Shown: positions 1 to 64,000 of the stretch, piece by piece
How positions within the stretch are numbered: the first letter of the stretch is position 1
Layout: every line of letters begins with the position of its first letter
Source of the DNA: Magnetococcales bacterium
GTDB lineage: Bacteria; Pseudomonadota; Magnetococcia; Magnetococcales; Magnetaquicoccaceae
Direction of reading: 5' to 3'
Assembly (NCBI GenBank): GCA_011089965.1
Contig: JAANAU010000009.1
Span: 1 to 64,000, forward strand
Length of the DNA: 64,000 bases
Program-made: the position numbers and the translations under genes
The notes under the pieces: model-generated
The model's input: the letters and a program-made list of their open reading frames with translations, nothing else
What the model was told of the DNA's origin: nothing
Databases searched by the model: none

Positions 1-110
1 TTTTTAAACATGGAAAACATGAAAACCCTGGGGGATGAATCCCCCAGACCCCCTCTTTTTTTTCAATAATTGGATATTCATGCTCGGCTCAAGAATCACC
101 AAACAGCCTC
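1..110. mobile_element. Right part of a palindromic MITE-like element (copy 1)
   Basis: The window opens inside a copy of the repeat family. It carries the core palindrome CTGGGGGATGAATCCCCCAG, then a C-rich stretch and a T-run. After these comes a right-end sequence ending GAATCACCAAACAGCCTC at 93-110, the inverted counterpart of the left ends at 57042 and 63792. The other end lies outside the window. Seen from the minus-strand gene that ends at 355, the order is A-run, G-run, hairpin, as in most other copies. Positions 111-354 hold nothing I can call. Confidence 0.75.
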
Positions 111-354
111 TGAGGCCAGGCAAGGTCGCGTAACCCAGTGGGTGCAAATCCCATCCCGAAAATGACGCGCAGGACATTCAGTGGGCGCAGATTCCGTTCT
201 GCGGAGTGGTCTGAAATCAAAGAGGCAGTGGATAGCTGTTCGGGATTGAGCCGAACGGAACTGGCGAAGACGATCTGCGAACTGGAAATGGCACTGTGCT
301 CCGACGGCTTCATGATCAAGCTGCTTTTTTTGTCCGCATGACAAACAAAAACAA

Positions 355-1857
355 TCAATCAAACGCCTGCTGGATCTCCAGGAACTGGTTGACGTTGGCC
401 AGGAACAGATCCACCAAATGCGGATCGAACTGGGTGCCGCGTTCGTTTCTGACCAGCTCCAGGGCCTGTTCGATGCTCCAGGCCGGTTTGTAGATCCGTT
501 TGTGGGTCAAGGCATCAAAGACATCAATCAGTGAAGTGATGCGCGCAAAGATGTGGATCGCTTCGCCAGCCAGACCTTTGGGATACCCTTTGCCGTCCCA
601 GCGTTCGTGATGCTGGGCACAGATGATGGCACCGGTGCGGATGATCTCCTGATCGCTGGTGCGCAACACCTGCTCGCCGATTTCGGTGTGGCTGCGCATG
701 ATGGCCCACTCCTCATCCGTCAATTTGCCCGGCTTGTTGAGGATGGCATCCGGAATGCCGATCTTGCCCAGATCGTGCATGGGCGAGGCCATGCGCAACA
801 GTTCGCACTCTTCCACGCTCAATCCGGCCAACTGGGCCAGCAGGCGGGAGTTTTCCGCCACCCGGCGCACATGCTGGCCCGCCTCTCCGGAACGGGTCTC
901 GATCACCTCGCCCAGGGTGAAGGTGACATCCTTTTGGGTCTTGACGATCTCGCGGTGCAGCAACAGTTGCTCAAAGGCGTTGGCAATGTTGGCGGAAAAC
1001 AGATCGATCAGATCCCGGTCCACCTCGTTCAGGCGACGGTGAACATCCAGATAGATCAGGTTCTCCATGCCGGTTCCGGCCTGGAAATAGCCGATGAATT
1101 CATGCTCCGTGAATTGATGGGCCTGCTCGCGCAGGGCGCGCCAGGTCAGACCCACCACGGAAGAAGAGAGCACCTCGTCCACGGCCTGACCGATCAGCCG
1201 TTCATAGGCACCGGAGGCGGCATGGATGCGGATCATGCCGTGCTTGATGGCAGCGGCAAAGGCGTCCGGCAGACGTGCGGTGGGGTCCGGGTTGAGCAGC
1301 ATGCCGAACTGCACCAGAATGGTCTGGGCCAACTGCCCCAGCGAGTGAAACTCGAAGAGGTTGCGGTTGGCCTTGATGATGCGGTTCATCCCCTGACGGG
1401 TGGCTTCCAGGGTGTTGAGCAGCTTGAAGGTGCGCAGACTGGCCGTGACTGCCGTGATCAACCCCTGGTTGCTCAGGTTGACCTTGTCCTTGTAGTCGTT
1501 GATGTCGTAGGCGGCGATCACTTCGGCCTCGGGGGCCTGTCCGGGCTGACCGGTGCGCAGGATGATCCGCACCCAGGGGTTGTGCAACGTATCCCGGATG
1601 AACCGAACCACCTCCAGCCCTTCCCGATCACTCTCCATGACCACATCCAGAAGAATGACCGCGCAATCCGGATGTTCCCGCATCAAACGTCGGGCATCGG
1701 CACCCGAATAGCCATGGATGAAACTCATGGAGCGGCCCTCGAAGGTCAACTCCTTGAGCACCAGCCGGGTCAACGGGTGGAGATCCGGATCGTCATCGAT
1801 TACCAGAATCTTCCAGGCCGGTTCTGAATACGCCGCAGAGGAGGGACTCCAGGTCAT
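355..1857 (-). CDS. Response regulator with HD-GYP phosphodiesterase domain
   Basis: A 500-residue cytoplasmic response regulator. An N-terminal receiver domain (about residues 15-135) has the acidic pocket IDDD and a phosphoacceptor Asp71 in ILLDVV. A middle region (about 160-300) resembles the GAF-like DUF3369 segment common in this family. The C-terminal HD-GYP domain has HDLGK with the HD pair at 361-362 and GKGYPKG with GYP at 424-426. HD-GYP enzymes hydrolyse cyclic-di-GMP, and the motifs needed for that look intact. The ATG start is preceded by AGGAG at good spacing. The gene lies 22 bp after the histidine kinase at 1880-4678, which is its likely phosphodonor, so input from that kinase would change c-di-GMP levels. 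Family assignment is firm; the signal is unknown. Confidence 0.93.
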   Translation of the reverse strand: MTWSPSSAAYSEPAWKILVIDDDPDLHPLTRLVLKELTFEGRSMSFIHGYSGADARRLMREHPDCAVILLDVVMESDREGLEVVRFIRDTLHNPWVRIILRTGQPGQAPEAEVIAAYDINDYKDKVNLSNQGLITAVTASLRTFKLLNTLEATRQGMNRIIKANRNLFEFHSLGQLAQTILVQFGMLLNPDPTARLPDAFAAAIKHGMIRIHAASGAYERLIGQAVDEVLSSSVVGLTWRALREQAHQFTEHEFIGYFQAGTGMENLIYLDVHRRLNEVDRDLIDLFSANIANAFEQLLLHREIVKTQKDVTFTLGEVIETRSGEAGQHVRRVAENSRLLAQLAGLSVEECELLRMASPMHDLGKIGIPDAILNKPGKLTDEEWAIMRSHTEIGEQVLRTSDQEIIRTGAIICAQHHERWDGKGYPKGLAGEAIHIFARITSLIDVFDALTHKRIYKPAWSIEQALELVRNERGTQFDPHLVDLFLANVNQFLEIQQAFD

Positions 1858-1879
1858 GCGCGTTGCTCCTGCCCGATTT

Positions 1880-4678
1880 TTACACCGGGAACTGGATGTG
1901 AAACTCCGTACCGACTCCAGCCCGGCTCTGGGCTGTGATGTTCCCGTTGAGTCGCTGGGTCACCAGATTGTAAACGATATGCATGCCAAGTCCACTCCCG
2001 CCTTGATTGCGGTTGGTGGTGAAAAAGGGTTCGTAGATCTGTTTGAGGGTGTCGGCATCCATGCCGCAGCCGTTGTCGCGGTAGTGGAGGAACACCATGG
2101 AGCTGGTCAACAGACCGGCCTGGATGTGAATCTCTCCCTCCTGGTCCCGGGTGAAGGCGTGGGTCAAGGAGTTGAGAATGAAATTGGCGATGACTTGTGA
2201 AATGGCTCCGGGAAAGCTGTAGAGCCAGATCCCTTCCGGACAGGAGACCGTGACCCGGATCCGGGTGGTCTTGAGTTTGGGGCGCAGGGTGAAGACCGTC
2301 TCTTCCAGGTACTCCTTGAGATCAAACCGGCGTTTCTCCTGACTGGTCTGGTCCACGGCCACCTGTTTGAAACTCAGGATCAGATCCGAGGCCCGTTTCA
2401 GGTTGGCCTTGATCAGCCGGGTGGCTTCGGACAGGTTTTCCAGGAAGTGGTCCAGCTCTTCGCGTCGTGGCTGGCCCTGTTGGCAGAGGGTGAGAAATTT
2501 GTTCAATTCGCTTTCCAGATAGGTCACGGCGGTAAAGCCGGTGCCCACCGGGGTTTTGATTTCATGAGAGATGCCCGCCACCAGACCTCCCAGGGCAGCC
2601 AGACGTTCGGATTGAATGAGTTGATTCTGGGTGTTTTTCAGGGTGGCGAGATGTTCATGCAATTCGGCTGTGCGTGTTTGCACCCGTTCTTCCAGCAACA
2701 GGTTGTGCTGTTGCAGCGACTCTTCCAGCTCTTTGCGTTCAATCATGCTGCCCAGGGTGTGGCCCATGGCCAACAGCAGGTTCTCCTTTTCGGGCGAGGT
2801 GGGTTGACCGGGTTGCAGATAGAGGGTCAGAATGCCGAGCAGTCGTTCTCCGGTGTGGATCGGCACCACATAGTGGCCGTGCGGGGTCATCTCCGGAAAG
2901 GTGATGTCATGCCGGGCATCGATGCCATCGGCATGCAGGAGTGTTCTGGATCGGGCTGCGCGTCCGCACAGGCAGTGGCCGAACGCCACCTCCTGGCAGC
3001 GTGCTTGCAGGTTGGCATCCAGCCCCTGCTGGGCCACCATGCGCAGCCGTTGGGATTGGGCGAGAAAAATGGCGCCTTTGGCCTGGATGGCCAGCCAGGG
3101 TACGGAGAGGATCAACTCCAGGGCCTGGTGGAGCTGAGTCTTCAGCGGCACGGGTCGATAAGATATATCATACAGGCCGTTGATCATCCCTTGATAGATC
3201 AGATATTCCCTGGCGTGGCGTTCGGCCTGGATCCGTTCCGAGATGTCCCGAAAGACCACGACCGCACCCAGGATGTTGTTTTGATCCATGATCGGGGTGG
3301 AGGTGTATTCCACCGGGAAGGAGCTGCCGTCCTGGCGCCAGAAGAGTTCGTCCGTGACGTGCTGGGTGGTGCCGCGTCGGATGGCGGTAAAGACCCGGCA
3401 TTCGGCGCGCGGGTAGGGGGTGTGGTCTGGGCGGGTGTGGTGGATGAGATCGTGCAGGGAGTAGCCGATGATCTGATCCGTGGACCAGCCGATCATGCGG
3501 GTGGCGGCAGGATTGATGAAGGTGGTGCGGCCCGAGGTGTCCAGGCCGTAGATCCCTTCGCCGGCAGCTTCCAGCAACAACTGGTTGTAGCTGCTGATCC
3601 GTTGCAGGTCGTTCTGGATGCGCATGCGGGCATTCAGTTCCCGGGTGACCGACTCCTGGGCTTGCGCCATGGCATTGGCCACGGCGCTCACCTCGTCATG
3701 GCTGCGGTCACGAACCTCCTGGAGTGATTGTTGGATTTCGGGGGTGAGCTGGCAGCCCAAAGAGAACTCCTGGGCCACCCGGCACAAGGTGGTGATGCGC
3801 TGGGTCAGGCGCATGGTCCAGACCCCGAGGGTCTGCCAGAACAGCCAGGAGATCATCAGCAGCAGGGCGATGCCGGCAACCAGCAGTTCGGTCAGGGTGA
3901 ACAGAGGGGTGGCGTTGTGGCGGATCACCAGTTGCGGGGAGGCGGGTTGGTTTTTGTCCCAGGGGATGGTGCGTTGATCGTGTCGTTGGTTGTCATGCCA
4001 GTGGGTGCCGTCCTGCAAGAGTTCGGATACGGGATCCGTAAAGCCGATGGAGCTGGCCACGATGCGTTCGTCATGCAGCAGGAAGAGATCGGTATAGGGC
4101 AGGGTGTTGCGGAACAGCAGACTGTTGTCGATGGGAATGAAGGTGATCAACTCCCCGGAGCCGTTTGCACCCAGCCAGAAGGGCAAGGCAAACCAGCGAT
4201 AGAGGGTGCCGGAGTCCGGGGCCACATGCCAGCCCTGTTTGCCGGAATGAACAAACCGTTCGGAGATGCCAATGGGCTGTTGGGTATGGCTGAACAGCAG
4301 TTGGCGGGTAGAATCGGTGATCAGGATGGCGGCGAGCAGGGGGTTGGCTTCTGTTGGCAGTCGGCTGCGCAACGTTTCCCATGGCGGGGTGGGATTTGAG
4401 AACAAGTTCAACAATTCCAGGCGATTGTGCAGCCGGATCGCCATCTCCTGCCACTCCTGGTCAAACAGGGTGAGCTTGTCGCCATGAAACTGCATCAAGG
4501 TGTGCATGGTTTGGTTTGCAGCCCGGTCCATGGCCGCATGTTGCAGCCAGATGGCCAGACAGGCGATGACCAGCACCATCAGGACATTGATGCCAGCCAC
4601 CCGTCTGGCGGCCTGACGCAGCAGGACTCTTTTGGGAAGGATGGGTATATGCGTGTTCACTCTTTTCGACCGGCCCAT
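1880..4678 (-). CDS. Membrane sensor histidine kinase (periplasmic sensor, HAMP, PAS, GAF, HisKA, HATPase)
   Basis: A 932-residue hybrid-input histidine kinase. One membrane helix lies near residues 28-48, followed by about 200 periplasmic residues (CHASE4-like in length and position). A second helix near 262-285 precedes a HAMP-like linker, a PAS domain (about 360-480) and a GAF domain (about 510-660). The HisKA box reads GISHEIKTP with phosphoacceptor His705. The ATPase domain has an N-box, DNGCGMD and GGSGLGMHI, so it should be catalytically competent. It overlaps the 3' end of the upstream solute-binding protein gene by 22 bp and is followed 22 bp later by an HD-GYP regulator, so the three are probably cotranscribed. 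The Shine-Dalgarno sequence is weak and a GTG six codons downstream is an alternative start. Confidence 0.92.
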   Translation of the reverse strand: MGRSKRVNTHIPILPKRVLLRQAARRVAGINVLMVLVIACLAIWLQHAAMDRAANQTMHTLMQFHGDKLTLFDQEWQEMAIRLHNRLELLNLFSNPTPPWETLRSRLPTEANPLLAAILITDSTRQLLFSHTQQPIGISERFVHSGKQGWHVAPDSGTLYRWFALPFWLGANGSGELITFIPIDNSLLFRNTLPYTDLFLLHDERIVASSIGFTDPVSELLQDGTHWHDNQRHDQRTIPWDKNQPASPQLVIRHNATPLFTLTELLVAGIALLLMISWLFWQTLGVWTMRLTQRITTLCRVAQEFSLGCQLTPEIQQSLQEVRDRSHDEVSAVANAMAQAQESVTRELNARMRIQNDLQRISSYNQLLLEAAGEGIYGLDTSGRTTFINPAATRMIGWSTDQIIGYSLHDLIHHTRPDHTPYPRAECRVFTAIRRGTTQHVTDELFWRQDGSSFPVEYTSTPIMDQNNILGAVVVFRDISERIQAERHAREYLIYQGMINGLYDISYRPVPLKTQLHQALELILSVPWLAIQAKGAIFLAQSQRLRMVAQQGLDANLQARCQEVAFGHCLCGRAARSRTLLHADGIDARHDITFPEMTPHGHYVVPIHTGERLLGILTLYLQPGQPTSPEKENLLLAMGHTLGSMIERKELEESLQQHNLLLEERVQTRTAELHEHLATLKNTQNQLIQSERLAALGGLVAGISHEIKTPVGTGFTAVTYLESELNKFLTLCQQGQPRREELDHFLENLSEATRLIKANLKRASDLILSFKQVAVDQTSQEKRRFDLKEYLEETVFTLRPKLKTTRIRVTVSCPEGIWLYSFPGAISQVIANFILNSLTHAFTRDQEGEIHIQAGLLTSSMVFLHYRDNGCGMDADTLKQIYEPFFTTNRNQGGSGLGMHIVYNLVTQRLNGNITAQSRAGVGTEFHIQFPV

Positions 4679-5679
4679 TGGGCGTTGATCAGATCTTCCA
4701 TGCGGATGTGGAGTGTTTCCGGATTGCCGGCATGGAAGAAGCGGTTGGTTTCGGTGATCTGTTTTTGGGAGAAGGCACCGTCCGGGCTGAACAGGCGTGG
4801 ATATTTTTTGAGACAGAGGAGCAGTTGGGTTTGTTCTTCGGATGGCAGGAGTGCGAGGCGGTCAAGGAGTTCTTCGGGGGTGTGGGTGGCGATCCAGCGC
4901 AAGGAGCGTTGCAAAGCAGCCACGACCCGTTTCACCTTGTCGGGTTCCCGTTGCACCACATCCGGTCGGGTGGCCAGGGCGGCATGGAGCACCCGGGCGC
5001 CGGGGATGTGGCGGGTTGATTCGGGTTCGGCGAGGTTGGCGAGAAAGAAGACCTTGTTTTGTGTCAGGAGTGTGGAGGCGAACGGCTCTTCGGACATGAT
5101 GGCATCCACCTGGCCGGAGTTCAGCATGGCGATTCGTTTGTTCCACTCCTGACCGGTGGAGATCACCCGGGCGTCGTGGGGTTGCAGGCCATCGGAGCGC
5201 AGCAGCAGCTCCAGCAGTTGTTGGGCCACGGTTTTGGCATTGACCGCGCTGGTATTCACACCGATGATGCGACCTTTGAGATCGGCGATGCGTTTGACCT
5301 GGTCGCGCAGCTCCTGACGGACGATCAACACGAATTGCGGCACGTCCGAGACAGCGGCGATTCCCACCAGTTCGCCACCATTGGCCTTCAGGGACATCAG
5401 GGCCGGGAATCCCACCACGGTGAAATCGCTGTTGCGCGAGATCATCTCCTTGATGGCGATTCCGCCCCCTTCGACATGTTTCAATTGGATCTCCAACCCT
5501 TCGGCGCGATCTGCACCCAGGATCGGGATCAGATCCACGGGCAGGTAGGAGAGATTGCGCGGGCCGACCACGCTGATCACGGTTTTGATCGCGGGGGATG
5601 GGGGCGTGGTTTGGCCGACACCCGGCATGATCCAGAGGGTGAGGAGTGAAAAGAGCCAGATCAAACGGGCAGAACGCAT
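4657..5679 (-). CDS. Periplasmic substrate-binding protein, NMT1/SsuA-like
   Basis: A 340-residue exported binding protein. The start is set at the ATG followed by a clear signal peptide (MRSARLIWLFSLLTLWIMPG) and preceded by AAAGG. The mature protein has the two-lobe pattern of the NMT1/SsuA/TauA binding proteins, including a LKGRIIGVNT segment and a GQVDAIMSEEP segment. Such proteins usually deliver sulfonates, nitrate, bicarbonate or thiamine precursors to ABC transporters. No permease or ATPase gene is nearby. The gene overlaps a histidine kinase gene instead, so it may act as the periplasmic sensor partner of that kinase (inference). The ligand cannot be named from sequence alone. Confidence 0.85.
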   Translation of the reverse strand: MRSARLIWLFSLLTLWIMPGVGQTTPPSPAIKTVISVVGPRNLSYLPVDLIPILGADRAEGLEIQLKHVEGGGIAIKEMISRNSDFTVVGFPALMSLKANGGELVGIAAVSDVPQFVLIVRQELRDQVKRIADLKGRIIGVNTSAVNAKTVAQQLLELLLRSDGLQPHDARVISTGQEWNKRIAMLNSGQVDAIMSEEPFASTLLTQNKVFFLANLAEPESTRHIPGARVLHAALATRPDVVQREPDKVKRVVAALQRSLRWIATHTPEELLDRLALLPSEEQTQLLLCLKKYPRLFSPDGAFSQKQITETNRFFHAGNPETLHIRMEDLINAQWAGRKE

Positions 5680-5755
5680 GTGACAGCCTTTGTGATGTGC
5701 ATGGATGTATGGTATGTTGAAATATGTGAGCAAGTTATAGTTAATATTTCCTATT

Positions 5756-6493
5756 TTACCGCAAATGCTCTCCACCGTCCACGCGAATCATCTCGCCGGT
5801 GATGAAATCGTGTTCCAGCAGGAAGAAGAGTGCGGCCACGATATCGTGTGGTTGACCGGGACGTTGCATGGGGGTGGCGGCAGCAATGCGGGCAAACTGT
5901 TCCGGGGTGTCGCCGGCAGCCGGCAGGATGGGACCGGGTCCGATGGCATTGATGCGGATGGTGGGGGCCAGTTCCAGAGCGGCCAGCCGGGTCAGGGTCC
6001 AGAGTGCGGATTTGGCTGCCGAGTAGGCGGCATAGCCGGATCTGGGGTGGTGGCCGTAGCGGTCGATGATCTGGATCACCTGTCCGGTGACGCCGGGGGG
6101 GAGACGCCGGGCAAAGTCGCGGGTCAGAAGGAATGGGGCGGTGAGATTGATGGCCAGATGGTTTTGCCATGCGTCATAGGAGGTGTGACGCAGGGCGCCG
6201 GCCTCGAAGATGGCGGCATTGTTGACGAGCAGGGTCAGCGGGTGGGGGGCCAGGAGCTGTTCGGTGTGTGCGATCAGGCTCATGGTGGCGTCGTGATTGG
6301 AGAGGTCGGCTTGAATGGCATGGGCCTGACCGCCCTGGGTACGGATGTCGTCTGCCAGGTGTTGGGCTTCGGTTTGGGAGCGGTGATGGTGGATCACCAC
6401 GGTATAACCGCGTTGGGCCAAGGCGCGTACCAGGGTGGCACCGATGCGGCGTGCGCCGCCGGTGATCAAGGCGGTGCGGGGTGGGGTGGTCAT
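5756..6493 (-). CDS. folM: SDR-family reductase, FolM / pteridine-reductase type
   Basis: A 245-residue short-chain dehydrogenase. The nucleotide-binding motif near residues 10-18 is TGGARRIG, the Thr-Gly-x3-Arg-x-Gly form typical of pteridine reductases and FolM. The usual catalytic Ser is replaced by Asp in IIDRYGHH, 13 residues before the catalytic Tyr of YAAYSAAK. That is the Asp-Tyr-Lys arrangement of PTR1-type enzymes. It probably reduces dihydromonapterin or dihydrofolate with NADPH. A LVNNAA motif and a C-terminal GEMIRVDGG complete the fold. The ATG is preceded by AAGGA. A 76-bp AT-rich gap separates it from the binding-protein gene downstream, so that gene could have its own promoter. 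Confidence 0.82.
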   Translation of the reverse strand: MTTPPRTALITGGARRIGATLVRALAQRGYTVVIHHHRSQTEAQHLADDIRTQGGQAHAIQADLSNHDATMSLIAHTEQLLAPHPLTLLVNNAAIFEAGALRHTSYDAWQNHLAINLTAPFLLTRDFARRLPPGVTGQVIQIIDRYGHHPRSGYAAYSAAKSALWTLTRLAALELAPTIRINAIGPGPILPAAGDTPEQFARIAAATPMQRPGQPHDIVAALFFLLEHDFITGEMIRVDGGEHLR

Positions 6494-6838
6494 GTGGGGA
6501 TCCTTGGTTGATGGAGCGGACAGTGCCGATGGGTTGTCTGGTAGTTATGGCGTGCTGGATCTGGTCTGTCAAGATGGTGGTGTTTGGGGTGCAAGATTTC
6601 TTGCAGGGTAGCAAGAGAGTGGAATGGTTGGGACAATGGTTCAGATTGGAGTGGTTTTATGGATCGGCAATCTGTTCAGCGTCAAGGCAGGTGATGGAGA
6701 ACTGTCATGCCGGTGTCGGGGGAATTCGGAAAGAATTATTTGATTTTTATATATAATTAATAATATGCATGCATGGTATGAAAATTGCAAATCTTTCAGC
6801 ATGGATTCCGATTGGCATCAAGGGGGTGAGGAAAGACA
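6494..6838. other. Intergenic region between divergent units, AT-rich on its right side
   Basis: This 345-bp stretch separates the minus-strand FolM-like gene from the plus-strand signalling genes and holds no convincing gene. The right half is AT-rich and contains a perfect TATAAT at 6752-6757 but no clear -35 box at the right distance. A short TGCATGCA palindrome lies at about 6766-6773. It probably holds the promoters of both flanking units. Confidence 0.5.
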
Positions 6839-7252
6839 ATGATCACCATGCATGAGAGTTCCTGGCCGACTGTGGAGGAGGGTCGGGTGGTACGGTTTGT
6901 TCCTCCAGCCGAGTTCAACCGTCAAGCCAGTGACTGGATGGCGGATGTGAACGAGCTGCTTGAGATTGTGGAGCAGCGGGGCGGGGATGGGGAGTTGACG
7001 CGGGAAGTGGCGCGCATCATGACCCGTTTTCATCGTTTGGCTTTGCAGCGCGGACTGCACGAGATCGCCGAATTGGCAGGCAGCGTGGCCAAGGCTCTGG
7101 AGAAGATGCCCGGGGAGCATGTGACGGCCCGACGGGTGGTGGCGTTGTCTTTGGCGGCGGTCAGTCAGATTCAGTGTCTGCTGAATCCCTCGGTGGAGCA
7201 GGCCGGACGCAATGCGTTGCGGATCATGGATGGATTGTTGCGGCGCTGGTAG
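6839..7252 (+). CDS. Small helical protein, possibly a degenerate Hpt-like domain
   Basis: A 137-residue, all-helical soluble protein preceded by GAGGAAAG. The stretch RFHRLALQRGLHEIAELAG (about residues 61-79) resembles the helix pair of histidine-phosphotransfer (Hpt) domains in its hydrophobic spacing and a His followed by a Gly-Leu turn. However, the HxLKG signature is not complete and the His-to-Gly distance is shorter than usual. It heads a plus-strand set with CheX-like, SiaB and SiaC proteins, 30 bp before the CheX-like gene. A signalling role is inferred from the neighbours, not proven from sequence. It could equally be a non-phosphorylated scaffold. Confidence 0.55.
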   Translation: MITMHESSWPTVEEGRVVRFVPPAEFNRQASDWMADVNELLEIVEQRGGDGELTREVARIMTRFHRLALQRGLHEIAELAGSVAKALEKMPGEHVTARRVVALSLAAVSQIQCLLNPSVEQAGRNALRIMDGLLRRW

Positions 7253-7282
7253 CCGGGTTTGGAAAGGGTTGGAGGGGGTTGC

Positions 7283-7780
7283 ATGAACGAAGAGATCACC
7301 GACGCCATTGTGGAATCGGTGCGCGATGTGTTTCAGGGTTTTCTGGCCATGGAGCTGTTTGTCGGCACCCCGCATGGTGCCGATGGGTTGGTGGATCCGG
7401 ACACCGGCATCGCCGGTTTGGCATTGGCCATGGAGTGCTCTGCCGTGGTGGGATTCACCGGTGCCATGCGTGGTGCGATCAGCGTGCAAGGCGCGCATGA
7501 GACGGTGCGCCTGCTGGTCGGTGCCCTGGCCAAACGACCGGTCACGGCCTTGACCCTGGAGAGTCTGGAGCTGTTCGGAGAACTGGGCGATCTGATTGCC
7601 GGTGGCATGCGCAGTCGTCTCTCTTCCCATGGCGAGATCCATGCCGCTCCACCACAAGTGATCGTGGGTCAACGTTACATCATCCACAATGCCCGGATCT
7701 ACTCCCGGGTGCGTCACACCTTCCAGTTCTCCGGTGGTCTCTTCCTGGTGGAGTGCCATTATCTCAAGGATTGCGCTTGA
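7283..7780 (+). CDS. CheX-like phosphatase-fold protein
   Basis: A 165-residue protein with the length and pattern of CheX/CheC-type phospho-CheY phosphatases. The ATG chosen is preceded by GGAGGG; an in-frame TTG 24 bp upstream lacks such a site. In the CheX active helix the consensus is E-x-x-N. Here the corresponding stretch reads FGELGDLIAGGMRS, giving Glu but Asp in place of Asn. Phosphatase activity is therefore uncertain and the protein may have become a binding module. It lies between an Hpt-like gene and the siaB/siaC pair. The next gene is 87 bp downstream, with a candidate promoter in the gap. Confidence 0.7.
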   Translation: MNEEITDAIVESVRDVFQGFLAMELFVGTPHGADGLVDPDTGIAGLALAMECSAVVGFTGAMRGAISVQGAHETVRLLVGALAKRPVTALTLESLELFGELGDLIAGGMRSRLSSHGEIHAAPPQVIVGQRYIIHNARIYSRVRHTFQFSGGLFLVECHYLKDCA

Positions 7781-7804
7781 TCCCCGGTATTCATGGCACT
7801 GTGA

Positions 7805-7834
7805 TTGACATCCCCCGGCTGTCCAGTCCATAAA
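7805..7834 (+). promoter_or_regulatory. Candidate sigma-70 promoter upstream of siaB
   Basis: TTGACA (7805-7810) is followed after 18 bp by CATAAA (7829-7834), 34 bp before the siaB start. The -35 box is perfect and the -10 box matches four of six positions. This would allow siaB and siaC to be expressed apart from the two genes upstream. Confidence 0.45.
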
Positions 7835-7867
7835 GAACCCTTCTGTCCATGACATTTGGAGGATGCC

Positions 7868-8422
7868 ATGTCCCTGGCCCAAAGACAGTACCAGATTCGT
7901 GAGCTGTTTCCGGAACAGACGGTATTTTTTTGTTACAGCGGCTATATGACCGAGGGGATTCTGGGCGGGCTGGGACAGGCCATCAAACAGAAACTGGCTC
8001 AGGAACAGGCCGATACCAACACGACCAATACCGTGTTTTCGATCTTTGTCGAGCAGATGCAGAACGTCATTCGCTACTCGGCAGAACGGGAACCTTTGGA
8101 GAGCACGGATGAAGGGGTGTTGAGCCATGGCACCCTGACTTTGGGTCGCGATGCGGCAGGCTATTTTGTGATCTGTGGCAACAAGATTTCCCGGGATCGG
8201 GTGGAAGCCTTGCACGCCCAGTTGAGCGCCATTCAACAACTGGATCGCACGGGTCTGAAGAGTATGTACAAACAGATCCTCAAAGGGGAGATCCCGGAGG
8301 GCAGCAAAGGGGCCGGGGTGGGGTTTGTGGACATCGCCAAGCGGGCCTCCCAGCCCATCGAGTTTGATTTTTATCCGTTGGACGAACGGTTTGCCTTTTT
8401 TGCCCTCAAGGCGGTCATCTGA
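7868..8422 (+). CDS. siaB: SiaB-family protein kinase (DUF6272)
   Basis: A 184-residue GHKL-type protein resembling SiaB. In Pseudomonas the SiaABCD switch uses SiaB to phosphorylate SiaC, while the phosphatase SiaA reverses it; unphosphorylated SiaC then activates the diguanylate cyclase SiaD. Supporting segments are FSIFVEQMQNVIRYSAE (an N-box-like helix with Glu and Asn) and KGAGVGFVDIAKRA (a glycine-rich lid). The ATG at 7868 is preceded by GGAGG at 5 bp, which rules out the in-frame TTG upstream. siaC follows 21 bp later. Neither a SiaA phosphatase nor a SiaD cyclase is present nearby. Confidence 0.85.
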   Translation: MSLAQRQYQIRELFPEQTVFFCYSGYMTEGILGGLGQAIKQKLAQEQADTNTTNTVFSIFVEQMQNVIRYSAEREPLESTDEGVLSHGTLTLGRDAAGYFVICGNKISRDRVEALHAQLSAIQQLDRTGLKSMYKQILKGEIPEGSKGAGVGFVDIAKRASQPIEFDFYPLDERFAFFALKAVI

Positions 8423-8443
8423 TCGCACGTCACAGGAACCCTC

Positions 8444-8830
8444 ATGGAAACCATCCGCATCCATGCCACCGACCGCTCTCCAGAGATCGAGTTTCATTTC
8501 GCCGAGAACCGTTTTTTGATCAGCGGCGAATCCTATCCCGAAGATGGTCCGCTCTTTTTCACCCCCTTGCTGGCCTCTCTGGCCACCCATGTGCAACAGA
8601 TGAGCGCAGGGAGTCTGACCTTTGATCTGCGTTTGATCTATTACAACAGTGTCACGGCCCGGTTTCTGGTGCAACTCTTCAGTCTGCTCGACAGCAGTGC
8701 CAAACGGGGTGTGCAGGTGCAGATCTATTGGCACTATGCTTCGGATGATGACAACATGCAGGAGATGGGGGAGGAGTTTGGCGAAGAGTTGGAGGCTGCC
8801 ACCTTTCACATGTGTCCGGAAGAGCCATGA
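8444..8830 (+). CDS. siaC: SiaC-family regulatory phosphoprotein (DUF1987)
   Basis: A 128-residue protein of the SiaC family, with the typical opening ATDRSPEIEF and the segment LIYYNSVTARFL, whose Thr lies where SiaC proteins are phosphorylated by SiaB. The family has an anti-sigma-antagonist-like fold and switches partners according to phosphorylation. It follows siaB by 21 bp. Its stop codon overlaps the start of the next gene in ATGA, so translation is probably coupled. The regulated target is not obvious: no GGDEF protein lies in the window, but an HD-GYP protein is encoded 7 kb away. Confidence 0.88.
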   Translation: METIRIHATDRSPEIEFHFAENRFLISGESYPEDGPLFFTPLLASLATHVQQMSAGSLTFDLRLIYYNSVTARFLVQLFSLLDSSAKRGVQVQIYWHYASDDDNMQEMGEEFGEELEAATFHMCPEEP

Positions 8831-9309
8831 AACAGACCATGGCCATCGGGCTGTTGGTGGGGATGACGCTCGGAGGTGGGTCAGGTGATGTGGCAGCATC
8901 GGACCGGATGCGTCAGTGTGTGTTGGAGCATGTCAAACCCGCCCGCAGTGCCGTGGCTGCCCAGTATTTGCAACAGGCGTGTGCCCGTCGTTTCCCAGCC
9001 GAACCCAACAATCCGGCCTTGCAGATCCAGCCCGAGGTCGAGGATGGGTTGGCGGCCTATGATCACTGTCTGTTCCAGCAATTGGCGGGTGTGCAGAACG
9101 ATGCCAGTGCTGCGGGCATGGAACAGCTCTGTCGGGATCAATACCATCCGGTGGGCTGGTCCGGGGAGGAGAAGGGACAATCTCCCGGGTTTTTCAATTG
9201 GTTGCAGAGGATCGATGGCGGAGCGGCACCCCGTTCCGACCAACAGGATGCCCCCCGGATCGATGGCGAGACGTTTGTTCCGTTGGCCCCTGCCAAGGCC
9301 GGTCGTTGA
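8827..9309 (+). CDS. Secreted protein of unknown function
   Basis: A 160-residue protein I do not recognise. It begins with a short signal peptide (MKQTMAIGLLVGMTLGGGSG). The mature part has four spaced cysteines (CVLEHV, CARRF, CLFQQ, CRDQY) that could form two disulfides in a small helical domain, then a Pro/Asp-rich tail. The ATG overlaps the siaC stop by 4 bp. The next genes encode a periplasmic amidase and CreA, so an envelope role is plausible. Confidence 0.7.
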   Translation: MKQTMAIGLLVGMTLGGGSGDVAASDRMRQCVLEHVKPARSAVAAQYLQQACARRFPAEPNNPALQIQPEVEDGLAAYDHCLFQQLAGVQNDASAAGMEQLCRDQYHPVGWSGEEKGQSPGFFNWLQRIDGGAAPRSDQQDAPRIDGETFVPLAPAKAGR

Positions 9310-9348
9310 GTGGTCAAAATATTGGTCATGGAAAGAATGGTTTTGTTT

Positions 9349-9393
9349 GAAACCCTGGGGGATGAATCCCCCAGACCCCCTCTTTTTTTCAAT
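9349..9393. repeat. Core palindromic repeat (copy 2)
   Basis: A short copy holding only the core: CTGGGGGATGAATCCCCCAG at 9355-9374, then a C-run and T-run. No terminal inverted repeats are visible. Unlike most copies it has the opposite orientation relative to the preceding gene. The hairpin is followed within 10 bases by seven T's on the plus strand, so it could act as a terminator for the unit ending at 9309. Confidence 0.8.
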
Positions 9394-9425
9394 TGTTGAA
9401 CCGTTGTGAATGGTTGGGAACGCGC

Positions 9426-10184
9426 GTGTTGGATCGTTCGGGTCTGTGGTGGCTGGTGCTTGGTTTCTGGTTGTGGGCCATGGATCTCTCCTGGGCCGGG
9501 GTGTGCGATTGCGCCGTGGCCGTGGATGTCGGCCATGCCAGCTTTGCGGGTGGGGCCACCAGCGCACGGGGCAGGCCGGAGTTTGAATTCAACCTGGCCA
9601 TGGGCACCCTGATCCATGAGGAGCTGGTCAACAGTGGTCTGACCCGCAGCTTCACCATCATCGACCCCTCTGCCCTCAAGGAGCGGGTGCGCATTGCCGA
9701 ATCCAGACAGGCGGATCTGTTCATCTCCGTGCATCACGATTCGGTGCAAGCCTTTTATCTGCGCGACTGGTTGTTCAACGGTCGGACCCATAAATATTGT
9801 GATCTGTTTCAGGGCTATTCGATTCTGGTCTCTGCCAAAGGGTTTCAATTCACCGCCAGTCTGGAGCTGGCCAAAATGATCGGCAGACGGTTCCGGGAGG
9901 CAGGATTTCTCCCTGCCTATCACCACTCCAAGGGTGTGATCGGCGGGCGTCACAACATGCTGGACGAGAATCTGGGAATTTATCAATTCGACAATCTGGT
10001 GGTCTTGAAAAATGCGGTGATGCCCGCCATTCTGATCGAATTCGGGGTGATCGTGCATCGCGATGAGGAGCTGCTCGTGCAACAGCCCGAAGTGCGTCAT
10101 AAACTGATGCGCAGCGTGGTGGATGGAATCCAGGAGTACAACGCGCGCTATTGCCTGCCATACGGAGGAGGAAAGGGGAAATGA
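9426..10184 (+). CDS. N-acetylmuramoyl-L-alanine amidase (Amidase_3 family)
   Basis: An exported peptidoglycan amidase of about 252 residues that cleaves the bond between muramic acid and the stem peptide. Zinc-ligand motifs typical of AmiC/CwlM enzymes are visible: VDVGHAS (His), a Glu in [14 protein letters not shown] (His) and a catalytic-type Glu in ILIEFGVI. A hydrophobic N-terminus ([19 protein letters not shown]) is a signal peptide. I take the GTG at 9426 as start because it keeps that signal; ATG 9480 would remove most of it. The stop overlaps the creA start (ATGA). Confidence 0.85.
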
Positions 10185-10657
10185 TGAACAAGACGATGAG
10201 CCGGATGATGGGATTTGGATTGGCCTTGTTTGCGGGTGTTGGTTCACTCTCTGCCGAGGTGATCGGTACGGTGGACACCGTGTTCAAAATGCTGGGACCG
10301 GATGACAAGATCGTGATCGAGGCGTTTGATGACCCCAAGGTGGACGGGGTGGCGTGTCATCTGAGCCGGGCCAAAAAGGGTGGGGTCACCGGAGGACTCG
10401 GATTGGCCGAAGATCCCTCCAATGCCTCCATTGCCTGTCGCCAGATTGGCCCGATCCAGATGAAAGAGCAGCTCAAGGATGGGGAGTCGGTTTTCACCAA
10501 AAACACTTCACTGCTTTTCAAGACCTTGCAGGTGGTGCGCTTCTTTGACAAGAAACGCAACACCCTGGTCTATCTGGTTTATTCGGATAAATTGATCGAA
10601 GGATCGCCCAAGAACTCCATTTCCACCGTGCCCGTCATGCCCTGGCGCAAGGAGTAG
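10181..10657 (+). CDS. creA: CreA family periplasmic protein
   Basis: A 158-residue exported protein matching the CreA family: [35 protein letters not shown] and the closing phrases are characteristic. Its molecular function is unknown in all organisms. An N-terminal signal peptide ends near SLSAEV. A strong purine-rich ribosome site (GGAGGAGGAAAGGGG) precedes two adjacent ATG codons at 10181 and 10184. The first overlaps the amidase stop codon. Its stop lies directly beside the stop of the convergent pckA gene, with no space for a terminator. Confidence 0.9.
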
Positions 10658-12286
10658 TCAGGCCGACAGAATCGGTCCGCCTGTCAACAGGTGGGCCGAG
10701 ACCCGGTCGGCGAATTTCTCGGCAAAGTTGGTCCGGAACCGATTGGCCAACTGCCGGGCAGCGGCGTCATAGCGGGTGGGATCCTTCCAGGTGGTGCGTG
10801 GATCCAGATGCATGGGATCGACATTGCATACATCAACCGGCACCTCGAATCCAAAGGTGGGATCGATGCGCATTGCGCTGGAGTCCAGTTGATTGTCAAA
10901 GATCTGATCGATGATGGTCCGGGTCTCCTGAATCGGCATGCGGAATCCTTCCCCATACGGTCCGCCGGTCCAGCCGGTGTTGATCAACCAGCATTTGGCC
11001 TGGGTTTTGGTGAGTTTTTCTCCCAGGAGAGAGGCATACACCACTGGATCCAGGGCCATGAACGGTTCGCCAAAACAGGCCGAGAAGGTGGCGGTTGGTT
11101 CTTTCACCCCCCGTTCCGTTCCTCCGAGTTTGGCCGTATAGCCGGAAAGAAAGTGATACATGGTCTGTTCGATGGTCAGTCGGGCCACGGGAGGCATGAT
11201 GCCAAAGGCATCGGCAGTCAAGAGAATCACGTTGGCCGGATGGCCTCCCTTGCCGTTGAACTGGATGCGCGGCAAAGAGTGCAAGGGATAGGCGGCCCTG
11301 GTGTTTTCGGTCAGGGTGGCGTCATCCAGATTGACGCGCCGGGTGGCCGGATCCAGAATGACGTTTTCCAACACCGTACCGAATGTGCGCGTGCAGTTCC
11401 AGATGTCGGGTTCGGCCTGGGGATGGAGTCGGATCACCTTGGCATAGCAGCCCCCTTCCAGATTGAACACCCCTTCATCAGACCAGCCATGCTCGTCATC
11501 TCCGATCATGCGGCGGCGTGGATCCGTGGAGAGGGTGGTTTTGCCGGTGCCCGAAAGACCAAAGAAAATGGCCACATCATCTTCTTCGCCGATATTGGCG
11601 CTGCAATGCATGGGCAGAACTCCCTGCAAGGGGAGCAGATAGTTCATCAGGGTAAAGACCACCTTTTTGTTTTCACCGGCATAGGCCGTGCCGCCGATCA
11701 AGGCTTCGCGGCGGCCCAGATGGAGCAGGATGAAGGCCTCCGAACGGGTGCCGTCAATCTCCGGAACGGCCTGGAATCCACCGGCATTGATCAAAGTGAA
11801 ATCCGGTTCCATCACCTTGTCCGCAGGGGGGCCGCTGGTGATGAACAGATTGCGTGCGAACAGCGATTGCCAGGCATGGGTGGTGATCACCCGCACCCGA
11901 CGTTGATAGTGGGGGTCTGCACCCACGCGGCAATCCTGCACAAAGATTTCGCGATCCTGCAAAAAGGCGGTCACCCGGGTACGCAGTTTTTCGTAATCGG
12001 CTTCGGGAAAGGGGCGATTGACCGCGCCCCAGGCCACCCGGTCACGGCTGGAGCGTTCATCGACGATGAACTTGTCATTGGCAGAGCGACCGGTATATTG
12101 ACCGGTTGCGACCACCAGGGCACCGCCACTGGCAATGTGTCCTTCGTTGCGGCGGATGGCCATTTCGTAGAGTTGGGGTGAGGAGAGGTCCGCGTGGATG
12201 GCACCCGGGTGGTGGATGCCCTGGCGGGTCAACTGGGTGCGGATGGCGTCGATGCGATCTTGCGGGGACAGATAGGGTTTGATCAT
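10658..12286 (-). CDS. pckA: Phosphoenolpyruvate carboxykinase (ATP)
   Basis: A 542-residue ATP-dependent PEP carboxykinase, which converts oxaloacetate to phosphoenolpyruvate and CO2 at the entry to gluconeogenesis. The kinase P-loop GLSGTGKTTLS, the metal-binding stretch IGDDEHGWSD and FNLEGGCYAK are all intact, and length is normal. The start overlaps the pgi stop by 4 bp and has GGAGGAG at the right spacing. Pairing with glucose-6-phosphate isomerase makes a small gluconeogenic operon, suited to an autotroph building hexoses from C3/C4 units. Confidence 0.97.
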   Translation of the reverse strand: MIKPYLSPQDRIDAIRTQLTRQGIHHPGAIHADLSSPQLYEMAIRRNEGHIASGGALVVATGQYTGRSANDKFIVDERSSRDRVAWGAVNRPFPEADYEKLRTRVTAFLQDREIFVQDCRVGADPHYQRRVRVITTHAWQSLFARNLFITSGPPADKVMEPDFTLINAGGFQAVPEIDGTRSEAFILLHLGRREALIGGTAYAGENKKVVFTLMNYLLPLQGVLPMHCSANIGEEDDVAIFFGLSGTGKTTLSTDPRRRMIGDDEHGWSDEGVFNLEGGCYAKVIRLHPQAEPDIWNCTRTFGTVLENVILDPATRRVNLDDATLTENTRAAYPLHSLPRIQFNGKGGHPANVILLTADAFGIMPPVARLTIEQTMYHFLSGYTAKLGGTERGVKEPTATFSACFGEPFMALDPVVYASLLGEKLTKTQAKCWLINTGWTGGPYGEGFRMPIQETRTIIDQIFDNQLDSSAMRIDPTFGFEVPVDVCNVDPMHLDPRTTWKDPTRYDAAARQLANRFRTNFAEKFADRVSAHLLTGGPILSA

Positions 12287-13554
12287 GCGTTCTCCTCCAT
12301 GAGTGTGCCGGGCGCGGTGGATTCCAGGCGTCGGCGGGTATTGATTTTGCCCTCTTCGACCGCAGGCTGGTCAAAAGGGGGGATGCCAAAACAGGCAGCC
12401 ACCAGGGTGGTTTCCATTTCCAGTTGCACAATCAGTGCGCCCAGTGCGCCAGGATCGGTGGCTTTCAGGCGGAATTCGCGCAGCGGCTGTTGGCGGTTGA
12501 GCAGGGCATCTCGTGTGCCCAGATATTCGGCGGTGAACAATTCGCCGATGGAGCGGCCTGCCAGCGGGGATGCAGCGGGCAGGAAGGCGAATTCATGGGG
12601 GATGATGGCACCCTGTTGGACCAGTGTGGGGTCGAACAGCAGGGTGAACTGTTTATCTTCCGGTCCATCCAGATAGAGTTGGAGTTGGGAGTGTTGGTCC
12701 ACGACTCCCTGGGCTTCGACCGGGGTCAGGCCGTGCTTGCGTCCCTGGTTGTCGGTTTTTCCCAGACTTTCGGCCCAGAGCTGACGAAACCAGGTGGCGA
12801 TGGTGGTCAATCGGGAGCCATAGGTGAACAGGATGCTCATGTTGCGTCCCTGGTTGGTCAGGGTGGCCTGAGCCATGGCCTGAATCAGGGCGGGATTGGC
12901 GGTTGGATCGGGCAGCAGGCAGCGTGCCGCCATATCGGTTGCCCCTTTCAGGAGGGTTTGGATATCGACTCCGGCAAAGGCGGCTGGCAGCAATCCGGTG
13001 ACAGACAGGACCGAAAAGCGGCCTCCGACCGGTGCGTGGGGAATGATGGGCACGTTCCAGTGACGGGCCATGGTGCCCAGGGCGCTGGTCGGGTTTTCGG
13101 TGATCACTGTCAGGCGTTCGGGCAGGGTATGGCCCAGGTGGGCATGCAGGGTGAGCAGTTGGGCGAGTGTTTCCGGGGTGGAGCCGGATTTGCTGATGGC
13201 CAGAACGGCTGTTTGGTTCCAATCGTGATGGTAGAGTGATTCCAGTTGCTGCGGGCAGATGTTCTCGTAGAAGGTGACGCGGCGGGGTGGGTTGGTCAGG
13301 GTGGTCACCAGCATGTTGCCCCCCAGTGAGCTGCCGCCGATGCCCAGGACTACGAGATGATTGTATTTTCTCTGTAATTGTTCTGCCCGGGTGCGGGCCA
13401 GATCGAGTTGTTCGTTGGTTTTGAGCAGTTGCAGAAATGCGGGTTGGGTTTCCGGGTGGTGGTGCCAGTTGTTCAGGGTGTGGAGCAGTGTATCCGGGGG
13501 CGTATCGTTAATCGGAAAGTTGTGATTCCGTAGATCAAGTGGCAAATGGTTCAT
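12283..13554 (-). CDS. pgi: Glucose-6-phosphate isomerase
   Basis: A 423-residue enzyme interconverting glucose-6-phosphate and fructose-6-phosphate. Signature segments: VVLGIGGSSLGGNML, VLAISKSGSTPETLAQ, the catalytic-region QLWAESLGKTDNQG and VVDQHSQLQLYLDGP. It is the shorter bacterial form, about 130 residues less than E. coli Pgi. I place the start at the ATG preceded by AAGGA with 7-bp spacing; an upstream in-frame ATG at 13587 has no ribosome site. pckA follows with a 4-bp overlap. Confidence 0.95.
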   Translation of the reverse strand: MNHLPLDLRNHNFPINDTPPDTLLHTLNNWHHHPETQPAFLQLLKTNEQLDLARTRAEQLQRKYNHLVVLGIGGSSLGGNMLVTTLTNPPRRVTFYENICPQQLESLYHHDWNQTAVLAISKSGSTPETLAQLLTLHAHLGHTLPERLTVITENPTSALGTMARHWNVPIIPHAPVGGRFSVLSVTGLLPAAFAGVDIQTLLKGATDMAARCLLPDPTANPALIQAMAQATLTNQGRNMSILFTYGSRLTTIATWFRQLWAESLGKTDNQGRKHGLTPVEAQGVVDQHSQLQLYLDGPEDKQFTLLFDPTLVQQGAIIPHEFAFLPAASPLAGRSIGELFTAEYLGTRDALLNRQQPLREFRLKATDPGALGALIVQLEMETTLVAACFGIPPFDQPAVEEGKINTRRRLESTAPGTLMEENA

Positions 13555-13603
13555 GCGATCATCCTTGCGGGGTGCAGCGTTATCCATAACGTGTGAGAAA
13601 AGG

Positions 13604-13786
13604 ATCAGGGGTCCAGGGGGGTTACCCCCCTAATGGGGTCCAGGGGCAAGAGCCACCCTGGGACTCTAATCTTTTAATCTTTCTAGACAAAAAATATTAT
13701 AAAATTATTTATTTTTAAAACATTGAAACATTAAAACATTAAAACCCTGGGGGATGAATCCCCCAGACCCCCTCTTTTTTTCAATG
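13604..13786. repeat. Composite palindromic repeat (copy 3)
   Basis: Between the start of pgi and the stop of nlpD. It contains the paired-palindrome block (CCAGGGGGGTTACCCCCCT and neighbours), two units of an octamer like CTTTTAAT, an AT-rich spacer with AAATATT, and the core palindrome CTGGGGGATGAATCCCCCAG followed by a C-run and T-run. The terminal inverted repeats seen in copies 5 and 9 are absent. It starts about 60 bp after the nlpD stop, with the usual polarity relative to that gene. Confidence 0.8.
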
Positions 13787-13848
13787 CGTTAAACAACTCG
13801 CTATACACGGCTTGCGTCAAGCAACACTAAAAAGATGTGAAATAAAAC

Positions 13849-14685
13849 TCACTCCCGCCTTGGGAGATATATTAGTGGATTTTGCGGTGCAATGCTACGG
13901 CGAATTTCAAAATGTAAACGCGGTGACGGGGTGACCCCGGTTTGCCCGGCCAAGGCAATGGTTTCGCCCGCCCGCACGGATTGACCCTGCCTGACCAGAA
14001 TGCGTTCCAGATGGGCATAGGCGCTCATGAATGAACTGCCGTGTCGCAACAAGATCATGTTGCCAAAGTTGGTCAACCCCTGATCCGCATATGCGACAAC
14101 ACCGTCGGCTGCGGCCACGACACGATCCCCAGGGGTGACGGCAATGTCAATGCCAGGATTGCGCATCGGACCAATCTGACCAAACCGGGCAATGATCGGA
14201 CCAGAGTGGGGCCACACCCAAATGGATGGAGCACCGGGAACCGGACGGGCCTGGGCAGAGGGGGGAAGGGGAGAGTCCGGGGCAGCAAGGGTTGGTTTGT
14301 CCGGTTTGACTGGCGCGGCAATGCCCCCGGGCGGTGCAATACGCAACCTTTGACCGGCACGCAACTGGTCAGGCCGACTGATGCGGTTCCAGGCCGCCAA
14401 CTCTTCCACTTCCAGGTTGTACATCGTGGCAATGGCCCACAAGGTTTCACCCGAACGCACGGTATGCCAACTCTTGCGGTTTTTTTGGCCAGGCCGTTCC
14501 AGAGTCGTGGGGGGGTCTGGTTGTTCCAGACGGGGCGGGGAGGTTGCTGCGGTGCGGTCAGATACCTGGGCAGGTGCCCCGTTGCCGGTACAACCCGACA
14601 TGAGGACAACGGGTGCGAGGATGCCAACCAGCCAGGAGCGGAGCGAAACAGAACCACCAATCCTCGGATCGGCGGGCGCGGACAT
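13849..14685 (-). CDS. nlpD: NlpD-like LysM/M23 lipoprotein (amidase activator)
   Basis: A 278-residue outer-membrane lipoprotein. The lipobox is LMSGC. A LysM domain (HTVRSGETLWAIATMYNLEV) binds peptidoglycan, and a Pro-rich linker leads to a C-terminal LytM (M23) domain. The first metal-binding His of active M23 peptidases is missing: the motif reads NPGIDIA, just as in E. coli NlpD, which activates an amidase instead of cutting peptidoglycan itself. HFEIR is retained. The ATG overlaps the pcm stop codon as TGATG with GGAGGAG upstream. The pcm-nlpD order is the classic one; rpoS does not follow here. Confidence 0.9.
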   Translation of the reverse strand: MSAPADPRIGGSVSLRSWLVGILAPVVLMSGCTGNGAPAQVSDRTAATSPPRLEQPDPPTTLERPGQKNRKSWHTVRSGETLWAIATMYNLEVEELAAWNRISRPDQLRAGQRLRIAPPGGIAAPVKPDKPTLAAPDSPLPPSAQARPVPGAPSIWVWPHSGPIIARFGQIGPMRNPGIDIAVTPGDRVVAAADGVVAYADQGLTNFGNMILLRHGSSFMSAYAHLERILVRQGQSVRAGETIALAGQTGVTPSPRLHFEIRRSIAPQNPLIYLPRRE

Positions 14686-15359
14686 CACGTGAACTCCTCC
14701 TTCCACCCCTGCGCGCCAATCAATGGGACAAAACAACACGGCTCCAAAGTTTCCCGTTGCAACGAGCCGTCTGCCAGACGCATGACACAGATCAGGTTTT
14801 GGGCCGTACGTCCACCTTCCGGTGCCACCAGCAGTCCGCCGGGTGCCAGTTGCCGCACCAGACTTTCCGGCGTGACCGGTGTGCCTGCTGTCACGATGAT
14901 GCGATCAAACAACCGTTCTTCAGGCCAACCGAGCGTGCCATCCCCCTGACGACACACCACATTGTGAAATCCCAACCGGCGCAACCGCTTGCGCGCCGAA
15001 TCGGCCAGGGTGGGCAGACGTTCGATGGTATAGACCTTGTGGCACAATTTGGCCAGAATCGCGGTCTGATAACCCGAACCGGTGCCGATCTCCAACACCT
15101 CTTCGCGACCGGTCAGTTGCAATGCCTGACTCATGCGGGCCACTGTATAGGGTTGGGACAGGGTTTGACCTTCGCCAATGGGCAGATTCTCATCCCCATA
15201 GGCACGACTCGCCAGAGCCTCATCCACAAAGAGATGACGCAGGGTCTCTCTCATGACCGCCAATACACGTGGGTCATGGATCCCCTGATTCTGAAGCTGC
15301 TCGCGAATCATGCGCTCCCGGGCACGTGCGGAGACCATACCGTGTTCCGGTGGTTTCAT
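14685..15359 (-). CDS. pcm: Protein-L-isoaspartate O-methyltransferase
   Basis: A 224-residue SAM-dependent enzyme that starts repair of isoaspartyl residues in damaged proteins. Characteristic segments are EGQTLSQPYTVARM, the SAM-binding VLEIGTGSGYQTAILA, IERLPTLADSARKRL and RIIVTAGTP. The start is uncertain: ATG 15359 and ATG 15338 are both possible, and a TTG at 15440 directly follows the pheT stop. It is translationally coupled to nlpD. Confidence 0.93.
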   Translation of the reverse strand: MKPPEHGMVSARARERMIREQLQNQGIHDPRVLAVMRETLRHLFVDEALASRAYGDENLPIGEGQTLSQPYTVARMSQALQLTGREEVLEIGTGSGYQTAILAKLCHKVYTIERLPTLADSARKRLRRLGFHNVVCRQGDGTLGWPEERLFDRIIVTAGTPVTPESLVRQLAPGGLLVAPEGGRTAQNLICVMRLADGSLQRETLEPCCFVPLIGAQGWKEEFT

Positions 15360-15440
15360 GGGCAGCAGAGTCCTGTGTGGATCAATCAATGGGCAAAGAG
15401 CAACAAAGTTGAGAATACGGAGCCGTTGTTCTCCTGTCAA

Positions 15441-17825
15441 TCAGCCACGCAGTCCGGCGGCGAATTGTTCCGTGACACAGGCAATGATCCGCTCGGAGAG
15501 CGTCTTGCTTTCGTGATCGGTCAAGGTGCGGTCATCGGCTTGCAACAGAATGTTTAAGGTCAGACTCTTGTGACCTTCGGGTACTCCTGTACCCGTATAG
15601 ATGGCACTGACCCGTGCCTGGCGAATCAACACCGGATCCACGGCCAGGACAGTCTGAATCACGGCCCCTGCCGGAGTTGTGGCTGGCATCAGAAAGCTGA
15701 AATCGTTTTGAATGCCCGGAAAACGGCTGCCGGGTTGATGTCGGGGTTTGGTCGTTGGCAGACCGATCAGTCGAGGCAGGTGCAACTCACATAAGCAGAT
15801 CTCTTTTTTGAGATCCAGGGAGTCGGCCATTTGGGGATGGAGTTGACCCATCCAGCCGAGCGCCACCCCATGTGTCGTGCGGATCTCTGCCTTGCGGGTC
15901 GGATGCAGAAAGGGAGGTCCGCCAGGCAGGAACGAGATTTCCGATCCGGTCACATCCGGCAGGAGCGCCTCAAGATCACCTTTGAGATCAAACAGATCCG
16001 CAGAGCGGGTTACGGCATGGGCAGACAGTTCCTCTGTCGGGCCGCACATCAGGCAGGCCAGTCGTTCTTCTTCCACAAGGGATCCATCCGGTTGGGGCAG
16101 AAAGACCCGTCCCAGCTCGAACAGGCGCACGCGGTGATTGCCCCGGTTGAGGTTGCGTTGGGCGCTTTCCAGCAATCCGACGATCAGATCGGTGCGCAAT
16201 ACCGATTGTTCTTCTGACAGAGGATTGAGCAGCGTCAAGGGGGTCAGTTCCGGATTGAACCGTTGCTGCCAGGCTGGTGCCACAAAGGCATAGTCCACGG
16301 CTTCCTGATAACCCATGCCGACCATCCGAATGCGGATGCGATCTGCGATTTGGCGCATGGGATCGGGCAGCGGTGCTGCAGCGGGCAGGAGGGGCAGGGT
16401 GGCAGGCACCTGATCATAGCCGTGGATACGGATGATCTCTTCCAGAAGATCCTCTTCCAGTTTCAGGTCATGGCGCCAACTGGGCGGGGTAACGGCAAAG
16501 CGGGTGGCATCCATGGGTTCCACCCGACATCCCAGTGCGGTCAGGATGGTGTTCATGGTTGCAGGTGTCAGTTCCACTCCCCCCATACGGTTGACCCGTT
16601 CCGGGCGATACCACAGGGTGGCAGGGGGTTGCCAGGTGTTTCCATCCACCAGCGTCACCGGTCCGGCCTGACCGCCTGCCAGATCGAGAATCAGGCGGGT
16701 GGCTTGTTCCATGACCATGAGGATTGCTTCCGGATCCGTACCCCGTTCAAAGCGGTAGCGTGATTCGGAATGCAGTTCCAGGCGTCGTCCGGTGCGGGTT
16801 GTGGTGATCGGATCAAAGAAGGCGGCTTCCAGGAAGATATCGGTGGTGGTTTCGGTCACGCCACTTTCAGCGCCACCCATGATGCCGGCAATGGCCAGGG
16901 GGCGTTGTTGATCGGCAATCACGGTCATGGTTGGGGTGAGGTGGTGTTCCACTCCGTCCAGGGTGCGTAGTGTTTCGCCGGTTGAGGCTGTGCGCACCAC
17001 CACGGGCAGGGTCAGACGGTTCAGGTCAAAGGCGTGCAGCGGCTGATTGAGATCCAGCAGGAGGTAGTTGGTGATATCCACGATGTTGTTGATGGCCCGC
17101 AAACCCACGGCAGTCAGTCTTTGTTGCAGCCAGGCCGGACTGGGGCCGACTTTGACTTCGCGTATGATGCGACCGGCGTAGCGCGGGCAACCGTTGGGGT
17201 CTTCCAGGTGGACCCGGGCCATGGCGTCGGGTGCGGTGACGGGCACGGGTGTGGTGGTCAGTGGTCGCATGGGGTATCCGGTCAGGGCTGCCAGTTCCCG
17301 GGCCACACCGCGCACCCCCAGGCAGTCGCCCCGATTGGGGGTGATGCCCAGTTCCAGAACCACGTCTGTGCGTCCCAGGGCCTGAGCCACCGGGATGCCA
17401 ATCGGGGTGGTTGGATCCAGGATCAGCACGCCGTCTGCCTGGTCAGCCAATCCCAACTCCTGCACGGAGCAGAGCATGCCGTATGAGGTCACCCCTCGGA
17501 TTTGGCCGGTGGTGATCTCCTGGCCATTGGGCAGGCGTGCTCCGATGCGTGCCACGGCCACCTTGTCGCCTGGGCGGTGGTTTTTGGCGCCGCACACGAT
17601 TTCCAGGAGTTCTTCGTTCACCCGAACCCGGCAGAAGGTCAACCGGTCGGCGTTGGGGTGGGGTTCCACCGTTTCCACAAGGCCCACCTGGATCTGTTCC
17701 AGGCCCTGATCCAGTCGGGTCAAAGCGTCCAGTTCCAAACCAGCCATGGTCAGCCGGGCACCGATGGTTGCCGGGTCCAGGTCGATGTCAATGTGATCGC
17801 GCAGCCAGTTGAGAGTGAGTTTCAT
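15441..17825 (-). CDS. pheT: Phenylalanine-tRNA ligase beta subunit
   Basis: The 794-residue beta chain of bacterial PheRS, which together with PheS charges tRNA-Phe. It starts with MKLTLNWLRDHID, then the EMAP/OB-type tRNA-binding domain with VVCGAKNHR-like spacing, B3/B4 editing domain (CPRYAGRII), B5 and the C-terminal ferredoxin-like anticodon-binding domain. Length and order are normal. About 260 bp of repeat DNA separates it from pheS, which in most bacteria is directly adjacent, so pheT may need read-through or its own promoter. Confidence 0.97.
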   Translation of the reverse strand: MKLTLNWLRDHIDIDLDPATIGARLTMAGLELDALTRLDQGLEQIQVGLVETVEPHPNADRLTFCRVRVNEELLEIVCGAKNHRPGDKVAVARIGARLPNGQEITTGQIRGVTSYGMLCSVQELGLADQADGVLILDPTTPIGIPVAQALGRTDVVLELGITPNRGDCLGVRGVARELAALTGYPMRPLTTTPVPVTAPDAMARVHLEDPNGCPRYAGRIIREVKVGPSPAWLQQRLTAVGLRAINNIVDITNYLLLDLNQPLHAFDLNRLTLPVVVRTASTGETLRTLDGVEHHLTPTMTVIADQQRPLAIAGIMGGAESGVTETTTDIFLEAAFFDPITTTRTGRRLELHSESRYRFERGTDPEAILMVMEQATRLILDLAGGQAGPVTLVDGNTWQPPATLWYRPERVNRMGGVELTPATMNTILTALGCRVEPMDATRFAVTPPSWRHDLKLEEDLLEEIIRIHGYDQVPATLPLLPAAAPLPDPMRQIADRIRIRMVGMGYQEAVDYAFVAPAWQQRFNPELTPLTLLNPLSEEQSVLRTDLIVGLLESAQRNLNRGNHRVRLFELGRVFLPQPDGSLVEEERLACLMCGPTEELSAHAVTRSADLFDLKGDLEALLPDVTGSEISFLPGGPPFLHPTRKAEIRTTHGVALGWMGQLHPQMADSLDLKKEICLCELHLPRLIGLPTTKPRHQPGSRFPGIQNDFSFLMPATTPAGAVIQTVLAVDPVLIRQARVSAIYTGTGVPEGHKSLTLNILLQADDRTLTDHESKTLSERIIACVTEQFAAGLRG

Positions 17826-17870
17826 GCGTGCTTCCAGTGTAGGCCAGTCAATCAGCGGCAAGTTACAGTA

Positions 17871-18055
17871 TCGGGGTCCAGGGGCCATTGGCCCCTGGTG
17901 GGGTCCAGGGGCGAGAGCCACCCTGGGACTTTAATTTTTTAATCCTTTAATCTTTTAATCTTTTAAACAAAAAATATTTATAAATTATTTTTTTAAACAT
18001 GAAAACATTAAAACCCTGGGGGATGAATCCCCCAGACCCCCTCTTTTTTTTTAAT
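17871..18055. repeat. Composite palindromic repeat between pheS and pheT (copy 4)
   Basis: Contains CCAGGGGCCATTGGCCCCTGG-type palindromes, a second G-rich block, four to five octamer units (CTTTTAAT-like), an AT-rich spacer, and the core palindrome CTGGGGGATGAATCCCCCAG with C-run and T-run next to the pheS stop. It fills nearly the whole gap between two genes that normally form one operon. The terminal inverted repeats are missing. Confidence 0.85.
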
Positions 18056-18084
18056 ACTTTGACCTGTTCTGCGTATTGGTACGA

Positions 18085-19119
18085 TCAACCATGGCGCGCC
18101 AGAAAGCGGACATCGTTTTCAAACAGCGCGCGCAGATCCCCGAAACCGTATTTGAGCATGGCCAACCGTTCCACACCCATGCCAAAGGCAAACCCCGAGT
18201 ACCGCTCCCGGTCGATGCCCACGTTGGCCAGAACATTGGGATGAATCAATCCGCACCCCAACACTTCCAGCCAACCGGTTTTTTTGCATACACGACACCC
18301 CTGTCCGTCGCAAAACAGACATCCCATGTCCACCTCGGCAGAGGGTTCGGTAAACGGAAAGAAAGAGGGACGAAACCGCACCGGCAACGGGCGGGCGAAA
18401 AAGTGCATCAGAAAACTTTCCAGCAGCCCCTTGAGATGGCCAAAGTGAACCCCTTCATCCACCATGAACCCCTCCACTTGATGAAACATCGGAGTGTGGG
18501 TCAAATCCGAATCACACCGGAATACCCGCCCCGGAGCAATGGCACGCAAAGGGGGCTGCTGACCCTCCATGACCCGGATCTGTACGGGTGAAGTGTGGGT
18601 GCGCAACACCCTTTTGTTGCCGTCCGGACCAGGTGGCAGATAGAAGGTGTCATGCATCTCCCGCGCCGGGTGGTCGGGTGGGATGTTGAGGGCCTCGAAG
18701 TTGTGCCAGTCCGACTCCACCTCTGGACCCGAAGCGGGCGGGAATCCCATGGCCGTGAAAATGGCAATGATTTCGTTTTGACAGCGGGTCACCGGATGCA
18801 GGGTGCCCACACTCCGGGGACGACCCGGCAATGAGATGTCCAGCCACTCCCGCTCCAGACGTTTGGCCAGTTGTGTCTGCTTGAGCTGCTCCGTGCGCAT
18901 ACCCAAAGCCGCCGCAAACTCCTCCTTGAAGAGATTGGCCCGGGTGCCCAGAACAGATCGGGCTGTCGGTTCCATCTGACCCAAACCACGCAGAATCTGA
19001 GTCAACGTTCCCTTTTTGCCCAGAGTCTTGACCCGGATCGTCTCCAGTTCGTCCAGAGAGTTGGCGTGTGTCAGTTCCTGGAGGGTGGTGGTGTGCAAAA
19101 GTGACAGTTCTTCCAGCAT
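18085..19119 (-). CDS. pheS: Phenylalanine-tRNA ligase alpha subunit
   Basis: The 344-residue catalytic alpha chain of PheRS. An N-terminal coiled-coil is followed by the class II catalytic core: motif 1 region [19 protein letters not shown], motif 2 with [18 protein letters not shown], and motif 3 [14 protein letters not shown]. The phenylalanine-pocket region [10 protein letters not shown] is as expected. A repeat element lies on each side, so it is probably transcribed separately from rplT, which ends at a good terminator. Confidence 0.97.
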
Positions 19120-19138
19120 GGGTGCAAACCGCTATTGA

Positions 19139-19438
19139 GAGGTTGTTTGGTGATTCTCGCATGCAACCAAGAGAAACACACCATGATCAGGGGTCCAGGG
19201 GGGTTACCCCCCTGGTGGGGTCCAGGGGCGAAGCTCCTGGGATTTTAATCCTTTAATCCTTTAATCCTTTAATCCTTTAATCCTTTAATTCTTTAATTCT
19301 TTAATCTTTTAAACAAAAAATATTAACAAATTATTTTTTTTGAATCAAAACATTAAAACCCTGGGGGATGAATCCCCCAGACCCCCTCTTTTTTTTCAAT
19401 CATTGGATACCTGTGGATGGCTCAGGAATCACCGCCTC
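19139..19438. mobile_element. Complete MITE-like element with inverted ends and 3-bp target repeat (copy 5)
   Basis: A 300-bp element. The left end GAGGTTGTTTGGTGATTC (19139-19156) is mirrored at the right by GAATCACC plus GCCTC (19426-19438), with five bases missing in the middle of the right copy. TGA stands immediately outside both ends (19136-19138 and 19439-19441), as a 3-bp target-site duplication would. Inside are the CCAGGGGGGTTACCCCCCTGG-type palindrome, a long octamer tract, an AT-rich part and the core palindrome with T-run. It has no coding capacity, so it would have to be moved by a transposase from elsewhere. Confidence 0.75.
19243..19312. repeat. Octamer tandem repeat (TTTAATCC)n
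   Basis: About eight to nine copies of an 8-bp unit (CCTTTAAT and close variants) inside element copy 5. Other copies of the element hold two to five units at the same place, so the tract looks like a product of replication slippage. Confidence 0.9.
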
Positions 19439-19458
19439 TGAGTGGAACTTGAAAAAAA

Positions 19459-19481
19459 AAGGGTTCCGGCGAGGAACCCTT
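19459..19481 (-). terminator. Rho-independent terminator after rplT
   Basis: A 9-bp perfect stem (AAGGGTTCC with GGAACCCTT) and a 5-base loop. On the minus strand the stem is followed by a run of about nine T's (19451-19460 as A's on plus). It lies 22 bp after the rplT stop and should end the thrS-infC-rpmI-rplT transcript. Confidence 0.92.
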
Positions 19482-19502
19482 GATGTGCAGTGCAATGGGC
19501 AG

Positions 19503-19868
19503 TCAGGCCGCAGCAGCCAAAGCGGTCTTGGCGCTCTCTGCGATGCGGGCAAAATCCTCGGGTGCACGCACCGCCAGATCGGCCAACACCTTGCGGTCCA
19601 AATCAATGCCACCCTTGGCCAGCCCGTCCATCAGCCGACTGTAGGAGAGTCCGCTCAAACGGGCCGCTGCATTGATGCGCACAATCCACAAGCGACGAAA
19701 ATCGCGCTTGCGCGTGCGACGGTCCCGATAGGCGTATTGCAGACCGTGTTCGACCTTTTGCAGGGCAATGCGATAACAACTGCCGTTGCGGCCCTGGTAA
19801 CCCTTGGCCAGATCCAGAATTTTCTTGTGGCGTGCATGTGTGGTCACGCCGCGTTTGACGCGTGGCAT
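19503..19868 (-). CDS. rplT: 50S ribosomal protein L20
   Basis: A 121-residue ribosomal protein binding 23S rRNA early in 50S assembly. It opens with [16 protein letters not shown] and includes the typical [19 protein letters not shown] stretch. Last gene of the thrS-infC-rpmI-rplT cluster, 19 bp after rpmI. In many bacteria L20 represses its own operon by binding the leader; no such pseudoknot was looked for in detail here. Confidence 0.98.
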
Positions 19869-19887
19869 AAAATCGCTCCTCCTTCAC

Positions 19888-20085
19888 TTATAAATAGGGC
19901 ATCATCTGCCGGACTGCGCGATTGTCTGCCGCTGCCAACAAAGTGGTGCCGCACATGTTGCGCTTGGTCTTGGGAGACTTCTTGGTCAGAATATGGCGCT
20001 TGAACGCATTGTTGCGCTTCAGTTTGCCGGATCCGGTGGCGGAGAACCGTTTGGCCGCACCCCGGTGGGTTTTGATCTTGGGCAT
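19888..20085 (-). CDS. rpmI: 50S ribosomal protein L35
   Basis: A 65-residue basic ribosomal protein starting [14 protein letters not shown], with normal length and end. It lies between infC and rplT, 28 bp after infC, in the conserved order. The start is fixed by family alignment; the upstream open frame is not part of the protein. Confidence 0.98.
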
Positions 20086-20113
20086 GTCCGATCCTTGGGT
20101 AGAAAGTTGAGGT

Positions 20114-20707
20114 TCAGGGTACTTTTTTGGATTTGGAGGGGGCCACCACCATGGTGATCTGCCGTCCCATGAGCTTGGGTATCTGTTCCACCTTGGCCAG
20201 ATCTGCCACGGCATCCTCGACCCGCTTGAGCAGGGCCAACCCCAACTCCTGATGGGCCATCTCGCGTCCGCGAAACCGCAAGGTGCATTTCACCTTGTCG
20301 CCATCCTCCAGGAATTTTCGCATGCTGCGCAGCTTCACGTCAAAGTCATGCGTATCGGTTCCAGGCCGAAATTTGATCTCTTTGATCTCGATGCGCACCT
20401 GTTTTTTGCGTGCCAGCCGTTCCCGTACCGATTTCTGGTACTTGAACTTGGCATAATCCATGATCTTGCAGACCGGAGGACGCGCTTCCGGAGCCACCTC
20501 CACCAGATCCTGACCGGCTTCCATGGCTCGTCGCATGGCTTCGTAGGTGCTGACCACACCCACCTGTTGTCCCTTCTCGTCGATCAGACGCACCTCGGGC
20601 ACGCGGATCTGTTCGTTGATGCGCGTGTTGTCGGTTGGTGGCGGTGGTGCGCGGTCCTTGTTGACGCTGTTGGCAACGGAAGGCCGGTTGAAGTTCGATT
20701 CTGCCAT
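20114..20707 (-). CDS. infC: Translation initiation factor IF-3
   Basis: A 197-residue IF-3, which binds the 30S subunit and proofreads initiator tRNA. The N-domain begins at about residue 27 ([17 protein letters not shown]) and the C-domain contains [17 protein letters not shown]. The first 26 residues are an unconserved, Asn/Pro-rich extension. The ATG lies 13 bp after the best ribosome site (AGGAG at 20721-20725). Two in-frame ATC codons lie at 4 and 10 bp from it, and infC of other bacteria is known for rare AUU/AUC starts, so the true start could be one of these. thrS is directly upstream with its stop inside the ribosome site. Confidence 0.96.
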
Positions 20708-20723
20708 GATGGTGATGGTTCTC

Positions 20724-22637
20724 CTAGGTCCGGTTGGCGTTTTCCTGAAGTAAACGGTGCAAGATCTCGTCCACGTGCATCAGACCCAGATCCTTGCCGT
20801 GTCGATCCCGGGGGCTGACCGCCCCTTCGGCCTGTTCGCGTTCGCCGACGATCAGCAGCCAGGGAATTTTGCGCATGGCGTGTTCGCGGATTTTATAGCT
20901 TACTTTATGATTACGCAAATCCGTTTCCACACGCAGACCCGCTGCACGCAATTTTTGTCCCACCTCCGTTGCCCAATCGTTATGCGCTTCGGTGATGGTC
21001 AGTACCACGGCCTGCACCGGGGCCAGCCACAGCGGGAAATGACCCGCATAGTGTTCGATGAGAATTCCGAAGAACCGCTCCAGAGAACCCATCAGGGCGC
21101 GATGGATCATGATGGGGCGATGACGCACCCCGTCTTCGCCAATATAACCGATATCAAACCGCTCCGGAAGGTTGAAGTCCAACTGAATGGTGGAACATTG
21201 CCATTTGCGACCTATGGCATCGGTAATCTTGACATCGATCTTGGGTCCGTAAAAGGCACCCCCTCCCGCATCCTCGCGATACTCCAGACCGTGATGCAGA
21301 ATGGCATTGCGCAATGCCAGGGTGGCCTTCTCCCAGATGGCATCCGATCCCACCGCCTTTTCGGGCCGGGTGGAGAGGTTGATCTCGAAACGGTCAAACC
21401 CGAAGGTGCGCAGGGTTTGCAAGGTGAGATCCAGAATGGCGGCAATCTCGCTTTCGATCTGGGATTCCCGGCAGAAAATGTGGGCATCGTCCTGGGTGAA
21501 GCCGCGCACCCGGAACAGACCATGCAACACACCAGACATCTCATAACGATAGACCGTGCCCAACTCGGCCCAACGCAAAGGCAGATCCCGATGCGACCGG
21601 ATCTGGGAGCGGTAGACCAGAATGTGAAACGGACAGTTCATCGGGCGGATCTGATAGGACTGTTCATCCACGGTCATGGGGTTGAACATCGATTCGCGGT
21701 AGAAATCCAGATGACCCGAGGTGCGCCACAGATCCAGATTGGCCATGTGCGGGGTGAAGAGAAATTCATACCCGGCAGCACGATGGGCCTGGCGCCACTG
21801 CTCTTCGATGGTCTGGCGCATGCGCGCCCCCATGGGGTGCCACAACACCAGCCCACCCCCGGCATCGTCCTGTATGGAAAAGAGATCCAACTCTTTGCCC
21901 AGCTTGCGATGATCCCGTTTGGCCGCCTCTTCCAACAGGGTCAGATGGGCACTCAACCCCTTCTTGTCCGGAAAAGCCGTACCATAGATCCGTTGCAGCA
22001 TTTTGTTTCGGGAGTCGCCCCGCCAGTAGGCCCCGGCCACCCGCATCAACTTGAACGCCTTCAACCGTCCGGTGGAGGGAACATGGGGTCCACGGCACAG
22101 ATCCATGAACTCCCCCTGACGATACAGCGAGATCGGTTGTCCCCCCGGAATCTCGGCAATGATTTCCGCCTTGTACCGCTCTCCCCGGGCCATGAACCAG
22201 TCCATGGCCTCCTGGCGCTCCATGAGGTGGCGGGTGACCGGCAGATCCCGGTTCGCGATCTCTTCCATGCGCGCTTCAATGGCCACCAGATCCTCGGGGG
22301 TGAAGGGCCGCTCGTAATCGAAGTCATAATAAAATCCATCCGCCACGGCCGGACCGATGGTCACCTGCGCACCAGGGAACAGCTCCTTGACCGCATGGGC
22401 CATCAGGTGACTGGTGGAGTGACGCACGATCTCCAGACCATCGGGCGTGGCCGGGGTGATGATCTCGATGGCTGCATCGGCATCGAGTCGGGTCTCCAGA
22501 TCGACCAGTTCCCCATTGACGCGGCCTGCCACGGCTGCGCGGGCCAGTCCGGTGCCAATGGCGGCGGCAATGGCTGCCACGTTCACCGGTGCGGGCAACT
22601 CTTTGCAGGATCCGTCAGGCAAGGTAAAACGCAACAT
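20724..22637 (-). CDS. thrS: Threonine-tRNA ligase
   Basis: A 637-residue enzyme that charges tRNA-Thr. The order is TGS domain, editing domain with [11 protein letters not shown], class II catalytic core with zinc-ligand Cys in MNCPFHI, motif 2 region [17 protein letters not shown], and a C-terminal anticodon-binding domain. The start is decided by AGGAG with a 7-bp spacer; another ATG at 22643 is too close to it. It begins 2 bp after the glmM stop and leads the thrS-infC-rpmI-rplT set. Confidence 0.97.
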
Positions 22638-22639
22638 GT

Positions 22640-24028
22640 TCATACTCCTGAAACATTGGCGCTGCTTTGAATCAACGCACACAGCTCATCGACCAGTGCG
22701 CTGATGGTCTCGCGGGAATCCCCCTCGGCCATGACGCGGATTTTCGGCTCCGTACCCGAGGCGCGTACCAGCAGGCGTCCCTGGCCGGAAAGGGTGGCCT
22801 GAGCCTCGGCAATGGCAGCGCGCACCACGGGTTGGGCCAACGGATCTGTGCCGCGGGGGATGGTCACGTTCTTTAGAATCTGCGGCACCGGCACAAACAA
22901 TGATGCCAGCTCCGAAAGGGGACGTTGCTCGGTGACCATGCGCTCCAGAATCTTCAGGGCGCTGACAATGCCGTCACCCGTGGTGTTGTAATCCAGGTAG
23001 ATCATGTGGCCCGACTGCTCGCCACCCAGGTTGCACCCTTCGGCCAGCATCGCTTCCAGGACGTAACGATCTCCCACGTTGGCGCGGATCAGACGCAGAT
23101 CCTGACTGTGCAGAAACCGTTCCAGACCCAGATTGCTCATCACCGTGCCCACCACCCCATCCCCGCGCAAGGTGTTTTGCGCCCGCATCATCTGGGTGCC
23201 GATGGCCAGCAGTTGATCCCCGTCCAGCATGCGTGCGTGTTGATCGCACACCAGCAATCGGTCCGCATCCCCATCCAGAGCCAGTCCCAAATCAGCCCCG
23301 GTCTCCAGGACGCGGGCGCGCATCAATCCGGGATGGAGCGAGCCGCACCCGTCATTGATGTTCAGACCGTTCGGCTCCACCCCGAGCGGGATCACATTCT
23401 CGGCACCCAGCTCCCAGAACACCTCGGGGGCCACCTTGTAGGCCGCACCATGGGCGCAATCCACCACGATCTTCAATCCGGTCAGCCGCAAATCGCGCGG
23501 AAAGGTGTTTTTGCAAAACTCGATATAGCGGCCTCGGGCATCTTCGATCTTCTGCGCCCGGCCCACATGGTGCGGGTCTGGAAAGTCGTCCGGGGAGAGG
23601 TTCTGGAAAAAGCGCGTTTCAATGGCCCGTTCGATCTCGTCCGGCAGTTTCATGCCGTTGGGACCGAAAAACTTGATGCCGTTGTCGTGAAACGGATTGT
23701 GCGAAGCCGAAATCACCACCCCCACTTCCGCGCGGAAGGCGCGGGTCAGATAGGCGACTGCCGGTGTGGGAATGGTGCCGACCTGCACGCAGTGCATGCC
23801 GACCGAGTTGAAACCGGCCCGCAACGCCGACTCGAACAGATAGCCGGACAGACGGGTATCCTTGCCCAGCACCACGGTTCCCCCACGGTGATCGGGCCGA
23901 CGCAGCACCAGCCCGGCAGCCTGACCGAGTTTCAGGGCGGTTTCGGCGGTCATGGGGTAGAAGTTGGCCAGCCCGCGCACCCCGTCCGTGCCGAACAGCC
24001 GGGGAATGGTGGAAGCCTCCTGGCTCAT
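22640..24028 (-). CDS. glmM: Phosphoglucosamine mutase
   Basis: A 462-residue enzyme converting glucosamine-6-phosphate to glucosamine-1-phosphate for UDP-GlcNAc, peptidoglycan and LPS synthesis. Motifs: [10 protein letters not shown] at the start, the phosphoserine loop VVISASHNP, the metal-binding [11 protein letters not shown] and the sugar-binding EQSGHM. AAGGAG stands 7 bp before the ATG, which overlaps the folP stop by 4 bp. Cluster order ftsH-folP-glmM is conserved in many proteobacteria. Confidence 0.97.
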
Positions 24029-25221
24029 GCCGTTGCTCCTTGCCTGACAGAATGACGCCAACCGTTCATGATGTGGAGCGCCTGACGGGCACCCGATACA
24101 TCATGCACGCGCACAATGGCCGCATCAGCCACGGCACTCAGGATATGGCTGGCCAGATCGCGTTTCTGGGGGTCTGCAATGCCGGTCAACTCACCCAGCA
24201 GCCGCTTGCGGGAAAATCCCAGCAGCAGCGGCAGACCCAGACCGCGAAACACCCGACGGCGGCGCAGCAGCGCCAGATTGTGCCAGCCGTTCTTGCCAAA
24301 GCCAATGCCCGGATCGCAGATCAGCCGGTCCACGGGCATGCCGCAGGCCACGCACAGATCCCGGCGTTGCTGCAAAAAATCGTACACCTCAGCCACCACA
24401 TGATCATAGTGTGGTGCTTTTTGCATGGTTTGCGGACGGTTTTGCATGTGCATGAGCACAGCCGGGGTCTGGGTCGCGGCCAGCATGCGTGCCGTGGCCT
24501 CCCCCGCGTGCAGGTCCGACTCCGCACCGCGCAAAGCCGTGACATCGTTGATCAAAGCCGCGCCAGCAGCAATGGCGGCACGCATCACCTCCGGCTTGGA
24601 GGTGTCCACGGCCACCGGAATGGCCACTGCCCCAACCAACTCTTCCACCACCGGGATCACGCGCTCCAGCTCTTCATCCACAGAGACGACACCAGCGCCC
24701 GGACGGGTGGACTCCCCCCCGATATCCAGCATATCCGCACCCGCTTCGGCCATGGCCAGAGCGGAAGCAATGGCTGCCTGCCGGTCTGCGGCCAGACCGT
24801 CTCCGGAAAACGAGTCCAATGTGACGTTGACGATCCCCATGATGTTGGGTCTGGTCAGATCCAGCACCCACGCATGGCCGTTCACAGACCAGCGCCAGAT
24901 CGGATCCGGTTGCAGATGGGCAGCCAGGGTGGTGGCGATCTGTTGGTGCAATCCACTCGAATCAACCGCAGCAGTCCGATCCATGAAGTCGTGCAACGCC
25001 GCTCCGTTCATGCGTCCCACGGCCATGCGTCGTGTACCGTAATTCTTGATCTGCATCGTCTCCGGCAGCCAGCCGTCATCCGTTGTCGGCCACTCCGTGA
25101 TGCACACCGACCAAAGGGTGTCCAAAGCATCGGGTTGACCCGGTTCATCCGGTTCGGAAAACGGGGGTGCGAACCAGAAACCGCCATGGGTCAAAGGTTC
25201 CAACAATACCTGCCTGGTCAT
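24025..25221 (-). CDS. folP: Dihydropteroate synthase with long N-terminal extension
   Basis: A folate-pathway enzyme joining p-aminobenzoate to the pterin pyrophosphate. At 398 residues it is about 115 longer than E. coli FolP. The TIM-barrel part starts near residue 125 with [19 protein letters not shown], followed by [22 protein letters not shown] and [10 protein letters not shown]. The first loop differs from the usual NVTPDSFSDGG (Leu for Pro, Gly-Asp-Gly for Asp-Gly-Gly). The N-terminal part ([19 protein letters not shown]) matches nothing I recognise. Overlaps ftsH upstream and glmM downstream by 4 bp each. Confidence 0.94.
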
Positions 25222-27248
25222 GGTTTCCGGGTTCCGGAGTGGTCACCATCTTCTGGCGTCTGATCTGCCGCATCCGGCTCCTCCGGGGGCAAAGGATCTT
25301 TTTTGACCAGTGTCGGCTTGCCATAGTGACGTCGCACCTGGGAGGCCGTGGACTCCTCTTCCTCTTCTTCGTGATCGGTTGGTTTGGCCTCGCCTTTTTT
25401 CTTCTTTGAGGGTGGTGGCGGCGGCGGTGGTGGCAAAGGTTTCAGTGCCTTGTCCATCGGCATCCCCAGCATCAGATTGGCCACCTCGTCCGAGTCGATG
25501 GTTTCCCGCTCCAGCAATGCCTGGGCCATGGTGTGCAAAATTTCCATCCGCTCTGTCAGGAGCTGTCTGGCCCGCTGATAGTTGCGGTCCACAAAGGCGC
25601 GGATCTCCTGATCAATGGTCTGGGCCGTGGTCTCGGAGATCAGTTTGTGCTGGGTGATCTCACGGCCCAGAAAGATCTCCTCTTCCTTGGCCCCATAGGT
25701 CAGAGGACCGAGGGTTGTGCTCATGCCCCATTCGCACACCATGCTGCGTGCCAGATCCGTGGCGCGTTTGATGTCGTTGCCCGCTCCGGTGGTCAACTGG
25801 TTGAGTACCAGCTCTTCGGCCAGTCGTCCGCCCATGAGTACCGCGATGTTGTTTTCCAACTGGTCACGGGAGTAGCTGTGCCGGTCTTCGGTGGGCAGCT
25901 GCATGGTCAACCCCAAAGCACGGCCACGGGGGATGATGGTCACCTTGTGAACCGGATCGGTTCCGGGAATCGATGCGGCCACAATGGCGTGTCCGGCTTC
26001 GTGATAGGCCGTGGTGCGGCGTTCGTGTTCCGGGATGATCGCGGATTTGCGCGGCTTGCCCATCATCACCTTGTCTTTGGCCGTCTCGAAATCCTCCATG
26101 TCCACCAGCTTCTTGTCGGCTCGCGCCGCTCCCAAAGCCGCTTCATTGACCAGATTGGCCAGATCCGCACCGGAAAACCCCGGGGTGCCACGGGCCAGAA
26201 TCTCCACATCCACCGTATCATCCACCGGCACCTTGGCCATATGCACGGTCAGTATCTGTGTGCGCCCGCGTATGTCCGGATTGGGAACCGTTACCTGGCG
26301 GTCAAAACGGCCCGGACGCAACAGCGCCGGATCCAGCACGTCGGGACGGTTGGTGGCAGCCACCAGGATCACCCCTTCGGCAGATTCAAAACCGTCCATC
26401 TCCACCAGCAGTTGGTTGAGGGTCTGCTCCCGTTCGTCGTGACCGCCGCCCAGTCCGGCACCGCGATGTCTGCCCACGGCATCGATTTCGTCGATGAACA
26501 CGATGCAGGGGGCGTTCTTTTTGCCCTGCTCGAACATGTCGCGCACACGTGCGGCACCCACGCCCACGAACATCTCGACAAAATCCGAACCCGAAAGATT
26601 GAAAAACGGCACATTGGCCTCGCCCGCAATCGCGCGTGCCAGCAAGGTTTTTCCGGTGCCGGGCGGGCCGATCAACAACACCCCTTTCGGGATCTTGCCA
26701 CCCAACCGTTGAAACTTCTGGGGATTGCGCAAGAACTCGATGATCTCTTGCAGCTCCTCTTTGGCTTCGTCAATGCCCGCCACATCGGCAAAGGTCACCT
26801 TGCCCAAGGTCTCCGAGAGCATCTTGGCCTTGGATTTGCCGAACGACATGGCTCCCCGTCCGCCACCTCCTTGCATCTGACGCATGAAAAAAACCCATAC
26901 GCCGATCAGAAGCAGCATCGGAAACCACGAGATCAGAATCGTGATCAGAAGCGGGGTCTCCTCCGGAGGTCGGGCCGTGATGTTGACCTTTTTCTCCCGC
27001 AGCAGACGCATCACGTCCGGGTCATTGGGGGTGTAGGTGGTAAAGGCCACCCCGTCCGCATAGACTCCAGAGATGCGACGATCCTGCACCACAACATCCG
27101 TGATCTTGCCTTGTTCCAACTGTTGCAGAAAGTCGGAAAAGGGGATGCTGTGGTCGCGGGGGGCCGGTTGATTGAACAGGTTGAACAACATGATCAGCAG
27201 CAGGCCGATCACCAACCACAGTGACAAATTCTTGTAAAATCCGTTCAA
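25218..27248 (-). CDS. ftsH: ATP-dependent zinc metalloprotease FtsH
   Basis: A 676-residue membrane-anchored AAA+ protease that degrades unfolded membrane proteins and regulators. Two membrane helices (near residues 9-26 and 105-125) flank a periplasmic domain. The AAA module has [17 protein letters not shown] and an arginine-finger region ending LRPGRFDR, then the zinc site HEAGH. A Pro-run and acidic C-terminal tail are unconserved. The start is a TTG: AGGAG lies 8 bp upstream and the protein then begins like other FtsH ([11 protein letters not shown]). The upstream in-frame ATG at 27299 lies in the intergenic repeat zone. Confidence 0.96.
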
Positions 27249-27340
27249 GCAGACTTCTCCTGGATCGGATGGGGGTCTTGTTGAGATGTGTGCATCCAAG
27301 TTAAAAAAATAATAACAAGAAAAAAATTATGTTTGGAACA

Positions 27341-27385
27341 TCAAAATCCTGGGGAATGAATCCACCAGCCCCCTTCTTTTTTCAA
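27341..27385. repeat. Degenerate core palindromic repeat (copy 6)
   Basis: A decayed copy in the tilS-ftsH gap: CCTGGGGAATGAATCCACCAG followed by a C-run and T-run, with about three changes that break the palindrome. It is the only strongly degraded copy in the window and implies that the family has been present for some time. The remainder of the 176-bp gap is AT-rich. Confidence 0.7.
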
Positions 27386-27424
27386 TGGGACACCAGCTCC
27401 CGTGACCAGGGGGGAAAAAAGGAA

Positions 27425-28519
27425 TCACACGCCATCATAGGAAAGTGACACGGAAAATTCAACGGTTTCCCACATGCCCCACGCAGATGGATCCCAGGGT
27501 TGCTCTCTGGCCGCGCCAGAAAACGGTATGCACAAGATGCGCGACCCCAACCGCACCACCCGCATGCCGCGCACAACCTTTTCCCAACGCCGACGCGAAC
27601 TGTACAACAGATCCAGACATTGTTGCATGGCCTCCTCTCCAGGCGGATGGACAGCCCGGGTCAGATGGCGGTGGCAACGGATCAACACCCGTCGTGCCAA
27701 CTCGGCAGGCAACTGGTGCAACGCAGCCTGCGATCCGGAGATGGCCAAAGGTTCGCGGCTGATTTTGAGATCCAGATCCTTCCAGTGGTGCCGCACACTC
27801 CACTCCAATGCGCCATCGGCCTGGGCCAGGTGGGTCAATGCCCGGCCCAAGGCAGGCGCCGGATCCAGGGTCAAGGCTTCTGTCATGGCAGGCAATACCA
27901 CATGCCGGATGCGGTTGCGCTGATACCGGAGATCCTGGTTGGAAGGATCGTTGCGCCACGTGATCTTTTGAGTCTGCAACCAGTCGATCAGTTCCCTGCG
28001 TCGCACCTCCAGCAAAGGTCGCACCAGAGCGATCTCCGGGGTCAAGGGGCGCATCCGGGCCATGGCAGCCACGCCATGAAGGCCGCTGCCACGCAGCAGA
28101 CGGGCCATCAGGGTCTCCACCTGGTCATCCAGATGGTGGGCCGTGACCACCCGACTGGCGTGACAGGCGCGTGCCGCGTCGATCAAAAAGGCATACCGGG
28201 CATGGCGGGCTGCCTCGTGCCGATTGCCGGTGCGCGGTTGTTCGGTCCAGACCGCCTGCACGAATCGCACCTGACAGGCTGCGGCCTGCTGACGGGTGAA
28301 ATCAACATCTGCCGTCGAGTCAGGACGCAGATTGTGGTCAAAATGGGCCACCACCATCTGCTCCGGAGTCAGAATGGCGCCTGCCAGCAGGAGATGCAAC
28401 AGGGCCACAGAGTCCGCCCCCCCGGAGACTGCCACCACAGCCCGGCATCCTTTGGGAAAGAGCGCGTCACCTGCCTGCTGCACCCGTTGCGGCAAGGTCA
28501 GGTGCGACAGCGGGGTCAT
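27425..28519 (-). CDS. tilS: tRNA(Ile)-lysidine synthetase
   Basis: A 364-residue enzyme that converts the wobble cytidine of tRNA-Ile(CAU) to lysidine with ATP. The PP-loop is [45 protein letters not shown] and [10 protein letters not shown] are all typical. The C-terminal region is short compared with the 432-residue E. coli enzyme. The start overlaps the queC stop by 4 bp. Confidence 0.95.
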
Positions 28520-29196
28520 GGGTACCGGTAAGGTATGGGATCTGTCAGACCCGCAGCGGCAAAACCGGCCAGGCGCAACCGGCAGGCATCGCAGCCGCCA
28601 CAGGCTGCACCGCTTCCATGCGGGTCATAGCATGAACGGGTCAGACTGAAATCCACACCCAACTGCAACCCCAACCGGATGATTTCCGCCTTGGAGAGGT
28701 TTTGCAGCGGCGCATGGATCCGGAACGGGTGTCCCTCCACACCGGCCCGGGTCGCCAGATTGGCCAGGGTGGTAAAGGCAGCGATGAACTCCGGGCGACA
28801 GTCCGGATAGCCGGAATAGTCCACGGCATTGACCCCGATCACCAGATCCGCAGCCTGCAAGGTTTCGGCCCAACCCATGGCCATGGACAAAAAGATCGTA
28901 TTCCGGGCCGGAACATAGGTGCTGGGAATGCCGGATCCGGCTCCATTCTTGTCGGGTATGGACTCAGGATCGGTCAAGGACGATCCGCCGATCCGGTCCA
29001 GGGGGAGATCCAGGATCAACCACTGCTGTACCGGCAGAGCCGCAACAATGGCCTCGGCTGCGGCCAACTCCAATCCGTGGCGTTGGCCATAGCGAAAGGA
29101 GAGGGGATAGAGCGCATACCCTTGTTGACAAGCCCAATGCAGACAGACGGCAGAGTCCATGCCACCCGAAAGCAATACCACAGCCTTTCTGGACAA
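28516..29196 (-). CDS. queC: 7-cyano-7-deazaguanine synthase
   Basis: A 226-residue enzyme making preQ0 from 7-carboxy-7-deazaguanine on the way to queuosine in tRNA. PP-loop [12 protein letters not shown], the [13 protein letters not shown] stretch, GYPDCRPEF and the zinc cluster CYDPHG-CGGCDAC are intact. It stands between cpoB and tilS, so two PP-loop ATPases acting in tRNA modification are translationally coupled. Confidence 0.97.
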
Positions 29197-29199
29197 AGC

Positions 29200-30213
29200 T
29201 CAACGTCCCGTTTTTTTCTTGATCTCTTCCAGGCGTGGCTTGGCCACTGCGGCTGGCGAGGAGTTGGGATACTCCTTGATCAAACGTTGCAACGTCTTTT
29301 GCGCATTGTCCAGGTCATTGAGATCCTGGAAGGTGTACCCGATCTTGAGCAGGCTGTCCGGCACCTTTGGACTTTCGGGCCATTTGACCAGCACCTGGTT
29401 GAAGGCAGTGAGTGCCTCTGGCAGCTGTCTTTGCACCAGATACAACTCGCCGATCCAGTATTGGGCATTGTCTGCCCGGGCATCCTTGGGATTGGCCTTC
29501 AGGAAATTCTGGAATGCGTTTCTGGCGGCATCGAACTGTTTTTGTTTGAGCAGATGCATGGCCGCGTCATAGGCTTCGCCGGGATTGGTTGGCGTGGCCG
29601 CTGTCGGGGCTGCCGGGGTTGCCGGGGCTGCTGCCGGTGGTTTGACTGCTGCCGTTGTGGTGGCTGCGGCTGCCGGGGTCGTGGCCCCAGGTGCAGGCGT
29701 TGTGGCTGCCGGTGTTGTGGCTGCGGGTGTGGCAGGTAAGCCCGGACGGGGGGTTGTGGCCGGTTGGGCTGCGGCTGCGGTGGTGGCAGCAGAGGTTGCC
29801 GGTGCGCTTTCAATGGTTGGAACCGCTGCTGGAGCAGGTGCGGTTTTGCTTTCCGGCGGTGGGATCAGTTCGATCCGTTCGTTGAGGCGTTTGCCTTCGT
29901 GGCGCACCTCTTCCACCGATCCTTGCAGCGTGCCGAGTTGTCGTTCCATCAGGGCGAGCCGGTTGTTGAGATCGGCCAGCACCGTGCGATGGTTTTGTTC
30001 CGACTGGTCCAGACGGTCGGAGAGTTCTCCGACGCGCTGGGCCCATTCGGGGAGGTTCTTGCGGGATTTGGGATCTGCGGTTTCACCGCTGTCCGGTGGG
30101 GCACCGGTGCCTCCGACACATCCGGTCAGAAGTGCCAGCGCACCGGTGAAGATCCAGGCGCGGGTGCGTTTGCCCACGTCATACCGTTGATCCGAAATCA
30201 CAGGGCTGAACAT
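29200..30213 (-). CDS. cpoB: Tol-Pal system protein CpoB/YbgF
   Basis: A 337-residue exported protein coordinating outer-membrane constriction with peptidoglycan synthesis. An N-terminal hydrophobic segment ends with LLTGC, a possible lipobox. A coiled-coil (about residues 60-110) is followed by a long Ala/Thr/Pro-rich linker (about 125-210) and three TPR-type repeats to the end (YDAAMHLLKQKQFDAARNAF onward). The linker is much longer than in E. coli. A GTG at 30177 would give a more compact signal peptide and may be the real start. Confidence 0.9.
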   Translation of the reverse strand: MFSPVISDQRYDVGKRTRAWIFTGALALLTGCVGGTGAPPDSGETADPKSRKNLPEWAQRVGELSDRLDQSEQNHRTVLADLNNRLALMERQLGTLQGSVEEVRHEGKRLNERIELIPPPESKTAPAPAAVPTIESAPATSAATTAAAAQPATTPRPGLPATPAATTPAATTPAPGATTPAAAATTTAAVKPPAAAPATPAAPTAATPTNPGEAYDAAMHLLKQKQFDAARNAFQNFLKANPKDARADNAQYWIGELYLVQRQLPEALTAFNQVLVKWPESPKVPDSLLKIGYTFQDLNDLDNAQKTLQRLIKEYPNSSPAAVAKPRLEEIKKKTGR

Positions 30214-30267
30214 GATCTCAAGAACCCAAGACTGAATGAGAATAAAGTTGATCCGGTTGACCGCTGG

Positions 30268-30807
30268 TTACGGGACCAGCTCGGCGCGCCGGTTTTTGCC
30301 CCAGGCCGCTTCGTTGTGGCCATTGACCAAAGGACGCTCTTTGCCATAGCTCACGGTTTTGATGCGTGAGGCATCGATCCCCTGGGAGATCAGGTATTGT
30401 TTGGCGGCATCGGCCCGTTTCTGGCCCAAAGCGAGGTTGTATTCCCGGGTGCCGCGCTCATCGCAGTGGCCTTCGACGGTGACGTTGCGTTTGCCGAGCC
30501 AGCGGGCATTCTGGGCCAGGACATCGGCAGCACGGGCATCGATGATGGCGGAGTTGAGGTCAAAGTAGACCCGGTGTTCGAGTTCGCCACCCGCCCCGCC
30601 CCGTCCCGAAGGATCATTGGCACCGCCGCCAGCGCGGTTCAGGTAGGCTGAGGAGCCATCCGAACGGCCCAGGGCGCGTCCGTCTTCTCCGGCACCGGCA
30701 CCGGCCTGTCCGGATTCCGGGGAGTCGCCGGGCACAGTGCCGCAACCGGCCAGCAGGCCCAGTGACAGCAGAGAAACGGCCAACAGATGTGTCGATTTGG
30801 TAAACAT
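30268..30807 (-). CDS. pal: Peptidoglycan-associated lipoprotein Pal
   Basis: A 179-residue outer-membrane lipoprotein of the Tol-Pal complex. The signal peptide ends in the lipobox LLAGC. A Gly-rich spacer is followed by an OmpA-like domain with YFDLNSAIIDARAADVL, VEGHCDERGTREYNLALG and the DAP-binding arginine region QKRADAAKQYL. GAGGA precedes the ATG. tolB lies 173 bp upstream. Confidence 0.96.
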   Translation of the reverse strand: MFTKSTHLLAVSLLSLGLLAGCGTVPGDSPESGQAGAGAGEDGRALGRSDGSSAYLNRAGGGANDPSGRGGAGGELEHRVYFDLNSAIIDARAADVLAQNARWLGKRNVTVEGHCDERGTREYNLALGQKRADAAKQYLISQGIDASRIKTVSYGKERPLVNGHNEAAWGKNRRAELVP

Positions 30808-30980
30808 GGTTATGAAGTCCTCGTTTTTTTTCAGCAGTTTGGGCATGCACCAGAATCTGGCCGCTGCCACGGGGTTGAATCTCAATTTGCGATAATCAGC
30901 CAAGGAAGGTCGGTTTGTAAACGAAAAAAACGTTCTTGACCGAACAATATTCTAAAGCAGCTTTCATGCCATGAAATGCG

Positions 30981-32321
30981 TCAACGGATCAACGGTGACC
31001 ACGAGGGATCCGATGCCTGAATCTCCGGATCCATGGGCACGATCCGTTCGTTCTGACCGGTCAGATCAATGGTGTAGAGCTTGGACTTGCGGCCCTGTCC
31101 TTCGCGGGTGAAGGCGATGACGCGACCATTGGGTGCCCATGCCGGGGATTCGTCCATCCAGGAGCTGGTCAGGGCGCGTTCCTGATTGCCTTGCGGGTTG
31201 ATCACCGATATGCCGAACGAACCGCCTCCCCCTTTGACAAAGGCGATCAGATCCCCGCGGGGAGACCAGGTGGGAGCGGCGTTGTAGTTGCCCTCAAAGG
31301 TGATGCGCGTCTGATTGGAGCCGTCGGCGTTCATGGTGTAGATCTGGGGCGAGCCGCCCCGGTCTGAATTGAAGACAATGCGCCGTCCATCCGGCGACCA
31401 GGAGGGCGAGGTGTCGATGCCCGGATTGTGGGTCAGCCGGCTGAGCGATCCGGCCCGCAGATCCTTGACGTAGATTTCGGCATTGCCATCCATGTTCAGG
31501 GTCATGGCCATGCGTGTCCCGTCCGGCGACCAGGAGGGGGCGCTGTTCAACCCCGGATAGTCCCCTTCCTGATATTTCTTGCCCGTGTACAGATCCCAGC
31601 GATAAATGCGCGGCTCACCCGATACATAGGAGACAAAAAACAGACTCTCCCCGTTGGGTGAAAAACGCGGGGTCAGCACCAGGGAGCGGCCCTCGGTCAG
31701 ATCCTTGCGGTTCAGACCATCCTGATCCATGATCGACAGCCATTTTTTGTCCCCCTTTTCTGCCACGAATACAATGCGCGAGGCAAAATAGCCGCTTTCA
31801 CCCGTCAACCGGGCATAGATCTCGTCGGCAATGCGGTGGGCCACCAGATGCCATTCGGGTTGGGGTGCGGCAAAACGTTGCCCCTGGCCCACCGGGGCGC
31901 CTCTGTAGACATCGTGCAGAAAGAAATCCGCATGCACCTGACCCCCGTTGACCGTGACCGCGCCGGAAACCACCGCCTCCGCCCCATTCTTGCGCCACAA
32001 CTCAAAACGCGGACCCTCTTTCCAGAGAGCTGCCGGATCCTGCAGAAAACCGTTGCGGTCCAGAACCTGAAACAATCCCGACCGTTCCAGATCCGCTGCC
32101 ACCACATCCGCAATCCGGTTGCCCATGGCTGTTGAGGGATTGGTCGAACCGTCCGGGTTGGTGTCCAGAAATTTGGGAATGGCAATGGGGATGGGTTGCT
32201 GACCCCCCTTGGAAATGTCGATCTGCAACCCGGCCCGGGCGTGCCACGGAACCAGGATCAATCCGACGAACAGGGCTGCGCGCAGGGCAATGAACAAGGG
32301 GTGGAACACAGAGGAATTCAT
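30981..32321 (-). CDS. tolB: Tol-Pal system beta-propeller protein TolB
   Basis: A 446-residue periplasmic protein linking Pal and the inner-membrane Tol proteins. A signal peptide ends at HARA, then an alpha/beta domain and a six-bladed propeller with repeated SWSPDG motifs. tolQ, tolR and tolA, which often precede tolB, are absent: the next gene is divergent and unrelated, so they must lie elsewhere. The start is uncertain between ATG 32321 and ATG 32339. Confidence 0.95.
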   Translation of the reverse strand: MNSSVFHPLFIALRAALFVGLILVPWHARAGLQIDISKGGQQPIPIAIPKFLDTNPDGSTNPSTAMGNRIADVVAADLERSGLFQVLDRNGFLQDPAALWKEGPRFELWRKNGAEAVVSGAVTVNGGQVHADFFLHDVYRGAPVGQGQRFAAPQPEWHLVAHRIADEIYARLTGESGYFASRIVFVAEKGDKKWLSIMDQDGLNRKDLTEGRSLVLTPRFSPNGESLFFVSYVSGEPRIYRWDLYTGKKYQEGDYPGLNSAPSWSPDGTRMAMTLNMDGNAEIYVKDLRAGSLSRLTHNPGIDTSPSWSPDGRRIVFNSDRGGSPQIYTMNADGSNQTRITFEGNYNAAPTWSPRGDLIAFVKGGGGSFGISVINPQGNQERALTSSWMDESPAWAPNGRVIAFTREGQGRKSKLYTIDLTGQNERIVPMDPEIQASDPSWSPLIR

Positions 32322-32532
32322 GGGAATGATCCGGTTCATGCAGAGGGTTCGGTTAATGAAAGAGTCAGCATACCATGTTTTGGCCATTGTCCCAACCCCA
32401 TTTGTGTACGGAACTCATTTTGCCTCCGCACCCCGGCGGCACCTGCTGATAGAGATCACAATTTTATGGGAAGTAAAGGACTGGAAAAAAAGAGATCCGC
32501 CCTTAACCAACTCTTAATGCAATTTTTACATG

Positions 32533-32590
32533 TTGCATTTTACAACAGAGCCGGTTATGAGATTATCAGGCAAATCTGATATTCTGATAA
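32533..32590 (+). promoter_or_regulatory. Candidate promoter and operator-like inverted repeat upstream of the SulP gene
   Basis: TTGCAT (32533-32538), a 17-bp spacer and TATGAG (32556-32561) form a moderate promoter. Directly after it lies an inverted repeat, TTATCAG (32563-32569) and CTGATAA (32584-32590), with a third ATCTGAT between them. This is where a repressor could block transcription of the SulP gene starting at 32614. Confidence 0.45.
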
Positions 32591-32613
32591 CCTTATCTTG
32601 CGAGAAGCGATCC

Positions 32614-34761
32614 ATGTCTGCCAAGGGCTTGCTGGTGCGTTTGTTTCCCTTTTTGAGCTGGTTTCCGGTCAACAATCTCACCATGCGGGACGATCTGATC
32701 GCAGGCATCACCGGTGCTTTGGTGCTGGTTCCCAAAGCCATGGCCTATGCGCAGTTGTCCGGATTGCCGGTCTATTTCGGGCTGTATACCGCGTTTGTCC
32801 CGGCCTTTCTGGGGGCGCTCTGGGGTTCAAGCCGCCAATTGGCCACAGGGCCTGTGGCTGTGGTCTCCTTGATGACTGCGGCTGCCGTCACACCTCTGGC
32901 CGTGCCCATGACCGAAGAGTACATCGGACTGGCGTTGTTGTTGACCCTTCTGGTGGGGGTGATCCAGTTTCTGTTGGGGGTGTTGCGACTGGGCACCATT
33001 GTCAATTTCGTCTCCCATCCGGTGATTCTGGGCTTCATGAATGCTGCTGCCATCATCATCGGCCTGTCCCAGTTCGACATGCTGCTCGGCATACCCAAGG
33101 GGCGCAGCGGGTCGTTTCTCAAGGACATCTGGGAGATGTTCACCTATCTGCCCCAGACCCATCTCCCCACCCTGCTGATGTCGCTTTTGGCATTGGTGTT
33201 GATGCTGGCATTCAAGAAGATCCCCAAACTGGCCAAGCCCAGTGTGTTGATTGTGGTGGCGATCACCGCCATCATCAGTCAGGTGGCCGGTTATGCCAAC
33301 AAAGGCGAGGCCATGCCGGATCAGATCATGACCCGCGCGGCGCACGATCTGGTGAGCGGCTATATTGCCAATGACGAGATGATCAACGACATGATGGTCA
33401 AATCGACCACCTTGTCCATGCAGATGAGGGCGGCCAGCAAGGAGAACGATGCCCGCACCGTGGCCCATCTCACCCATGAGATCAATCTCTTGGAACTGGA
33501 CATGCGCGGCATCAAAAAACAGGCCAATGGCCAGATGGCCCAGATCAACCGGCTCGCATTGCACCGTGCCAGAACGGTCGGAACGGCCAAATCCGCACTT
33601 TATGCCGCCGGGGAGGTTCCGGCAGGTGTGGAGACCGATGGTTACCTCTGGCGGGTCAAAAAGATTGACAAGGGCAAAGTGTATTTGAGCAGTGGTGGTG
33701 ATGTGGTCGGCACCATTCCTGCCGGTTTGCCTGCCTTCCGCATGCCTGAAATCAGTTGGGACGGGGTCATGTCCCTGATTTCCGCCGCCCTTGTGATCGC
33801 TCTGGTCGCCTTCATGGAGTCGATCTCCATGGCCAAGGCCATGGCCACCAAATCCAAGCAGCGCATCGATCCGAATCAGGAGTTGATCGGCCAGGGGGTG
33901 GCCAATATCGGTGGGGCATTCTTCCAGTCCTATCCGGCCTGCGGCTCCTTCACCGGTTCGGCCATCAATCTCCAGGCCGGGGCCAAGACCGGTTTTGCCA
34001 TGGTATTCAATGGCATTTTCGTGGCTGCCACCCTGCTGGTGCTCACCCCGTATCTGTATTATCTCCCCAAGGCCGTGCTGGCGGTCATCATTTTGTTTGC
34101 CGTGGTCAGCCTGATCACCCCGGCTGCCATCAAACATACCTGGCAGGCCAGCCACATGGATGGCGTGGTGGTCGGGATCACCTTCGTGGTGACACTCCTG
34201 GCTGCCCCGCACCTTGACAAGGGGATCATCGTCGGCGCCGGACTGGCGCTGTTTCTGTTCCTGTTTCACACCATGCGGCCCCGGGTGGCCATTCTCGGAC
34301 GGTTTGCCGACGGTTCGCTCCGGGATGTGGTGGTCAACAATCTCCCCACCTCGGATGTGGTCACCGTGATCCGGTTTGATGGTCGTCTCTATTTTGCCAA
34401 TGTCGCCTACTTTGAAGAGGCCGTACTGGAGGCCATCAACAAAAGACCGAATGTGCCGAATCTGTTGATCGTTGGCAATGGCATCAATGCCATCGACTCC
34501 TCGGGTGAAGAGGTGATTCACCATGTGGTCGAACGGCTTCAGGAGCACAAGATCCGTGTGGTCTTCTCGGGTCTCAAGAAGCAGGTGTTGGATGTGATGC
34601 GTGCCACCGGTCTGTTGGACAAGATTGGTGCCGATAATCTGTATCCGACCTCCGAAAGTGCCCTGGAGGCCATTTATGCCCGCTGCAATCAGATCCCGGA
34701 CAATGATCCGTTGCGTCCGTCCGGTCGCGGAGATGTGTATCATAATGGTGATGAACACTGA
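32614..34761 (+). CDS. SulP-family anion transporter with STAS domain and large loop insertion
   Basis: A 715-residue membrane transporter of the SulP/SLC26 family (sulfate, bicarbonate or other anions). Typical segments are DLIAGITGALVLVPKAMAYA, GSSRQLATGPVAVVSL, NFVSHPVILGFMNAAAI, FMESISMAKAMATK and AVIILFAVVSLI. A C-terminal STAS domain (about 570-690) ends the protein. Unusual is a stretch of about 140 residues (about 235-378) between two membrane segments, where most SulP proteins have 20-50. It is helical, then beta-rich (DGYLWRVKKIDKGKVYLSSG), and should lie outside the membrane. The nearby dab genes make bicarbonate a reasonable guess (BicA-like), but sulfate is equally possible. Confidence 0.9.
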   Translation: MSAKGLLVRLFPFLSWFPVNNLTMRDDLIAGITGALVLVPKAMAYAQLSGLPVYFGLYTAFVPAFLGALWGSSRQLATGPVAVVSLMTAAAVTPLAVPMTEEYIGLALLLTLLVGVIQFLLGVLRLGTIVNFVSHPVILGFMNAAAIIIGLSQFDMLLGIPKGRSGSFLKDIWEMFTYLPQTHLPTLLMSLLALVLMLAFKKIPKLAKPSVLIVVAITAIISQVAGYANKGEAMPDQIMTRAAHDLVSGYIANDEMINDMMVKSTTLSMQMRAASKENDARTVAHLTHEINLLELDMRGIKKQANGQMAQINRLALHRARTVGTAKSALYAAGEVPAGVETDGYLWRVKKIDKGKVYLSSGGDVVGTIPAGLPAFRMPEISWDGVMSLISAALVIALVAFMESISMAKAMATKSKQRIDPNQELIGQGVANIGGAFFQSYPACGSFTGSAINLQAGAKTGFAMVFNGIFVAATLLVLTPYLYYLPKAVLAVIILFAVVSLITPAAIKHTWQASHMDGVVVGITFVVTLLAAPHLDKGIIVGAGLALFLFLFHTMRPRVAILGRFADGSLRDVVVNNLPTSDVVTVIRFDGRLYFANVAYFEEAVLEAINKRPNVPNLLIVGNGINAIDSSGEEVIHHVVERLQEHKIRVVFSGLKKQVLDVMRATGLLDKIGADNLYPTSESALEAIYARCNQIPDNDPLRPSGRGDVYHNGDEH

Positions 34762-34762
34762 A

Positions 34763-35124
34763 GAGGCTTACAGGTATCCAATGATTGAAAAAAAAGAGGG
34801 GGTCTGGGGGATTCATCCCCCAGGGTTTGTATTTTTATAATTTAAGTTTAAAGAATCATTAAACCCCCATTTCGGGATGCGTGGTTTATGTCAAGGGGGT
34901 CCAGGGGCCAATGGCCCTTGGTGGGGTTTGGGGCAACGCCCCAACAAAACAAATTCCACATTCCAAAATGGTTTTGGTTTAAAAGATTAAAAGATTGAAA
35001 GTCCCAGGGGTTTCACCCCTGGACCCCACCAGGGGGGTAACCCCCCTGGACCCCACCAGGGGGGTAACCCCCCTGGACCCCTGATCATGGATTCTCTCGG
35101 TTGAAGGTGAGAATCAACAGCCTC
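34763..35124. mobile_element. Extended palindromic element (copy 7)
   Basis: About 360 bp beginning at the SulP stop. The left side has GAGGCTTACAGGTATCCAATGA, a shortened form of the element's left end, then A-run, core palindrome and an AT-rich part. The middle adds other G/C-rich palindromes (GGGGCAACGCCCC) and octamer units. The right side has the 27-bp block CCACCAGGGGGGTAACC... in two tandem copies, and ends GAATCAACAGCCTC (35111-35124). Ends are imperfect and no target duplication is seen, so this is probably a rearranged copy. No gene lies in 34762-35175. Confidence 0.7.
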
Positions 35125-35175
35125 TGATCCCCTGTTTGCGATCCGGGAAGTCGTTGATCCCGGATGGCCCGTCGG

Positions 35176-36618
35176 CTATGCAACGTCTCCACCCCGGGGA
35201 TCGGAATGGCCCAAACCATGAATGGCTTCCATCTGACCCCGATAAAGCTGTACCAGCCGCTCCTGGTTGGAGGCGTCCTGGCTGCCGGATTGAAGCACAT
35301 CCAGTTTGGCCAGGGTTGCAGGCAGGATGCGCATGGTTTCCGGATGTTCGGCAAACAGCGTCGCCAGTCCGACCCGGGTCAGTTCGTAGGCCAGAACATT
35401 GGTCTCTGCCACAACGGTTGCCGGATGGGGTTGACCGAGAAACAGTGCCCCCCGGCCAAAAGCTTCGGTGGCGATGAACCGTTCGTCCACGAAACCATTG
35501 CCATCCCGGGTGAGACGCTGTCGTTTGACCATCCCTTCGCCGATGAGAAACAGAGAGTGGCGACGCTCTCCGGCCTGCACGATGGATCCCTTGGCCCGAT
35601 AGTTCCGCGTGATCAACAGATCGGTGATGCGCTGACAGACTGCCTCCGGCAGTTCGTAGAAGAGACGACATTGCTTGACCAGGTTGAGACGGTCCAGGGA
35701 GCGATCCGCAATGCGCACGCGACTTTGGCTGTGCAACACCTCGGATTTGGCGTAGGAGACGTGAATCCCGGCATCCCGCAGGCGTTGCAGGATGCTCTTG
35801 ATGATCGCATGATCGGCTTTGGCCCCGTCGAGATAATCGGTGATGGTGTAGGCAATGGCATAAAGGACACCATCGCGATCCATCCGTTTGGCCAGAACCG
35901 ACGGGGGGGCGTCGAACTTGACCCCTTCGGCGGACAGGGTGGCAGCCAACAGAATGCGCTCGGCGCTTTCCACCGAGGTGTCGTAGTCGATCAGGATCTC
36001 CAGTCCGCGCTTGGCTGCGGGCGTTGGTTGATTCTCATTGCAGATCACCGCATTGGAAAGCATCAGGTTGGGGATCTGGATCAGTTCCTGTGCCCAGGTC
36101 TTCAGGGTGGTGGTGCGCCAGCCGATCTTGACCACCGTGCCCGTGAATTTGTCGTTGATCTTGACCTTGTCACCGATCTTGAATGTCTGTTCGGTATTGA
36201 TCAGAACACCGGTAAAGGCGGCCACGATCACATCGCGCAGCGCAATGCCGAGGATCATCATGCTCATGCCACCGGTGGCCACCAGAGTGGTCATGTCCTT
36301 GTTGAACACCGAGGACATGATCATCCCCACACCCACGATGATCACCAGTACCCCGGTGATATCTCCGATCAGCGTGGGGATGGGACGTCCGGTGCGCCGT
36401 TCCAGCACGCCGTGAATCAGGTTGATCTTGATGAAGCGTGCGGTCAGCAGCGTCAGCAGCAGATAGAGCGCAGCCAGCTCGAACTGTCCCCAGACCGGCA
36501 TGGCAATGCCGGTGGCAAACGCGAGAGGACGGTTCACCAACTCCCCGAGCGCCAATACACACACGAGAAAGAAAATTCCCAGGACAAGCCTGCCATAATT
36601 TTTCCAGAGATCTTGCAT
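35176..36618 (-). CDS. MscS-family channel with C-terminal cyclic-nucleotide-binding domain
   Basis: A 480-residue inner-membrane channel. About four helices precede the MscS pore-beta core (GIALRDVIVAAFTGVLI, then GDKVKINDKFTGTVVKIGWRTT and IPNLMLSNAVI). The C-terminal third (about 330-450) is a CNBD fold (KGSIVQAGERRHSLFLIGEGMV, FGRGALFLGQPHPATVVAETN). Such bCNG proteins are usually gated by ligand and not by tension, although Arg and Glu in the binding cassette do not match the cAMP consensus well. It follows the sensor gene at 36632 by 13 bp, so the two are probably in one operon. Confidence 0.88.
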   Translation of the reverse strand: MQDLWKNYGRLVLGIFFLVCVLALGELVNRPLAFATGIAMPVWGQFELAALYLLLTLLTARFIKINLIHGVLERRTGRPIPTLIGDITGVLVIIVGVGMIMSSVFNKDMTTLVATGGMSMMILGIALRDVIVAAFTGVLINTEQTFKIGDKVKINDKFTGTVVKIGWRTTTLKTWAQELIQIPNLMLSNAVICNENQPTPAAKRGLEILIDYDTSVESAERILLAATLSAEGVKFDAPPSVLAKRMDRDGVLYAIAYTITDYLDGAKADHAIIKSILQRLRDAGIHVSYAKSEVLHSQSRVRIADRSLDRLNLVKQCRLFYELPEAVCQRITDLLITRNYRAKGSIVQAGERRHSLFLIGEGMVKRQRLTRDGNGFVDERFIATEAFGRGALFLGQPHPATVVAETNVLAYELTRVGLATLFAEHPETMRILPATLAKLDVLQSGSQDASNQERLVQLYRGQMEAIHGLGHSDPRGGDVA

Positions 36619-36631
36619 GGCAATCGATTCC

Positions 36632-38491
36632 TCAGGAGGCTGTGGTCATGCGGATAACGAACCCGTCCGGGCCTTGGTCATCCCTGGACAGTTTGAGCGT
36701 GCCTCCAAGGAATTCGAGGATGGCCCGCGCCAGGGCCACATGGATCAGCGCCCCTTTGGCCTGGAATTCCACCGGAGGAGCGGCCTGCCGGGAAAGGAAC
36801 TGTTGCGCCTCGTCCATCATGGCCTCGGTGAGAAGCGTCAGGCTGCGATATCCGGATCCGGTCAGGGTGATCTCCAGCGATCCCTGCTCATGGGCGGATG
36901 CGGCGATACGGATGGTTCCCTGACCACCCGACTGGGTGGCGAAATCCAGCAGTTCGGTAAGTGCCTGGCCCAGCAGTTCCTGATCTCCACGTACGCCCGG
37001 AAGCGCATCGGGCAGGGTGCCTTCGATGGAAAGCGATTGAAGAGCGTGGCGCGTGGCGCGGTTCTCCTTCATGGCCTGCCGGATGGCCTTGACCGGATCG
37101 ACCTGGGTCAGAGGCCGTTTCACCAGTTGATGACGGAATTGGGCCAGCTGTTCATGGTCACCCACCAGTTGGCTCAACCGGATGGCCTCGGCAGTGGCGA
37201 AATCGATCCGCTCCCGAATGGCCTGCTGGTGTTCCGGACCTGCGGTTTCCCGGGGGGGCAAAGCGTCACGCAGCAGAATCTGTACGGCCTGAAGATGGCC
37301 GGCAATGGCCAGACTGGGTTCCTGGACAGCATGGATCAGTGTGCCGAAAAAGGTGCGCTTGACCGTATCGACCATGGCGAGTTTGGCGTTGGCTGCCGCC
37401 AGTTGTGCGGTTTTGGCCTCGATTTCCTGGCGTGAACCGAACAGGGCGTTGTGCAGGGAGTGTTGCAGGGCACGGAATTTCTGGTTGCCGATGATGCCAA
37501 GGAGCAGGAGTGCCACAAACAGAACTGCCCCCTTGATCGCGGCGGTCATGAGAATGTTCCGGGTCTCATCGTACAGATCGGCCACTGTCGTCACCACCAC
37601 GGTGGGCACGCCCGAGAAATTGGACAGTTGGAAACTGCGGACCAGCACCGGGCGGGAGCCGTTGCGGAGCAGTTCGGCTTCCGTCTTGCGGGGATTGAAG
37701 GAGAGTTGATGGATGATCTCCTTTACCGACTCTTTAGAATAAGAGAAGTAGCGATCCGACTGCACGATCTTGTCGTTTTCGGCATCCAGGGGGCGTTCGG
37801 CCTTTTCGGCCACGGCGTTGTCCAGGCCTATGGCAAACTCGACGCTGTTGGCCTTGGCCGCCTGGCGCAGCAGGCCATCGATGCCATCCCCCATCTCGGC
37901 AGCACCGATCACCTTGCGATTGGCATCGAACAGAGGGACCACGGCGCGCAGGGCGATGCTGCCGCCGCGTCCGGTCTCCATGCCCGATACCTCGATTCCC
38001 TTTTCCGTGGCAGCCACGAGGGTCTTGCGGAAAGCGGAGTTGTCGTTGCCGTAGGTGTTGACATCGTTGGCGCGCAAAAAGCCTTTGGCCGGAGGTGTGA
38101 AGAAATTCAACTGGTCGATGGCGAAATGCTTGTGCAACACGTTGGTGAAGAAGGGGACGATCCGTTCCAGCAGTGCGGGACGATCCCCCCGGGCAAACAT
38201 CTCCACCACTTCACGATCATGGGTCAGAACGTTGATTCCCAGACGCAAGGCCTCAAGACGGGTCTGGGCATTGTCTCGATAGTTTTTCTCGAACCGTTCC
38301 GAATTCTTTCGGAGGTTCGAGGTCAGAAGATCCATCTCCGAGGTGTAGGTGTTGATGCCATAGAAGCCGGCCACGAGGCTGGCCAGGATCAGAATGCCCG
38401 CCATGGCCAGCCAGGAGGTGCCGCTGCTCGGTTTCATGTCTTGGGAAGAAGGGTTGCCTGGTTGTTTTGAAGTCTGGTGTGGGGCGGTCAT
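36632..38491 (-). CDS. dCache-type membrane sensor with degenerate histidine-kinase domain
   Basis: A 619-residue membrane sensor. A helix near residues 28-45, a periplasmic double-Cache-like domain (QLNFFTPPAKGFLRANDVN, GGSIALRAVVPLFDANRKVIG) and a second helix near 320-340 lead to a coiled-coil. The following region looks like a worn HisKA box: GTLIHAVQEPSLAIAG keeps the His and the Pro but loses the Glu. The ATPase region lacks the N-box Asn and the DxGxG box. It is probably an inactive kinase that signals by binding. Coupling to the MscS/CNBD gene downstream suggests it controls that channel (inference). Confidence 0.8.
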   Translation of the reverse strand: MTAPHQTSKQPGNPSSQDMKPSSGTSWLAMAGILILASLVAGFYGINTYTSEMDLLTSNLRKNSERFEKNYRDNAQTRLEALRLGINVLTHDREVVEMFARGDRPALLERIVPFFTNVLHKHFAIDQLNFFTPPAKGFLRANDVNTYGNDNSAFRKTLVAATEKGIEVSGMETGRGGSIALRAVVPLFDANRKVIGAAEMGDGIDGLLRQAAKANSVEFAIGLDNAVAEKAERPLDAENDKIVQSDRYFSYSKESVKEIIHQLSFNPRKTEAELLRNGSRPVLVRSFQLSNFSGVPTVVVTTVADLYDETRNILMTAAIKGAVLFVALLLLGIIGNQKFRALQHSLHNALFGSRQEIEAKTAQLAAANAKLAMVDTVKRTFFGTLIHAVQEPSLAIAGHLQAVQILLRDALPPRETAGPEHQQAIRERIDFATAEAIRLSQLVGDHEQLAQFRHQLVKRPLTQVDPVKAIRQAMKENRATRHALQSLSIEGTLPDALPGVRGDQELLGQALTELLDFATQSGGQGTIRIAASAHEQGSLEITLTGSGYRSLTLLTEAMMDEAQQFLSRQAAPPVEFQAKGALIHVALARAILEFLGGTLKLSRDDQGPDGFVIRMTTAS

Positions 38492-38675
38492 GCGGTTGTG
38501 CTCCAATCGTGTTGCAAAATGGATAGCCGATGTGTTGTGCAGGGGAATGGTCCCTGCATTCCAATATAACAATTCACAGAAATTTAGGAAAGCGCTGCTG
38601 TGGTTGATCGATTGCCACGTCGGATCCGGGTGTTTTTCTCGGGTCTCAAGAAACGGAGGAGTGTGCCAACCACTG

Positions 38676-38704
38676 TTGACAATCCTGCATGATCCATTCA
38701 TAAC
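38676..38704 (+). promoter_or_regulatory. Candidate sigma-70 promoter of the dab cluster
   Basis: A perfect -35 TTGACA (38676-38681), a 17-bp spacer and CATAAC (38699-38704, four of six). It lies 70 bp before the first antiporter-like gene, in the 282-bp gap between divergent units. Confidence 0.55.
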
Positions 38705-38718
38705 CTCAACCCGATAAG

Positions 38719-38738
38719 ATCAACCGCACCGGGTTGAT
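38719..38738 (+). promoter_or_regulatory. Operator-like inverted repeat in the dab leader
   Basis: ATCAACC (38719-38725) and GGTTGAT (38732-38738) form a perfect 7-bp inverted repeat with a 6-bp spacer. It begins 14 bp after the -10 box, thus near the expected transcription start. This is a plausible binding site for a regulator of the carbon-uptake genes; which regulator is unknown. Confidence 0.4.
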
Positions 38739-38773
38739 TGACTGTTTTTGGTCGCGGACCTGGATCTGCCCGC

Positions 38774-40231
38774 ATGAAACCCCTGTTGACCCTGCTCGTT
38801 CTGCCGATCTGCGGTGCCCTGGTGATCGCGGTCGCATCCAGACGTTTCACCCACCCGCTGGCCATTGGCAGCGCCCTGATCACCCTTGGGACCGCTCTGT
38901 GGGTGACCGGACTGTTTTCTGCATCCCTGGTTGGACCCCAACTGCTGGAAAAGACCCTGTGGCGTCCCCAGTCGGGCAGCTCGTTTGCTTTGGGCGTGGA
39001 TGGCATCTCCTTGCCCATGGTGCTGCTGGCAGCTCTGCTGTCGCTCGTGGCCATTCTGGCTTCGGGCAGGGTGCAGAAGCGCGTTAAAATTTATTTCATT
39101 TCCCTGTTGCTCCTGGAGAGCGCCATGTTCGGAGTCTTCATGGCCTGGGACTGGTCGATCTTCTATATCTTTTGGGAATTGACCCTGCTGCCGCTCTTTT
39201 TTCTGATCAACGGCTTTGGCGGCAAAGAACGCAATCGGGCAGCACTCAACTTCGTGCTTTATACCATGGGTGGATCGGTTTTTTTATTGATTGGGCTGTT
39301 GCTGGCTTATGATGCATCGCAACAGCATTCTTTTTTTATGAGCGAGATGAGTGCCGGATTGCGTGGTCTGGGGCGCGAACAGCAGGTCGTCATCTTTTTG
39401 GGATTTCTGATCGGGTTTGGGGTCAAGATGCCGATCTTCCCTCTGCATGGCTGGTTGCCTCTGGCCCATGTGGAGGCCCCGAGTGCCGTGAGCATACTGT
39501 TGTCCGGGGTTTTGTTGAAAATGGGGTCATATGGCCTGGTGCGCATTGCCATGATGTTGCCGGATGCGGTTGTGGCCTTGCAGGGTGTGCTGGTTGCGTT
39601 GGCTGTGGTCAATCTGGTGCATGGGGGTGTCCTTGCCTGGCAGCAACGGGATCTGAAGCGGATGATCGCCTACTCCTCGGTCAGCCATATGGGGGTGGTG
39701 CTGCTGGGGATTGCGGCTCTCAACCAGGCGGGCATCACCGGAGCCATGTTGCAGATGGTTGCCCATGGCGTGACCGCTGCCGCCATGTTTCTGGCCATTG
39801 CTTTGCTCTACGAACGCACCCATACCCGGGATCTGCGCGATTATGGTTCTTTGACACGCATTGCGCCGCATTTTTCTTTTTTTGTGGCGGTGGCCTTCAT
39901 GGCTGCCGTGGGCGTGCCGGGTACGGCGGGTTTCATGGCCGAGTTGCATGTTCTGTATGCCGGATTGCAACGCTGGGGTTGGGTGGCACTGGTATTGACT
40001 CTGGCCATGCTGGTGAGTGCCGCCTATGCACTGCGTACCGTGGGGTGTCTGTGTACCGGTCCGGAGCAGCCCCGTCTGGGTGTGTTGACCCCGATGGCCC
40101 CTGTGGAGCGGGTTGCGGTTGGCCTGTTGACCGTGGCCATCGTGTTTCTCGGGCTGGTCCCTGGACCACTGCTTGCGCTGATGCGGGCCACCCTGGTTCA
40201 TTTTGGCGACCTGTTCGCAGGCCGTTTGTGA
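38774..40231 (+). CDS. NuoM-like antiporter subunit of the dab cluster (subunit 1)
   Basis: A 485-residue membrane protein with about 14 helices, of the complex I / Mrp antiporter family. Key residues for proton transfer are present: Glu in YIFWELTLLPLFF, Lys in FGVKMPIFPLHGWLP, Lys in VLLKMGSYGL, Lys in DLKRMIAYSSVSHMG and Glu in TAGFMAELH. It looks like a fully functional NuoM-type proton channel. No other nuo genes are nearby. It lies 10 bp before dabA, so the energy it provides is probably used for inorganic carbon uptake. Confidence 0.9.
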   Translation: MKPLLTLLVLPICGALVIAVASRRFTHPLAIGSALITLGTALWVTGLFSASLVGPQLLEKTLWRPQSGSSFALGVDGISLPMVLLAALLSLVAILASGRVQKRVKIYFISLLLLESAMFGVFMAWDWSIFYIFWELTLLPLFFLINGFGGKERNRAALNFVLYTMGGSVFLLIGLLLAYDASQQHSFFMSEMSAGLRGLGREQQVVIFLGFLIGFGVKMPIFPLHGWLPLAHVEAPSAVSILLSGVLLKMGSYGLVRIAMMLPDAVVALQGVLVALAVVNLVHGGVLAWQQRDLKRMIAYSSVSHMGVVLLGIAALNQAGITGAMLQMVAHGVTAAAMFLAIALLYERTHTRDLRDYGSLTRIAPHFSFFVAVAFMAAVGVPGTAGFMAELHVLYAGLQRWGWVALVLTLAMLVSAAYALRTVGCLCTGPEQPRLGVLTPMAPVERVAVGLLTVAIVFLGLVPGPLLALMRATLVHFGDLFAGRL

Positions 40232-40241
40232 GACCTGGACC

Positions 40242-43200
40242 ATGCATGAGACCCCCTCATCAGGCCGAATGGCCCGCATCCGGGAGACGCTCCACCATCT
40301 GGAGCATCTGTTGCCCGGACAGGCGGCCATCACCGATTTCATCCATCACAATACCCTGCACGGATTCCAGCATCTGCCGTTCCCACGTGCCCTGGCCGAG
40401 GCGCGGCGCTGGACGGGCATTTATGGATATCTCCCGCCTGAACGGTTTCGGGCTTTGTATGCGCAAGGCCGTATCACCCGGGCCGATCTGGAGTGGGTCA
40501 TCCGGCAGGATCCGGAGCTGCGGGCCGCTGAACCCCTTGGTCCGACCCATCGCCTGGAGGTGATCTGCCTGCAACTGCTGCACGGGATCGCCCCCATCTC
40601 CCCCCGTCAGCTCTCCTGGCAGATTGAAGAGCAGGGGGCGTTGGAACGGTTTCAGTCCGGCGTCTCCCCTGAGGCTGTGCAGGCTGTGCTTCAGGGCAAA
40701 ACGCAGACGGCGGTGCTGGAAGATCTTTGGCGGGCATGTCTGGATGGTTTTGGTCTGAGTCATGGCCACTGGTTTTGCGAGGAGCGGCTTGATCACGCCA
40801 GCAATGAGGCGTTTCTGGATGAGGATCAGGTGAGTCTTTCCCAACAGGCCATCATTGCCGCCATTCGTGCCGCAGCCGGGCGTTCCTGGTCCGAGTTGTC
40901 CGGTCAGGTCGGGGTCACGCTCACCTTGAGCGGTCTTTTGCGCGCCGTGACCGGCATGGATCTGTCCGAAGCCATCCGGCCCTATCTGGTGCGCCTGTTG
41001 GGTGCGTTTCTGGATCTTGGGGTGGCGAGCTGGACATTGCCGGAGCGCGAGGCCGGTTTGTATCAGACCTGGAAAAAGGGTGCGACCACAGAGCTGGCCC
41101 AGGCCTTGGACGAGATGCCCGACTGGTCGGAGTGGTTGGCCGATCTGCCGGAGACGGCGGAAGAGGCCCTTGCCGATGGTCTGTTGCGGTTGGGTCTGCC
41201 TGAGGAGCGGTGGGCCGGATATCTGCAACGGTTGGCTTTGGAGTTGCCGGGTTGGGCTGGCATGGTCTGTTGGCGCAGCCAACGGCCCGGATATGGCGGC
41301 AGTACGGCGCGGGTGGCGTTGGCCGATTATCTGGCCGTGCGGTTGATCCTGGAGCGTTGGCAGGCGGCGCGATTGTGCCGCTCCATCTGGTTGATCGAAC
41401 CCACTTTGGACACTTTGGGTTGGTATTTCCATCGTTATCGTGGTGAATTCCTGGTACGGCGCGCCCTGTTTGCCGGTGAGTTGGACGACTCTTTGACCAC
41501 CCGTGCCACCCGGTTGTTGCATCGTTCTCCCACGGATCCGGATCTGGCTCCCGAGTGGCGCAAACTGGCCTTGGCGCTCTGGAAACAGACAGGAACTCCG
41601 GAAACCGTCCGGGTGAGTGCCAGCAGGCAGGCTTGGCCATTGTTTCTGTTGGCCCAGCATCTCGGTTGGAGTGCTGCGCAACTGCGCTCCTGGAACGAGA
41701 CGAACCTGGCGGCACAGCTTCTGGAACAGGTGCAGGCCATGGATGACGCAAAGGCCGGATTGCTCTGGTTGTGTGCCTATGAGCGTCACTACCGGGAAGA
41801 GATCTTTGCCGCCTTGCGGGCCAATCGGGGGAGGGGGCGTTGGTTGCGGCGCGACCAGGGGGTGCCATCGGCTCAGGTGCTTTTTTGCATGGATGACCGG
41901 GAGGAGGGGATCCGGCGTCATCTTGAGGAACAGGATCCCACCATTGAAACCCTTGGGGCTGCCGGATTTTTTGGTGTGCCGGTCCATTGGCAGGGGTTGG
42001 ATGATGTCACCACGACGGCATTGTGTCCGGTTGTCGTGGTTCCGTCCCACAAGGTGCAAGAGTTGCCGTTGGAGGCTGGAGATGGCGTCTGGCATCGGCA
42101 TCGTTTCTTGCGCCGGGTGACTTCGGGGTGGAAACGGCTGTTGACCCGTGAGAGTCATCGCGGTTTTCTGGTGCCGACTTTGGTATCTTTTTTGTTGGCG
42201 CCGTGGGTGTGGTTGGAGTTGGTGGTGCGCGGCTGGTGGCCGGTGTTGTGGGCCAGGTGGATGGACAAGCTGGCATTGTGGTTGGATCCGCCTGTGGTCA
42301 CCCGGATGACCCGGAGTGCGTTGGATCCGACAGCCGTGGCCACGCCAGTTGCACCCCGTTTGGGGTTCACCCTGGATGAGCAGGCCGGGCGGGTGGCGGG
42401 TTTGTTGCGTACCATGGGTTTGACCCATGGGTTTGCCTCTGTGGTGGCGATTCTCGGTCACGGGGGCAGCAGTGTGAACAATCCCCATTTGGCTGCCTAT
42501 GATTGCGGGGCGTGCAGCGGTCGTCATGGCGGACCCAATGCCCGTCTGTTCGCTGCCATGGCCAATGATCCCGACGTGCGGTTGCGGTTGGCTCAGCAGG
42601 GGATCTCCATTCCGGAGCATTGTTGGTTTGTGGGGGGGGAGCACAATACCGGCAACGAACGGATTGCCTGGTTTGATCTGGATCTCATGCCGTCCGTGGC
42701 ACGGGTGGCCATGGAGCGGTTGATGCGCTCTTTGGAAGAGGCCCGGTTGGGATCGGCCCATGAGCGTGCCCGGCGTTTGGCCTCGGCGCCGCACGGAGCG
42801 GATCGGCAGCGTGCCTTGGATCATATGGGCGGGCGGGCGGTGGACATCAGTCAGGCCAGACCGGAGTTGGGTCATGCCACCAATGCCGTGGCGGTGATCG
42901 GGCGTCGTGCTGTGACGCAGGGTGTTTTTTTTGATCGGCGCATGTTTTTGATCTCTTATGATCCCACCCAGGATCCGGAGGGGTTGATTGTGGAGTCGAT
43001 TTTGCTGGCTGCCGGACCGGTGGGTGCGGGCATCAGTTTGGAGTATTATTTTTCCAGTGTGGACAATGAGCGGTTTGGTTGTGGCACCAAGGTGGCGCAT
43101 AATCTGACCGGATTGTTTGGGGTGATGGACGGGACGGCTTCGGATTTGCGCACCGGTTTGCCCCGTCAGATGGTGGAGATTCACGAGCCGATGCGGTTGT

Positions 43201-43460
43201 TGGTGATTGTCGAGCAGCGTCCGGAGATTTTGACGATCATTTATCAGCGTCAGGAGGCGTTGCAAGAGTTGGTTGGCAATGGTTGGGTTGTGTTGGCGGC
43301 ATTGGATCCGGAGAGTGGTGTGGTGCATGAGTTCTCTCCCCGGTCGGGTTGGAGTGTCTGGTCCGAAGGGGATCGCTCTCCGCTTCCGGAGGTGGCCCGT
43401 TCGGCGGATTGGTACAGGGGTCATTCCGGGCCATTGGCTCCGGCATTGATTGCCATCTGA
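40242..43460 (+). CDS. dabA: DabA, inorganic-carbon uptake protein (DUF2309/UPF0753)
   Basis: A 1072-residue peripheral membrane protein distantly related to beta-carbonic anhydrases. In Halothiobacillus, DabA binds zinc and, with the membrane protein DabB, performs energy-driven hydration of CO2 to bicarbonate. The zinc ligands are conserved with the right spacing: Cys549 and Asp551 in FCMDDREEG, His740 in GHGGSSVNNPH and Cys755 in YDCGACSGR. It is a long DabA, over 200 residues more than the short type. It lies after a NuoM-like gene and before three more antiporter-like genes, separated from the latter by a repeat. Confidence 0.95.
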   Translation: MHETPSSGRMARIRETLHHLEHLLPGQAAITDFIHHNTLHGFQHLPFPRALAEARRWTGIYGYLPPERFRALYAQGRITRADLEWVIRQDPELRAAEPLGPTHRLEVICLQLLHGIAPISPRQLSWQIEEQGALERFQSGVSPEAVQAVLQGKTQTAVLEDLWRACLDGFGLSHGHWFCEERLDHASNEAFLDEDQVSLSQQAIIAAIRAAAGRSWSELSGQVGVTLTLSGLLRAVTGMDLSEAIRPYLVRLLGAFLDLGVASWTLPEREAGLYQTWKKGATTELAQALDEMPDWSEWLADLPETAEEALADGLLRLGLPEERWAGYLQRLALELPGWAGMVCWRSQRPGYGGSTARVALADYLAVRLILERWQAARLCRSIWLIEPTLDTLGWYFHRYRGEFLVRRALFAGELDDSLTTRATRLLHRSPTDPDLAPEWRKLALALWKQTGTPETVRVSASRQAWPLFLLAQHLGWSAAQLRSWNETNLAAQLLEQVQAMDDAKAGLLWLCAYERHYREEIFAALRANRGRGRWLRRDQGVPSAQVLFCMDDREEGIRRHLEEQDPTIETLGAAGFFGVPVHWQGLDDVTTTALCPVVVVPSHKVQELPLEAGDGVWHRHRFLRRVTSGWKRLLTRESHRGFLVPTLVSFLLAPWVWLELVVRGWWPVLWARWMDKLALWLDPPVVTRMTRSALDPTAVATPVAPRLGFTLDEQAGRVAGLLRTMGLTHGFASVVAILGHGGSSVNNPHLAAYDCGACSGRHGGPNARLFAAMANDPDVRLRLAQQGISIPEHCWFVGGEHNTGNERIAWFDLDLMPSVARVAMERLMRSLEEARLGSAHERARRLASAPHGADRQRALDHMGGRAVDISQARPELGHATNAVAVIGRRAVTQGVFFDRRMFLISYDPTQDPEGLIVESILLAAGPVGAGISLEYYFSSVDNERFGCGTKVAHNLTGLFGVMDGTASDLRTGLPRQMVEIHEPMRLLVIVEQRPEILTIIYQRQEALQELVGNGWVVLAALDPESGVVHEFSPRSGWSVWSEGDRSPLPEVARSADWYRGHSGPLAPALIAI

Positions 43461-43470
43461 GCGGACAAAG

Positions 43471-43660
43471 GATTGAAAAAAAAGAGGGGGTCTGGGGGAT
43501 TCATTCCCCAGGGTTTTAATGTTTTAATGCTTTAAAAAATAAAAAAATAAAAAAATAAAATATTAATATTTTTGTTTAAAAGATTAAAAGATTAAAAGAT
43601 AAAGTCCCAAGGGCTTCGCCCCTGGACCCCACCAGGGGCCATTGGCCCCTGGACCCCGAT
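43471..43660. repeat. Composite palindromic repeat inside the dab cluster (copy 8)
   Basis: Starts 11 bp after the dabA stop with GATTGAAAAAAAAG, a slightly imperfect core palindrome (CTGGGGGATTCATTCCCCAG), an AT-rich part with AAATATTAATATTT, three to four AAAAGATT units, and the CCAGGGGCCATTGGCCCCTGG-type palindrome. Terminal inverted repeats are absent. It fills the gap before the DabB-like gene. Confidence 0.85.
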
Positions 43661-43686
43661 GATGGTTCAACTCCTGGGAGTCGAAA

Positions 43687-45234
43687 ATGTCTTGGCTGAA
43701 TGTGTGGCCCCTGATGATCCCGTTGATGCCAGGATTGGCAGCCCTGTGGATTGGTGGTGTGATGGGTGCCCGGAACCAATCCGAACGCCATACGGCCTGG
43801 ATCGCCCTGACAAGCATGATGATCTCGCTGCTGGGAATCGTGACCCTGGATCTGTGGTCAATATGGCAAGGTCTGCCAGGCCACCGGATCTGGCAAACCT
43901 GGTGGGAAAGCGGTGGCACCCGCATCACCATCAGCTGGCTGCTGGACCTGCCAGCCCTGGTCATGACCACTCTGGTGGCACTGGGATGCCTGACGGCAGG
44001 TCGGTTCGGCATAAATTACATGCACCGGGAACCCGGCTTCCACCGCTTTTTTGCCACCTTGTGCCTCTTTGCCAGCGGCATGTTCTGGATTGCCCTGGCC
44101 GGCAATGCGCTCCTGACCTTTGTGGGATGGGAGCTGGCCGGAGTGGCCTCGTTCCTGCTGATCTCCTATGCCCGCGAACGTACCACCGCTGCTGAAAATG
44201 CCACCCGCGCCCTGATGACCAATCGGTTCGGAGATGCCGGAATGCTGTTTTCCCTGGCCATGACCCTGGCTGCGGTGGGCAGCGTCGAATGGCCCCGCAT
44301 CCTGAATGCCGATTTCCCTCCCGGTGCCCCACCCATTCCCATCATACTGCTGGGCTTCCTGGTGGCAGCCCTGGCCAAATCCGCCCAAATCCCGTTTTTT
44401 GCCTGGATCGCCCGCGCCCTGGAAGGCCCAACCCCGTCAAGCGCCCTGTTCTATGGCTCCCTTCTGGCCCATGCCGGAGTGTTCCTGGTGATTCGCCTGG
44501 AACCTCTGTTGTGGCACTCCCCCATGTGGATGACCCTTTTGATGCTGCTCGGCCTGACCACCGCCATCCTGGCCCCGGCCATCGGACGGGTGCAGAGCGA
44601 TGTCAAAAGCGCATTGATCTTCTCCACTCAAGCCCAGATCGGATGGATGTTCTTTGCCTGCGGGGCCGGCCTGTTTGACCTGGCCCTGGTCCATATGACC
44701 ATGCACGCCTCCTGGAGGTTTTATCAATTCCTGTTGGCCCCTTCGTACCTGCAACAGGGGGGCATGACTGCCCGACAGGTGCCAGGATGGCTGGCGCGCA
44801 GCCGCTCTCTCTACCACTTTGCCCTGCAACGCGGCTGGTTCGACAACTTGACCGATGCGTTGATCACACGTCCCACCCTGGCACTGGCCCAGGACGCACG
44901 CCTGTTCGAGGAGGTGGTGGTCAACCGCATCGCCGGTCGCCCCACACATGAAATCATGCTCGCCCAACGGGCGGAATGGGATGACCCCTTGATCCAACCC
45001 CTCCCGGACGCACACGCGATCACACAAGGACGCGGACTCTTTGGACGACTGCTGGAGAAAATGGCGCACATCCTCTCCTGGTTTGAAGAACGGTTGGTGC
45101 TCAACAGCAGTGGAGATGGCCTGGTGCAGGGGTTGCGCTTCCTGGGGGACTATCTGCGCCACATCGATCTGTCACTCGGCAAGCCACGCTATTTGATCTT
45201 GATGATCGTATTGACCTTTTTGGTGATTCTTTAG
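43687..45234 (+). CDS. dabB: DabB-like / NuoL-like antiporter subunit (subunit 2)
   Basis: A 515-residue membrane protein of the NuoL/DabB type. It keeps Glu in FVGWELAGVASF, Lys in ALAKSAQIPFFAWIARALEGPTP-like context and Lys in DVKSALIFSTQAQIGW. HMTMHASWRFYQFLL has Arg where NuoL has Lys, in a segment where DabB proteins also vary. It has no long lateral C-terminal helix of the NuoL kind. This is the most likely direct partner of DabA, which in known systems needs one such protein. The order here (dabA first) is the reverse of the usual dabB-dabA. The next gene starts 4 bp downstream. Confidence 0.85.
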   Translation: MSWLNVWPLMIPLMPGLAALWIGGVMGARNQSERHTAWIALTSMMISLLGIVTLDLWSIWQGLPGHRIWQTWWESGGTRITISWLLDLPALVMTTLVALGCLTAGRFGINYMHREPGFHRFFATLCLFASGMFWIALAGNALLTFVGWELAGVASFLLISYARERTTAAENATRALMTNRFGDAGMLFSLAMTLAAVGSVEWPRILNADFPPGAPPIPIILLGFLVAALAKSAQIPFFAWIARALEGPTPSSALFYGSLLAHAGVFLVIRLEPLLWHSPMWMTLLMLLGLTTAILAPAIGRVQSDVKSALIFSTQAQIGWMFFACGAGLFDLALVHMTMHASWRFYQFLLAPSYLQQGGMTARQVPGWLARSRSLYHFALQRGWFDNLTDALITRPTLALAQDARLFEEVVVNRIAGRPTHEIMLAQRAEWDDPLIQPLPDAHAITQGRGLFGRLLEKMAHILSWFEERLVLNSSGDGLVQGLRFLGDYLRHIDLSLGKPRYLILMIVLTFLVIL

Positions 45235-45238
45235 ATCC

Positions 45239-46744
45239 ATGACCTCGAACCCGTTCCTGCTTGGATGGATGCAACTGCTGCCGGTGATCGGTGCCCTCGG
45301 GTTGCTGTTCATACGCAATCAAAGAGTCGGCTGGTGGATTGCATTGGGATGCACGGTCGGCGAACTGCTTTTGGCCTGGCAACTGCTGAACCTCTTTGAT
45401 CCTGAGGCAATCACCTGGCAATGGCATACCCGCCTGCCCGTGACCCGCGCGCTGGTGCAACTCTCGGGTGCAGATGGCATGACGGTTCTGTTCGTGCTGC
45501 TGACCAGCCTGTTGGCACTGCTGGTGGTGCTGTACGGCGGACTGGTGCGCCGTTATGACCAACTGCCACGTTTTTTCTCCGTGGTGCTGGCGTGCGAGGC
45601 TGCCCTGATCGGCCAGTTCGCCGCCCTGGATCTGCTCTGGTTCATCCTGATGGCCGCCATCCAAACGGTCTGTATCAGTCATCTCTTTGCCAACTGGTCC
45701 CTCTCTTCGGACGAACGCACGGCCATGGTGCGCTACAACCAGTTCATGGGCACCAGCCTGCTGCTGCTGCTGGCCGCAGCCCTGATGCTCGGCTGGAACC
45801 ATGCCCTCCTGCACGATGGTCGCTGGAGCTTTGAATGGCCGCTCCTGGTTGAAGACTACCGCTCCAACTATCTTCAAACCGTGATTTTCTATCTTCTTTT
45901 CTATGGATTGGCCATCCGTCTGCCCCTCTTTCCCCTGCATGGCTGGCTCCCCCAGGTGATGGAACACGGAACCGTGGCCTCGGCCATGGTGCTGCTTCTG
46001 GGGGTGAAAACCGGTATCTATGGAATTGTCCGGTTTGTGCTTCCCTTGTTTCCCGATGCCGTATGGCAATGGCACAACCATGTGATCGTGTTTGCCGTGG
46101 TCGGGATCTTCTACAGCGCCCTTCTGGCCCTGGTCCAAACCAATCTGCGCAAGCTTCTGGCCTATGCGGTGATCAGCCATACCGGCATTCTGGTGATCGG
46201 ACTCTTCAGCCTGCACCCGCATGCCTTTCAGGGCAGCCTGATGCTGACCGCTTCGTTTGGCCTGGCCATCTCCACGTTGATGCTCACCGCCGGCATGATC
46301 CATCTGCGTACCCGTGGATTGGCGCTGGAACAACTGGGCGGACTCATTGTTCCCCTGCCGGTGGTCGGGGTCGCCTTTCTGGTGGCCTCCCTGTCGGTCA
46401 TGGGCATGCCCGGCACCCCTGGCTTTGATGCCGTTCACCTGTTGCTGGAGGCGGCCATCGACCGTTTCGGTGCCCTGGTGACCCTGCTGGCGGCCATTGG
46501 CAACCTGACAGCCTCGGCCTGTCTGCTGTGGGCCTTTCAACGCGCCTTTCTGGCCGCACCACTCAAACCCGTCCAGCCGGTCAGCTCTCCAGCCCGCTCC
46601 ACCTGGTTGGAACAGGGACTGGCCGGGGTGCTGATCGTGGTGCAACTGGTGCTGGGCTTTCATGCCGATCCCTGGCTCGATCTGGTCAAACAAACCTCGA
46701 TCCGACTCGCGGCGCCTTACATGGAATCCAGAGACCAGCCATGA
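45239..46744 (+). CDS. Degenerate NuoM/NuoN-like antiporter subunit (subunit 3)
   Basis: A 501-residue, about 14-helix protein of the same family, recognisable by RLPLFPLHGWLPQVMEHGT and NLRKLLAYAVISHTG. Key charged residues are changed: where relatives have Glu in FWELT this protein has Ala (FILMAAIQT), the Lys of GVKxP is Arg (AIRLP), and the Glu of the twelfth-helix motif is missing (GTPGFDAVH). The Lys in LLGVKTGIYG remains. It may no longer pump protons and may serve as a structural subunit. The following gene overlaps its stop by 4 bp. Confidence 0.85.
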   Translation: MTSNPFLLGWMQLLPVIGALGLLFIRNQRVGWWIALGCTVGELLLAWQLLNLFDPEAITWQWHTRLPVTRALVQLSGADGMTVLFVLLTSLLALLVVLYGGLVRRYDQLPRFFSVVLACEAALIGQFAALDLLWFILMAAIQTVCISHLFANWSLSSDERTAMVRYNQFMGTSLLLLLAAALMLGWNHALLHDGRWSFEWPLLVEDYRSNYLQTVIFYLLFYGLAIRLPLFPLHGWLPQVMEHGTVASAMVLLLGVKTGIYGIVRFVLPLFPDAVWQWHNHVIVFAVVGIFYSALLALVQTNLRKLLAYAVISHTGILVIGLFSLHPHAFQGSLMLTASFGLAISTLMLTAGMIHLRTRGLALEQLGGLIVPLPVVGVAFLVASLSVMGMPGTPGFDAVHLLLEAAIDRFGALVTLLAAIGNLTASACLLWAFQRAFLAAPLKPVQPVSSPARSTWLEQGLAGVLIVVQLVLGFHADPWLDLVKQTSIRLAAPYMESRDQP

Positions 46745-48210
46745 TCGCCTCCACACCCCCGCACCTGCTTTCGTTGGTGATTGCCTGGCCCCTGGTCGGC
46801 GCCCTGCTGGCCTGGCTGGTCCCGACCGGTCAACAGGCGCGCCGCGTGGCCCTGATCTGGGTCGCAACCGAGTTGGTGCTGGCCGTGATCGTCATGCTGA
46901 ACGTGGATTTTTCCCGGGCCGGTTTCCAACTCCTGGAACGCCATGCCTGGATCCCTTCGTTGGGCATCGAGTATCGGTTGGGCGTGGACGGCGTCTCTGC
47001 CCTGTTCCTGCCCGCCACGGCTCTGCTGTTTCTGGCGGCTGTGGTCGCAAGCTGGCATCTGGCGCAACGGGTCATGCCCCGTCTCTACTTCGCCTTGCTG
47101 CTGTTTCTGGAAGGGGTGACCCTCGGGATCTTCTGCGCTGCGGATCTGGTGCTGTTTTTTCTGTTCTGGGAGCTGACCCTGATTCCACTCCATTTCCTGA
47201 TTGCCTTGTGGGGCATCGGACCCAACCGGCGTCATGCTGCCGTCAAATATACCCTGTTCATGCTGGCAGGGGGAGCCGCCCTGTTGATCGCCTTCCTGCT
47301 CGTGGCCCAGGCCCATCCCGGACCGCAGTCGTTTGATCTGCTGCGTCTGCTCCACGAACCCCTGGCCATCGGACACCAGTGGCCGGTCTTCTTTTTGTTG
47401 CTGTTTGGCTTTGGGGTCAAGATCCCTCTGGTCCCCCTCCATGTCTGGCTGCCGATTGTCGCCATGGAAGGTCCGGTGGCCGTGACCGCCATTCTGACCG
47501 GCATCAAACTGGGAGCCTATGGCCTGATCCGCCTGCTTCTGCCCCTCACCCCGGATGTGGCACAGCAGATGTACTGGCTGCTGGCAGGTCTGGGGGTGGT
47601 CTCCATGGTGTATGGCGCCTTGTCCGCCCTGGCACAGACCAATCTGCGCCGTCTGTTCGCCTTCTCCAGCATCAGTCACATGGGCATGGTGGTGTTGGGC
47701 CTGGCCACCTTCACCATCCAGGGTGTGCAGGGGGCCGTCTTTTATTTATTGAACATGGTGCTGGTCTCTGGCGGATTGTTTCTGTCCATGGGCATGATCC
47801 ATCACCGGCTCGGCTCTACGGATCTGCTTCATCTGGGAGGGCTGGCGCGCCCCATGCCATTGTTGTCTGGATTTTTTCTGCTGTTTGGACTGGCCAGTAT
47901 CGGCCTGCCGCTCACCTCCGGTTTTCCCGGAGAGTTTCTGCTTTTGACCAGCGTCTTGCACCATCACATCGGCTCCGGATTGGCCGCCCTCGGCAGCGTG
48001 ATCCTGGGTGCCGGTTATCTGATCGGGTGTTATCGTCACGCCTTTCTGGGTCCGCTCAATCCTGCGATCCCTGCCGATCTTCCCCCTCTCCTGTTCCGGG
48101 AACAGGCCCTCCTGATCGGCATGGCCGTGTTGATCCTGGTGATCGGCTGGTTCCCGAACCTGATACTGGAGAGCATCCGTCCGGCAGCGGAAGTGTGGCT
48201 GGAACGGTGA
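46741..48210 (+). CDS. NuoM-like antiporter subunit (subunit 4)
   Basis: A 489-residue membrane protein of the NuoM type. Proton-path residues are retained: Glu in FLFWELTLIPLHF, Lys in FGVKIPLVPLHVWLP, Lys in LTGIKLGAYGLI and Glu in GFPGEFLLL; the Lys of NLRRLFAFSSISHMG is Arg. The start overlaps the preceding gene as ATGA, which fixes it. It is the last gene of the dab cluster. A convergent chemoreceptor gene ends 141 bp later; that gap shows no clear terminator. Confidence 0.88.
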   Translation: MIASTPPHLLSLVIAWPLVGALLAWLVPTGQQARRVALIWVATELVLAVIVMLNVDFSRAGFQLLERHAWIPSLGIEYRLGVDGVSALFLPATALLFLAAVVASWHLAQRVMPRLYFALLLFLEGVTLGIFCAADLVLFFLFWELTLIPLHFLIALWGIGPNRRHAAVKYTLFMLAGGAALLIAFLLVAQAHPGPQSFDLLRLLHEPLAIGHQWPVFFLLLFGFGVKIPLVPLHVWLPIVAMEGPVAVTAILTGIKLGAYGLIRLLLPLTPDVAQQMYWLLAGLGVVSMVYGALSALAQTNLRRLFAFSSISHMGMVVLGLATFTIQGVQGAVFYLLNMVLVSGGLFLSMGMIHHRLGSTDLLHLGGLARPMPLLSGFFLLFGLASIGLPLTSGFPGEFLLLTSVLHHHIGSGLAALGSVILGAGYLIGCYRHAFLGPLNPAIPADLPPLLFREQALLIGMAVLILVIGWFPNLILESIRPAAEVWLER

Positions 48211-48351
48211 TGGTGGAAATATCTGGATTTATTAGGATTGTGATTGCGATGTGCCGGACTGGGTTCAGGAAAAGATCTCTGGCGCGGATTCCAGATTGCT
48301 GGAAGCATGGAGTCTGCAACTTATTTGACGCCAGCTCCCTTGATGAAGTGT

Positions 48352-50649
48352 TTACCGCACCCCCTTTTGATTGAGGAACCGGGCATAGTGTTGGTCTGAC
48401 TTGAGGATGTGATGGCTGAGCCACTGTTTGAGGAAACCCAACAGCTCAAAGGTGGCGGCCAGATCCCGGCTTTGGCTGCGGGCGGCCAGTTCATGGAGTT
48501 GGGCGATCAGCTTCTGGTGTTTCTGTTTGTGCTGGTCGGATTCGGGATAGCCGTGCTGGGTGAACAACTGCTCCTCTTTGGCAAAATGGTGCACCGTGTA
48601 GTCGAGCAGACGGGGCAGCACCTGGTCCACGGCTTCGGCCACCTGTCCGGATTTGGTCAGGGCATGGACCGAGTTGACCAGATCCACCAGCACGCGATGC
48701 TGCTCATCCATGGACTGCACCTGAATTTTCAAGGCATCGCTCCATGGAAACAACACCCCATCTCGTGTGTCTGCTTCAACCTGAAAGTAGGTGATCACCC
48801 CTTGCAGCTTGTTGGATTGTTCGGCAAAGCTGTCCGCTGTCACGGCCAGTTGGTCCGCAGCCTCGGCATTGCATTGAATGACGCCGTTCAACTCATGCAA
48901 CGCCTGATTGACCTGCTGGATCCCCTGGCTCTGTTCCCGGGAGCTGTGGGCGATTTCGCTCACCATGTTGGCGGTTCTGGCAATGGTCGGGACCAAAGCG
49001 CGCAACACCTTGGTCGCATCTTCGGCCACGGCCACGCTCGATGAGGAGATGCGATTGATCTCCGCAGCAGCCGTTTGGCTCCGTTCTGCCAGTTTGCGCA
49101 CTTCGGAGGCAACCACGGCAAACCCTTTGCCATGCTCACCCGCGCGTGCAGCCTCAATGGCGGCATTGAGCGCCAACAGATTGGTCTGACGGGCGATCTC
49201 TTCGATGACCGAGATCTTTTCGGCAATCTCCTTCATGGCGCTCGATGCGCGCAGGACAATATCCGCCCCCTGTTGGGCCGACTGTGCGGCTTCGCGGGCA
49301 ATCTCTTCGGTTTGCCGGGCAGTCTCGACGTTTCTGCCAATGGTGGCATTCATCTGTTCCATGGAGGCCGAGGTCTCTTCGATGGCGGCAGCCTGCTGGG
49401 TGGCCCCCTGGGAGAGCTGGAGCGAGCTGTCGCTGATGGCTTCGCTTTCGCGGACCACCTGATGGCCGATGGTGGTGATGGTCTGGACGGTCGAGCGCAA
49501 ATTGGTGACCATCATGGCCACGGATCCCATCACCCCATGCAGGGTGCGGCTGGTGTCAAAGGCCAGGGTCAGATCACCCCGTGCCACCTGATCGGTGATG
49601 GCCATCACCTCCAGAGGCTCGCCACCAAGCTGTTGCAGGATGATGCGGGCAAAAAGCAGACTCAAGACCAGGGTGAAGAGCAGCACCAGGAGGGTGGCCA
49701 CACCATAGATCACCAGATCCTGTTGCGCGTGGGTCAACAAGGTTTGAGCTTCGTGCAGAATGGTGGCAGCGATCTGCTCTTCCACCTCTTTCAACAGGTT
49801 GATCTTGGTGGTGATGGCCTCGAACCACTGGGCGGGTGCGATCCCGAACTGTCCGGTCTCCTCCTTCTCGAAAGCAATGCCCCGCATCCGTTCCACATCG
49901 GTCACGGCGCCTTTTTTCATCTGTTCCTGGTATTGCTGGACGATCCTGTCGTCAGCCAGGGCGGTGAAGAGTCCCAGATGTGCATTCTGTTCGGCCACCA
50001 GTCCGCTGAACCGGGTGAAATCCCCAGGTGCAAATCGCTCCTGGGCAAAGGTGCGGTTCAGGATGGCCCGTTCCAAACCGGCACGCTCTTTGGCCAGCAG
50101 GAAATTGACATAGGCGCTGGTCAACGTGGACATGCGGGCATTGACTGCCTGGCGTGAGATGAGGGTGATCACCTGCAACAGCCGGGCATTGGTCTGGGTA
50201 AACAGGGGGACAGCGTTCCTGGCTTCGGCCTGCAAGGCATCGACCTGTTTGCGCATCTCCGGCAGTGCGCTGACGAGACGCATTCCTTCTGCCAATCCCA
50301 GAAAGATCGGTGCCAGAACAGGATCATGGGGTGTGGTCGGATCCGTGAACTTCTGAAGCAACCGTTGTGTGCGTTCCACCTCTGCACGCTGTTTGTGCAG
50401 ATCGTTTTGGAACTGCTGGCCCTGGCTGCCAACAAACCCGGCGGTCAGGCCGCGCTCTTTCTGGAGTTCATGGACCAAAGCACTGATGGCCGTGGCCATG
50501 TCTGCCAACGCCATCATGGTGGTGGCACTCTGATGGATGGCCCACTTGGTGTTGACCATCTGCTGGCCAAACCAGATCACCGCCACCAGCGGGGTCAACA
50601 GCATGAGCAGGAATTTTTTGTGCAGCGCCAGTTGACGCAAACGGTTCAT
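48352..50649 (-). CDS. Methyl-accepting chemotaxis protein with NIT sensor and C-terminal hemerythrin
   Basis: A 765-residue chemoreceptor. A helix near residues 12-30, a long helical periplasmic NIT-type domain ([28 protein letters not shown]) and a second helix near 312-335 are followed by HAMP and the signalling hairpin [21 protein letters not shown]. The last 130 residues form a bacteriohemerythrin: [35 protein letters not shown] and [11 protein letters not shown] supply the His/Glu/Asp ligands of a di-iron oxygen site. NIT domains are thought to sense nitrate/nitrite, so one receptor could read both oxygen and nitrogen oxides. The ATG 50649 is chosen over a TTG nine bases upstream. Confidence 0.92.
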
Positions 50650-50696
50650 GAACCACAAGCTCCGCCATGGAGAGGGATGAATGGAAGGGTTTTTCC

Positions 50697-50726
50697 ATTA
50701 TATTCTCGAAAATCTTGCAATGTCCA
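50697..50726 (-). promoter_or_regulatory. Candidate promoter of the hemerythrin chemoreceptor
   Basis: On the minus strand TGGACA (50721-50726), an 18-bp spacer and a perfect TATAAT (50697-50702), 48 bp before the start codon. A short hairpin (ATGGAA/TTCCAT, 50681-50698) overlaps the -10 box. Confidence 0.55.
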
Positions 50727-50738
50727 TGAGGAATGCGC

Positions 50739-51233
50739 TCAAATTCGTGTCGGGTGCTGTTTGACGATCCGGATTTGTCCCCAAAGGTGGCGGATCCAGC
50801 AGGGCAAAGCGGGCGAAGGGTTGATGATGCGGAGTGGACACGGCAAAGGTACGGGTTGGGTATGCCACGGCAACCAGCCGTTGTACAGGGTGCGGGCGGT
50901 TGAGGTGTCGGCCAGAATGAGGGTGGCCTGCCACTCCTGGGCTGCACGGCTGACTTCGGCATTGGGATCGCCGCAGAGCAGTCGGTGTGGCCACTGTTCG
51001 GCATCGAGTCGCACAAGCAAAGCATGCAGGGTGTGTTGTTGTTCCTGTTCGGCCTTCTGGAACTGTTCATGACAGGAGAGTTGCGGATCGGGTCGGTCAG
51101 TCGGATGATCGAACAGGGTCACAAAGGAGAGTGCGGCCTGCTGGAGTGTGGCCATGGCCAAAGCGATCCGGCAGATTCGTTCCGGTTGGGCATGCAGGTC
51201 CAGGACGCTCAGAATGCGTGGGTTGGTCTTCAT
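50739..51233 (-). CDS. UspA-like universal stress protein
   Basis: A 164-residue protein with the length and alternating pattern of universal stress proteins (ILSVLDLHAQPERICRIALAMA at the start, then LLCGDPNAEVSRAAQEWQATLILADTS). The ATP-binding G-2x-G-9x-G(S/T) motif is not visible, so it may be of the non-nucleotide type. It overlaps the TauE-like gene by 4 bp; such transporters often come with a Usp protein. The similarity is moderate. Confidence 0.65.
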   Translation of the reverse strand: MKTNPRILSVLDLHAQPERICRIALAMATLQQAALSFVTLFDHPTDRPDPQLSCHEQFQKAEQEQQHTLHALLVRLDAEQWPHRLLCGDPNAEVSRAAQEWQATLILADTSTARTLYNGWLPWHTQPVPLPCPLRIINPSPALPCWIRHLWGQIRIVKQHPTRI

Positions 51234-52258
51234 GTGCGCCGTCCTTGGATGATGGCAACAAGGATGATGCCTGCTCCTGCCACCAAAGCGAGCACCATGA
51301 TGGAAAAACTGATGTTCTTGAGCAGGCTCATGGTTTCCGGGGTCATGGCAGCAATCCAGTTGAGTTGGGCCAGATAGACCGGAATCACCAATGCACGGCT
51401 CACCATGACGGTCAGCATGATTACGGCCATTACCAGTTTGATCGTGTAGGGTTTAACATAAGTAGTTCCAATCGCTCCCAGTTGAATGCCGAAGAGTGAT
51501 CCTGCCAGGATGATCATGGCCAACCGGATGTCCACATAACCGCTCCAGCTGAATTTGATGGTCCCGCCCACCCCCATGATGAAGGCGATCACCAGCTCGG
51601 TGGCGGAAGCGGTAAGGCTGTTCAATCCCAGGACATAGATCTGGGCCGGTACGCCGATGAAGCCGCCAACGGCAATGGTGGCAGCCAACAGGCCGGTGGC
51701 AAATCCCAATGGAATGGTGAACAGAACCGAGATGGAACGTTGCAGGCTTGTGAAATAAACCATGGTGCCGGGAATGTGCATGCCGTGGACCCAACGGGCG
51801 AGAGGGCCGGGTTGTTCTTCGGTGGCCAGGCCGGAGCGATAGCATTGGATGGTATCTTGCAGCATGAAGAGTCCGACGATGCCCAGCACGACCACAAAAG
51901 CCACGGAGACATAGAGATTCGAGCCGACATCCCCGAAGTGCAGCCGGATTGACTCCTGGAAATGGGCACCGGTCAGCACGCCGGCTTCGGCGGACAGGCC
52001 CATGATGATGCCCATCTTCAGGTCCACCTGACCATAGCGCGCCCGTTTGATGGCCCCGACCAAAGCCTTGGGGAATTTGTGACACATGTTGCTGGCCACG
52101 GCCACGATGCCGGGAACGCCCAGGCTCATCATGGCCGGGGTGAGTACAAAAGCTCCCCCTGAACCGATGAAACCGCTGACCAGCCCTCCGACAAACCCGA
52201 CAATCAACAGATAGAGAGCGTTTGTGAGACTCAGTTCGATGAATGAAAGTGTTTCCAT
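51230..52258 (-). CDS. TauE/SafE-family anion exporter
   Basis: A 342-residue membrane protein with about eight helices of the TauE/SafE (DUF81) family, which moves sulfite, sulfoacetate or related anions. Family motif GFVGGLVSGFIGSGGAFVLTP is at the first helix, and LLAATIAVGGFIGVPAQIYVLG repeats it in the second half. A roughly 55-residue cytoplasmic loop (QCYRSGLATEEQPGP) separates the halves. It lies between a Usp gene and a small membrane protein gene, 34 bp after the latter. In a sulfur-oxidising host the substrate might be sulfite (inference). Confidence 0.88.
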   Translation of the reverse strand: METLSFIELSLTNALYLLIVGFVGGLVSGFIGSGGAFVLTPAMMSLGVPGIVAVASNMCHKFPKALVGAIKRARYGQVDLKMGIIMGLSAEAGVLTGAHFQESIRLHFGDVGSNLYVSVAFVVVLGIVGLFMLQDTIQCYRSGLATEEQPGPLARWVHGMHIPGTMVYFTSLQRSISVLFTIPLGFATGLLAATIAVGGFIGVPAQIYVLGLNSLTASATELVIAFIMGVGGTIKFSWSGYVDIRLAMIILAGSLFGIQLGAIGTTYVKPYTIKLVMAVIMLTVMVSRALVIPVYLAQLNWIAAMTPETMSLLKNISFSIMVLALVAGAGIILVAIIQGRRT

Positions 52259-52292
52259 GGTTGTTCCGGTCTGTTGAATGCAAATGGTTTGG

Positions 52293-52526
52293 TTACTGTT
52301 TGGCCTGAATGCCGAGAGTGTCCCAGAATGCGGCGGTGAACTGGCCATGCACCCAGGAAAAGAGGAACGCGATGGCCACCGGGATGATGAAATACCAGCC
52401 GCCCCGTGTGGACCAGGCGAGAATGGGCTGCTCGAACAACAGGAGTACGGCATACAGGGTGGCGGAACACATGCCAAAGACGCGCAGTGAGCGCAGGGAA
52501 TGGGATCGGGATGCAGAAAGGGACAT
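52293..52526 (-). CDS. Small two-helix membrane protein, partner of the TauE-like exporter
   Basis: A 77-residue protein with two hydrophobic helices (FGMCSATLYAVLLLF and FIIPVAIAFLFSWVHG). GGAG stands 7 bp before the ATG, which supports it as a real gene. I do not know its function. Its position just upstream of the TauE-like gene suggests an accessory subunit. Confidence 0.7.
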   Translation of the reverse strand: MSLSASRSHSLRSLRVFGMCSATLYAVLLLFEQPILAWSTRGGWYFIIPVAIAFLFSWVHGQFTAAFWDTLGIQAKQ

Positions 52527-52636
52527 GCAGACTCTCCGGTGGTATGGTTGGGGTGGTGCCGATGGGAGGAGTGTGCGTCCGGGTGTGTTAAGGCATGGTT
52601 AAATGAAGGTTAAGAAGAAGTGAAACAACGTTTTTT

Positions 52637-53926
52637 TTATGTTTTCCTGGCGGGTGGGGAACAGAAGAAGTGGATGGTGGCTCTGGTGCCGCCGTTGTGG
52701 GTTTCGGTTCCGTCGAGTTGCAGGTGCCAGCCTTGATGGTCGCAGATCCGTTTGACCAGAGTCAGACCGATGCCAAATCCTTCCGGATGGGCGAGGTGGC
52801 GTGGCAAAACCGCATCCGTGAGTCGGGTGTGCAGACCGGGTCCGGTGTCCTGGATGGTGAGAGAGGTGGCATTTTGTTGGATGTGGATATGACCTTGATC
52901 GGTATAGGCAAAGGCATTGCGGATCAGATTGGCGATGGCCACGAAGAGCAGTTGGCGATCCACGTTCAGTCGCAGTGTCGGATCGGTTTGGCAGACAATC
53001 TCTATGGGTTTGTTTTTCAGAATGAATCGATGTTTTTCCACCGCATCCTGGATGATCTGTGCGACTTGGGTCTGTTCATCCGGGGGCCAGATACGTTCTT
53101 CGCGTGCCATCAGCAAGAGTGCTGCACCCGTTTCGGCCATGTCGCGTGCGGCCCGTTCGATGCGCAAGAGGCGGTTTTTGTGTTTGGTGGAGAGCGCGTT
53201 TTCCTCCAGCAACAGTTCGGTGGCACCCAGGATCACGGTCAGAGAGGTGCGCAATTCGTGGCTGAGATCGGCTGTAAAGGCCCGTTCCCGTTCGGTGAAG
53301 GCCTGAATGCGCGCCAGATGGAGATCAAAGGCGCGGGCCAGTTCGCCTACCTCGTCGTGGGCAAAGTCTGTGGACAGATGTAAAGACCAGGGATTAGTGG
53401 AAAGGCTTTTGACCCGGTCAGCCAACTCTGTGACCGGGGCGATGGTCAGGCCGACCAGCCAGAATCCGCCTGCTGCCGACAGAAGGATGATGACCAGGAT
53501 GCTGCTGCCGATGAAGAGCAGCAGGCGCTGTTCGCGTTTTTGTTGCCAGGTGGTGTCATAAAGCAGAATGTAGCGCAGATCCAGACGATCTGCCACGATG
53601 GCGCGGTAGGACAAACTCCCGATGGTCAGGTTGTGGCGGCCTGGGGACAGGTGTGCCAACTCGTGTGGAAGATCGTCGGGTGTGGGGGCGGTTTTGTGTC
53701 GGAGATAACCGTGCAAGGTAATGGTTCTGGGTGGCAGGGAGTTGGGGTTGCGCTGGCGGCGGGCGAACAGATCATCCAGTTCGGCCTGCAAGGTTTCATC
53801 GATGATGCGTTCGCCGAGGTCATGGGTGGCCAGAAACAGGGCCACAGCCATCACGGTGCCGATTGCGGCTCCGAAGGCGGCGAATGTGATTGCAATGCGC
53901 TGGCGGAGTTCAAGTTTGGGACGCAT
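52637..53926 (-). CDS. OmpR-type sensor histidine kinase
   Basis: A 429-residue kinase. Two membrane helices (about residues 15-35 and 150-175) enclose a periplasmic domain of about 110 residues. HAMP is followed by HisKA with DLSHELRTSLTVI (Ser in place of the usual Pro-adjacent residue, Thr-Ser for Thr-Pro) and a HATPase with NLIRNAFAYT, DTGPGL and GFGIGLTLV. The start overlaps the response-regulator gene upstream by 17 bp, making a normal two-component pair. The signal is unknown; the neighbouring TauE and Usp genes are possible targets. Confidence 0.92.
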   Translation of the reverse strand: MRPKLELRQRIAITFAAFGAAIGTVMAVALFLATHDLGERIIDETLQAELDDLFARRQRNPNSLPPRTITLHGYLRHKTAPTPDDLPHELAHLSPGRHNLTIGSLSYRAIVADRLDLRYILLYDTTWQQKREQRLLLFIGSSILVIILLSAAGGFWLVGLTIAPVTELADRVKSLSTNPWSLHLSTDFAHDEVGELARAFDLHLARIQAFTERERAFTADLSHELRTSLTVILGATELLLEENALSTKHKNRLLRIERAARDMAETGAALLLMAREERIWPPDEQTQVAQIIQDAVEKHRFILKNKPIEIVCQTDPTLRLNVDRQLLFVAIANLIRNAFAYTDQGHIHIQQNATSLTIQDTGPGLHTRLTDAVLPRHLAHPEGFGIGLTLVKRICDHQGWHLQLDGTETHNGGTRATIHFFCSPPARKT

Positions 53927-54614
53927 CGGGCAGTGCCAGACGGTAGCCAATACCCCGCAGGGTATGGAGCAGGGGAGGTGTGCTTTTTGGAGTGGGATCG
54001 ATGGCGCTGCGCAAGGTATGCATGTGGACGCGCAAGGCATCGCTGTCCGGGGGCGAGTCGCCCCAGATAGCGGTTTCCAGGTCGTGCCGTTCGACGATGC
54101 CTGGGGAACGCAGCATGAGTGTTTCAAGGATTTTCAGAGGGATGGCAGACAACTCCAGAGTGCGTTCGCCCCGTTGTACCCGCATGGTGTCCCGGTTGAA
54201 CTCCAGGTCCGCCACATGCAGGGTGCGGGTGAGTCGTCCGCTGGCACGTCTGGTCAAGGCGCGGATGCGCAGTTCCAGCTCTTTGAGTCGGAACGGTTTG
54301 GTCAGGTAGTCGTCGGCACCATGCAGAAAACCCGCCTCCAGTTCTGCCGGGCTGGTGCGGGCGGTCAGCATGATGATCGGCAGTTGGCTGCCCGCCTCCT
54401 GGCGCAGTTTGCGACACAAGGTCAAGCCATCCATGCCAGGCAACATCAGATCCAGAACCAGGATGTCGTAGGAGTGGACCAGAGCCAGATGGAGTCCGGT
54501 AAGCCCATCCATGGCCACATCCACGACATCGCCCCGTTCGGCGAAATAGTCTGCCAGGTTGGCGGCCAGATCGGCATGGTCTTCGATGAAGAGGATTTTT
54601 AAAGGGGTGTGCAT
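53910..54614 (-). CDS. OmpR-family response regulator
   Basis: A 234-residue regulator. The receiver has LFIEDHADLA, phosphoacceptor Asp in LVLDLMLPGMDG and Lys in YLTKPF; the C-terminal winged helix contains LSAIPLKILETLM and LRVHMHTLRSAID, ending in LHTLRGIGYRLALP. ATG 54614 has a GGA at five bases and is preferred to ATG 54620. An inverted repeat 47 bp upstream could be its own binding site. Confidence 0.93.
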   Translation of the reverse strand: MHTPLKILFIEDHADLAANLADYFAERGDVVDVAMDGLTGLHLALVHSYDILVLDLMLPGMDGLTLCRKLRQEAGSQLPIIMLTARTSPAELEAGFLHGADDYLTKPFRLKELELRIRALTRRASGRLTRTLHVADLEFNRDTMRVQRGERTLELSAIPLKILETLMLRSPGIVERHDLETAIWGDSPPDSDALRVHMHTLRSAIDPTPKSTPPLLHTLRGIGYRLALPDASQT

Positions 54615-54660
54615 GGCCATCCAGCATAATGGAAGGGAGAGGATCTGCCAAGCCAATAAT

Positions 54661-54683
54661 AATTATCGAACGGTACGATAATT
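54661..54683. promoter_or_regulatory. Inverted repeat between the two-component operon and the J-domain gene
   Basis: AATTATCG (54661-54668), a 7-bp spacer and CGATAATT (54676-54683) form a perfect 8-bp inverted repeat in the 144-bp divergent gap. The size suits a dimeric regulator, possibly the OmpR-type protein encoded next to it. Confidence 0.5.
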
Positions 54684-54758
54684 GCATGATGCCACCCGAA
54701 ATCCTCCGGTCATCCGGGGGGTGGTTGCGAATTTGACGCCTTGAGGAGTTGAATCCAG

Positions 54759-55943
54759 ATGAATCTGTCCAGTCCATGGCGTACGATGGTTGGGGAAGGG
54801 ATCCCGGGGGTACACCCGGAGAACAACAGCGTGCCACCCGGCATGCGGCGGGTGCAGACCCGGTGTCAAGGGTGCGGTCAGTCGTTGGGGATTCTCTATC
54901 CCGAGGCTGTGACCCGCTGGAAAGTGCCCTGTTCGGGTTGCGGTTTGCCCATTGCCATTGAGCTGGTGGGGGGCAAACGGTGTCTGGTTTTTCAGGTGCG
55001 CGGCACAAGGACCGTGGAACGGATCGGATTGACCGATCAGCGTCGGCGTTTTTTTCGTGCCCGTTGTTTTACCTGTGATGAGCATCTGGTGGTTCCGGAG
55101 CCGGAACTGGGGCGTCTGCGGAGCTGTCATCGCTGCGGACTGGAGTACCTGGTGCGTGCGGATGGGGAGGTTTATTATGAAACCACGGTGCGGATCAACG
55201 ATGAGTTGACCACCTATCGGGACAAGGTGCAGGAGTTTTCCGGGTATGTGGCTCAGAAACAGATGGCCTTTTTTCCCGGAGAAGAGGTGCCCTCTGCGGT
55301 GCGCAAGGCCGAACGTCATCCGTTGGCCGAGCGGGGACAACGCAGCGAGGAGGGGGTGCAGACCCGTCTGTCGGCATTGCAGGCCGAGCTGTCCAGGATG
55401 ATGCAGGAACGGGAGCAGTGGTTGAATCGGCTGGAGGCGCATGGTGCGGCTGTGCGCGCCCTGGATGATGCCCTGGCCAGTGCGACACGGCTGAAGGCGC
55501 GGATCCGTGAGCTGGAGGAGGAGGGGCAGCGCAACCGTGTCCGGTTGCACACCCTGGAAGAGGAAAATGCCCGGCTGGTGCTGAAGATCGCGGCCTGTGA
55601 GCAGCCGGAAAAGGTTGTTGTGCCGGAGAGTGTCTGGTCGCGTTCGGCCCAGGGGGGGGAGATCACCGAGTTGCGTGATGAAGAAGGTTGGTATTGCGAA
55701 GAGGGTGAAGAGGGGTATTTCGGGCCGGACAATGCCATCGGGGCAGCCAGGCGTCTGTTGGGGATCAAGGGGCAGCCGACCGTTGCGCGCATCAAGACCG
55801 CGTTTCGGCGGCGGGTGAAGCGGTATCATCCGGATGTGGTGGCTGCGTTGGGTTTGGAGCTGCGGGAGCTGGCCCACCGCAAGATGCAGGAGATCAACCG
55901 GGCGTATGGGGTGTTGATGAAAGAGTACGGACATGGGACATAG
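54759..55943 (+). CDS. J-domain protein with N-terminal zinc ribbons and coiled coil
   Basis: A 394-residue cytoplasmic protein. Two CxxC-type pairs (CQGCG with CSGCG, and CFTCDE with CHRCG) form probable zinc ribbons in the first 130 residues. A long coiled-coil follows (about 205-285). The C-terminal 70 residues are a J domain with the HPD motif at 357-359 (KRYHPDVV), so it should stimulate a DnaK-type chaperone. The domain order is the reverse of DnaJ, where J is first. GAGGAG lies 10 bp before the ATG. It overlaps the TPR/SPOR gene by 11 bp. The client is unknown. Confidence 0.85.
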   Translation: MNLSSPWRTMVGEGIPGVHPENNSVPPGMRRVQTRCQGCGQSLGILYPEAVTRWKVPCSGCGLPIAIELVGGKRCLVFQVRGTRTVERIGLTDQRRRFFRARCFTCDEHLVVPEPELGRLRSCHRCGLEYLVRADGEVYYETTVRINDELTTYRDKVQEFSGYVAQKQMAFFPGEEVPSAVRKAERHPLAERGQRSEEGVQTRLSALQAELSRMMQEREQWLNRLEAHGAAVRALDDALASATRLKARIRELEEEGQRNRVRLHTLEEENARLVLKIAACEQPEKVVVPESVWSRSAQGGEITELRDEEGWYCEEGEEGYFGPDNAIGAARRLLGIKGQPTVARIKTAFRRRVKRYHPDVVAALGLELRELAHRKMQEINRAYGVLMKEYGHGT

Positions 55944-56976
55944 CCGGATGGGATCCTGGGTGCGCGGATGGCGCACGATGCCATGGTGGCTGATGGTGCA
56001 TGTCAGCGTGGCGATTGGGGCTGGCGACCCGGTGGAGAGCGGACGGGCTTTGTTGCGTTCCCGGGAGTATGCCCGGGCTGTGGAGCACTTTTCCGGTCTG
56101 CTGGAGAGTCCGGACGGAGGGGTGGAACGGCGTCTGGCCGCTTTGGAGGGGCGGTGCGAGGCCTTGACCCGGCAGGCATTGGCCGAGAGGCGGGTGGATC
56201 TGGCCGTGCGCGCGGTCGAGGATTGCTCCGAACGGATTCGGCTGGATGCAGGTGCGGCGCGGGTCTGGCGCTGGCGGGGGGTGGCGCGGTTGGCTGCCAA
56301 TCAGCCGGATCAGGCATTGATCAATTTCAACCATGCCTTGCGGTTGCAGCCCGATGATCCGGTCACGTTGCAAGAGCGCGGCGTGGTCTTTCTCGGTCTG
56401 GGTCGTCACAGTGAGGCCGAAAGCGACTTTTCGCAGGTGGCCCGTCTGGAGCCGCAGCAGGGATGGTGGCATTTCAATCAGGGATTGCTGTTGGCCCGCC
56501 AGGGTAAAAACGGGGAGGCGGTGGCAGCCTGGCGTGAATTCATCCGGTTGCGCGGGGAGGGAAGTCTGGAGTGGCTCTCCGGGTTGGCAGGCCGGAGTCA
56601 GAGTTGGCCCGAGGTGCGTCGGGTGGTGGATCTGCTGATGAAAAAACCTGGGGAGGGTGGGGCTGCCCCTGCCCCTGTTTCCGCCCCTGTTGCGGCTGTG
56701 GCTCCTGCTGCCGTGACGCCATCTGCGGCCTCTTCCGGGAGTGGCGGGTATCTGTTGCGGTTGGGTTCGTTCCAGGACCGGGGCAATCTGGCAACGGCGC
56801 GTCGCACCCTGGATCCATTGGGTTGGACCATACGCGAAGAGGAGGTGATGGTGGGGGAGCGGCGTTTCTACCGTCTCATGAGTGGACCCTATCCCAACGA
56901 GGCTGAGGCGCGTCAAGCCTTGGAGCAGGCAGGGCGTTTGCCAGGCATTCAGCCTGAAATTCAGCGCGTCCGGTGA
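55933..56976 (+). CDS. Exported TPR protein with C-terminal SPOR domain
   Basis: A 347-residue protein with a signal peptide or anchor near residues 15-30, then tetratricopeptide repeats (about 35-215, for example QALINFNHALRLQPDDPVTL and HSEAESDFSQVARLEPQQG). An Ala/Pro linker precedes a SPOR domain (YLLRLGSFQDRGNLATARRTL to the end). SPOR domains bind denuded glycan strands at division sites, so the protein probably acts in the periplasm during constriction. Its start overlaps the J-protein gene. An element copy follows 65 bp downstream. Confidence 0.85.
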   Translation: MGHSRMGSWVRGWRTMPWWLMVHVSVAIGAGDPVESGRALLRSREYARAVEHFSGLLESPDGGVERRLAALEGRCEALTRQALAERRVDLAVRAVEDCSERIRLDAGAARVWRWRGVARLAANQPDQALINFNHALRLQPDDPVTLQERGVVFLGLGRHSEAESDFSQVARLEPQQGWWHFNQGLLLARQGKNGEAVAAWREFIRLRGEGSLEWLSGLAGRSQSWPEVRRVVDLLMKKPGEGGAAPAPVSAPVAAVAPAAVTPSAASSGSGGYLLRLGSFQDRGNLATARRTLDPLGWTIREEEVMVGERRFYRLMSGPYPNEAEARQALEQAGRLPGIQPEIQRVR

Positions 56977-57041
56977 TTTTTGCGGGGAGTGACCGGTTCC
57001 GGATGTTGGTGTGTGGCAGAAATATCCGTTACCCTTTCTTG

Positions 57042-57320
57042 GAGGCTGTCTGGTGATTCCTGAGCCGAGCATGAATATCCAATGATTGAAAAAAAAGAGG
57101 GGGTCTGGGGGATTCATCCCCCAGGGTTTTAATGTTTTAAAAATAATTGATTAAACCAAAACCATTTTGGAATGTGTCATTTGTTTTGTTGGGGCGTTGC
57201 CCCAAACCCCACCAAGGGCTTTGCCCTTGGATCCCACCAGGGGGGTAACCCCCCTGGACCCCTGAAGATGGTGTTGTATGGACTCTCTATTGATCCTATT
57301 CAAAATCACCAAACAACTTC
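57042..57320. mobile_element. Complete MITE-like element with inverted ends and 3-bp target repeat (copy 9)
   Basis: A 279-bp element. Left end GAGGCTGTCTGGTGATTCC (57042-57060); right end AAAATCACCAAACAACTTC (57302-57320), an inverted match with four differences. TTG lies directly outside both ends (57039-57041 and 57321-57323). Inside are CCGAGCATGAATATCCAATG, A-run, core palindrome CTGGGGGATTCATCCCCCAG, an AT part, two further palindromes and the CCAGGGGGGTAACCCCCCTGG block. It accounts for most of the 391 bp between the SPOR gene and the next gene. Confidence 0.75.
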
Positions 57321-57367
57321 TTGGGGATGAGTGATCGGCAGGCATGCGCAGCGACAAGGGATCGGGC

Positions 57368-57745
57368 ATGGGCAAACGCGACCATATGGTCAGAATCTAT
57401 CGGGATTTTTTGTGGTTGCAACAGAACCGGGGTTTGACGCCATCGGTGCCGTTGTTGCCGGTTGCAGAGAGCGTCCCCCTGGTGCCAACCCTGGAATCGG
57501 CGCTGCCGGTGGTGGTGCCGGAGGTCGAAGAGCAGCAGGAGCGCCATCCGGTCACAATCCCGGATCGACGCGCCTTGTGGGAGGGGATGGTGCATGCGGC
57601 TTCGGGTCGGGCAGGGCAACGACCACAGGCAGTTGTGTGTGCGGCCCGGTTTCGCGCCTGGCAGATCGAGGCCGGTGCGAGTGGAAATCCTTTGGAACCA
57701 AAGCCTGCGGCCATTGCGCAGCGGACGGATCCGGCCCATAATTGA
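57368..57745 (+). CDS. Small protein of unknown function upstream of the mamK-like gene
   Basis: A protein of about 125 residues that I do not recognise. It is soluble, with a basic start (MGKRDHMVRIYRDFLWLQQ), a Val/Pro-rich middle with an acidic patch (VVVPEVEEQQERH) and a helical segment (RALWEGMVHAASG). AAGGGA lies 6 bp before this ATG; an earlier ATG at 57344 has a weaker site. It precedes the mamK-like gene by 70 bp on the same strand, so it may encode a filament partner, but nothing in the sequence proves it. Confidence 0.5.
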   Translation: MGKRDHMVRIYRDFLWLQQNRGLTPSVPLLPVAESVPLVPTLESALPVVVPEVEEQQERHPVTIPDRRALWEGMVHAASGRAGQRPQAVVCAARFRAWQIEAGASGNPLEPKPAAIAQRTDPAHN

Positions 57746-57815
57746 ACCTGGGGATATCCCGGGTGGATGATTGGGGTGAGAACGGGCGGATCGGTCCATG
57801 AGTCAGGAGGTGGTC

Positions 57816-58853
57816 ATGACAAGCGGTAGTGGCGGTCGGGCATTGTTGTTGGGCATTGATCTGGGTACGGCGCGCACTGCCGTGGTGAGTAATCGATCCT
57901 TGCGGGCCTTGATCGGTTCTGTGGTGGGTTATCCCAAGGATATCATCGGGGTCAAGATCCTCAACCGCACCCAGGTCATCGGAATGGAGGCGATTGAAAA
58001 ACGTTCCTGCCTGGATCTCCACTATCCGTTGCAGGATGGGGTGCTCAAGGAGGCCAGCGACAAGGATCTCGAAGCGGCCAAAGAGTTGTTGCGGCATCTC
58101 GTGACTCTGGCCGATCCCAAGGCCGGGGACAAGGTGTGCGGCATTATCGGGGTTCCGGCGCGTGCCTCCGTGGCCAACAAAGGGCAGTTGCTCAAGATTG
58201 CCGGGGAGTTGATGGACATCGCCATGGTGGTCTCCGAACCGTTCATGGTGGCCTATGGTCAGAACAGGCTGAACAATGCCATTGTGGTGGATGTTGGCGC
58301 CGGCACCATTGATCTGTGTGCCTTGCGGGGTACGGTCCCGACTCCTGAAAGTCAGGTGAGCATTCTCAAAGGCGGCAATTATATTGATCGTCTGCTGGAG
58401 TCGGCGATTCGCGATGCCTATGCCGGAGTGCAGATGGATCGCTATCTGGCCCAGGCCATCAAAGAGCGCCATGCCTTTGTGGGACCGGCAGAACAGAAAA
58501 TCGTCGTGCCCATGCGTCTGAACGGCAAGCCTGCCGAGCTGGATGTCACCGAGGCCGTGCGTCTTACCTGCGAAACCATTGTCGTGGACATCGTGGAAAA
58601 CATCAAACGGATGGTTTTGCTGTTTGATCCGGAAAATCAATCCGAGGCTTTGGCCAATCTGATTCTGGCAGGAGGCGGATCGCGCATCCGGGGGTTGGGT
58701 GCGATGATCGAAGCGCAGTTGCGTGATTATGGACCGGTGCGGGTGACGGCAGTGGCCGATCCGGAGTTTGCGGGTGCCGATGGTGCGTTGCGCCTGGCCA
58801 TGGAGCTGCCTCCGGAGTATTGGGATCAGATCGGAGAGAAGGTCGGGAATTGA
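57816..58853 (+). CDS. mamK: MamK-family actin-like filament protein
   Basis: A 345-residue bacterial actin. Phosphate 1 (LGIDLGTARTAVV), phosphate 2 (VDVGAGTIDLCAL) and adenosine (LAGGGSRIRGLG) loops are intact. Segments SVVGYPKDIIGVKIL, LDLHYPLQDGVL, GVPARASVANKG and LRLAMELPPEYWDQIG match MamK far better than MreB or ParM. MamK filaments align magnetosomes in magnetotactic bacteria, although MamK-family proteins also occur in other proteobacteria. The start is decided by AGGAGG five bases before ATG 57816; an upstream ATG at 57798 has no such site. No other mam gene is visible, so it lies outside a typical magnetosome island. Confidence 0.88.
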   Translation: MTSGSGGRALLLGIDLGTARTAVVSNRSLRALIGSVVGYPKDIIGVKILNRTQVIGMEAIEKRSCLDLHYPLQDGVLKEASDKDLEAAKELLRHLVTLADPKAGDKVCGIIGVPARASVANKGQLLKIAGELMDIAMVVSEPFMVAYGQNRLNNAIVVDVGAGTIDLCALRGTVPTPESQVSILKGGNYIDRLLESAIRDAYAGVQMDRYLAQAIKERHAFVGPAEQKIVVPMRLNGKPAELDVTEAVRLTCETIVVDIVENIKRMVLLFDPENQSEALANLILAGGGSRIRGLGAMIEAQLRDYGPVRVTAVADPEFAGADGALRLAMELPPEYWDQIGEKVGN

Positions 58854-58857
58854 TGCC

Positions 58858-59631
58858 ATGAAGGTGGTGATCCTGGCAGGTGGACTGGGTACCCGGATCG
58901 CCGAGGAGACCCACAGCCGCCCCAAACCCATGATCGAGATCGGCGGCAAGCCGATTCTTTGGCACATCATGAAGATGTATTCTGCCCATGGGATGCAGGA
59001 GTTCATCATCTGTTGCGGCTATAAAGGGTATGTGATCAAAGAGTATTTTTCTAATTATTTCCTGCACATGTCCGATGTCACCTTTGACATGGCCAACAAT
59101 CGCATGCATGTGCATCAGCAGCATGTCGAACCCTGGAAAGTGACTCTGGTCGATACCGGGGACAAGACCATGACCGGTGGTCGTCTGAAGCGGGTCGCCC
59201 CTTTCTTACAGGATGAAGATGCTTTTTGTTTTACCTATGGGGATGGGGTATCGGATATTGATTTGACTGCCGAGGTGGCGTTTCATCGTCAACATGGTCG
59301 TTTGGCCACCGTGACTGCCGTGCAGCCGCCGGGTCGTTATGGGGCGTTGCGCATGCAGGGTGAGCAGGTGACCGGGTTCACCGAAAAGCCTTTGGGGGAT
59401 GGGGGATTGATCAATGGGGGTTTTTTTGTGCTTTCGCCGCGCTGTCTGGAGTTGATCCACGGGGATGAGGAGATCTGGGAGTTGCAACCCTTGAACACCC
59501 TGGTGGCCCGGGGTGAGTTGATGGCGTATGCCCATCGTGGTTTTTGGCATGCCATGGACACGTTGCGGGACAAGAATCTGTTGGAAGAGCATTGGGCTTC
59601 GGGGCGGGCACCGTGGAAGCGTTGGGAGTGA
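58858..59631 (+). CDS. rfbF: Glucose-1-phosphate cytidylyltransferase
   Basis: A 257-residue nucleotidyltransferase making CDP-glucose from glucose-1-phosphate and CTP. MKVVILAGGLGTRI, ETHSRPKPMIEIGGKPILWH, YGDGVSDID and GGFFVLSP are diagnostic for RfbF. CDP-glucose is the precursor of 3,6-dideoxy and branched sugars of O-antigens. It begins 4 bp after the mamK-like gene. The usual next enzyme, CDP-glucose 4,6-dehydratase (rfbG), is not in the window. Confidence 0.95.
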   Translation: MKVVILAGGLGTRIAEETHSRPKPMIEIGGKPILWHIMKMYSAHGMQEFIICCGYKGYVIKEYFSNYFLHMSDVTFDMANNRMHVHQQHVEPWKVTLVDTGDKTMTGGRLKRVAPFLQDEDAFCFTYGDGVSDIDLTAEVAFHRQHGRLATVTAVQPPGRYGALRMQGEQVTGFTEKPLGDGGLINGGFFVLSPRCLELIHGDEEIWELQPLNTLVARGELMAYAHRGFWHAMDTLRDKNLLEEHWASGRAPWKRWE

Positions 59632-59656
59632 CCATGCGGGATCGGGAGTTTGGTTG

Positions 59657-60205
59657 ATGGGATCCCGGTTTGTGGTTCAGACCACGCCGTTGGCTGGGTT
59701 GTTGGTGTTGCAGCGTCAGCCTGCGGGTGACAGTCGCGGTTTGTTCGAGCGGTTGTATTGTCAGGAGGAGTTGGCTGAGCATCTGGCCGGGCGTAGCATT
59801 GTGCAGATCAACCACTCCTGGAGTGCCAGTCGCGGCACGGTGCGAGGATTGCATTTTCAGCATCCACCCTATGCCGAGACCAAATGTGTGCAGTGTTTGC
59901 ATGGTGAGGTGTTTGATGTGGCGGTGGATTTGCGGCGCGACTCACCGACTTATCTGCATTGGCATGCCGAGTTGTTGAGTGCCACCAATCACAAGACTCT
60001 CCTGATTCCGGAAGGGTTTGCTCACGGGTTTCAGACCCTGTCCGACGGGTGTCGGATGCTCTATTTTCATACGCAATATTATTGTCCCGAGGCCGAGGGT
60101 GGAATGCATGTTCTGGATCCGCGTTTGGCCATCCGTTGGCCTTTGCCCGTGACCGGGTTGTCCGCGCGGGATGCAGGGTTTGCCATGTTGACGGCAACCG
60201 CATGA
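59657..60205 (+). CDS. rfbC: RmlC-like sugar-nucleotide 3,5-epimerase
   Basis: A 182-residue cupin of the dTDP-4-dehydrorhamnose 3,5-epimerase family. Typical segments are DSRGLFERLYCQEEL, GTVRGLHFQHPPYAETK with the catalytic His, VFDVAVDLRRDSPTY and IPEGFAHGFQTLSD. In company with rfbF the substrate is probably a CDP-4-keto-6-deoxy sugar and not the dTDP form, as in other CDP-sugar clusters. It follows rfbF by 25 bp. Confidence 0.88.
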   Translation: MGSRFVVQTTPLAGLLVLQRQPAGDSRGLFERLYCQEELAEHLAGRSIVQINHSWSASRGTVRGLHFQHPPYAETKCVQCLHGEVFDVAVDLRRDSPTYLHWHAELLSATNHKTLLIPEGFAHGFQTLSDGCRMLYFHTQYYCPEAEGGMHVLDPRLAIRWPLPVTGLSARDAGFAMLTATA

Positions 60206-60254
60206 ATGTCCTGCATCTGAACCAGGCAGACCGACATGTTGCCCGGGAGGAGCC

Positions 60255-61268
60255 ATGCTGAATCGCATTGAGCTGAAAAATTTTGGCCCTTTGGTGCATC
60301 TGGAGTGGTCGGACCTTGGCCCGGTCAATCTGATCATTGGTGCCAATGGTTCTGGCAAGACTTTCTTGTTGAAAGCCTGTTATAGCGTTATGAGGATGTT
60401 GGAGGAGTACAGGCGGGGCAATGACCAGCGGACAGCAGCAGAGATTCTGGCTGAAAAGCTTTATTGGACCTTTCAGCCGGACAAGATTGGTGATCTTGTC
60501 ACCAAGGGTGCGGATGGTGCATTGTGGTGCAGAATGGATGTGGATCAGCGTTCCTTGATGTACGGTTTTGGCAAGGATACGACCAGACAGATTTCATCAC
60601 TGGAGAATCATGTTCTGCCCAGGACTAGTAACTCTTTGTTTTTGCCTGCAAAAGAAGTTTTGTCCCTTCATCAGATCATTCTGAAATCTCGCGAACAAGA
60701 CAAGATTTTTGGCTTTGACGATACATATCTTGATCTGGCGCGTGCCTTGCGTCAGTCAACCAGGATGGGCAAAAATTTCGCGGAGTTTGCCAGGTCGCGA
60801 CAGAGTCTGGAAGAGATTTCAGGCGGTCGTGTGGAATATGATGAAGCGTCGGGTCGTTGGCAGTTCAAAAAAGGCAACCAGAAGTTTCCGGTTGGTGTGG
60901 TTGCAGAGGGTATCAAAAAGATTGCTATTTTGGATATTCTGCTCGGCAACAGGTATTTGGATACCAGTTCGGTGGTATTCATCGATGAGCCGGAATCGGC
61001 GTTGCATCCTGAGGCGATTGCCAAATTGTTGGATATTATTGTGGTGCTTGCCATTCGCGGTGTTCAGTTTTTTCTTGCCAGCCACTCTTATTTTGTCATC
61101 AAGAAATTATTTTTATTGGCGCAAGAGCATGGTGTCTCCATTCCGGTTTTATCTCTTCATGATCATGATTGGACTGCGGCCAATTTAAAGGATGGGATGC
61201 CGGATAATGCGATCATTGAGGAGTCGATCAGGCTCTACAAGGCTGAAGTTGAGTTGGCTTTTCAATGA
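60255..61268 (+). CDS. AAA-family ATPase (OLD/ABC-like), probable accessory module
   Basis: A 337-residue ATPase of the SMC/OLD-like group. N-terminal ELKNFGPL precedes Walker A GANGSGKTFLL; EGIKKIAILDILL replaces the ABC signature; Walker B is VVFIDEPESALHPEA; the switch His is in LASHSYFVIKKL. No TOPRIM or other nuclease domain is attached. GC content is visibly lower than in the flanking sugar genes. Its stop overlaps the next gene by 4 bp. Such two-gene ATPase pairs often are phage-defence or toxin-type systems, but the exact type is not recognisable here. Confidence 0.8.
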   Translation: MLNRIELKNFGPLVHLEWSDLGPVNLIIGANGSGKTFLLKACYSVMRMLEEYRRGNDQRTAAEILAEKLYWTFQPDKIGDLVTKGADGALWCRMDVDQRSLMYGFGKDTTRQISSLENHVLPRTSNSLFLPAKEVLSLHQIILKSREQDKIFGFDDTYLDLARALRQSTRMGKNFAEFARSRQSLEEISGGRVEYDEASGRWQFKKGNQKFPVGVVAEGIKKIAILDILLGNRYLDTSSVVFIDEPESALHPEAIAKLLDIIVVLAIRGVQFFLASHSYFVIKKLFLLAQEHGVSIPVLSLHDHDWTAANLKDGMPDNAIIEESIRLYKAEVELAFQ

Positions 61269-61807
61269 ATTCATGGATCATCGATGAATCCGGAATGCAT
61301 TTTGGTCCTTATCCAAAGGATCGATGCTTCAGGATTGAGAAGAGTCGTTGCTACAAGGCCATTCAAGATGGGGTTCGGATGGCGGAGTTTTTGTTGTTGC
61401 GTGAGTCCGAGAAAAGCGGTTCCCCGGTGATGTGGATTATCGAAGCCCGGTCCAGTTCTCCACGTCCTGAGAATCGGTCGGATTTCAATAAATTTATCAT
61501 TGAGATTCGGGAGAAATTTGTCAATGCCTTTGCATTGGGATGGGCATCATGTTTGGGCAGACATCCGTATGCTGTGGGGGAGTTGCCAGAGGCGTTCAAG
61601 ACGCTTGATTTGATGCAAACCGATGTCAGGTTTGCTTTGGTAATAAGAGGACATCAAGAAGCGTGGCTTTCACCGCTTCAGGATGCCTTGAAGATGGCGT
61701 TGCGTGTGGAGATCAAAACATGGAGATTTTCTTCTCATCCTGTTATTGTCATGAATGAGGATTTGGCGCGGCGTCATGGTTTGATTATTTCGTATGTCGA
61801 AACATAA
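61265..61807 (+). CDS. Partner of the AAA ATPase, unknown function
   Basis: A 180-residue protein, translationally coupled (ATGA) to the ATPase gene. The segment VMWIIEARSSSPRP followed by FNKFIIEIREKFVNAFALG resembles the beta-strand E-x-K core of PD-(D/E)xK-type folds, with Arg in the Lys position. This is weak evidence for a nuclease or nuclease-derived fold. GC content is low as in its neighbour, and about 75 bp of very AT-rich DNA follow. I cannot name the family. Confidence 0.65.
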   Translation: MNSWIIDESGMHFGPYPKDRCFRIEKSRCYKAIQDGVRMAEFLLLRESEKSGSPVMWIIEARSSSPRPENRSDFNKFIIEIREKFVNAFALGWASCLGRHPYAVGELPEAFKTLDLMQTDVRFALVIRGHQEAWLSPLQDALKMALRVEIKTWRFSSHPVIVMNEDLARRHGLIISYVET

Positions 61808-61884
61808 TTGTTGAGAGTAGATTTTGAATCAATTTTTAGATTTTTTTAAACAATAATTAGGATTCTAATAATCGGAGAGCTGCC

Positions 61885-63129
61885 ATGCACTGTCGCCACT
61901 GCGGGGCGCATTTGACCTTGACCCTGGTGGATTTGGGTAGTGCCCCACCCTCCAATGCCTATTTGAACCTGGAAGCATTGCATGCCCCGGAGTTGTGGTT
62001 CCCTTTGCGCGTGCTGGTGTGCGAACAGTGCTGGCTGGTCCAGACCGAAGACTTTGCCGAGGCCGAGCGGCTGTTCGCGGCTGATTATGCCTATTTCAGC
62101 AGTTTTTCAATGAGTTGGTTGGACCATTGCAGGCGATATGTGGCAGAGGTGGTGGAACGGTTTGACCTGCATGAGGAAAGCCTTGTCGTGGAGATCGCTG
62201 CCAATGACGGCTATCTGTTGCAGTACGTGCAAGAACATGCCATCCCCTGTCTGGGGGTGGAACCCACAGCCAGTACGGCAACAGCAGCGCGTGCCAAGGG
62301 GATCGACATTGTGGAAGCGTTCTTTGGTCGTACACTGGCCAGGGAGTTGCTTCAGACCCATCGACCCGCCGATTGGATCGTGGCCAACAATGTTTTGGCC
62401 CATGTGCCGGATATCAATGATTTCGTGGCCGGGATCACCACCCTGCTGGCTCCCTCCGGAGTGGTCACCTTTGAGTTTCCTCATCTGTTGAATCTGATCG
62501 CACAAACTCAATTCGATACCATTTATCACGAACATTTTTCCTATCTCTCCTTGACGGCAGTGCAACGGATTCTTGCTGTTCATGGTTTGCAGGTGTTCGA
62601 TGTCCTGGCCCAACCCACCCATGGTGGCAGCTTGCGTGTGTTTGCCCAGAGAACCGATGAAGGAGGGCAGGGAATATCCGAACGTGTGGCCACATTGTTG
62701 GATCAGGAGAGGGCAGAGGGGGTGACACGGTCTGATTACTATCACAACTTTCAGGAGCGGTGCGACCGGATCAAGAATGATCTGCTGATCTTTCTGCTGG
62801 AAGCCAAGCAGTGTGGTCGTGTTGTGGCCGGATATGGGGCTGCTGCCAAAGGGACCACTCTGCTCAATTATGCTGGAGTGCGCAGCGATCTGTTGCGTTG
62901 CGTGGCTGATGGCAATCCGGCCAAACAGGGTAAACTCCTGCCGGGTTGTCGGATCCCGATAGTGGACCCGGAAACCTTGCATCACTTGCGACCTGATTAT
63001 GTGGTGATTCTGCCTTGGAATTTGTCTGGCGAAATCATGCAGCAGTTGGCTGGTATTGGGGCCTGGGGCGGACGGTTTGTCACGGCAGTTCCCAGTCTGC
63101 GTGTGATTGATGCTGCGGGGAACGGGTGA
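61885..63129 (+). CDS. Sugar C-methyltransferase (NovU/TylCIII type)
   Basis: A 414-residue SAM-dependent enzyme that adds a methyl to a sugar-ring carbon of nucleotide-activated deoxysugars. The N-terminal zinc-binding part has CRHCG and CEQC pairs, the SAM fold contains VVEIAANDGYLLQ and NNVLAHVPDINDFV, YHEHFSYLSL is a characteristic catalytic-region motif, and a C-terminal domain has GYGAAAKGTTLLNY. With rfbF and the epimerase it implies a C-methyl-branched CDP-sugar for surface polysaccharide. GGAG lies nine bases before the ATG. Confidence 0.92.
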   Translation: MHCRHCGAHLTLTLVDLGSAPPSNAYLNLEALHAPELWFPLRVLVCEQCWLVQTEDFAEAERLFAADYAYFSSFSMSWLDHCRRYVAEVVERFDLHEESLVVEIAANDGYLLQYVQEHAIPCLGVEPTASTATAARAKGIDIVEAFFGRTLARELLQTHRPADWIVANNVLAHVPDINDFVAGITTLLAPSGVVTFEFPHLLNLIAQTQFDTIYHEHFSYLSLTAVQRILAVHGLQVFDVLAQPTHGGSLRVFAQRTDEGGQGISERVATLLDQERAEGVTRSDYYHNFQERCDRIKNDLLIFLLEAKQCGRVVAGYGAAAKGTTLLNYAGVRSDLLRCVADGNPAKQGKLLPGCRIPIVDPETLHHLRPDYVVILPWNLSGEIMQQLAGIGAWGGRFVTAVPSLRVIDAAGNG

Positions 63130-63136
63130 GTGGCGC

Positions 63137-63793
63137 ATGCGTATTATCAATCTGTCTGCCAACGAGTTGTCCCGTTATTGCCGTACCCAGCTTCTGCACT
63201 GGTTTCCGAATGGAGAGGATGTTGAGTTGTCACTGATTGACCGATACCTGCATCAGGCATTGGAGCGGTTGGAGTATTGCATTGCCCATGTGCGCATTTG
63301 GACCCCTGGCGAATTTGATGTTTTGCATTCCACCCAGTATTGCACGTTTCTCTATTATCTGGCCAATACCATCTGGCGGGCCGAACGGGCGCAATCGGTT
63401 TGTACAAAACTGTTTTTATTGAATAAATCATTGAATGCCATCGATCTTTTCTATGAGATCGAATTGCCGGAGATTTTTCTGATTGGTCATTCGGTTGGGA
63501 TCGTGTTTGCCAAGGCCACTTATGGGAATCGTTTGGTGATTTTCCAGAACTCAACCATCGGCAAAAACCGTGGGGTGGCACCGGTTTTGGAGGAGGATGT
63601 GGTGCTTTATCCCAATGCGGCTGTTCTGGGCAGCAGTTTGGTGCGTCAGGGGTCGATTGTGGCTCGCGGGGTGACGGTATTGAATCAGACCACGGAACCC
63701 GGTCAACTGGTTTTTCAGGGAGCGGATGGCGTATTGCGTTTCAAACCAACCCGTCGGGATTTTCGCGGGGAGTTTTTCCGGGAGCGGGTTTGA
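63137..63793 (+). CDS. CysE-like hexapeptide acetyltransferase
   Basis: A 218-residue protein related to serine acetyltransferases. An N-terminal helical domain is followed by a left-handed beta-helix with hexapeptide turns (IGHSVGIVFAKATYGNRLVIFQ, then NSTIGKNRGVAPVLEEDVVLYPNAAVLG). It lacks the HPG/GIDIHPGA segment of true CysE and so more likely acetylates a sugar of the polysaccharide encoded by its neighbours. Its start lies 7 bp after the methyltransferase stop. Its TGA stop touches the left end of element copy 10. Confidence 0.8.
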   Translation: MRIINLSANELSRYCRTQLLHWFPNGEDVELSLIDRYLHQALERLEYCIAHVRIWTPGEFDVLHSTQYCTFLYYLANTIWRAERAQSVCTKLFLLNKSLNAIDLFYEIELPEIFLIGHSVGIVFAKATYGNRLVIFQNSTIGKNRGVAPVLEEDVVLYPNAAVLGSSLVRQGSIVARGVTVLNQTTEPGQLVFQGADGVLRFKPTRRDFRGEFFRERV

Positions 63794-64000
63794 GGCTGTT
63801 TGGTGATTCCTGAGCCGAGCACATAGATCCAATTATTGAAAAAAAAGAGGGGGTCTGGGGGATTCATCCCCCAGGGTTTTATTATTTTATTATTTTATTA
63901 TTTAAAAAAATAAATTTTTAATATTTTTGTTTAAAAGATTTAAAAGATTTAAAAGATTAAAGTCCCAGGGGTTTCACCCCTGGACCCCACCAGGGGGGTA
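63792..64000. mobile_element. Left part of a MITE-like element (copy 10)
   Basis: Begins with the left inverted end GAGGCTGTTTGGTGATTCC (63792-63810), then CTGAGCCGAGCACATAGATCC, A-run, core palindrome, AT-rich spacer, three AAAAGATT-like units, and the start of the CCAGGGGGGTA palindrome at the window edge. The right end lies beyond the window. Confidence 0.78.

Follow-up and report, generated by a model that had tools for sequence, protein, structure and literature searches.

A long-form DabA gene forms a conserved five-gene set with four complex-I-like antiporter genes in Magnetococcia and other Pseudomonadota

DAB2, or DAC, of Halothiobacillus neapolitanus (DabA2-DabB2; PDB 9rd0) is an energy-consuming system that accumulates bicarbonate, and two-gene DABs are described as working alone (PMC13144422). 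In the two-subunit structure, coupling is explained by a glutamate in the membrane finger of DabA (Glu444), whose loss abolishes activity, while Leu658 is invoked for the lack of spontaneous CO2 hydration by DAB2; the partner DabB2 has lost the glutamate of an ion pair (Ile151), a loss that the authors tie to a more open state (PMC13144422). A preliminary description of the locus studied here took known DAB systems to consist of DabA and one DabB, which is too narrow, as DAB1 has a third small protein; the 2026 structure paper, in the text on which we draw, treats only single-, two- and three-subunit DACs (PMC13144422). The same two protein families constitute MpsAB of Staphylococcus aureus, which supplies dissolved inorganic carbon and has been proposed to be a sodium/bicarbonate symporter, and additional NuoM-like subunits are not described for it in the accounts on which we draw. 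A functional analogy is offered by the cyanobacterial NDH-1MS, in which a CO2-hydrating protein is combined with a complex-I-like membrane arm bearing several antiporter subunits (PMC13144422, introduction, for part of this account).

Neighborhoods with further antiporter genes were reported in 2017, when clade C of the COGNAT study was described as having ybcC/dabA upstream of nuoL, alongside additional genes for NuoM (COG1008) and SulP (COG0659); a larger number of membrane subunits was proposed to go with a larger number of ions (PMC5700660). The function of DabA was then unknown and its reaction was assumed to be exergonic, and the main text of that paper is without residue, fusion, co-occurrence or subunit-clade analyses of the NuoM genes. 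The locus presented here matches this neighborhood type (dabA upstream of a nuoL homolog, COG1008, COG0659), with the SulP gene, which adjoins S1 upstream in relatives, located 4 kb upstream. The gene neighborhood is therefore not new, both it and the idea of more subunits for more ions having been published before the energy-coupled role of DabA was known. No open paper treating the five-gene form as a DAB was found, subscription papers and the COGNAT supplement lying outside the scope of the search.

In this work, we analyzed a window of 64,000 nucleotides (the whole stretch of DNA under study) from a Magnetococcales bacterium, in which positions 38774-48210 hold the five-gene set S1-dabA-S2-S3-S4, entirely on the plus strand (Table 1). 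Coordinates, strand and Pfam assignments confirm the reported same-strand arrangement around dabA, and the tight spacing holds as well: 10 bp separate S1 from dabA and 4 bp separate S2 from S3, S3 and S4 overlap by 4 bp, and the single exception, the 226 bp between dabA and S2, contains a repeat. This short palindromic repeat, CCTGGACCCCACCAGGGG, is found in 8 copies in the window vs 0.03 expected (positions 13627, 17892, 19209, 35018, 35045, 43621, 57226 and 63979), one of them being the copy between dabA and S2. An Rfam search of the window gave no matches, and a promoter scan remained near background.

Table 1. Features of the five-gene locus and its surroundings (window coordinates).
Feature	Position	Strand	Basis or remark
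SulP-family anion transporter	32530..34761	+	Pfam/NCBIfam, neighborhoods, COG0659 in PMC5700660
MscS-cNMP	35176-36618		upstream neighbor
Sensor kinase	36632-38701		upstream neighbor of S1
S1 (NuoM-like antiporter subunit, 485 aa)	38774..40231	+	Pfam PF00361, E 1e-68
dabA, long form, 1072 aa, ATG 40242	40242..43460	+	Pfam PF10070, E 6e-235
Spacer, 226 bp, AT-rich repeats and palindromic genome repeat	43461..43686	.	motif count, fold z -4.5
S2 (DabB/NuoL-like docking subunit (putative), 515 aa)	43687..45234	+	tree, hydropathy, AlphaFold, hhalign, Foldseek
S3 (divergent NuoM-like subunit, 501 aa)	45239..46744	+	tree, residue counts, fusion
S4 (NuoM-like antiporter subunit, 489 aa)	46741..48210	+	Pfam, tree, residue counts
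MCP (chemotaxis receptor)	48352-50658	other	directly downstream of S4

The source genome (3.66 Mb, 98.9% complete) carries a single DabA, at the five-gene set, and seven PF00361 proteins, namely the four at this locus plus NuoL, NuoM and NuoN. The latter three belong to a nuo operon located on a different contig together with NADH- and quinone-module families; at the five-gene locus neither module of respiratory complex I was identified, and no nuo genes are among the identified neighbors, in agreement with the preliminary description. RuBisCO is absent from the genome, which led us to reject a RuBisCO-linked role of the set, while an ATP-citrate-lyase candidate is present; two beta-carbonic anhydrases are also encoded, so the five-gene system would not be the sole bicarbonate source. 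Regarding the neighboring genes, the SulP transporter, possibly a bicarbonate uptake protein, has a transport domain whose two halves are separated by an insert of ~130 residues, and the chemotaxis receptor combines a NIT (nitrate/nitrite-sensing) domain with a C-terminal hemerythrin domain.

DabA is a member of PF10070 (782.6 bits), and its residue numbers hold for the start ATG 40242. The zinc ligands Cys549/Asp551/His740/Cys755 had been described as intact, correctly so: by alignment to PDB 9rd0_A they correspond, together with Arg553, to C351/D353/H524/C539 and R355 of DAB2, and ligands and Asp-Arg dyad (C549/D551/R553/H740/C755) are kept in at least 114 of 115 relatives, the 115-120 long DabA sequences compared including about 11 duplicates. 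Protein family, zinc ligands, dyad and the position of the DabA membrane hairpin are thus shared with DAB2 (PMC13144422), as is a NuoL-derived partner. The set differs from DAB2 in having three extra antiporter subunits, in the location of dabA upstream of its partner, in the length of DabA, and in several residues of this protein. The DAB2 Leu658 position is occupied by His (His878 here) in 115/115 long DabA sequences and by Leu in 14/14 classic ones, and this invariant His suggests that the catalytic site may differ from that of DAB2; at the position of DAB2 Ser356, long DabA has Glu554. Moreover, Glu444, held by an FxFVE-type motif in two-gene DabA, has no counterpart in the long form, whose membrane finger showed no conserved acidic residue among 120 sequences. 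This loss could mean altered coupling or none.

In a plasmid search, no match covered 80% of the DabA query and no close S3 was found; one plasmid record retrieved with DabA carries a DabB-small protein-DabA operon. In the Nitrobacter hamburgensis plasmid NC_007959.1 (263298-276103), two near-identical tandem DabB-small protein-DabA-PII operons adjoin carboxysome genes. Additionally, one five-gene-type DabA (locus L085, 9932-13339) has the active-site Asp and Arg replaced (CMEVQ vs CMDDR), adjoins Mrp-like genes, and is possibly changed or inactive.

The putative partner, S2, is a shortened NuoL/DabB relative. DAB2-type DabB has 15 transmembrane (TM) helices, whereas hydropathy and an AlphaFold model (pLDDT 77) give S2 TM1-11, no TM12-15, and then low-confidence helices with one last TM; the alignment of S2 to NuoL stops at about residue 355-377. 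At its tail, S2 weakly resembles the part of NuoL that directly follows TM15, at the start of the NuoL lateral helix (hhalign E 0.0014, probability 17%), and Foldseek alignments of S2 extend over the entire E. coli NuoL. The ion pairs of NuoL (Glu144-Arg175, Asp178-Lys229) are kept in 33/33 sequences; in this S2 is unlike DabB2, with its Ile151, but Glu144 is also retained in the partner of a two-gene sister group and hence does not distinguish systems with extra subunits. Against the NdhF3 model TIGR01960, S2 scores 123.5 bits (cut-off 588.7); the five-gene set departs from NDH-1MS in that its S2 is not NdhF3-type, its hydrating protein is a different one, and it comprises no electron-input or quinone module.

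S1, S3 and S4 score best as NuoM in NCBIfam. The complete NuoM residue set is found only in S1 and S4 among the four subunits, with TM5 Glu, TM7 Lys, TM8 Lys and TM12 Glu (E144/K234/K265/E407) kept in 32/32 sequences, whereas S3, the most divergent of the set, has lost the glutamates of TM5 and TM12 in 32/32 sequences and carries Arg for the TM7 Lys. The preliminary description had envisaged a multi-channel complex; a conserved functional set withstands this analysis and four equivalent channels do not, S3 being degenerate, S2 being without the TM12-15 half-channel, and Glu444, the replacement for that half-channel in DAB2, being absent as well.

In a tree of 84 antiporter-subunit proteins, with NuoM sampled from four genomes, S1, S2, S3 and S4 form one clade each (support 100/98 or better). 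S2 falls with the DabBs of two-gene systems (99/94) and not within NuoL, S1 has NuoM as its sister group (96/86), and S3 and S4 are sisters (99/94). The MrpA/MrpD and hydrogenase-4/Hyf subunits are placed apart from all four clades, and S1, S3 and S4 lie outside NuoM, NuoN and Mrp/Hyf, so that phylogeny, proposed earlier as a check, does not locate them within complex I or Mrp operons. Two Mrp-like proteins of locus L085, labelled S1 and S4 by BLAST, fall with Mrp. The DabAs of five-gene loci also constitute a single clade, whose sister group recurs in the S2 tree, in keeping with the addition of S1, S3 and S4 to a two-gene ancestor. The sister group is a smaller set of DabA-first systems (L083, 3310-7880; L118, 18781-23244; L122, 3151-7631; L186, 65-5716), likely an intermediate, in which His again takes the place of Leu658 and the partner retains Glu144.

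Within the class Magnetococcia, dabA is present in 34 of 48 genomes and S3, counted above 280 bits, in 34/34 genomes with dabA and 0/14 without it; nearly all of the 34 display the order S1-DabA-S2-S3-S4. Among the best 80 relatives in a scan of named genomes, all are recognizably Pseudomonadota and most share both the five genes and their order, which extends across gamma- and betaproteobacteria; carriers include Nitrosomonas, Nitrosospira, Nitrotoga, Methylobacter marinus, Methylomonas, Sulfurimicrobium and Thiodiazotropha. Altogether, all five genes were found at 88 loci, about 11 of which are duplicate contigs, leaving at least 77 distinct ones; many of the remaining loci are truncated at a contig end. 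A DabA surrounded by four Proton_antipo_M genes is far beyond chance.

The set also persists where dabA has become unlinked, which was observed in three lineages, all four antiporter genes being retained in each. Two Magnetococcia genomes from a single family have dabA in an unrelated neighborhood and S1-S4-S2-S3 together elsewhere; in one Methylococcales genome, dabA, S1 and S2-S3-S4 occupy three separate places; and in a further genome (G379), dabA stands alone and S1-S2-S3-S4 are clustered on another contig. Retention of the whole set after linkage was broken points to a shared function, and the five genes are supported as a real, conserved functional set. In a Thiothrix metagenome-assembled genome (L120, 8448-23126), the order S1-DabA-S2-DabA'-S2'-S3-S4 places two distinct DabA/S2 pairs with one shared S1, S3 and S4, and in the tree DabA' joins the DabA that stands unlinked in G379.

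Further, S2 and S3 are fused in the Competibacter order as a single ORF of ~1045 aa, joining the S2 C-terminus to the S3 N-terminus, with matches at 67-84% identity to the query in 26 of 40 genomes of the order, about 19 of them near full length. Both termini would be periplasmic by complex I topology, which makes the fusion topologically consistent, and at the sequence level it supports a physical pairing of S2 with S3. An AlphaFold model of the natural fusion, built from S3 rows and three fusions because S2 and S3 rows misalign together, was poor in its S2 half (mean pLDDT 64) and yields no interface.

With the integration of these findings, the five-gene form is a well-supported variant of the DAB family, and DabA and the four antiporter-like proteins probably form an enlarged, membrane-energy-driven machine converting CO2 to bicarbonate. 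The reading that we favor, with some confidence, is a vectorial carbonic anhydrase of the DAB type, enlarged by further subunits, with S2 as the dock for DabA and with inward passage of protons through the intact S1 and S4. For this, we infer a physical complex in which DabA would be a cytoplasmic zinc enzyme acting on CO2, and S2 the subunit for docking and coupling; the space of the lost S2 helices would be taken up by the DabA hairpin, and the NuoL-like S2 tail would run along the neighboring S3, a degenerate NuoM-like spacer adjoining S2. Since the S2 helices and the DabA glutamate of the DAB2 route are both gone, protons would no longer use that route; as S1 and S4 keep complete proton paths, we propose that inward flow through these putative proton modules drives DabA, its energy being passed through S3 and S2. 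The absence of RuBisCO and the ATP-citrate-lyase candidate suggest that the bicarbonate would feed the reverse TCA cycle and the bicarbonate-using carboxylations of a probable autotroph of that type.

A stronger form of this explanation, raised already in the preliminary description, holds that several protons are used per CO2 hydrated, with S1, S4 and possibly S2 conducting, which would permit bicarbonate accumulation at low proton-motive force. Standard reasoning on complex I assigns one proton to each antiporter module, and this counts in favor of the stronger form, as do the two complete NuoM residue sets and the NuoL-like ion-pair network of S2. Subunit number was likewise tied to ion number in PMC5700660. 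However, stoichiometry is unreadable from sequence, S3 is degenerate, and S1 and S4 could be structural or gating, so we regard the use of several protons as possible and hold it tentatively. About equally tentative is the proposal of a distinct class of vectorial carbonic anhydrase, between DAB2 and the complex I arm, in which energy from S1 and S4 would travel laterally via S3 and S2 to DabA at more than one proton per CO2, the missing half-channel of the truncated-NuoL S2 being made good by the neighboring NuoM-like pumps.

It is unlikely, in our view, that DabA and S2 are instead an ordinary two-subunit DAB, with S1, S3 and S4 as a separate proton/cation antiporter encoded in the same operon, e.g., for the pH balance of bicarbonate accumulation. 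The autonomy of two-gene DABs (PMC13144422) would fit such an arrangement, as would the position of S2 within the DabB clade and a sister group whose S2-like DabB mostly occurs without adjoining S1, S3 or S4. Conversely, the S2-S3 fusion runs through the entire Competibacter order, the antiporter genes co-occur strictly with dabA and are kept as a set when it moves, and a DabA without Glu444 with an S2 without TM12-15 would be a two-subunit DAB missing the known periplasmic half-channel.

Very improbable is the reverse direction, in which an exergonic DabA reaction would drive ion export through the antiporter subunits, as proposed in the COGNAT study before the function of DabA was known (PMC5700660). 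Complex-I modules are pumps, and the His in place of DAB2 Leu658, with a catalytic site that may differ, would be compatible with it, but the zinc site is conserved, little energy is available from bicarbonate dehydration, and DAB2 works in the energy-consuming direction (PMC13144422). Finally, the best NCBIfam scores of S1, S3 and S4 as NuoM might suggest that they are strays or duplicates from complex I or Mrp that lie by chance beside dabA; this reading is rejected on the tree, with NuoM from four genomes, and is extremely improbable given their own clades, a complex I encoded elsewhere in the genome, and the same set in distant taxa.

The enlarged DAB-type machine favored here concerns a large, widespread sister group of the two-subunit systems, found in nitrifiers, methanotrophs, sulfur oxidizers and magnetotactic bacteria, which is without Glu444 and the matching partner helices and has three more complex-I-like subunits. 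It constitutes a natural test of how proton flow and CO2 hydration are coupled, and of sideways energy transfer by antiporter modules without electron transfer, a central question for complex I; if true, the lateral-coupling proposal would represent long-range coupling of the complex I type without any redox reaction. Taken together, these genes are predicted to serve bicarbonate supply in organisms of importance to nitrification and to methane oxidation.
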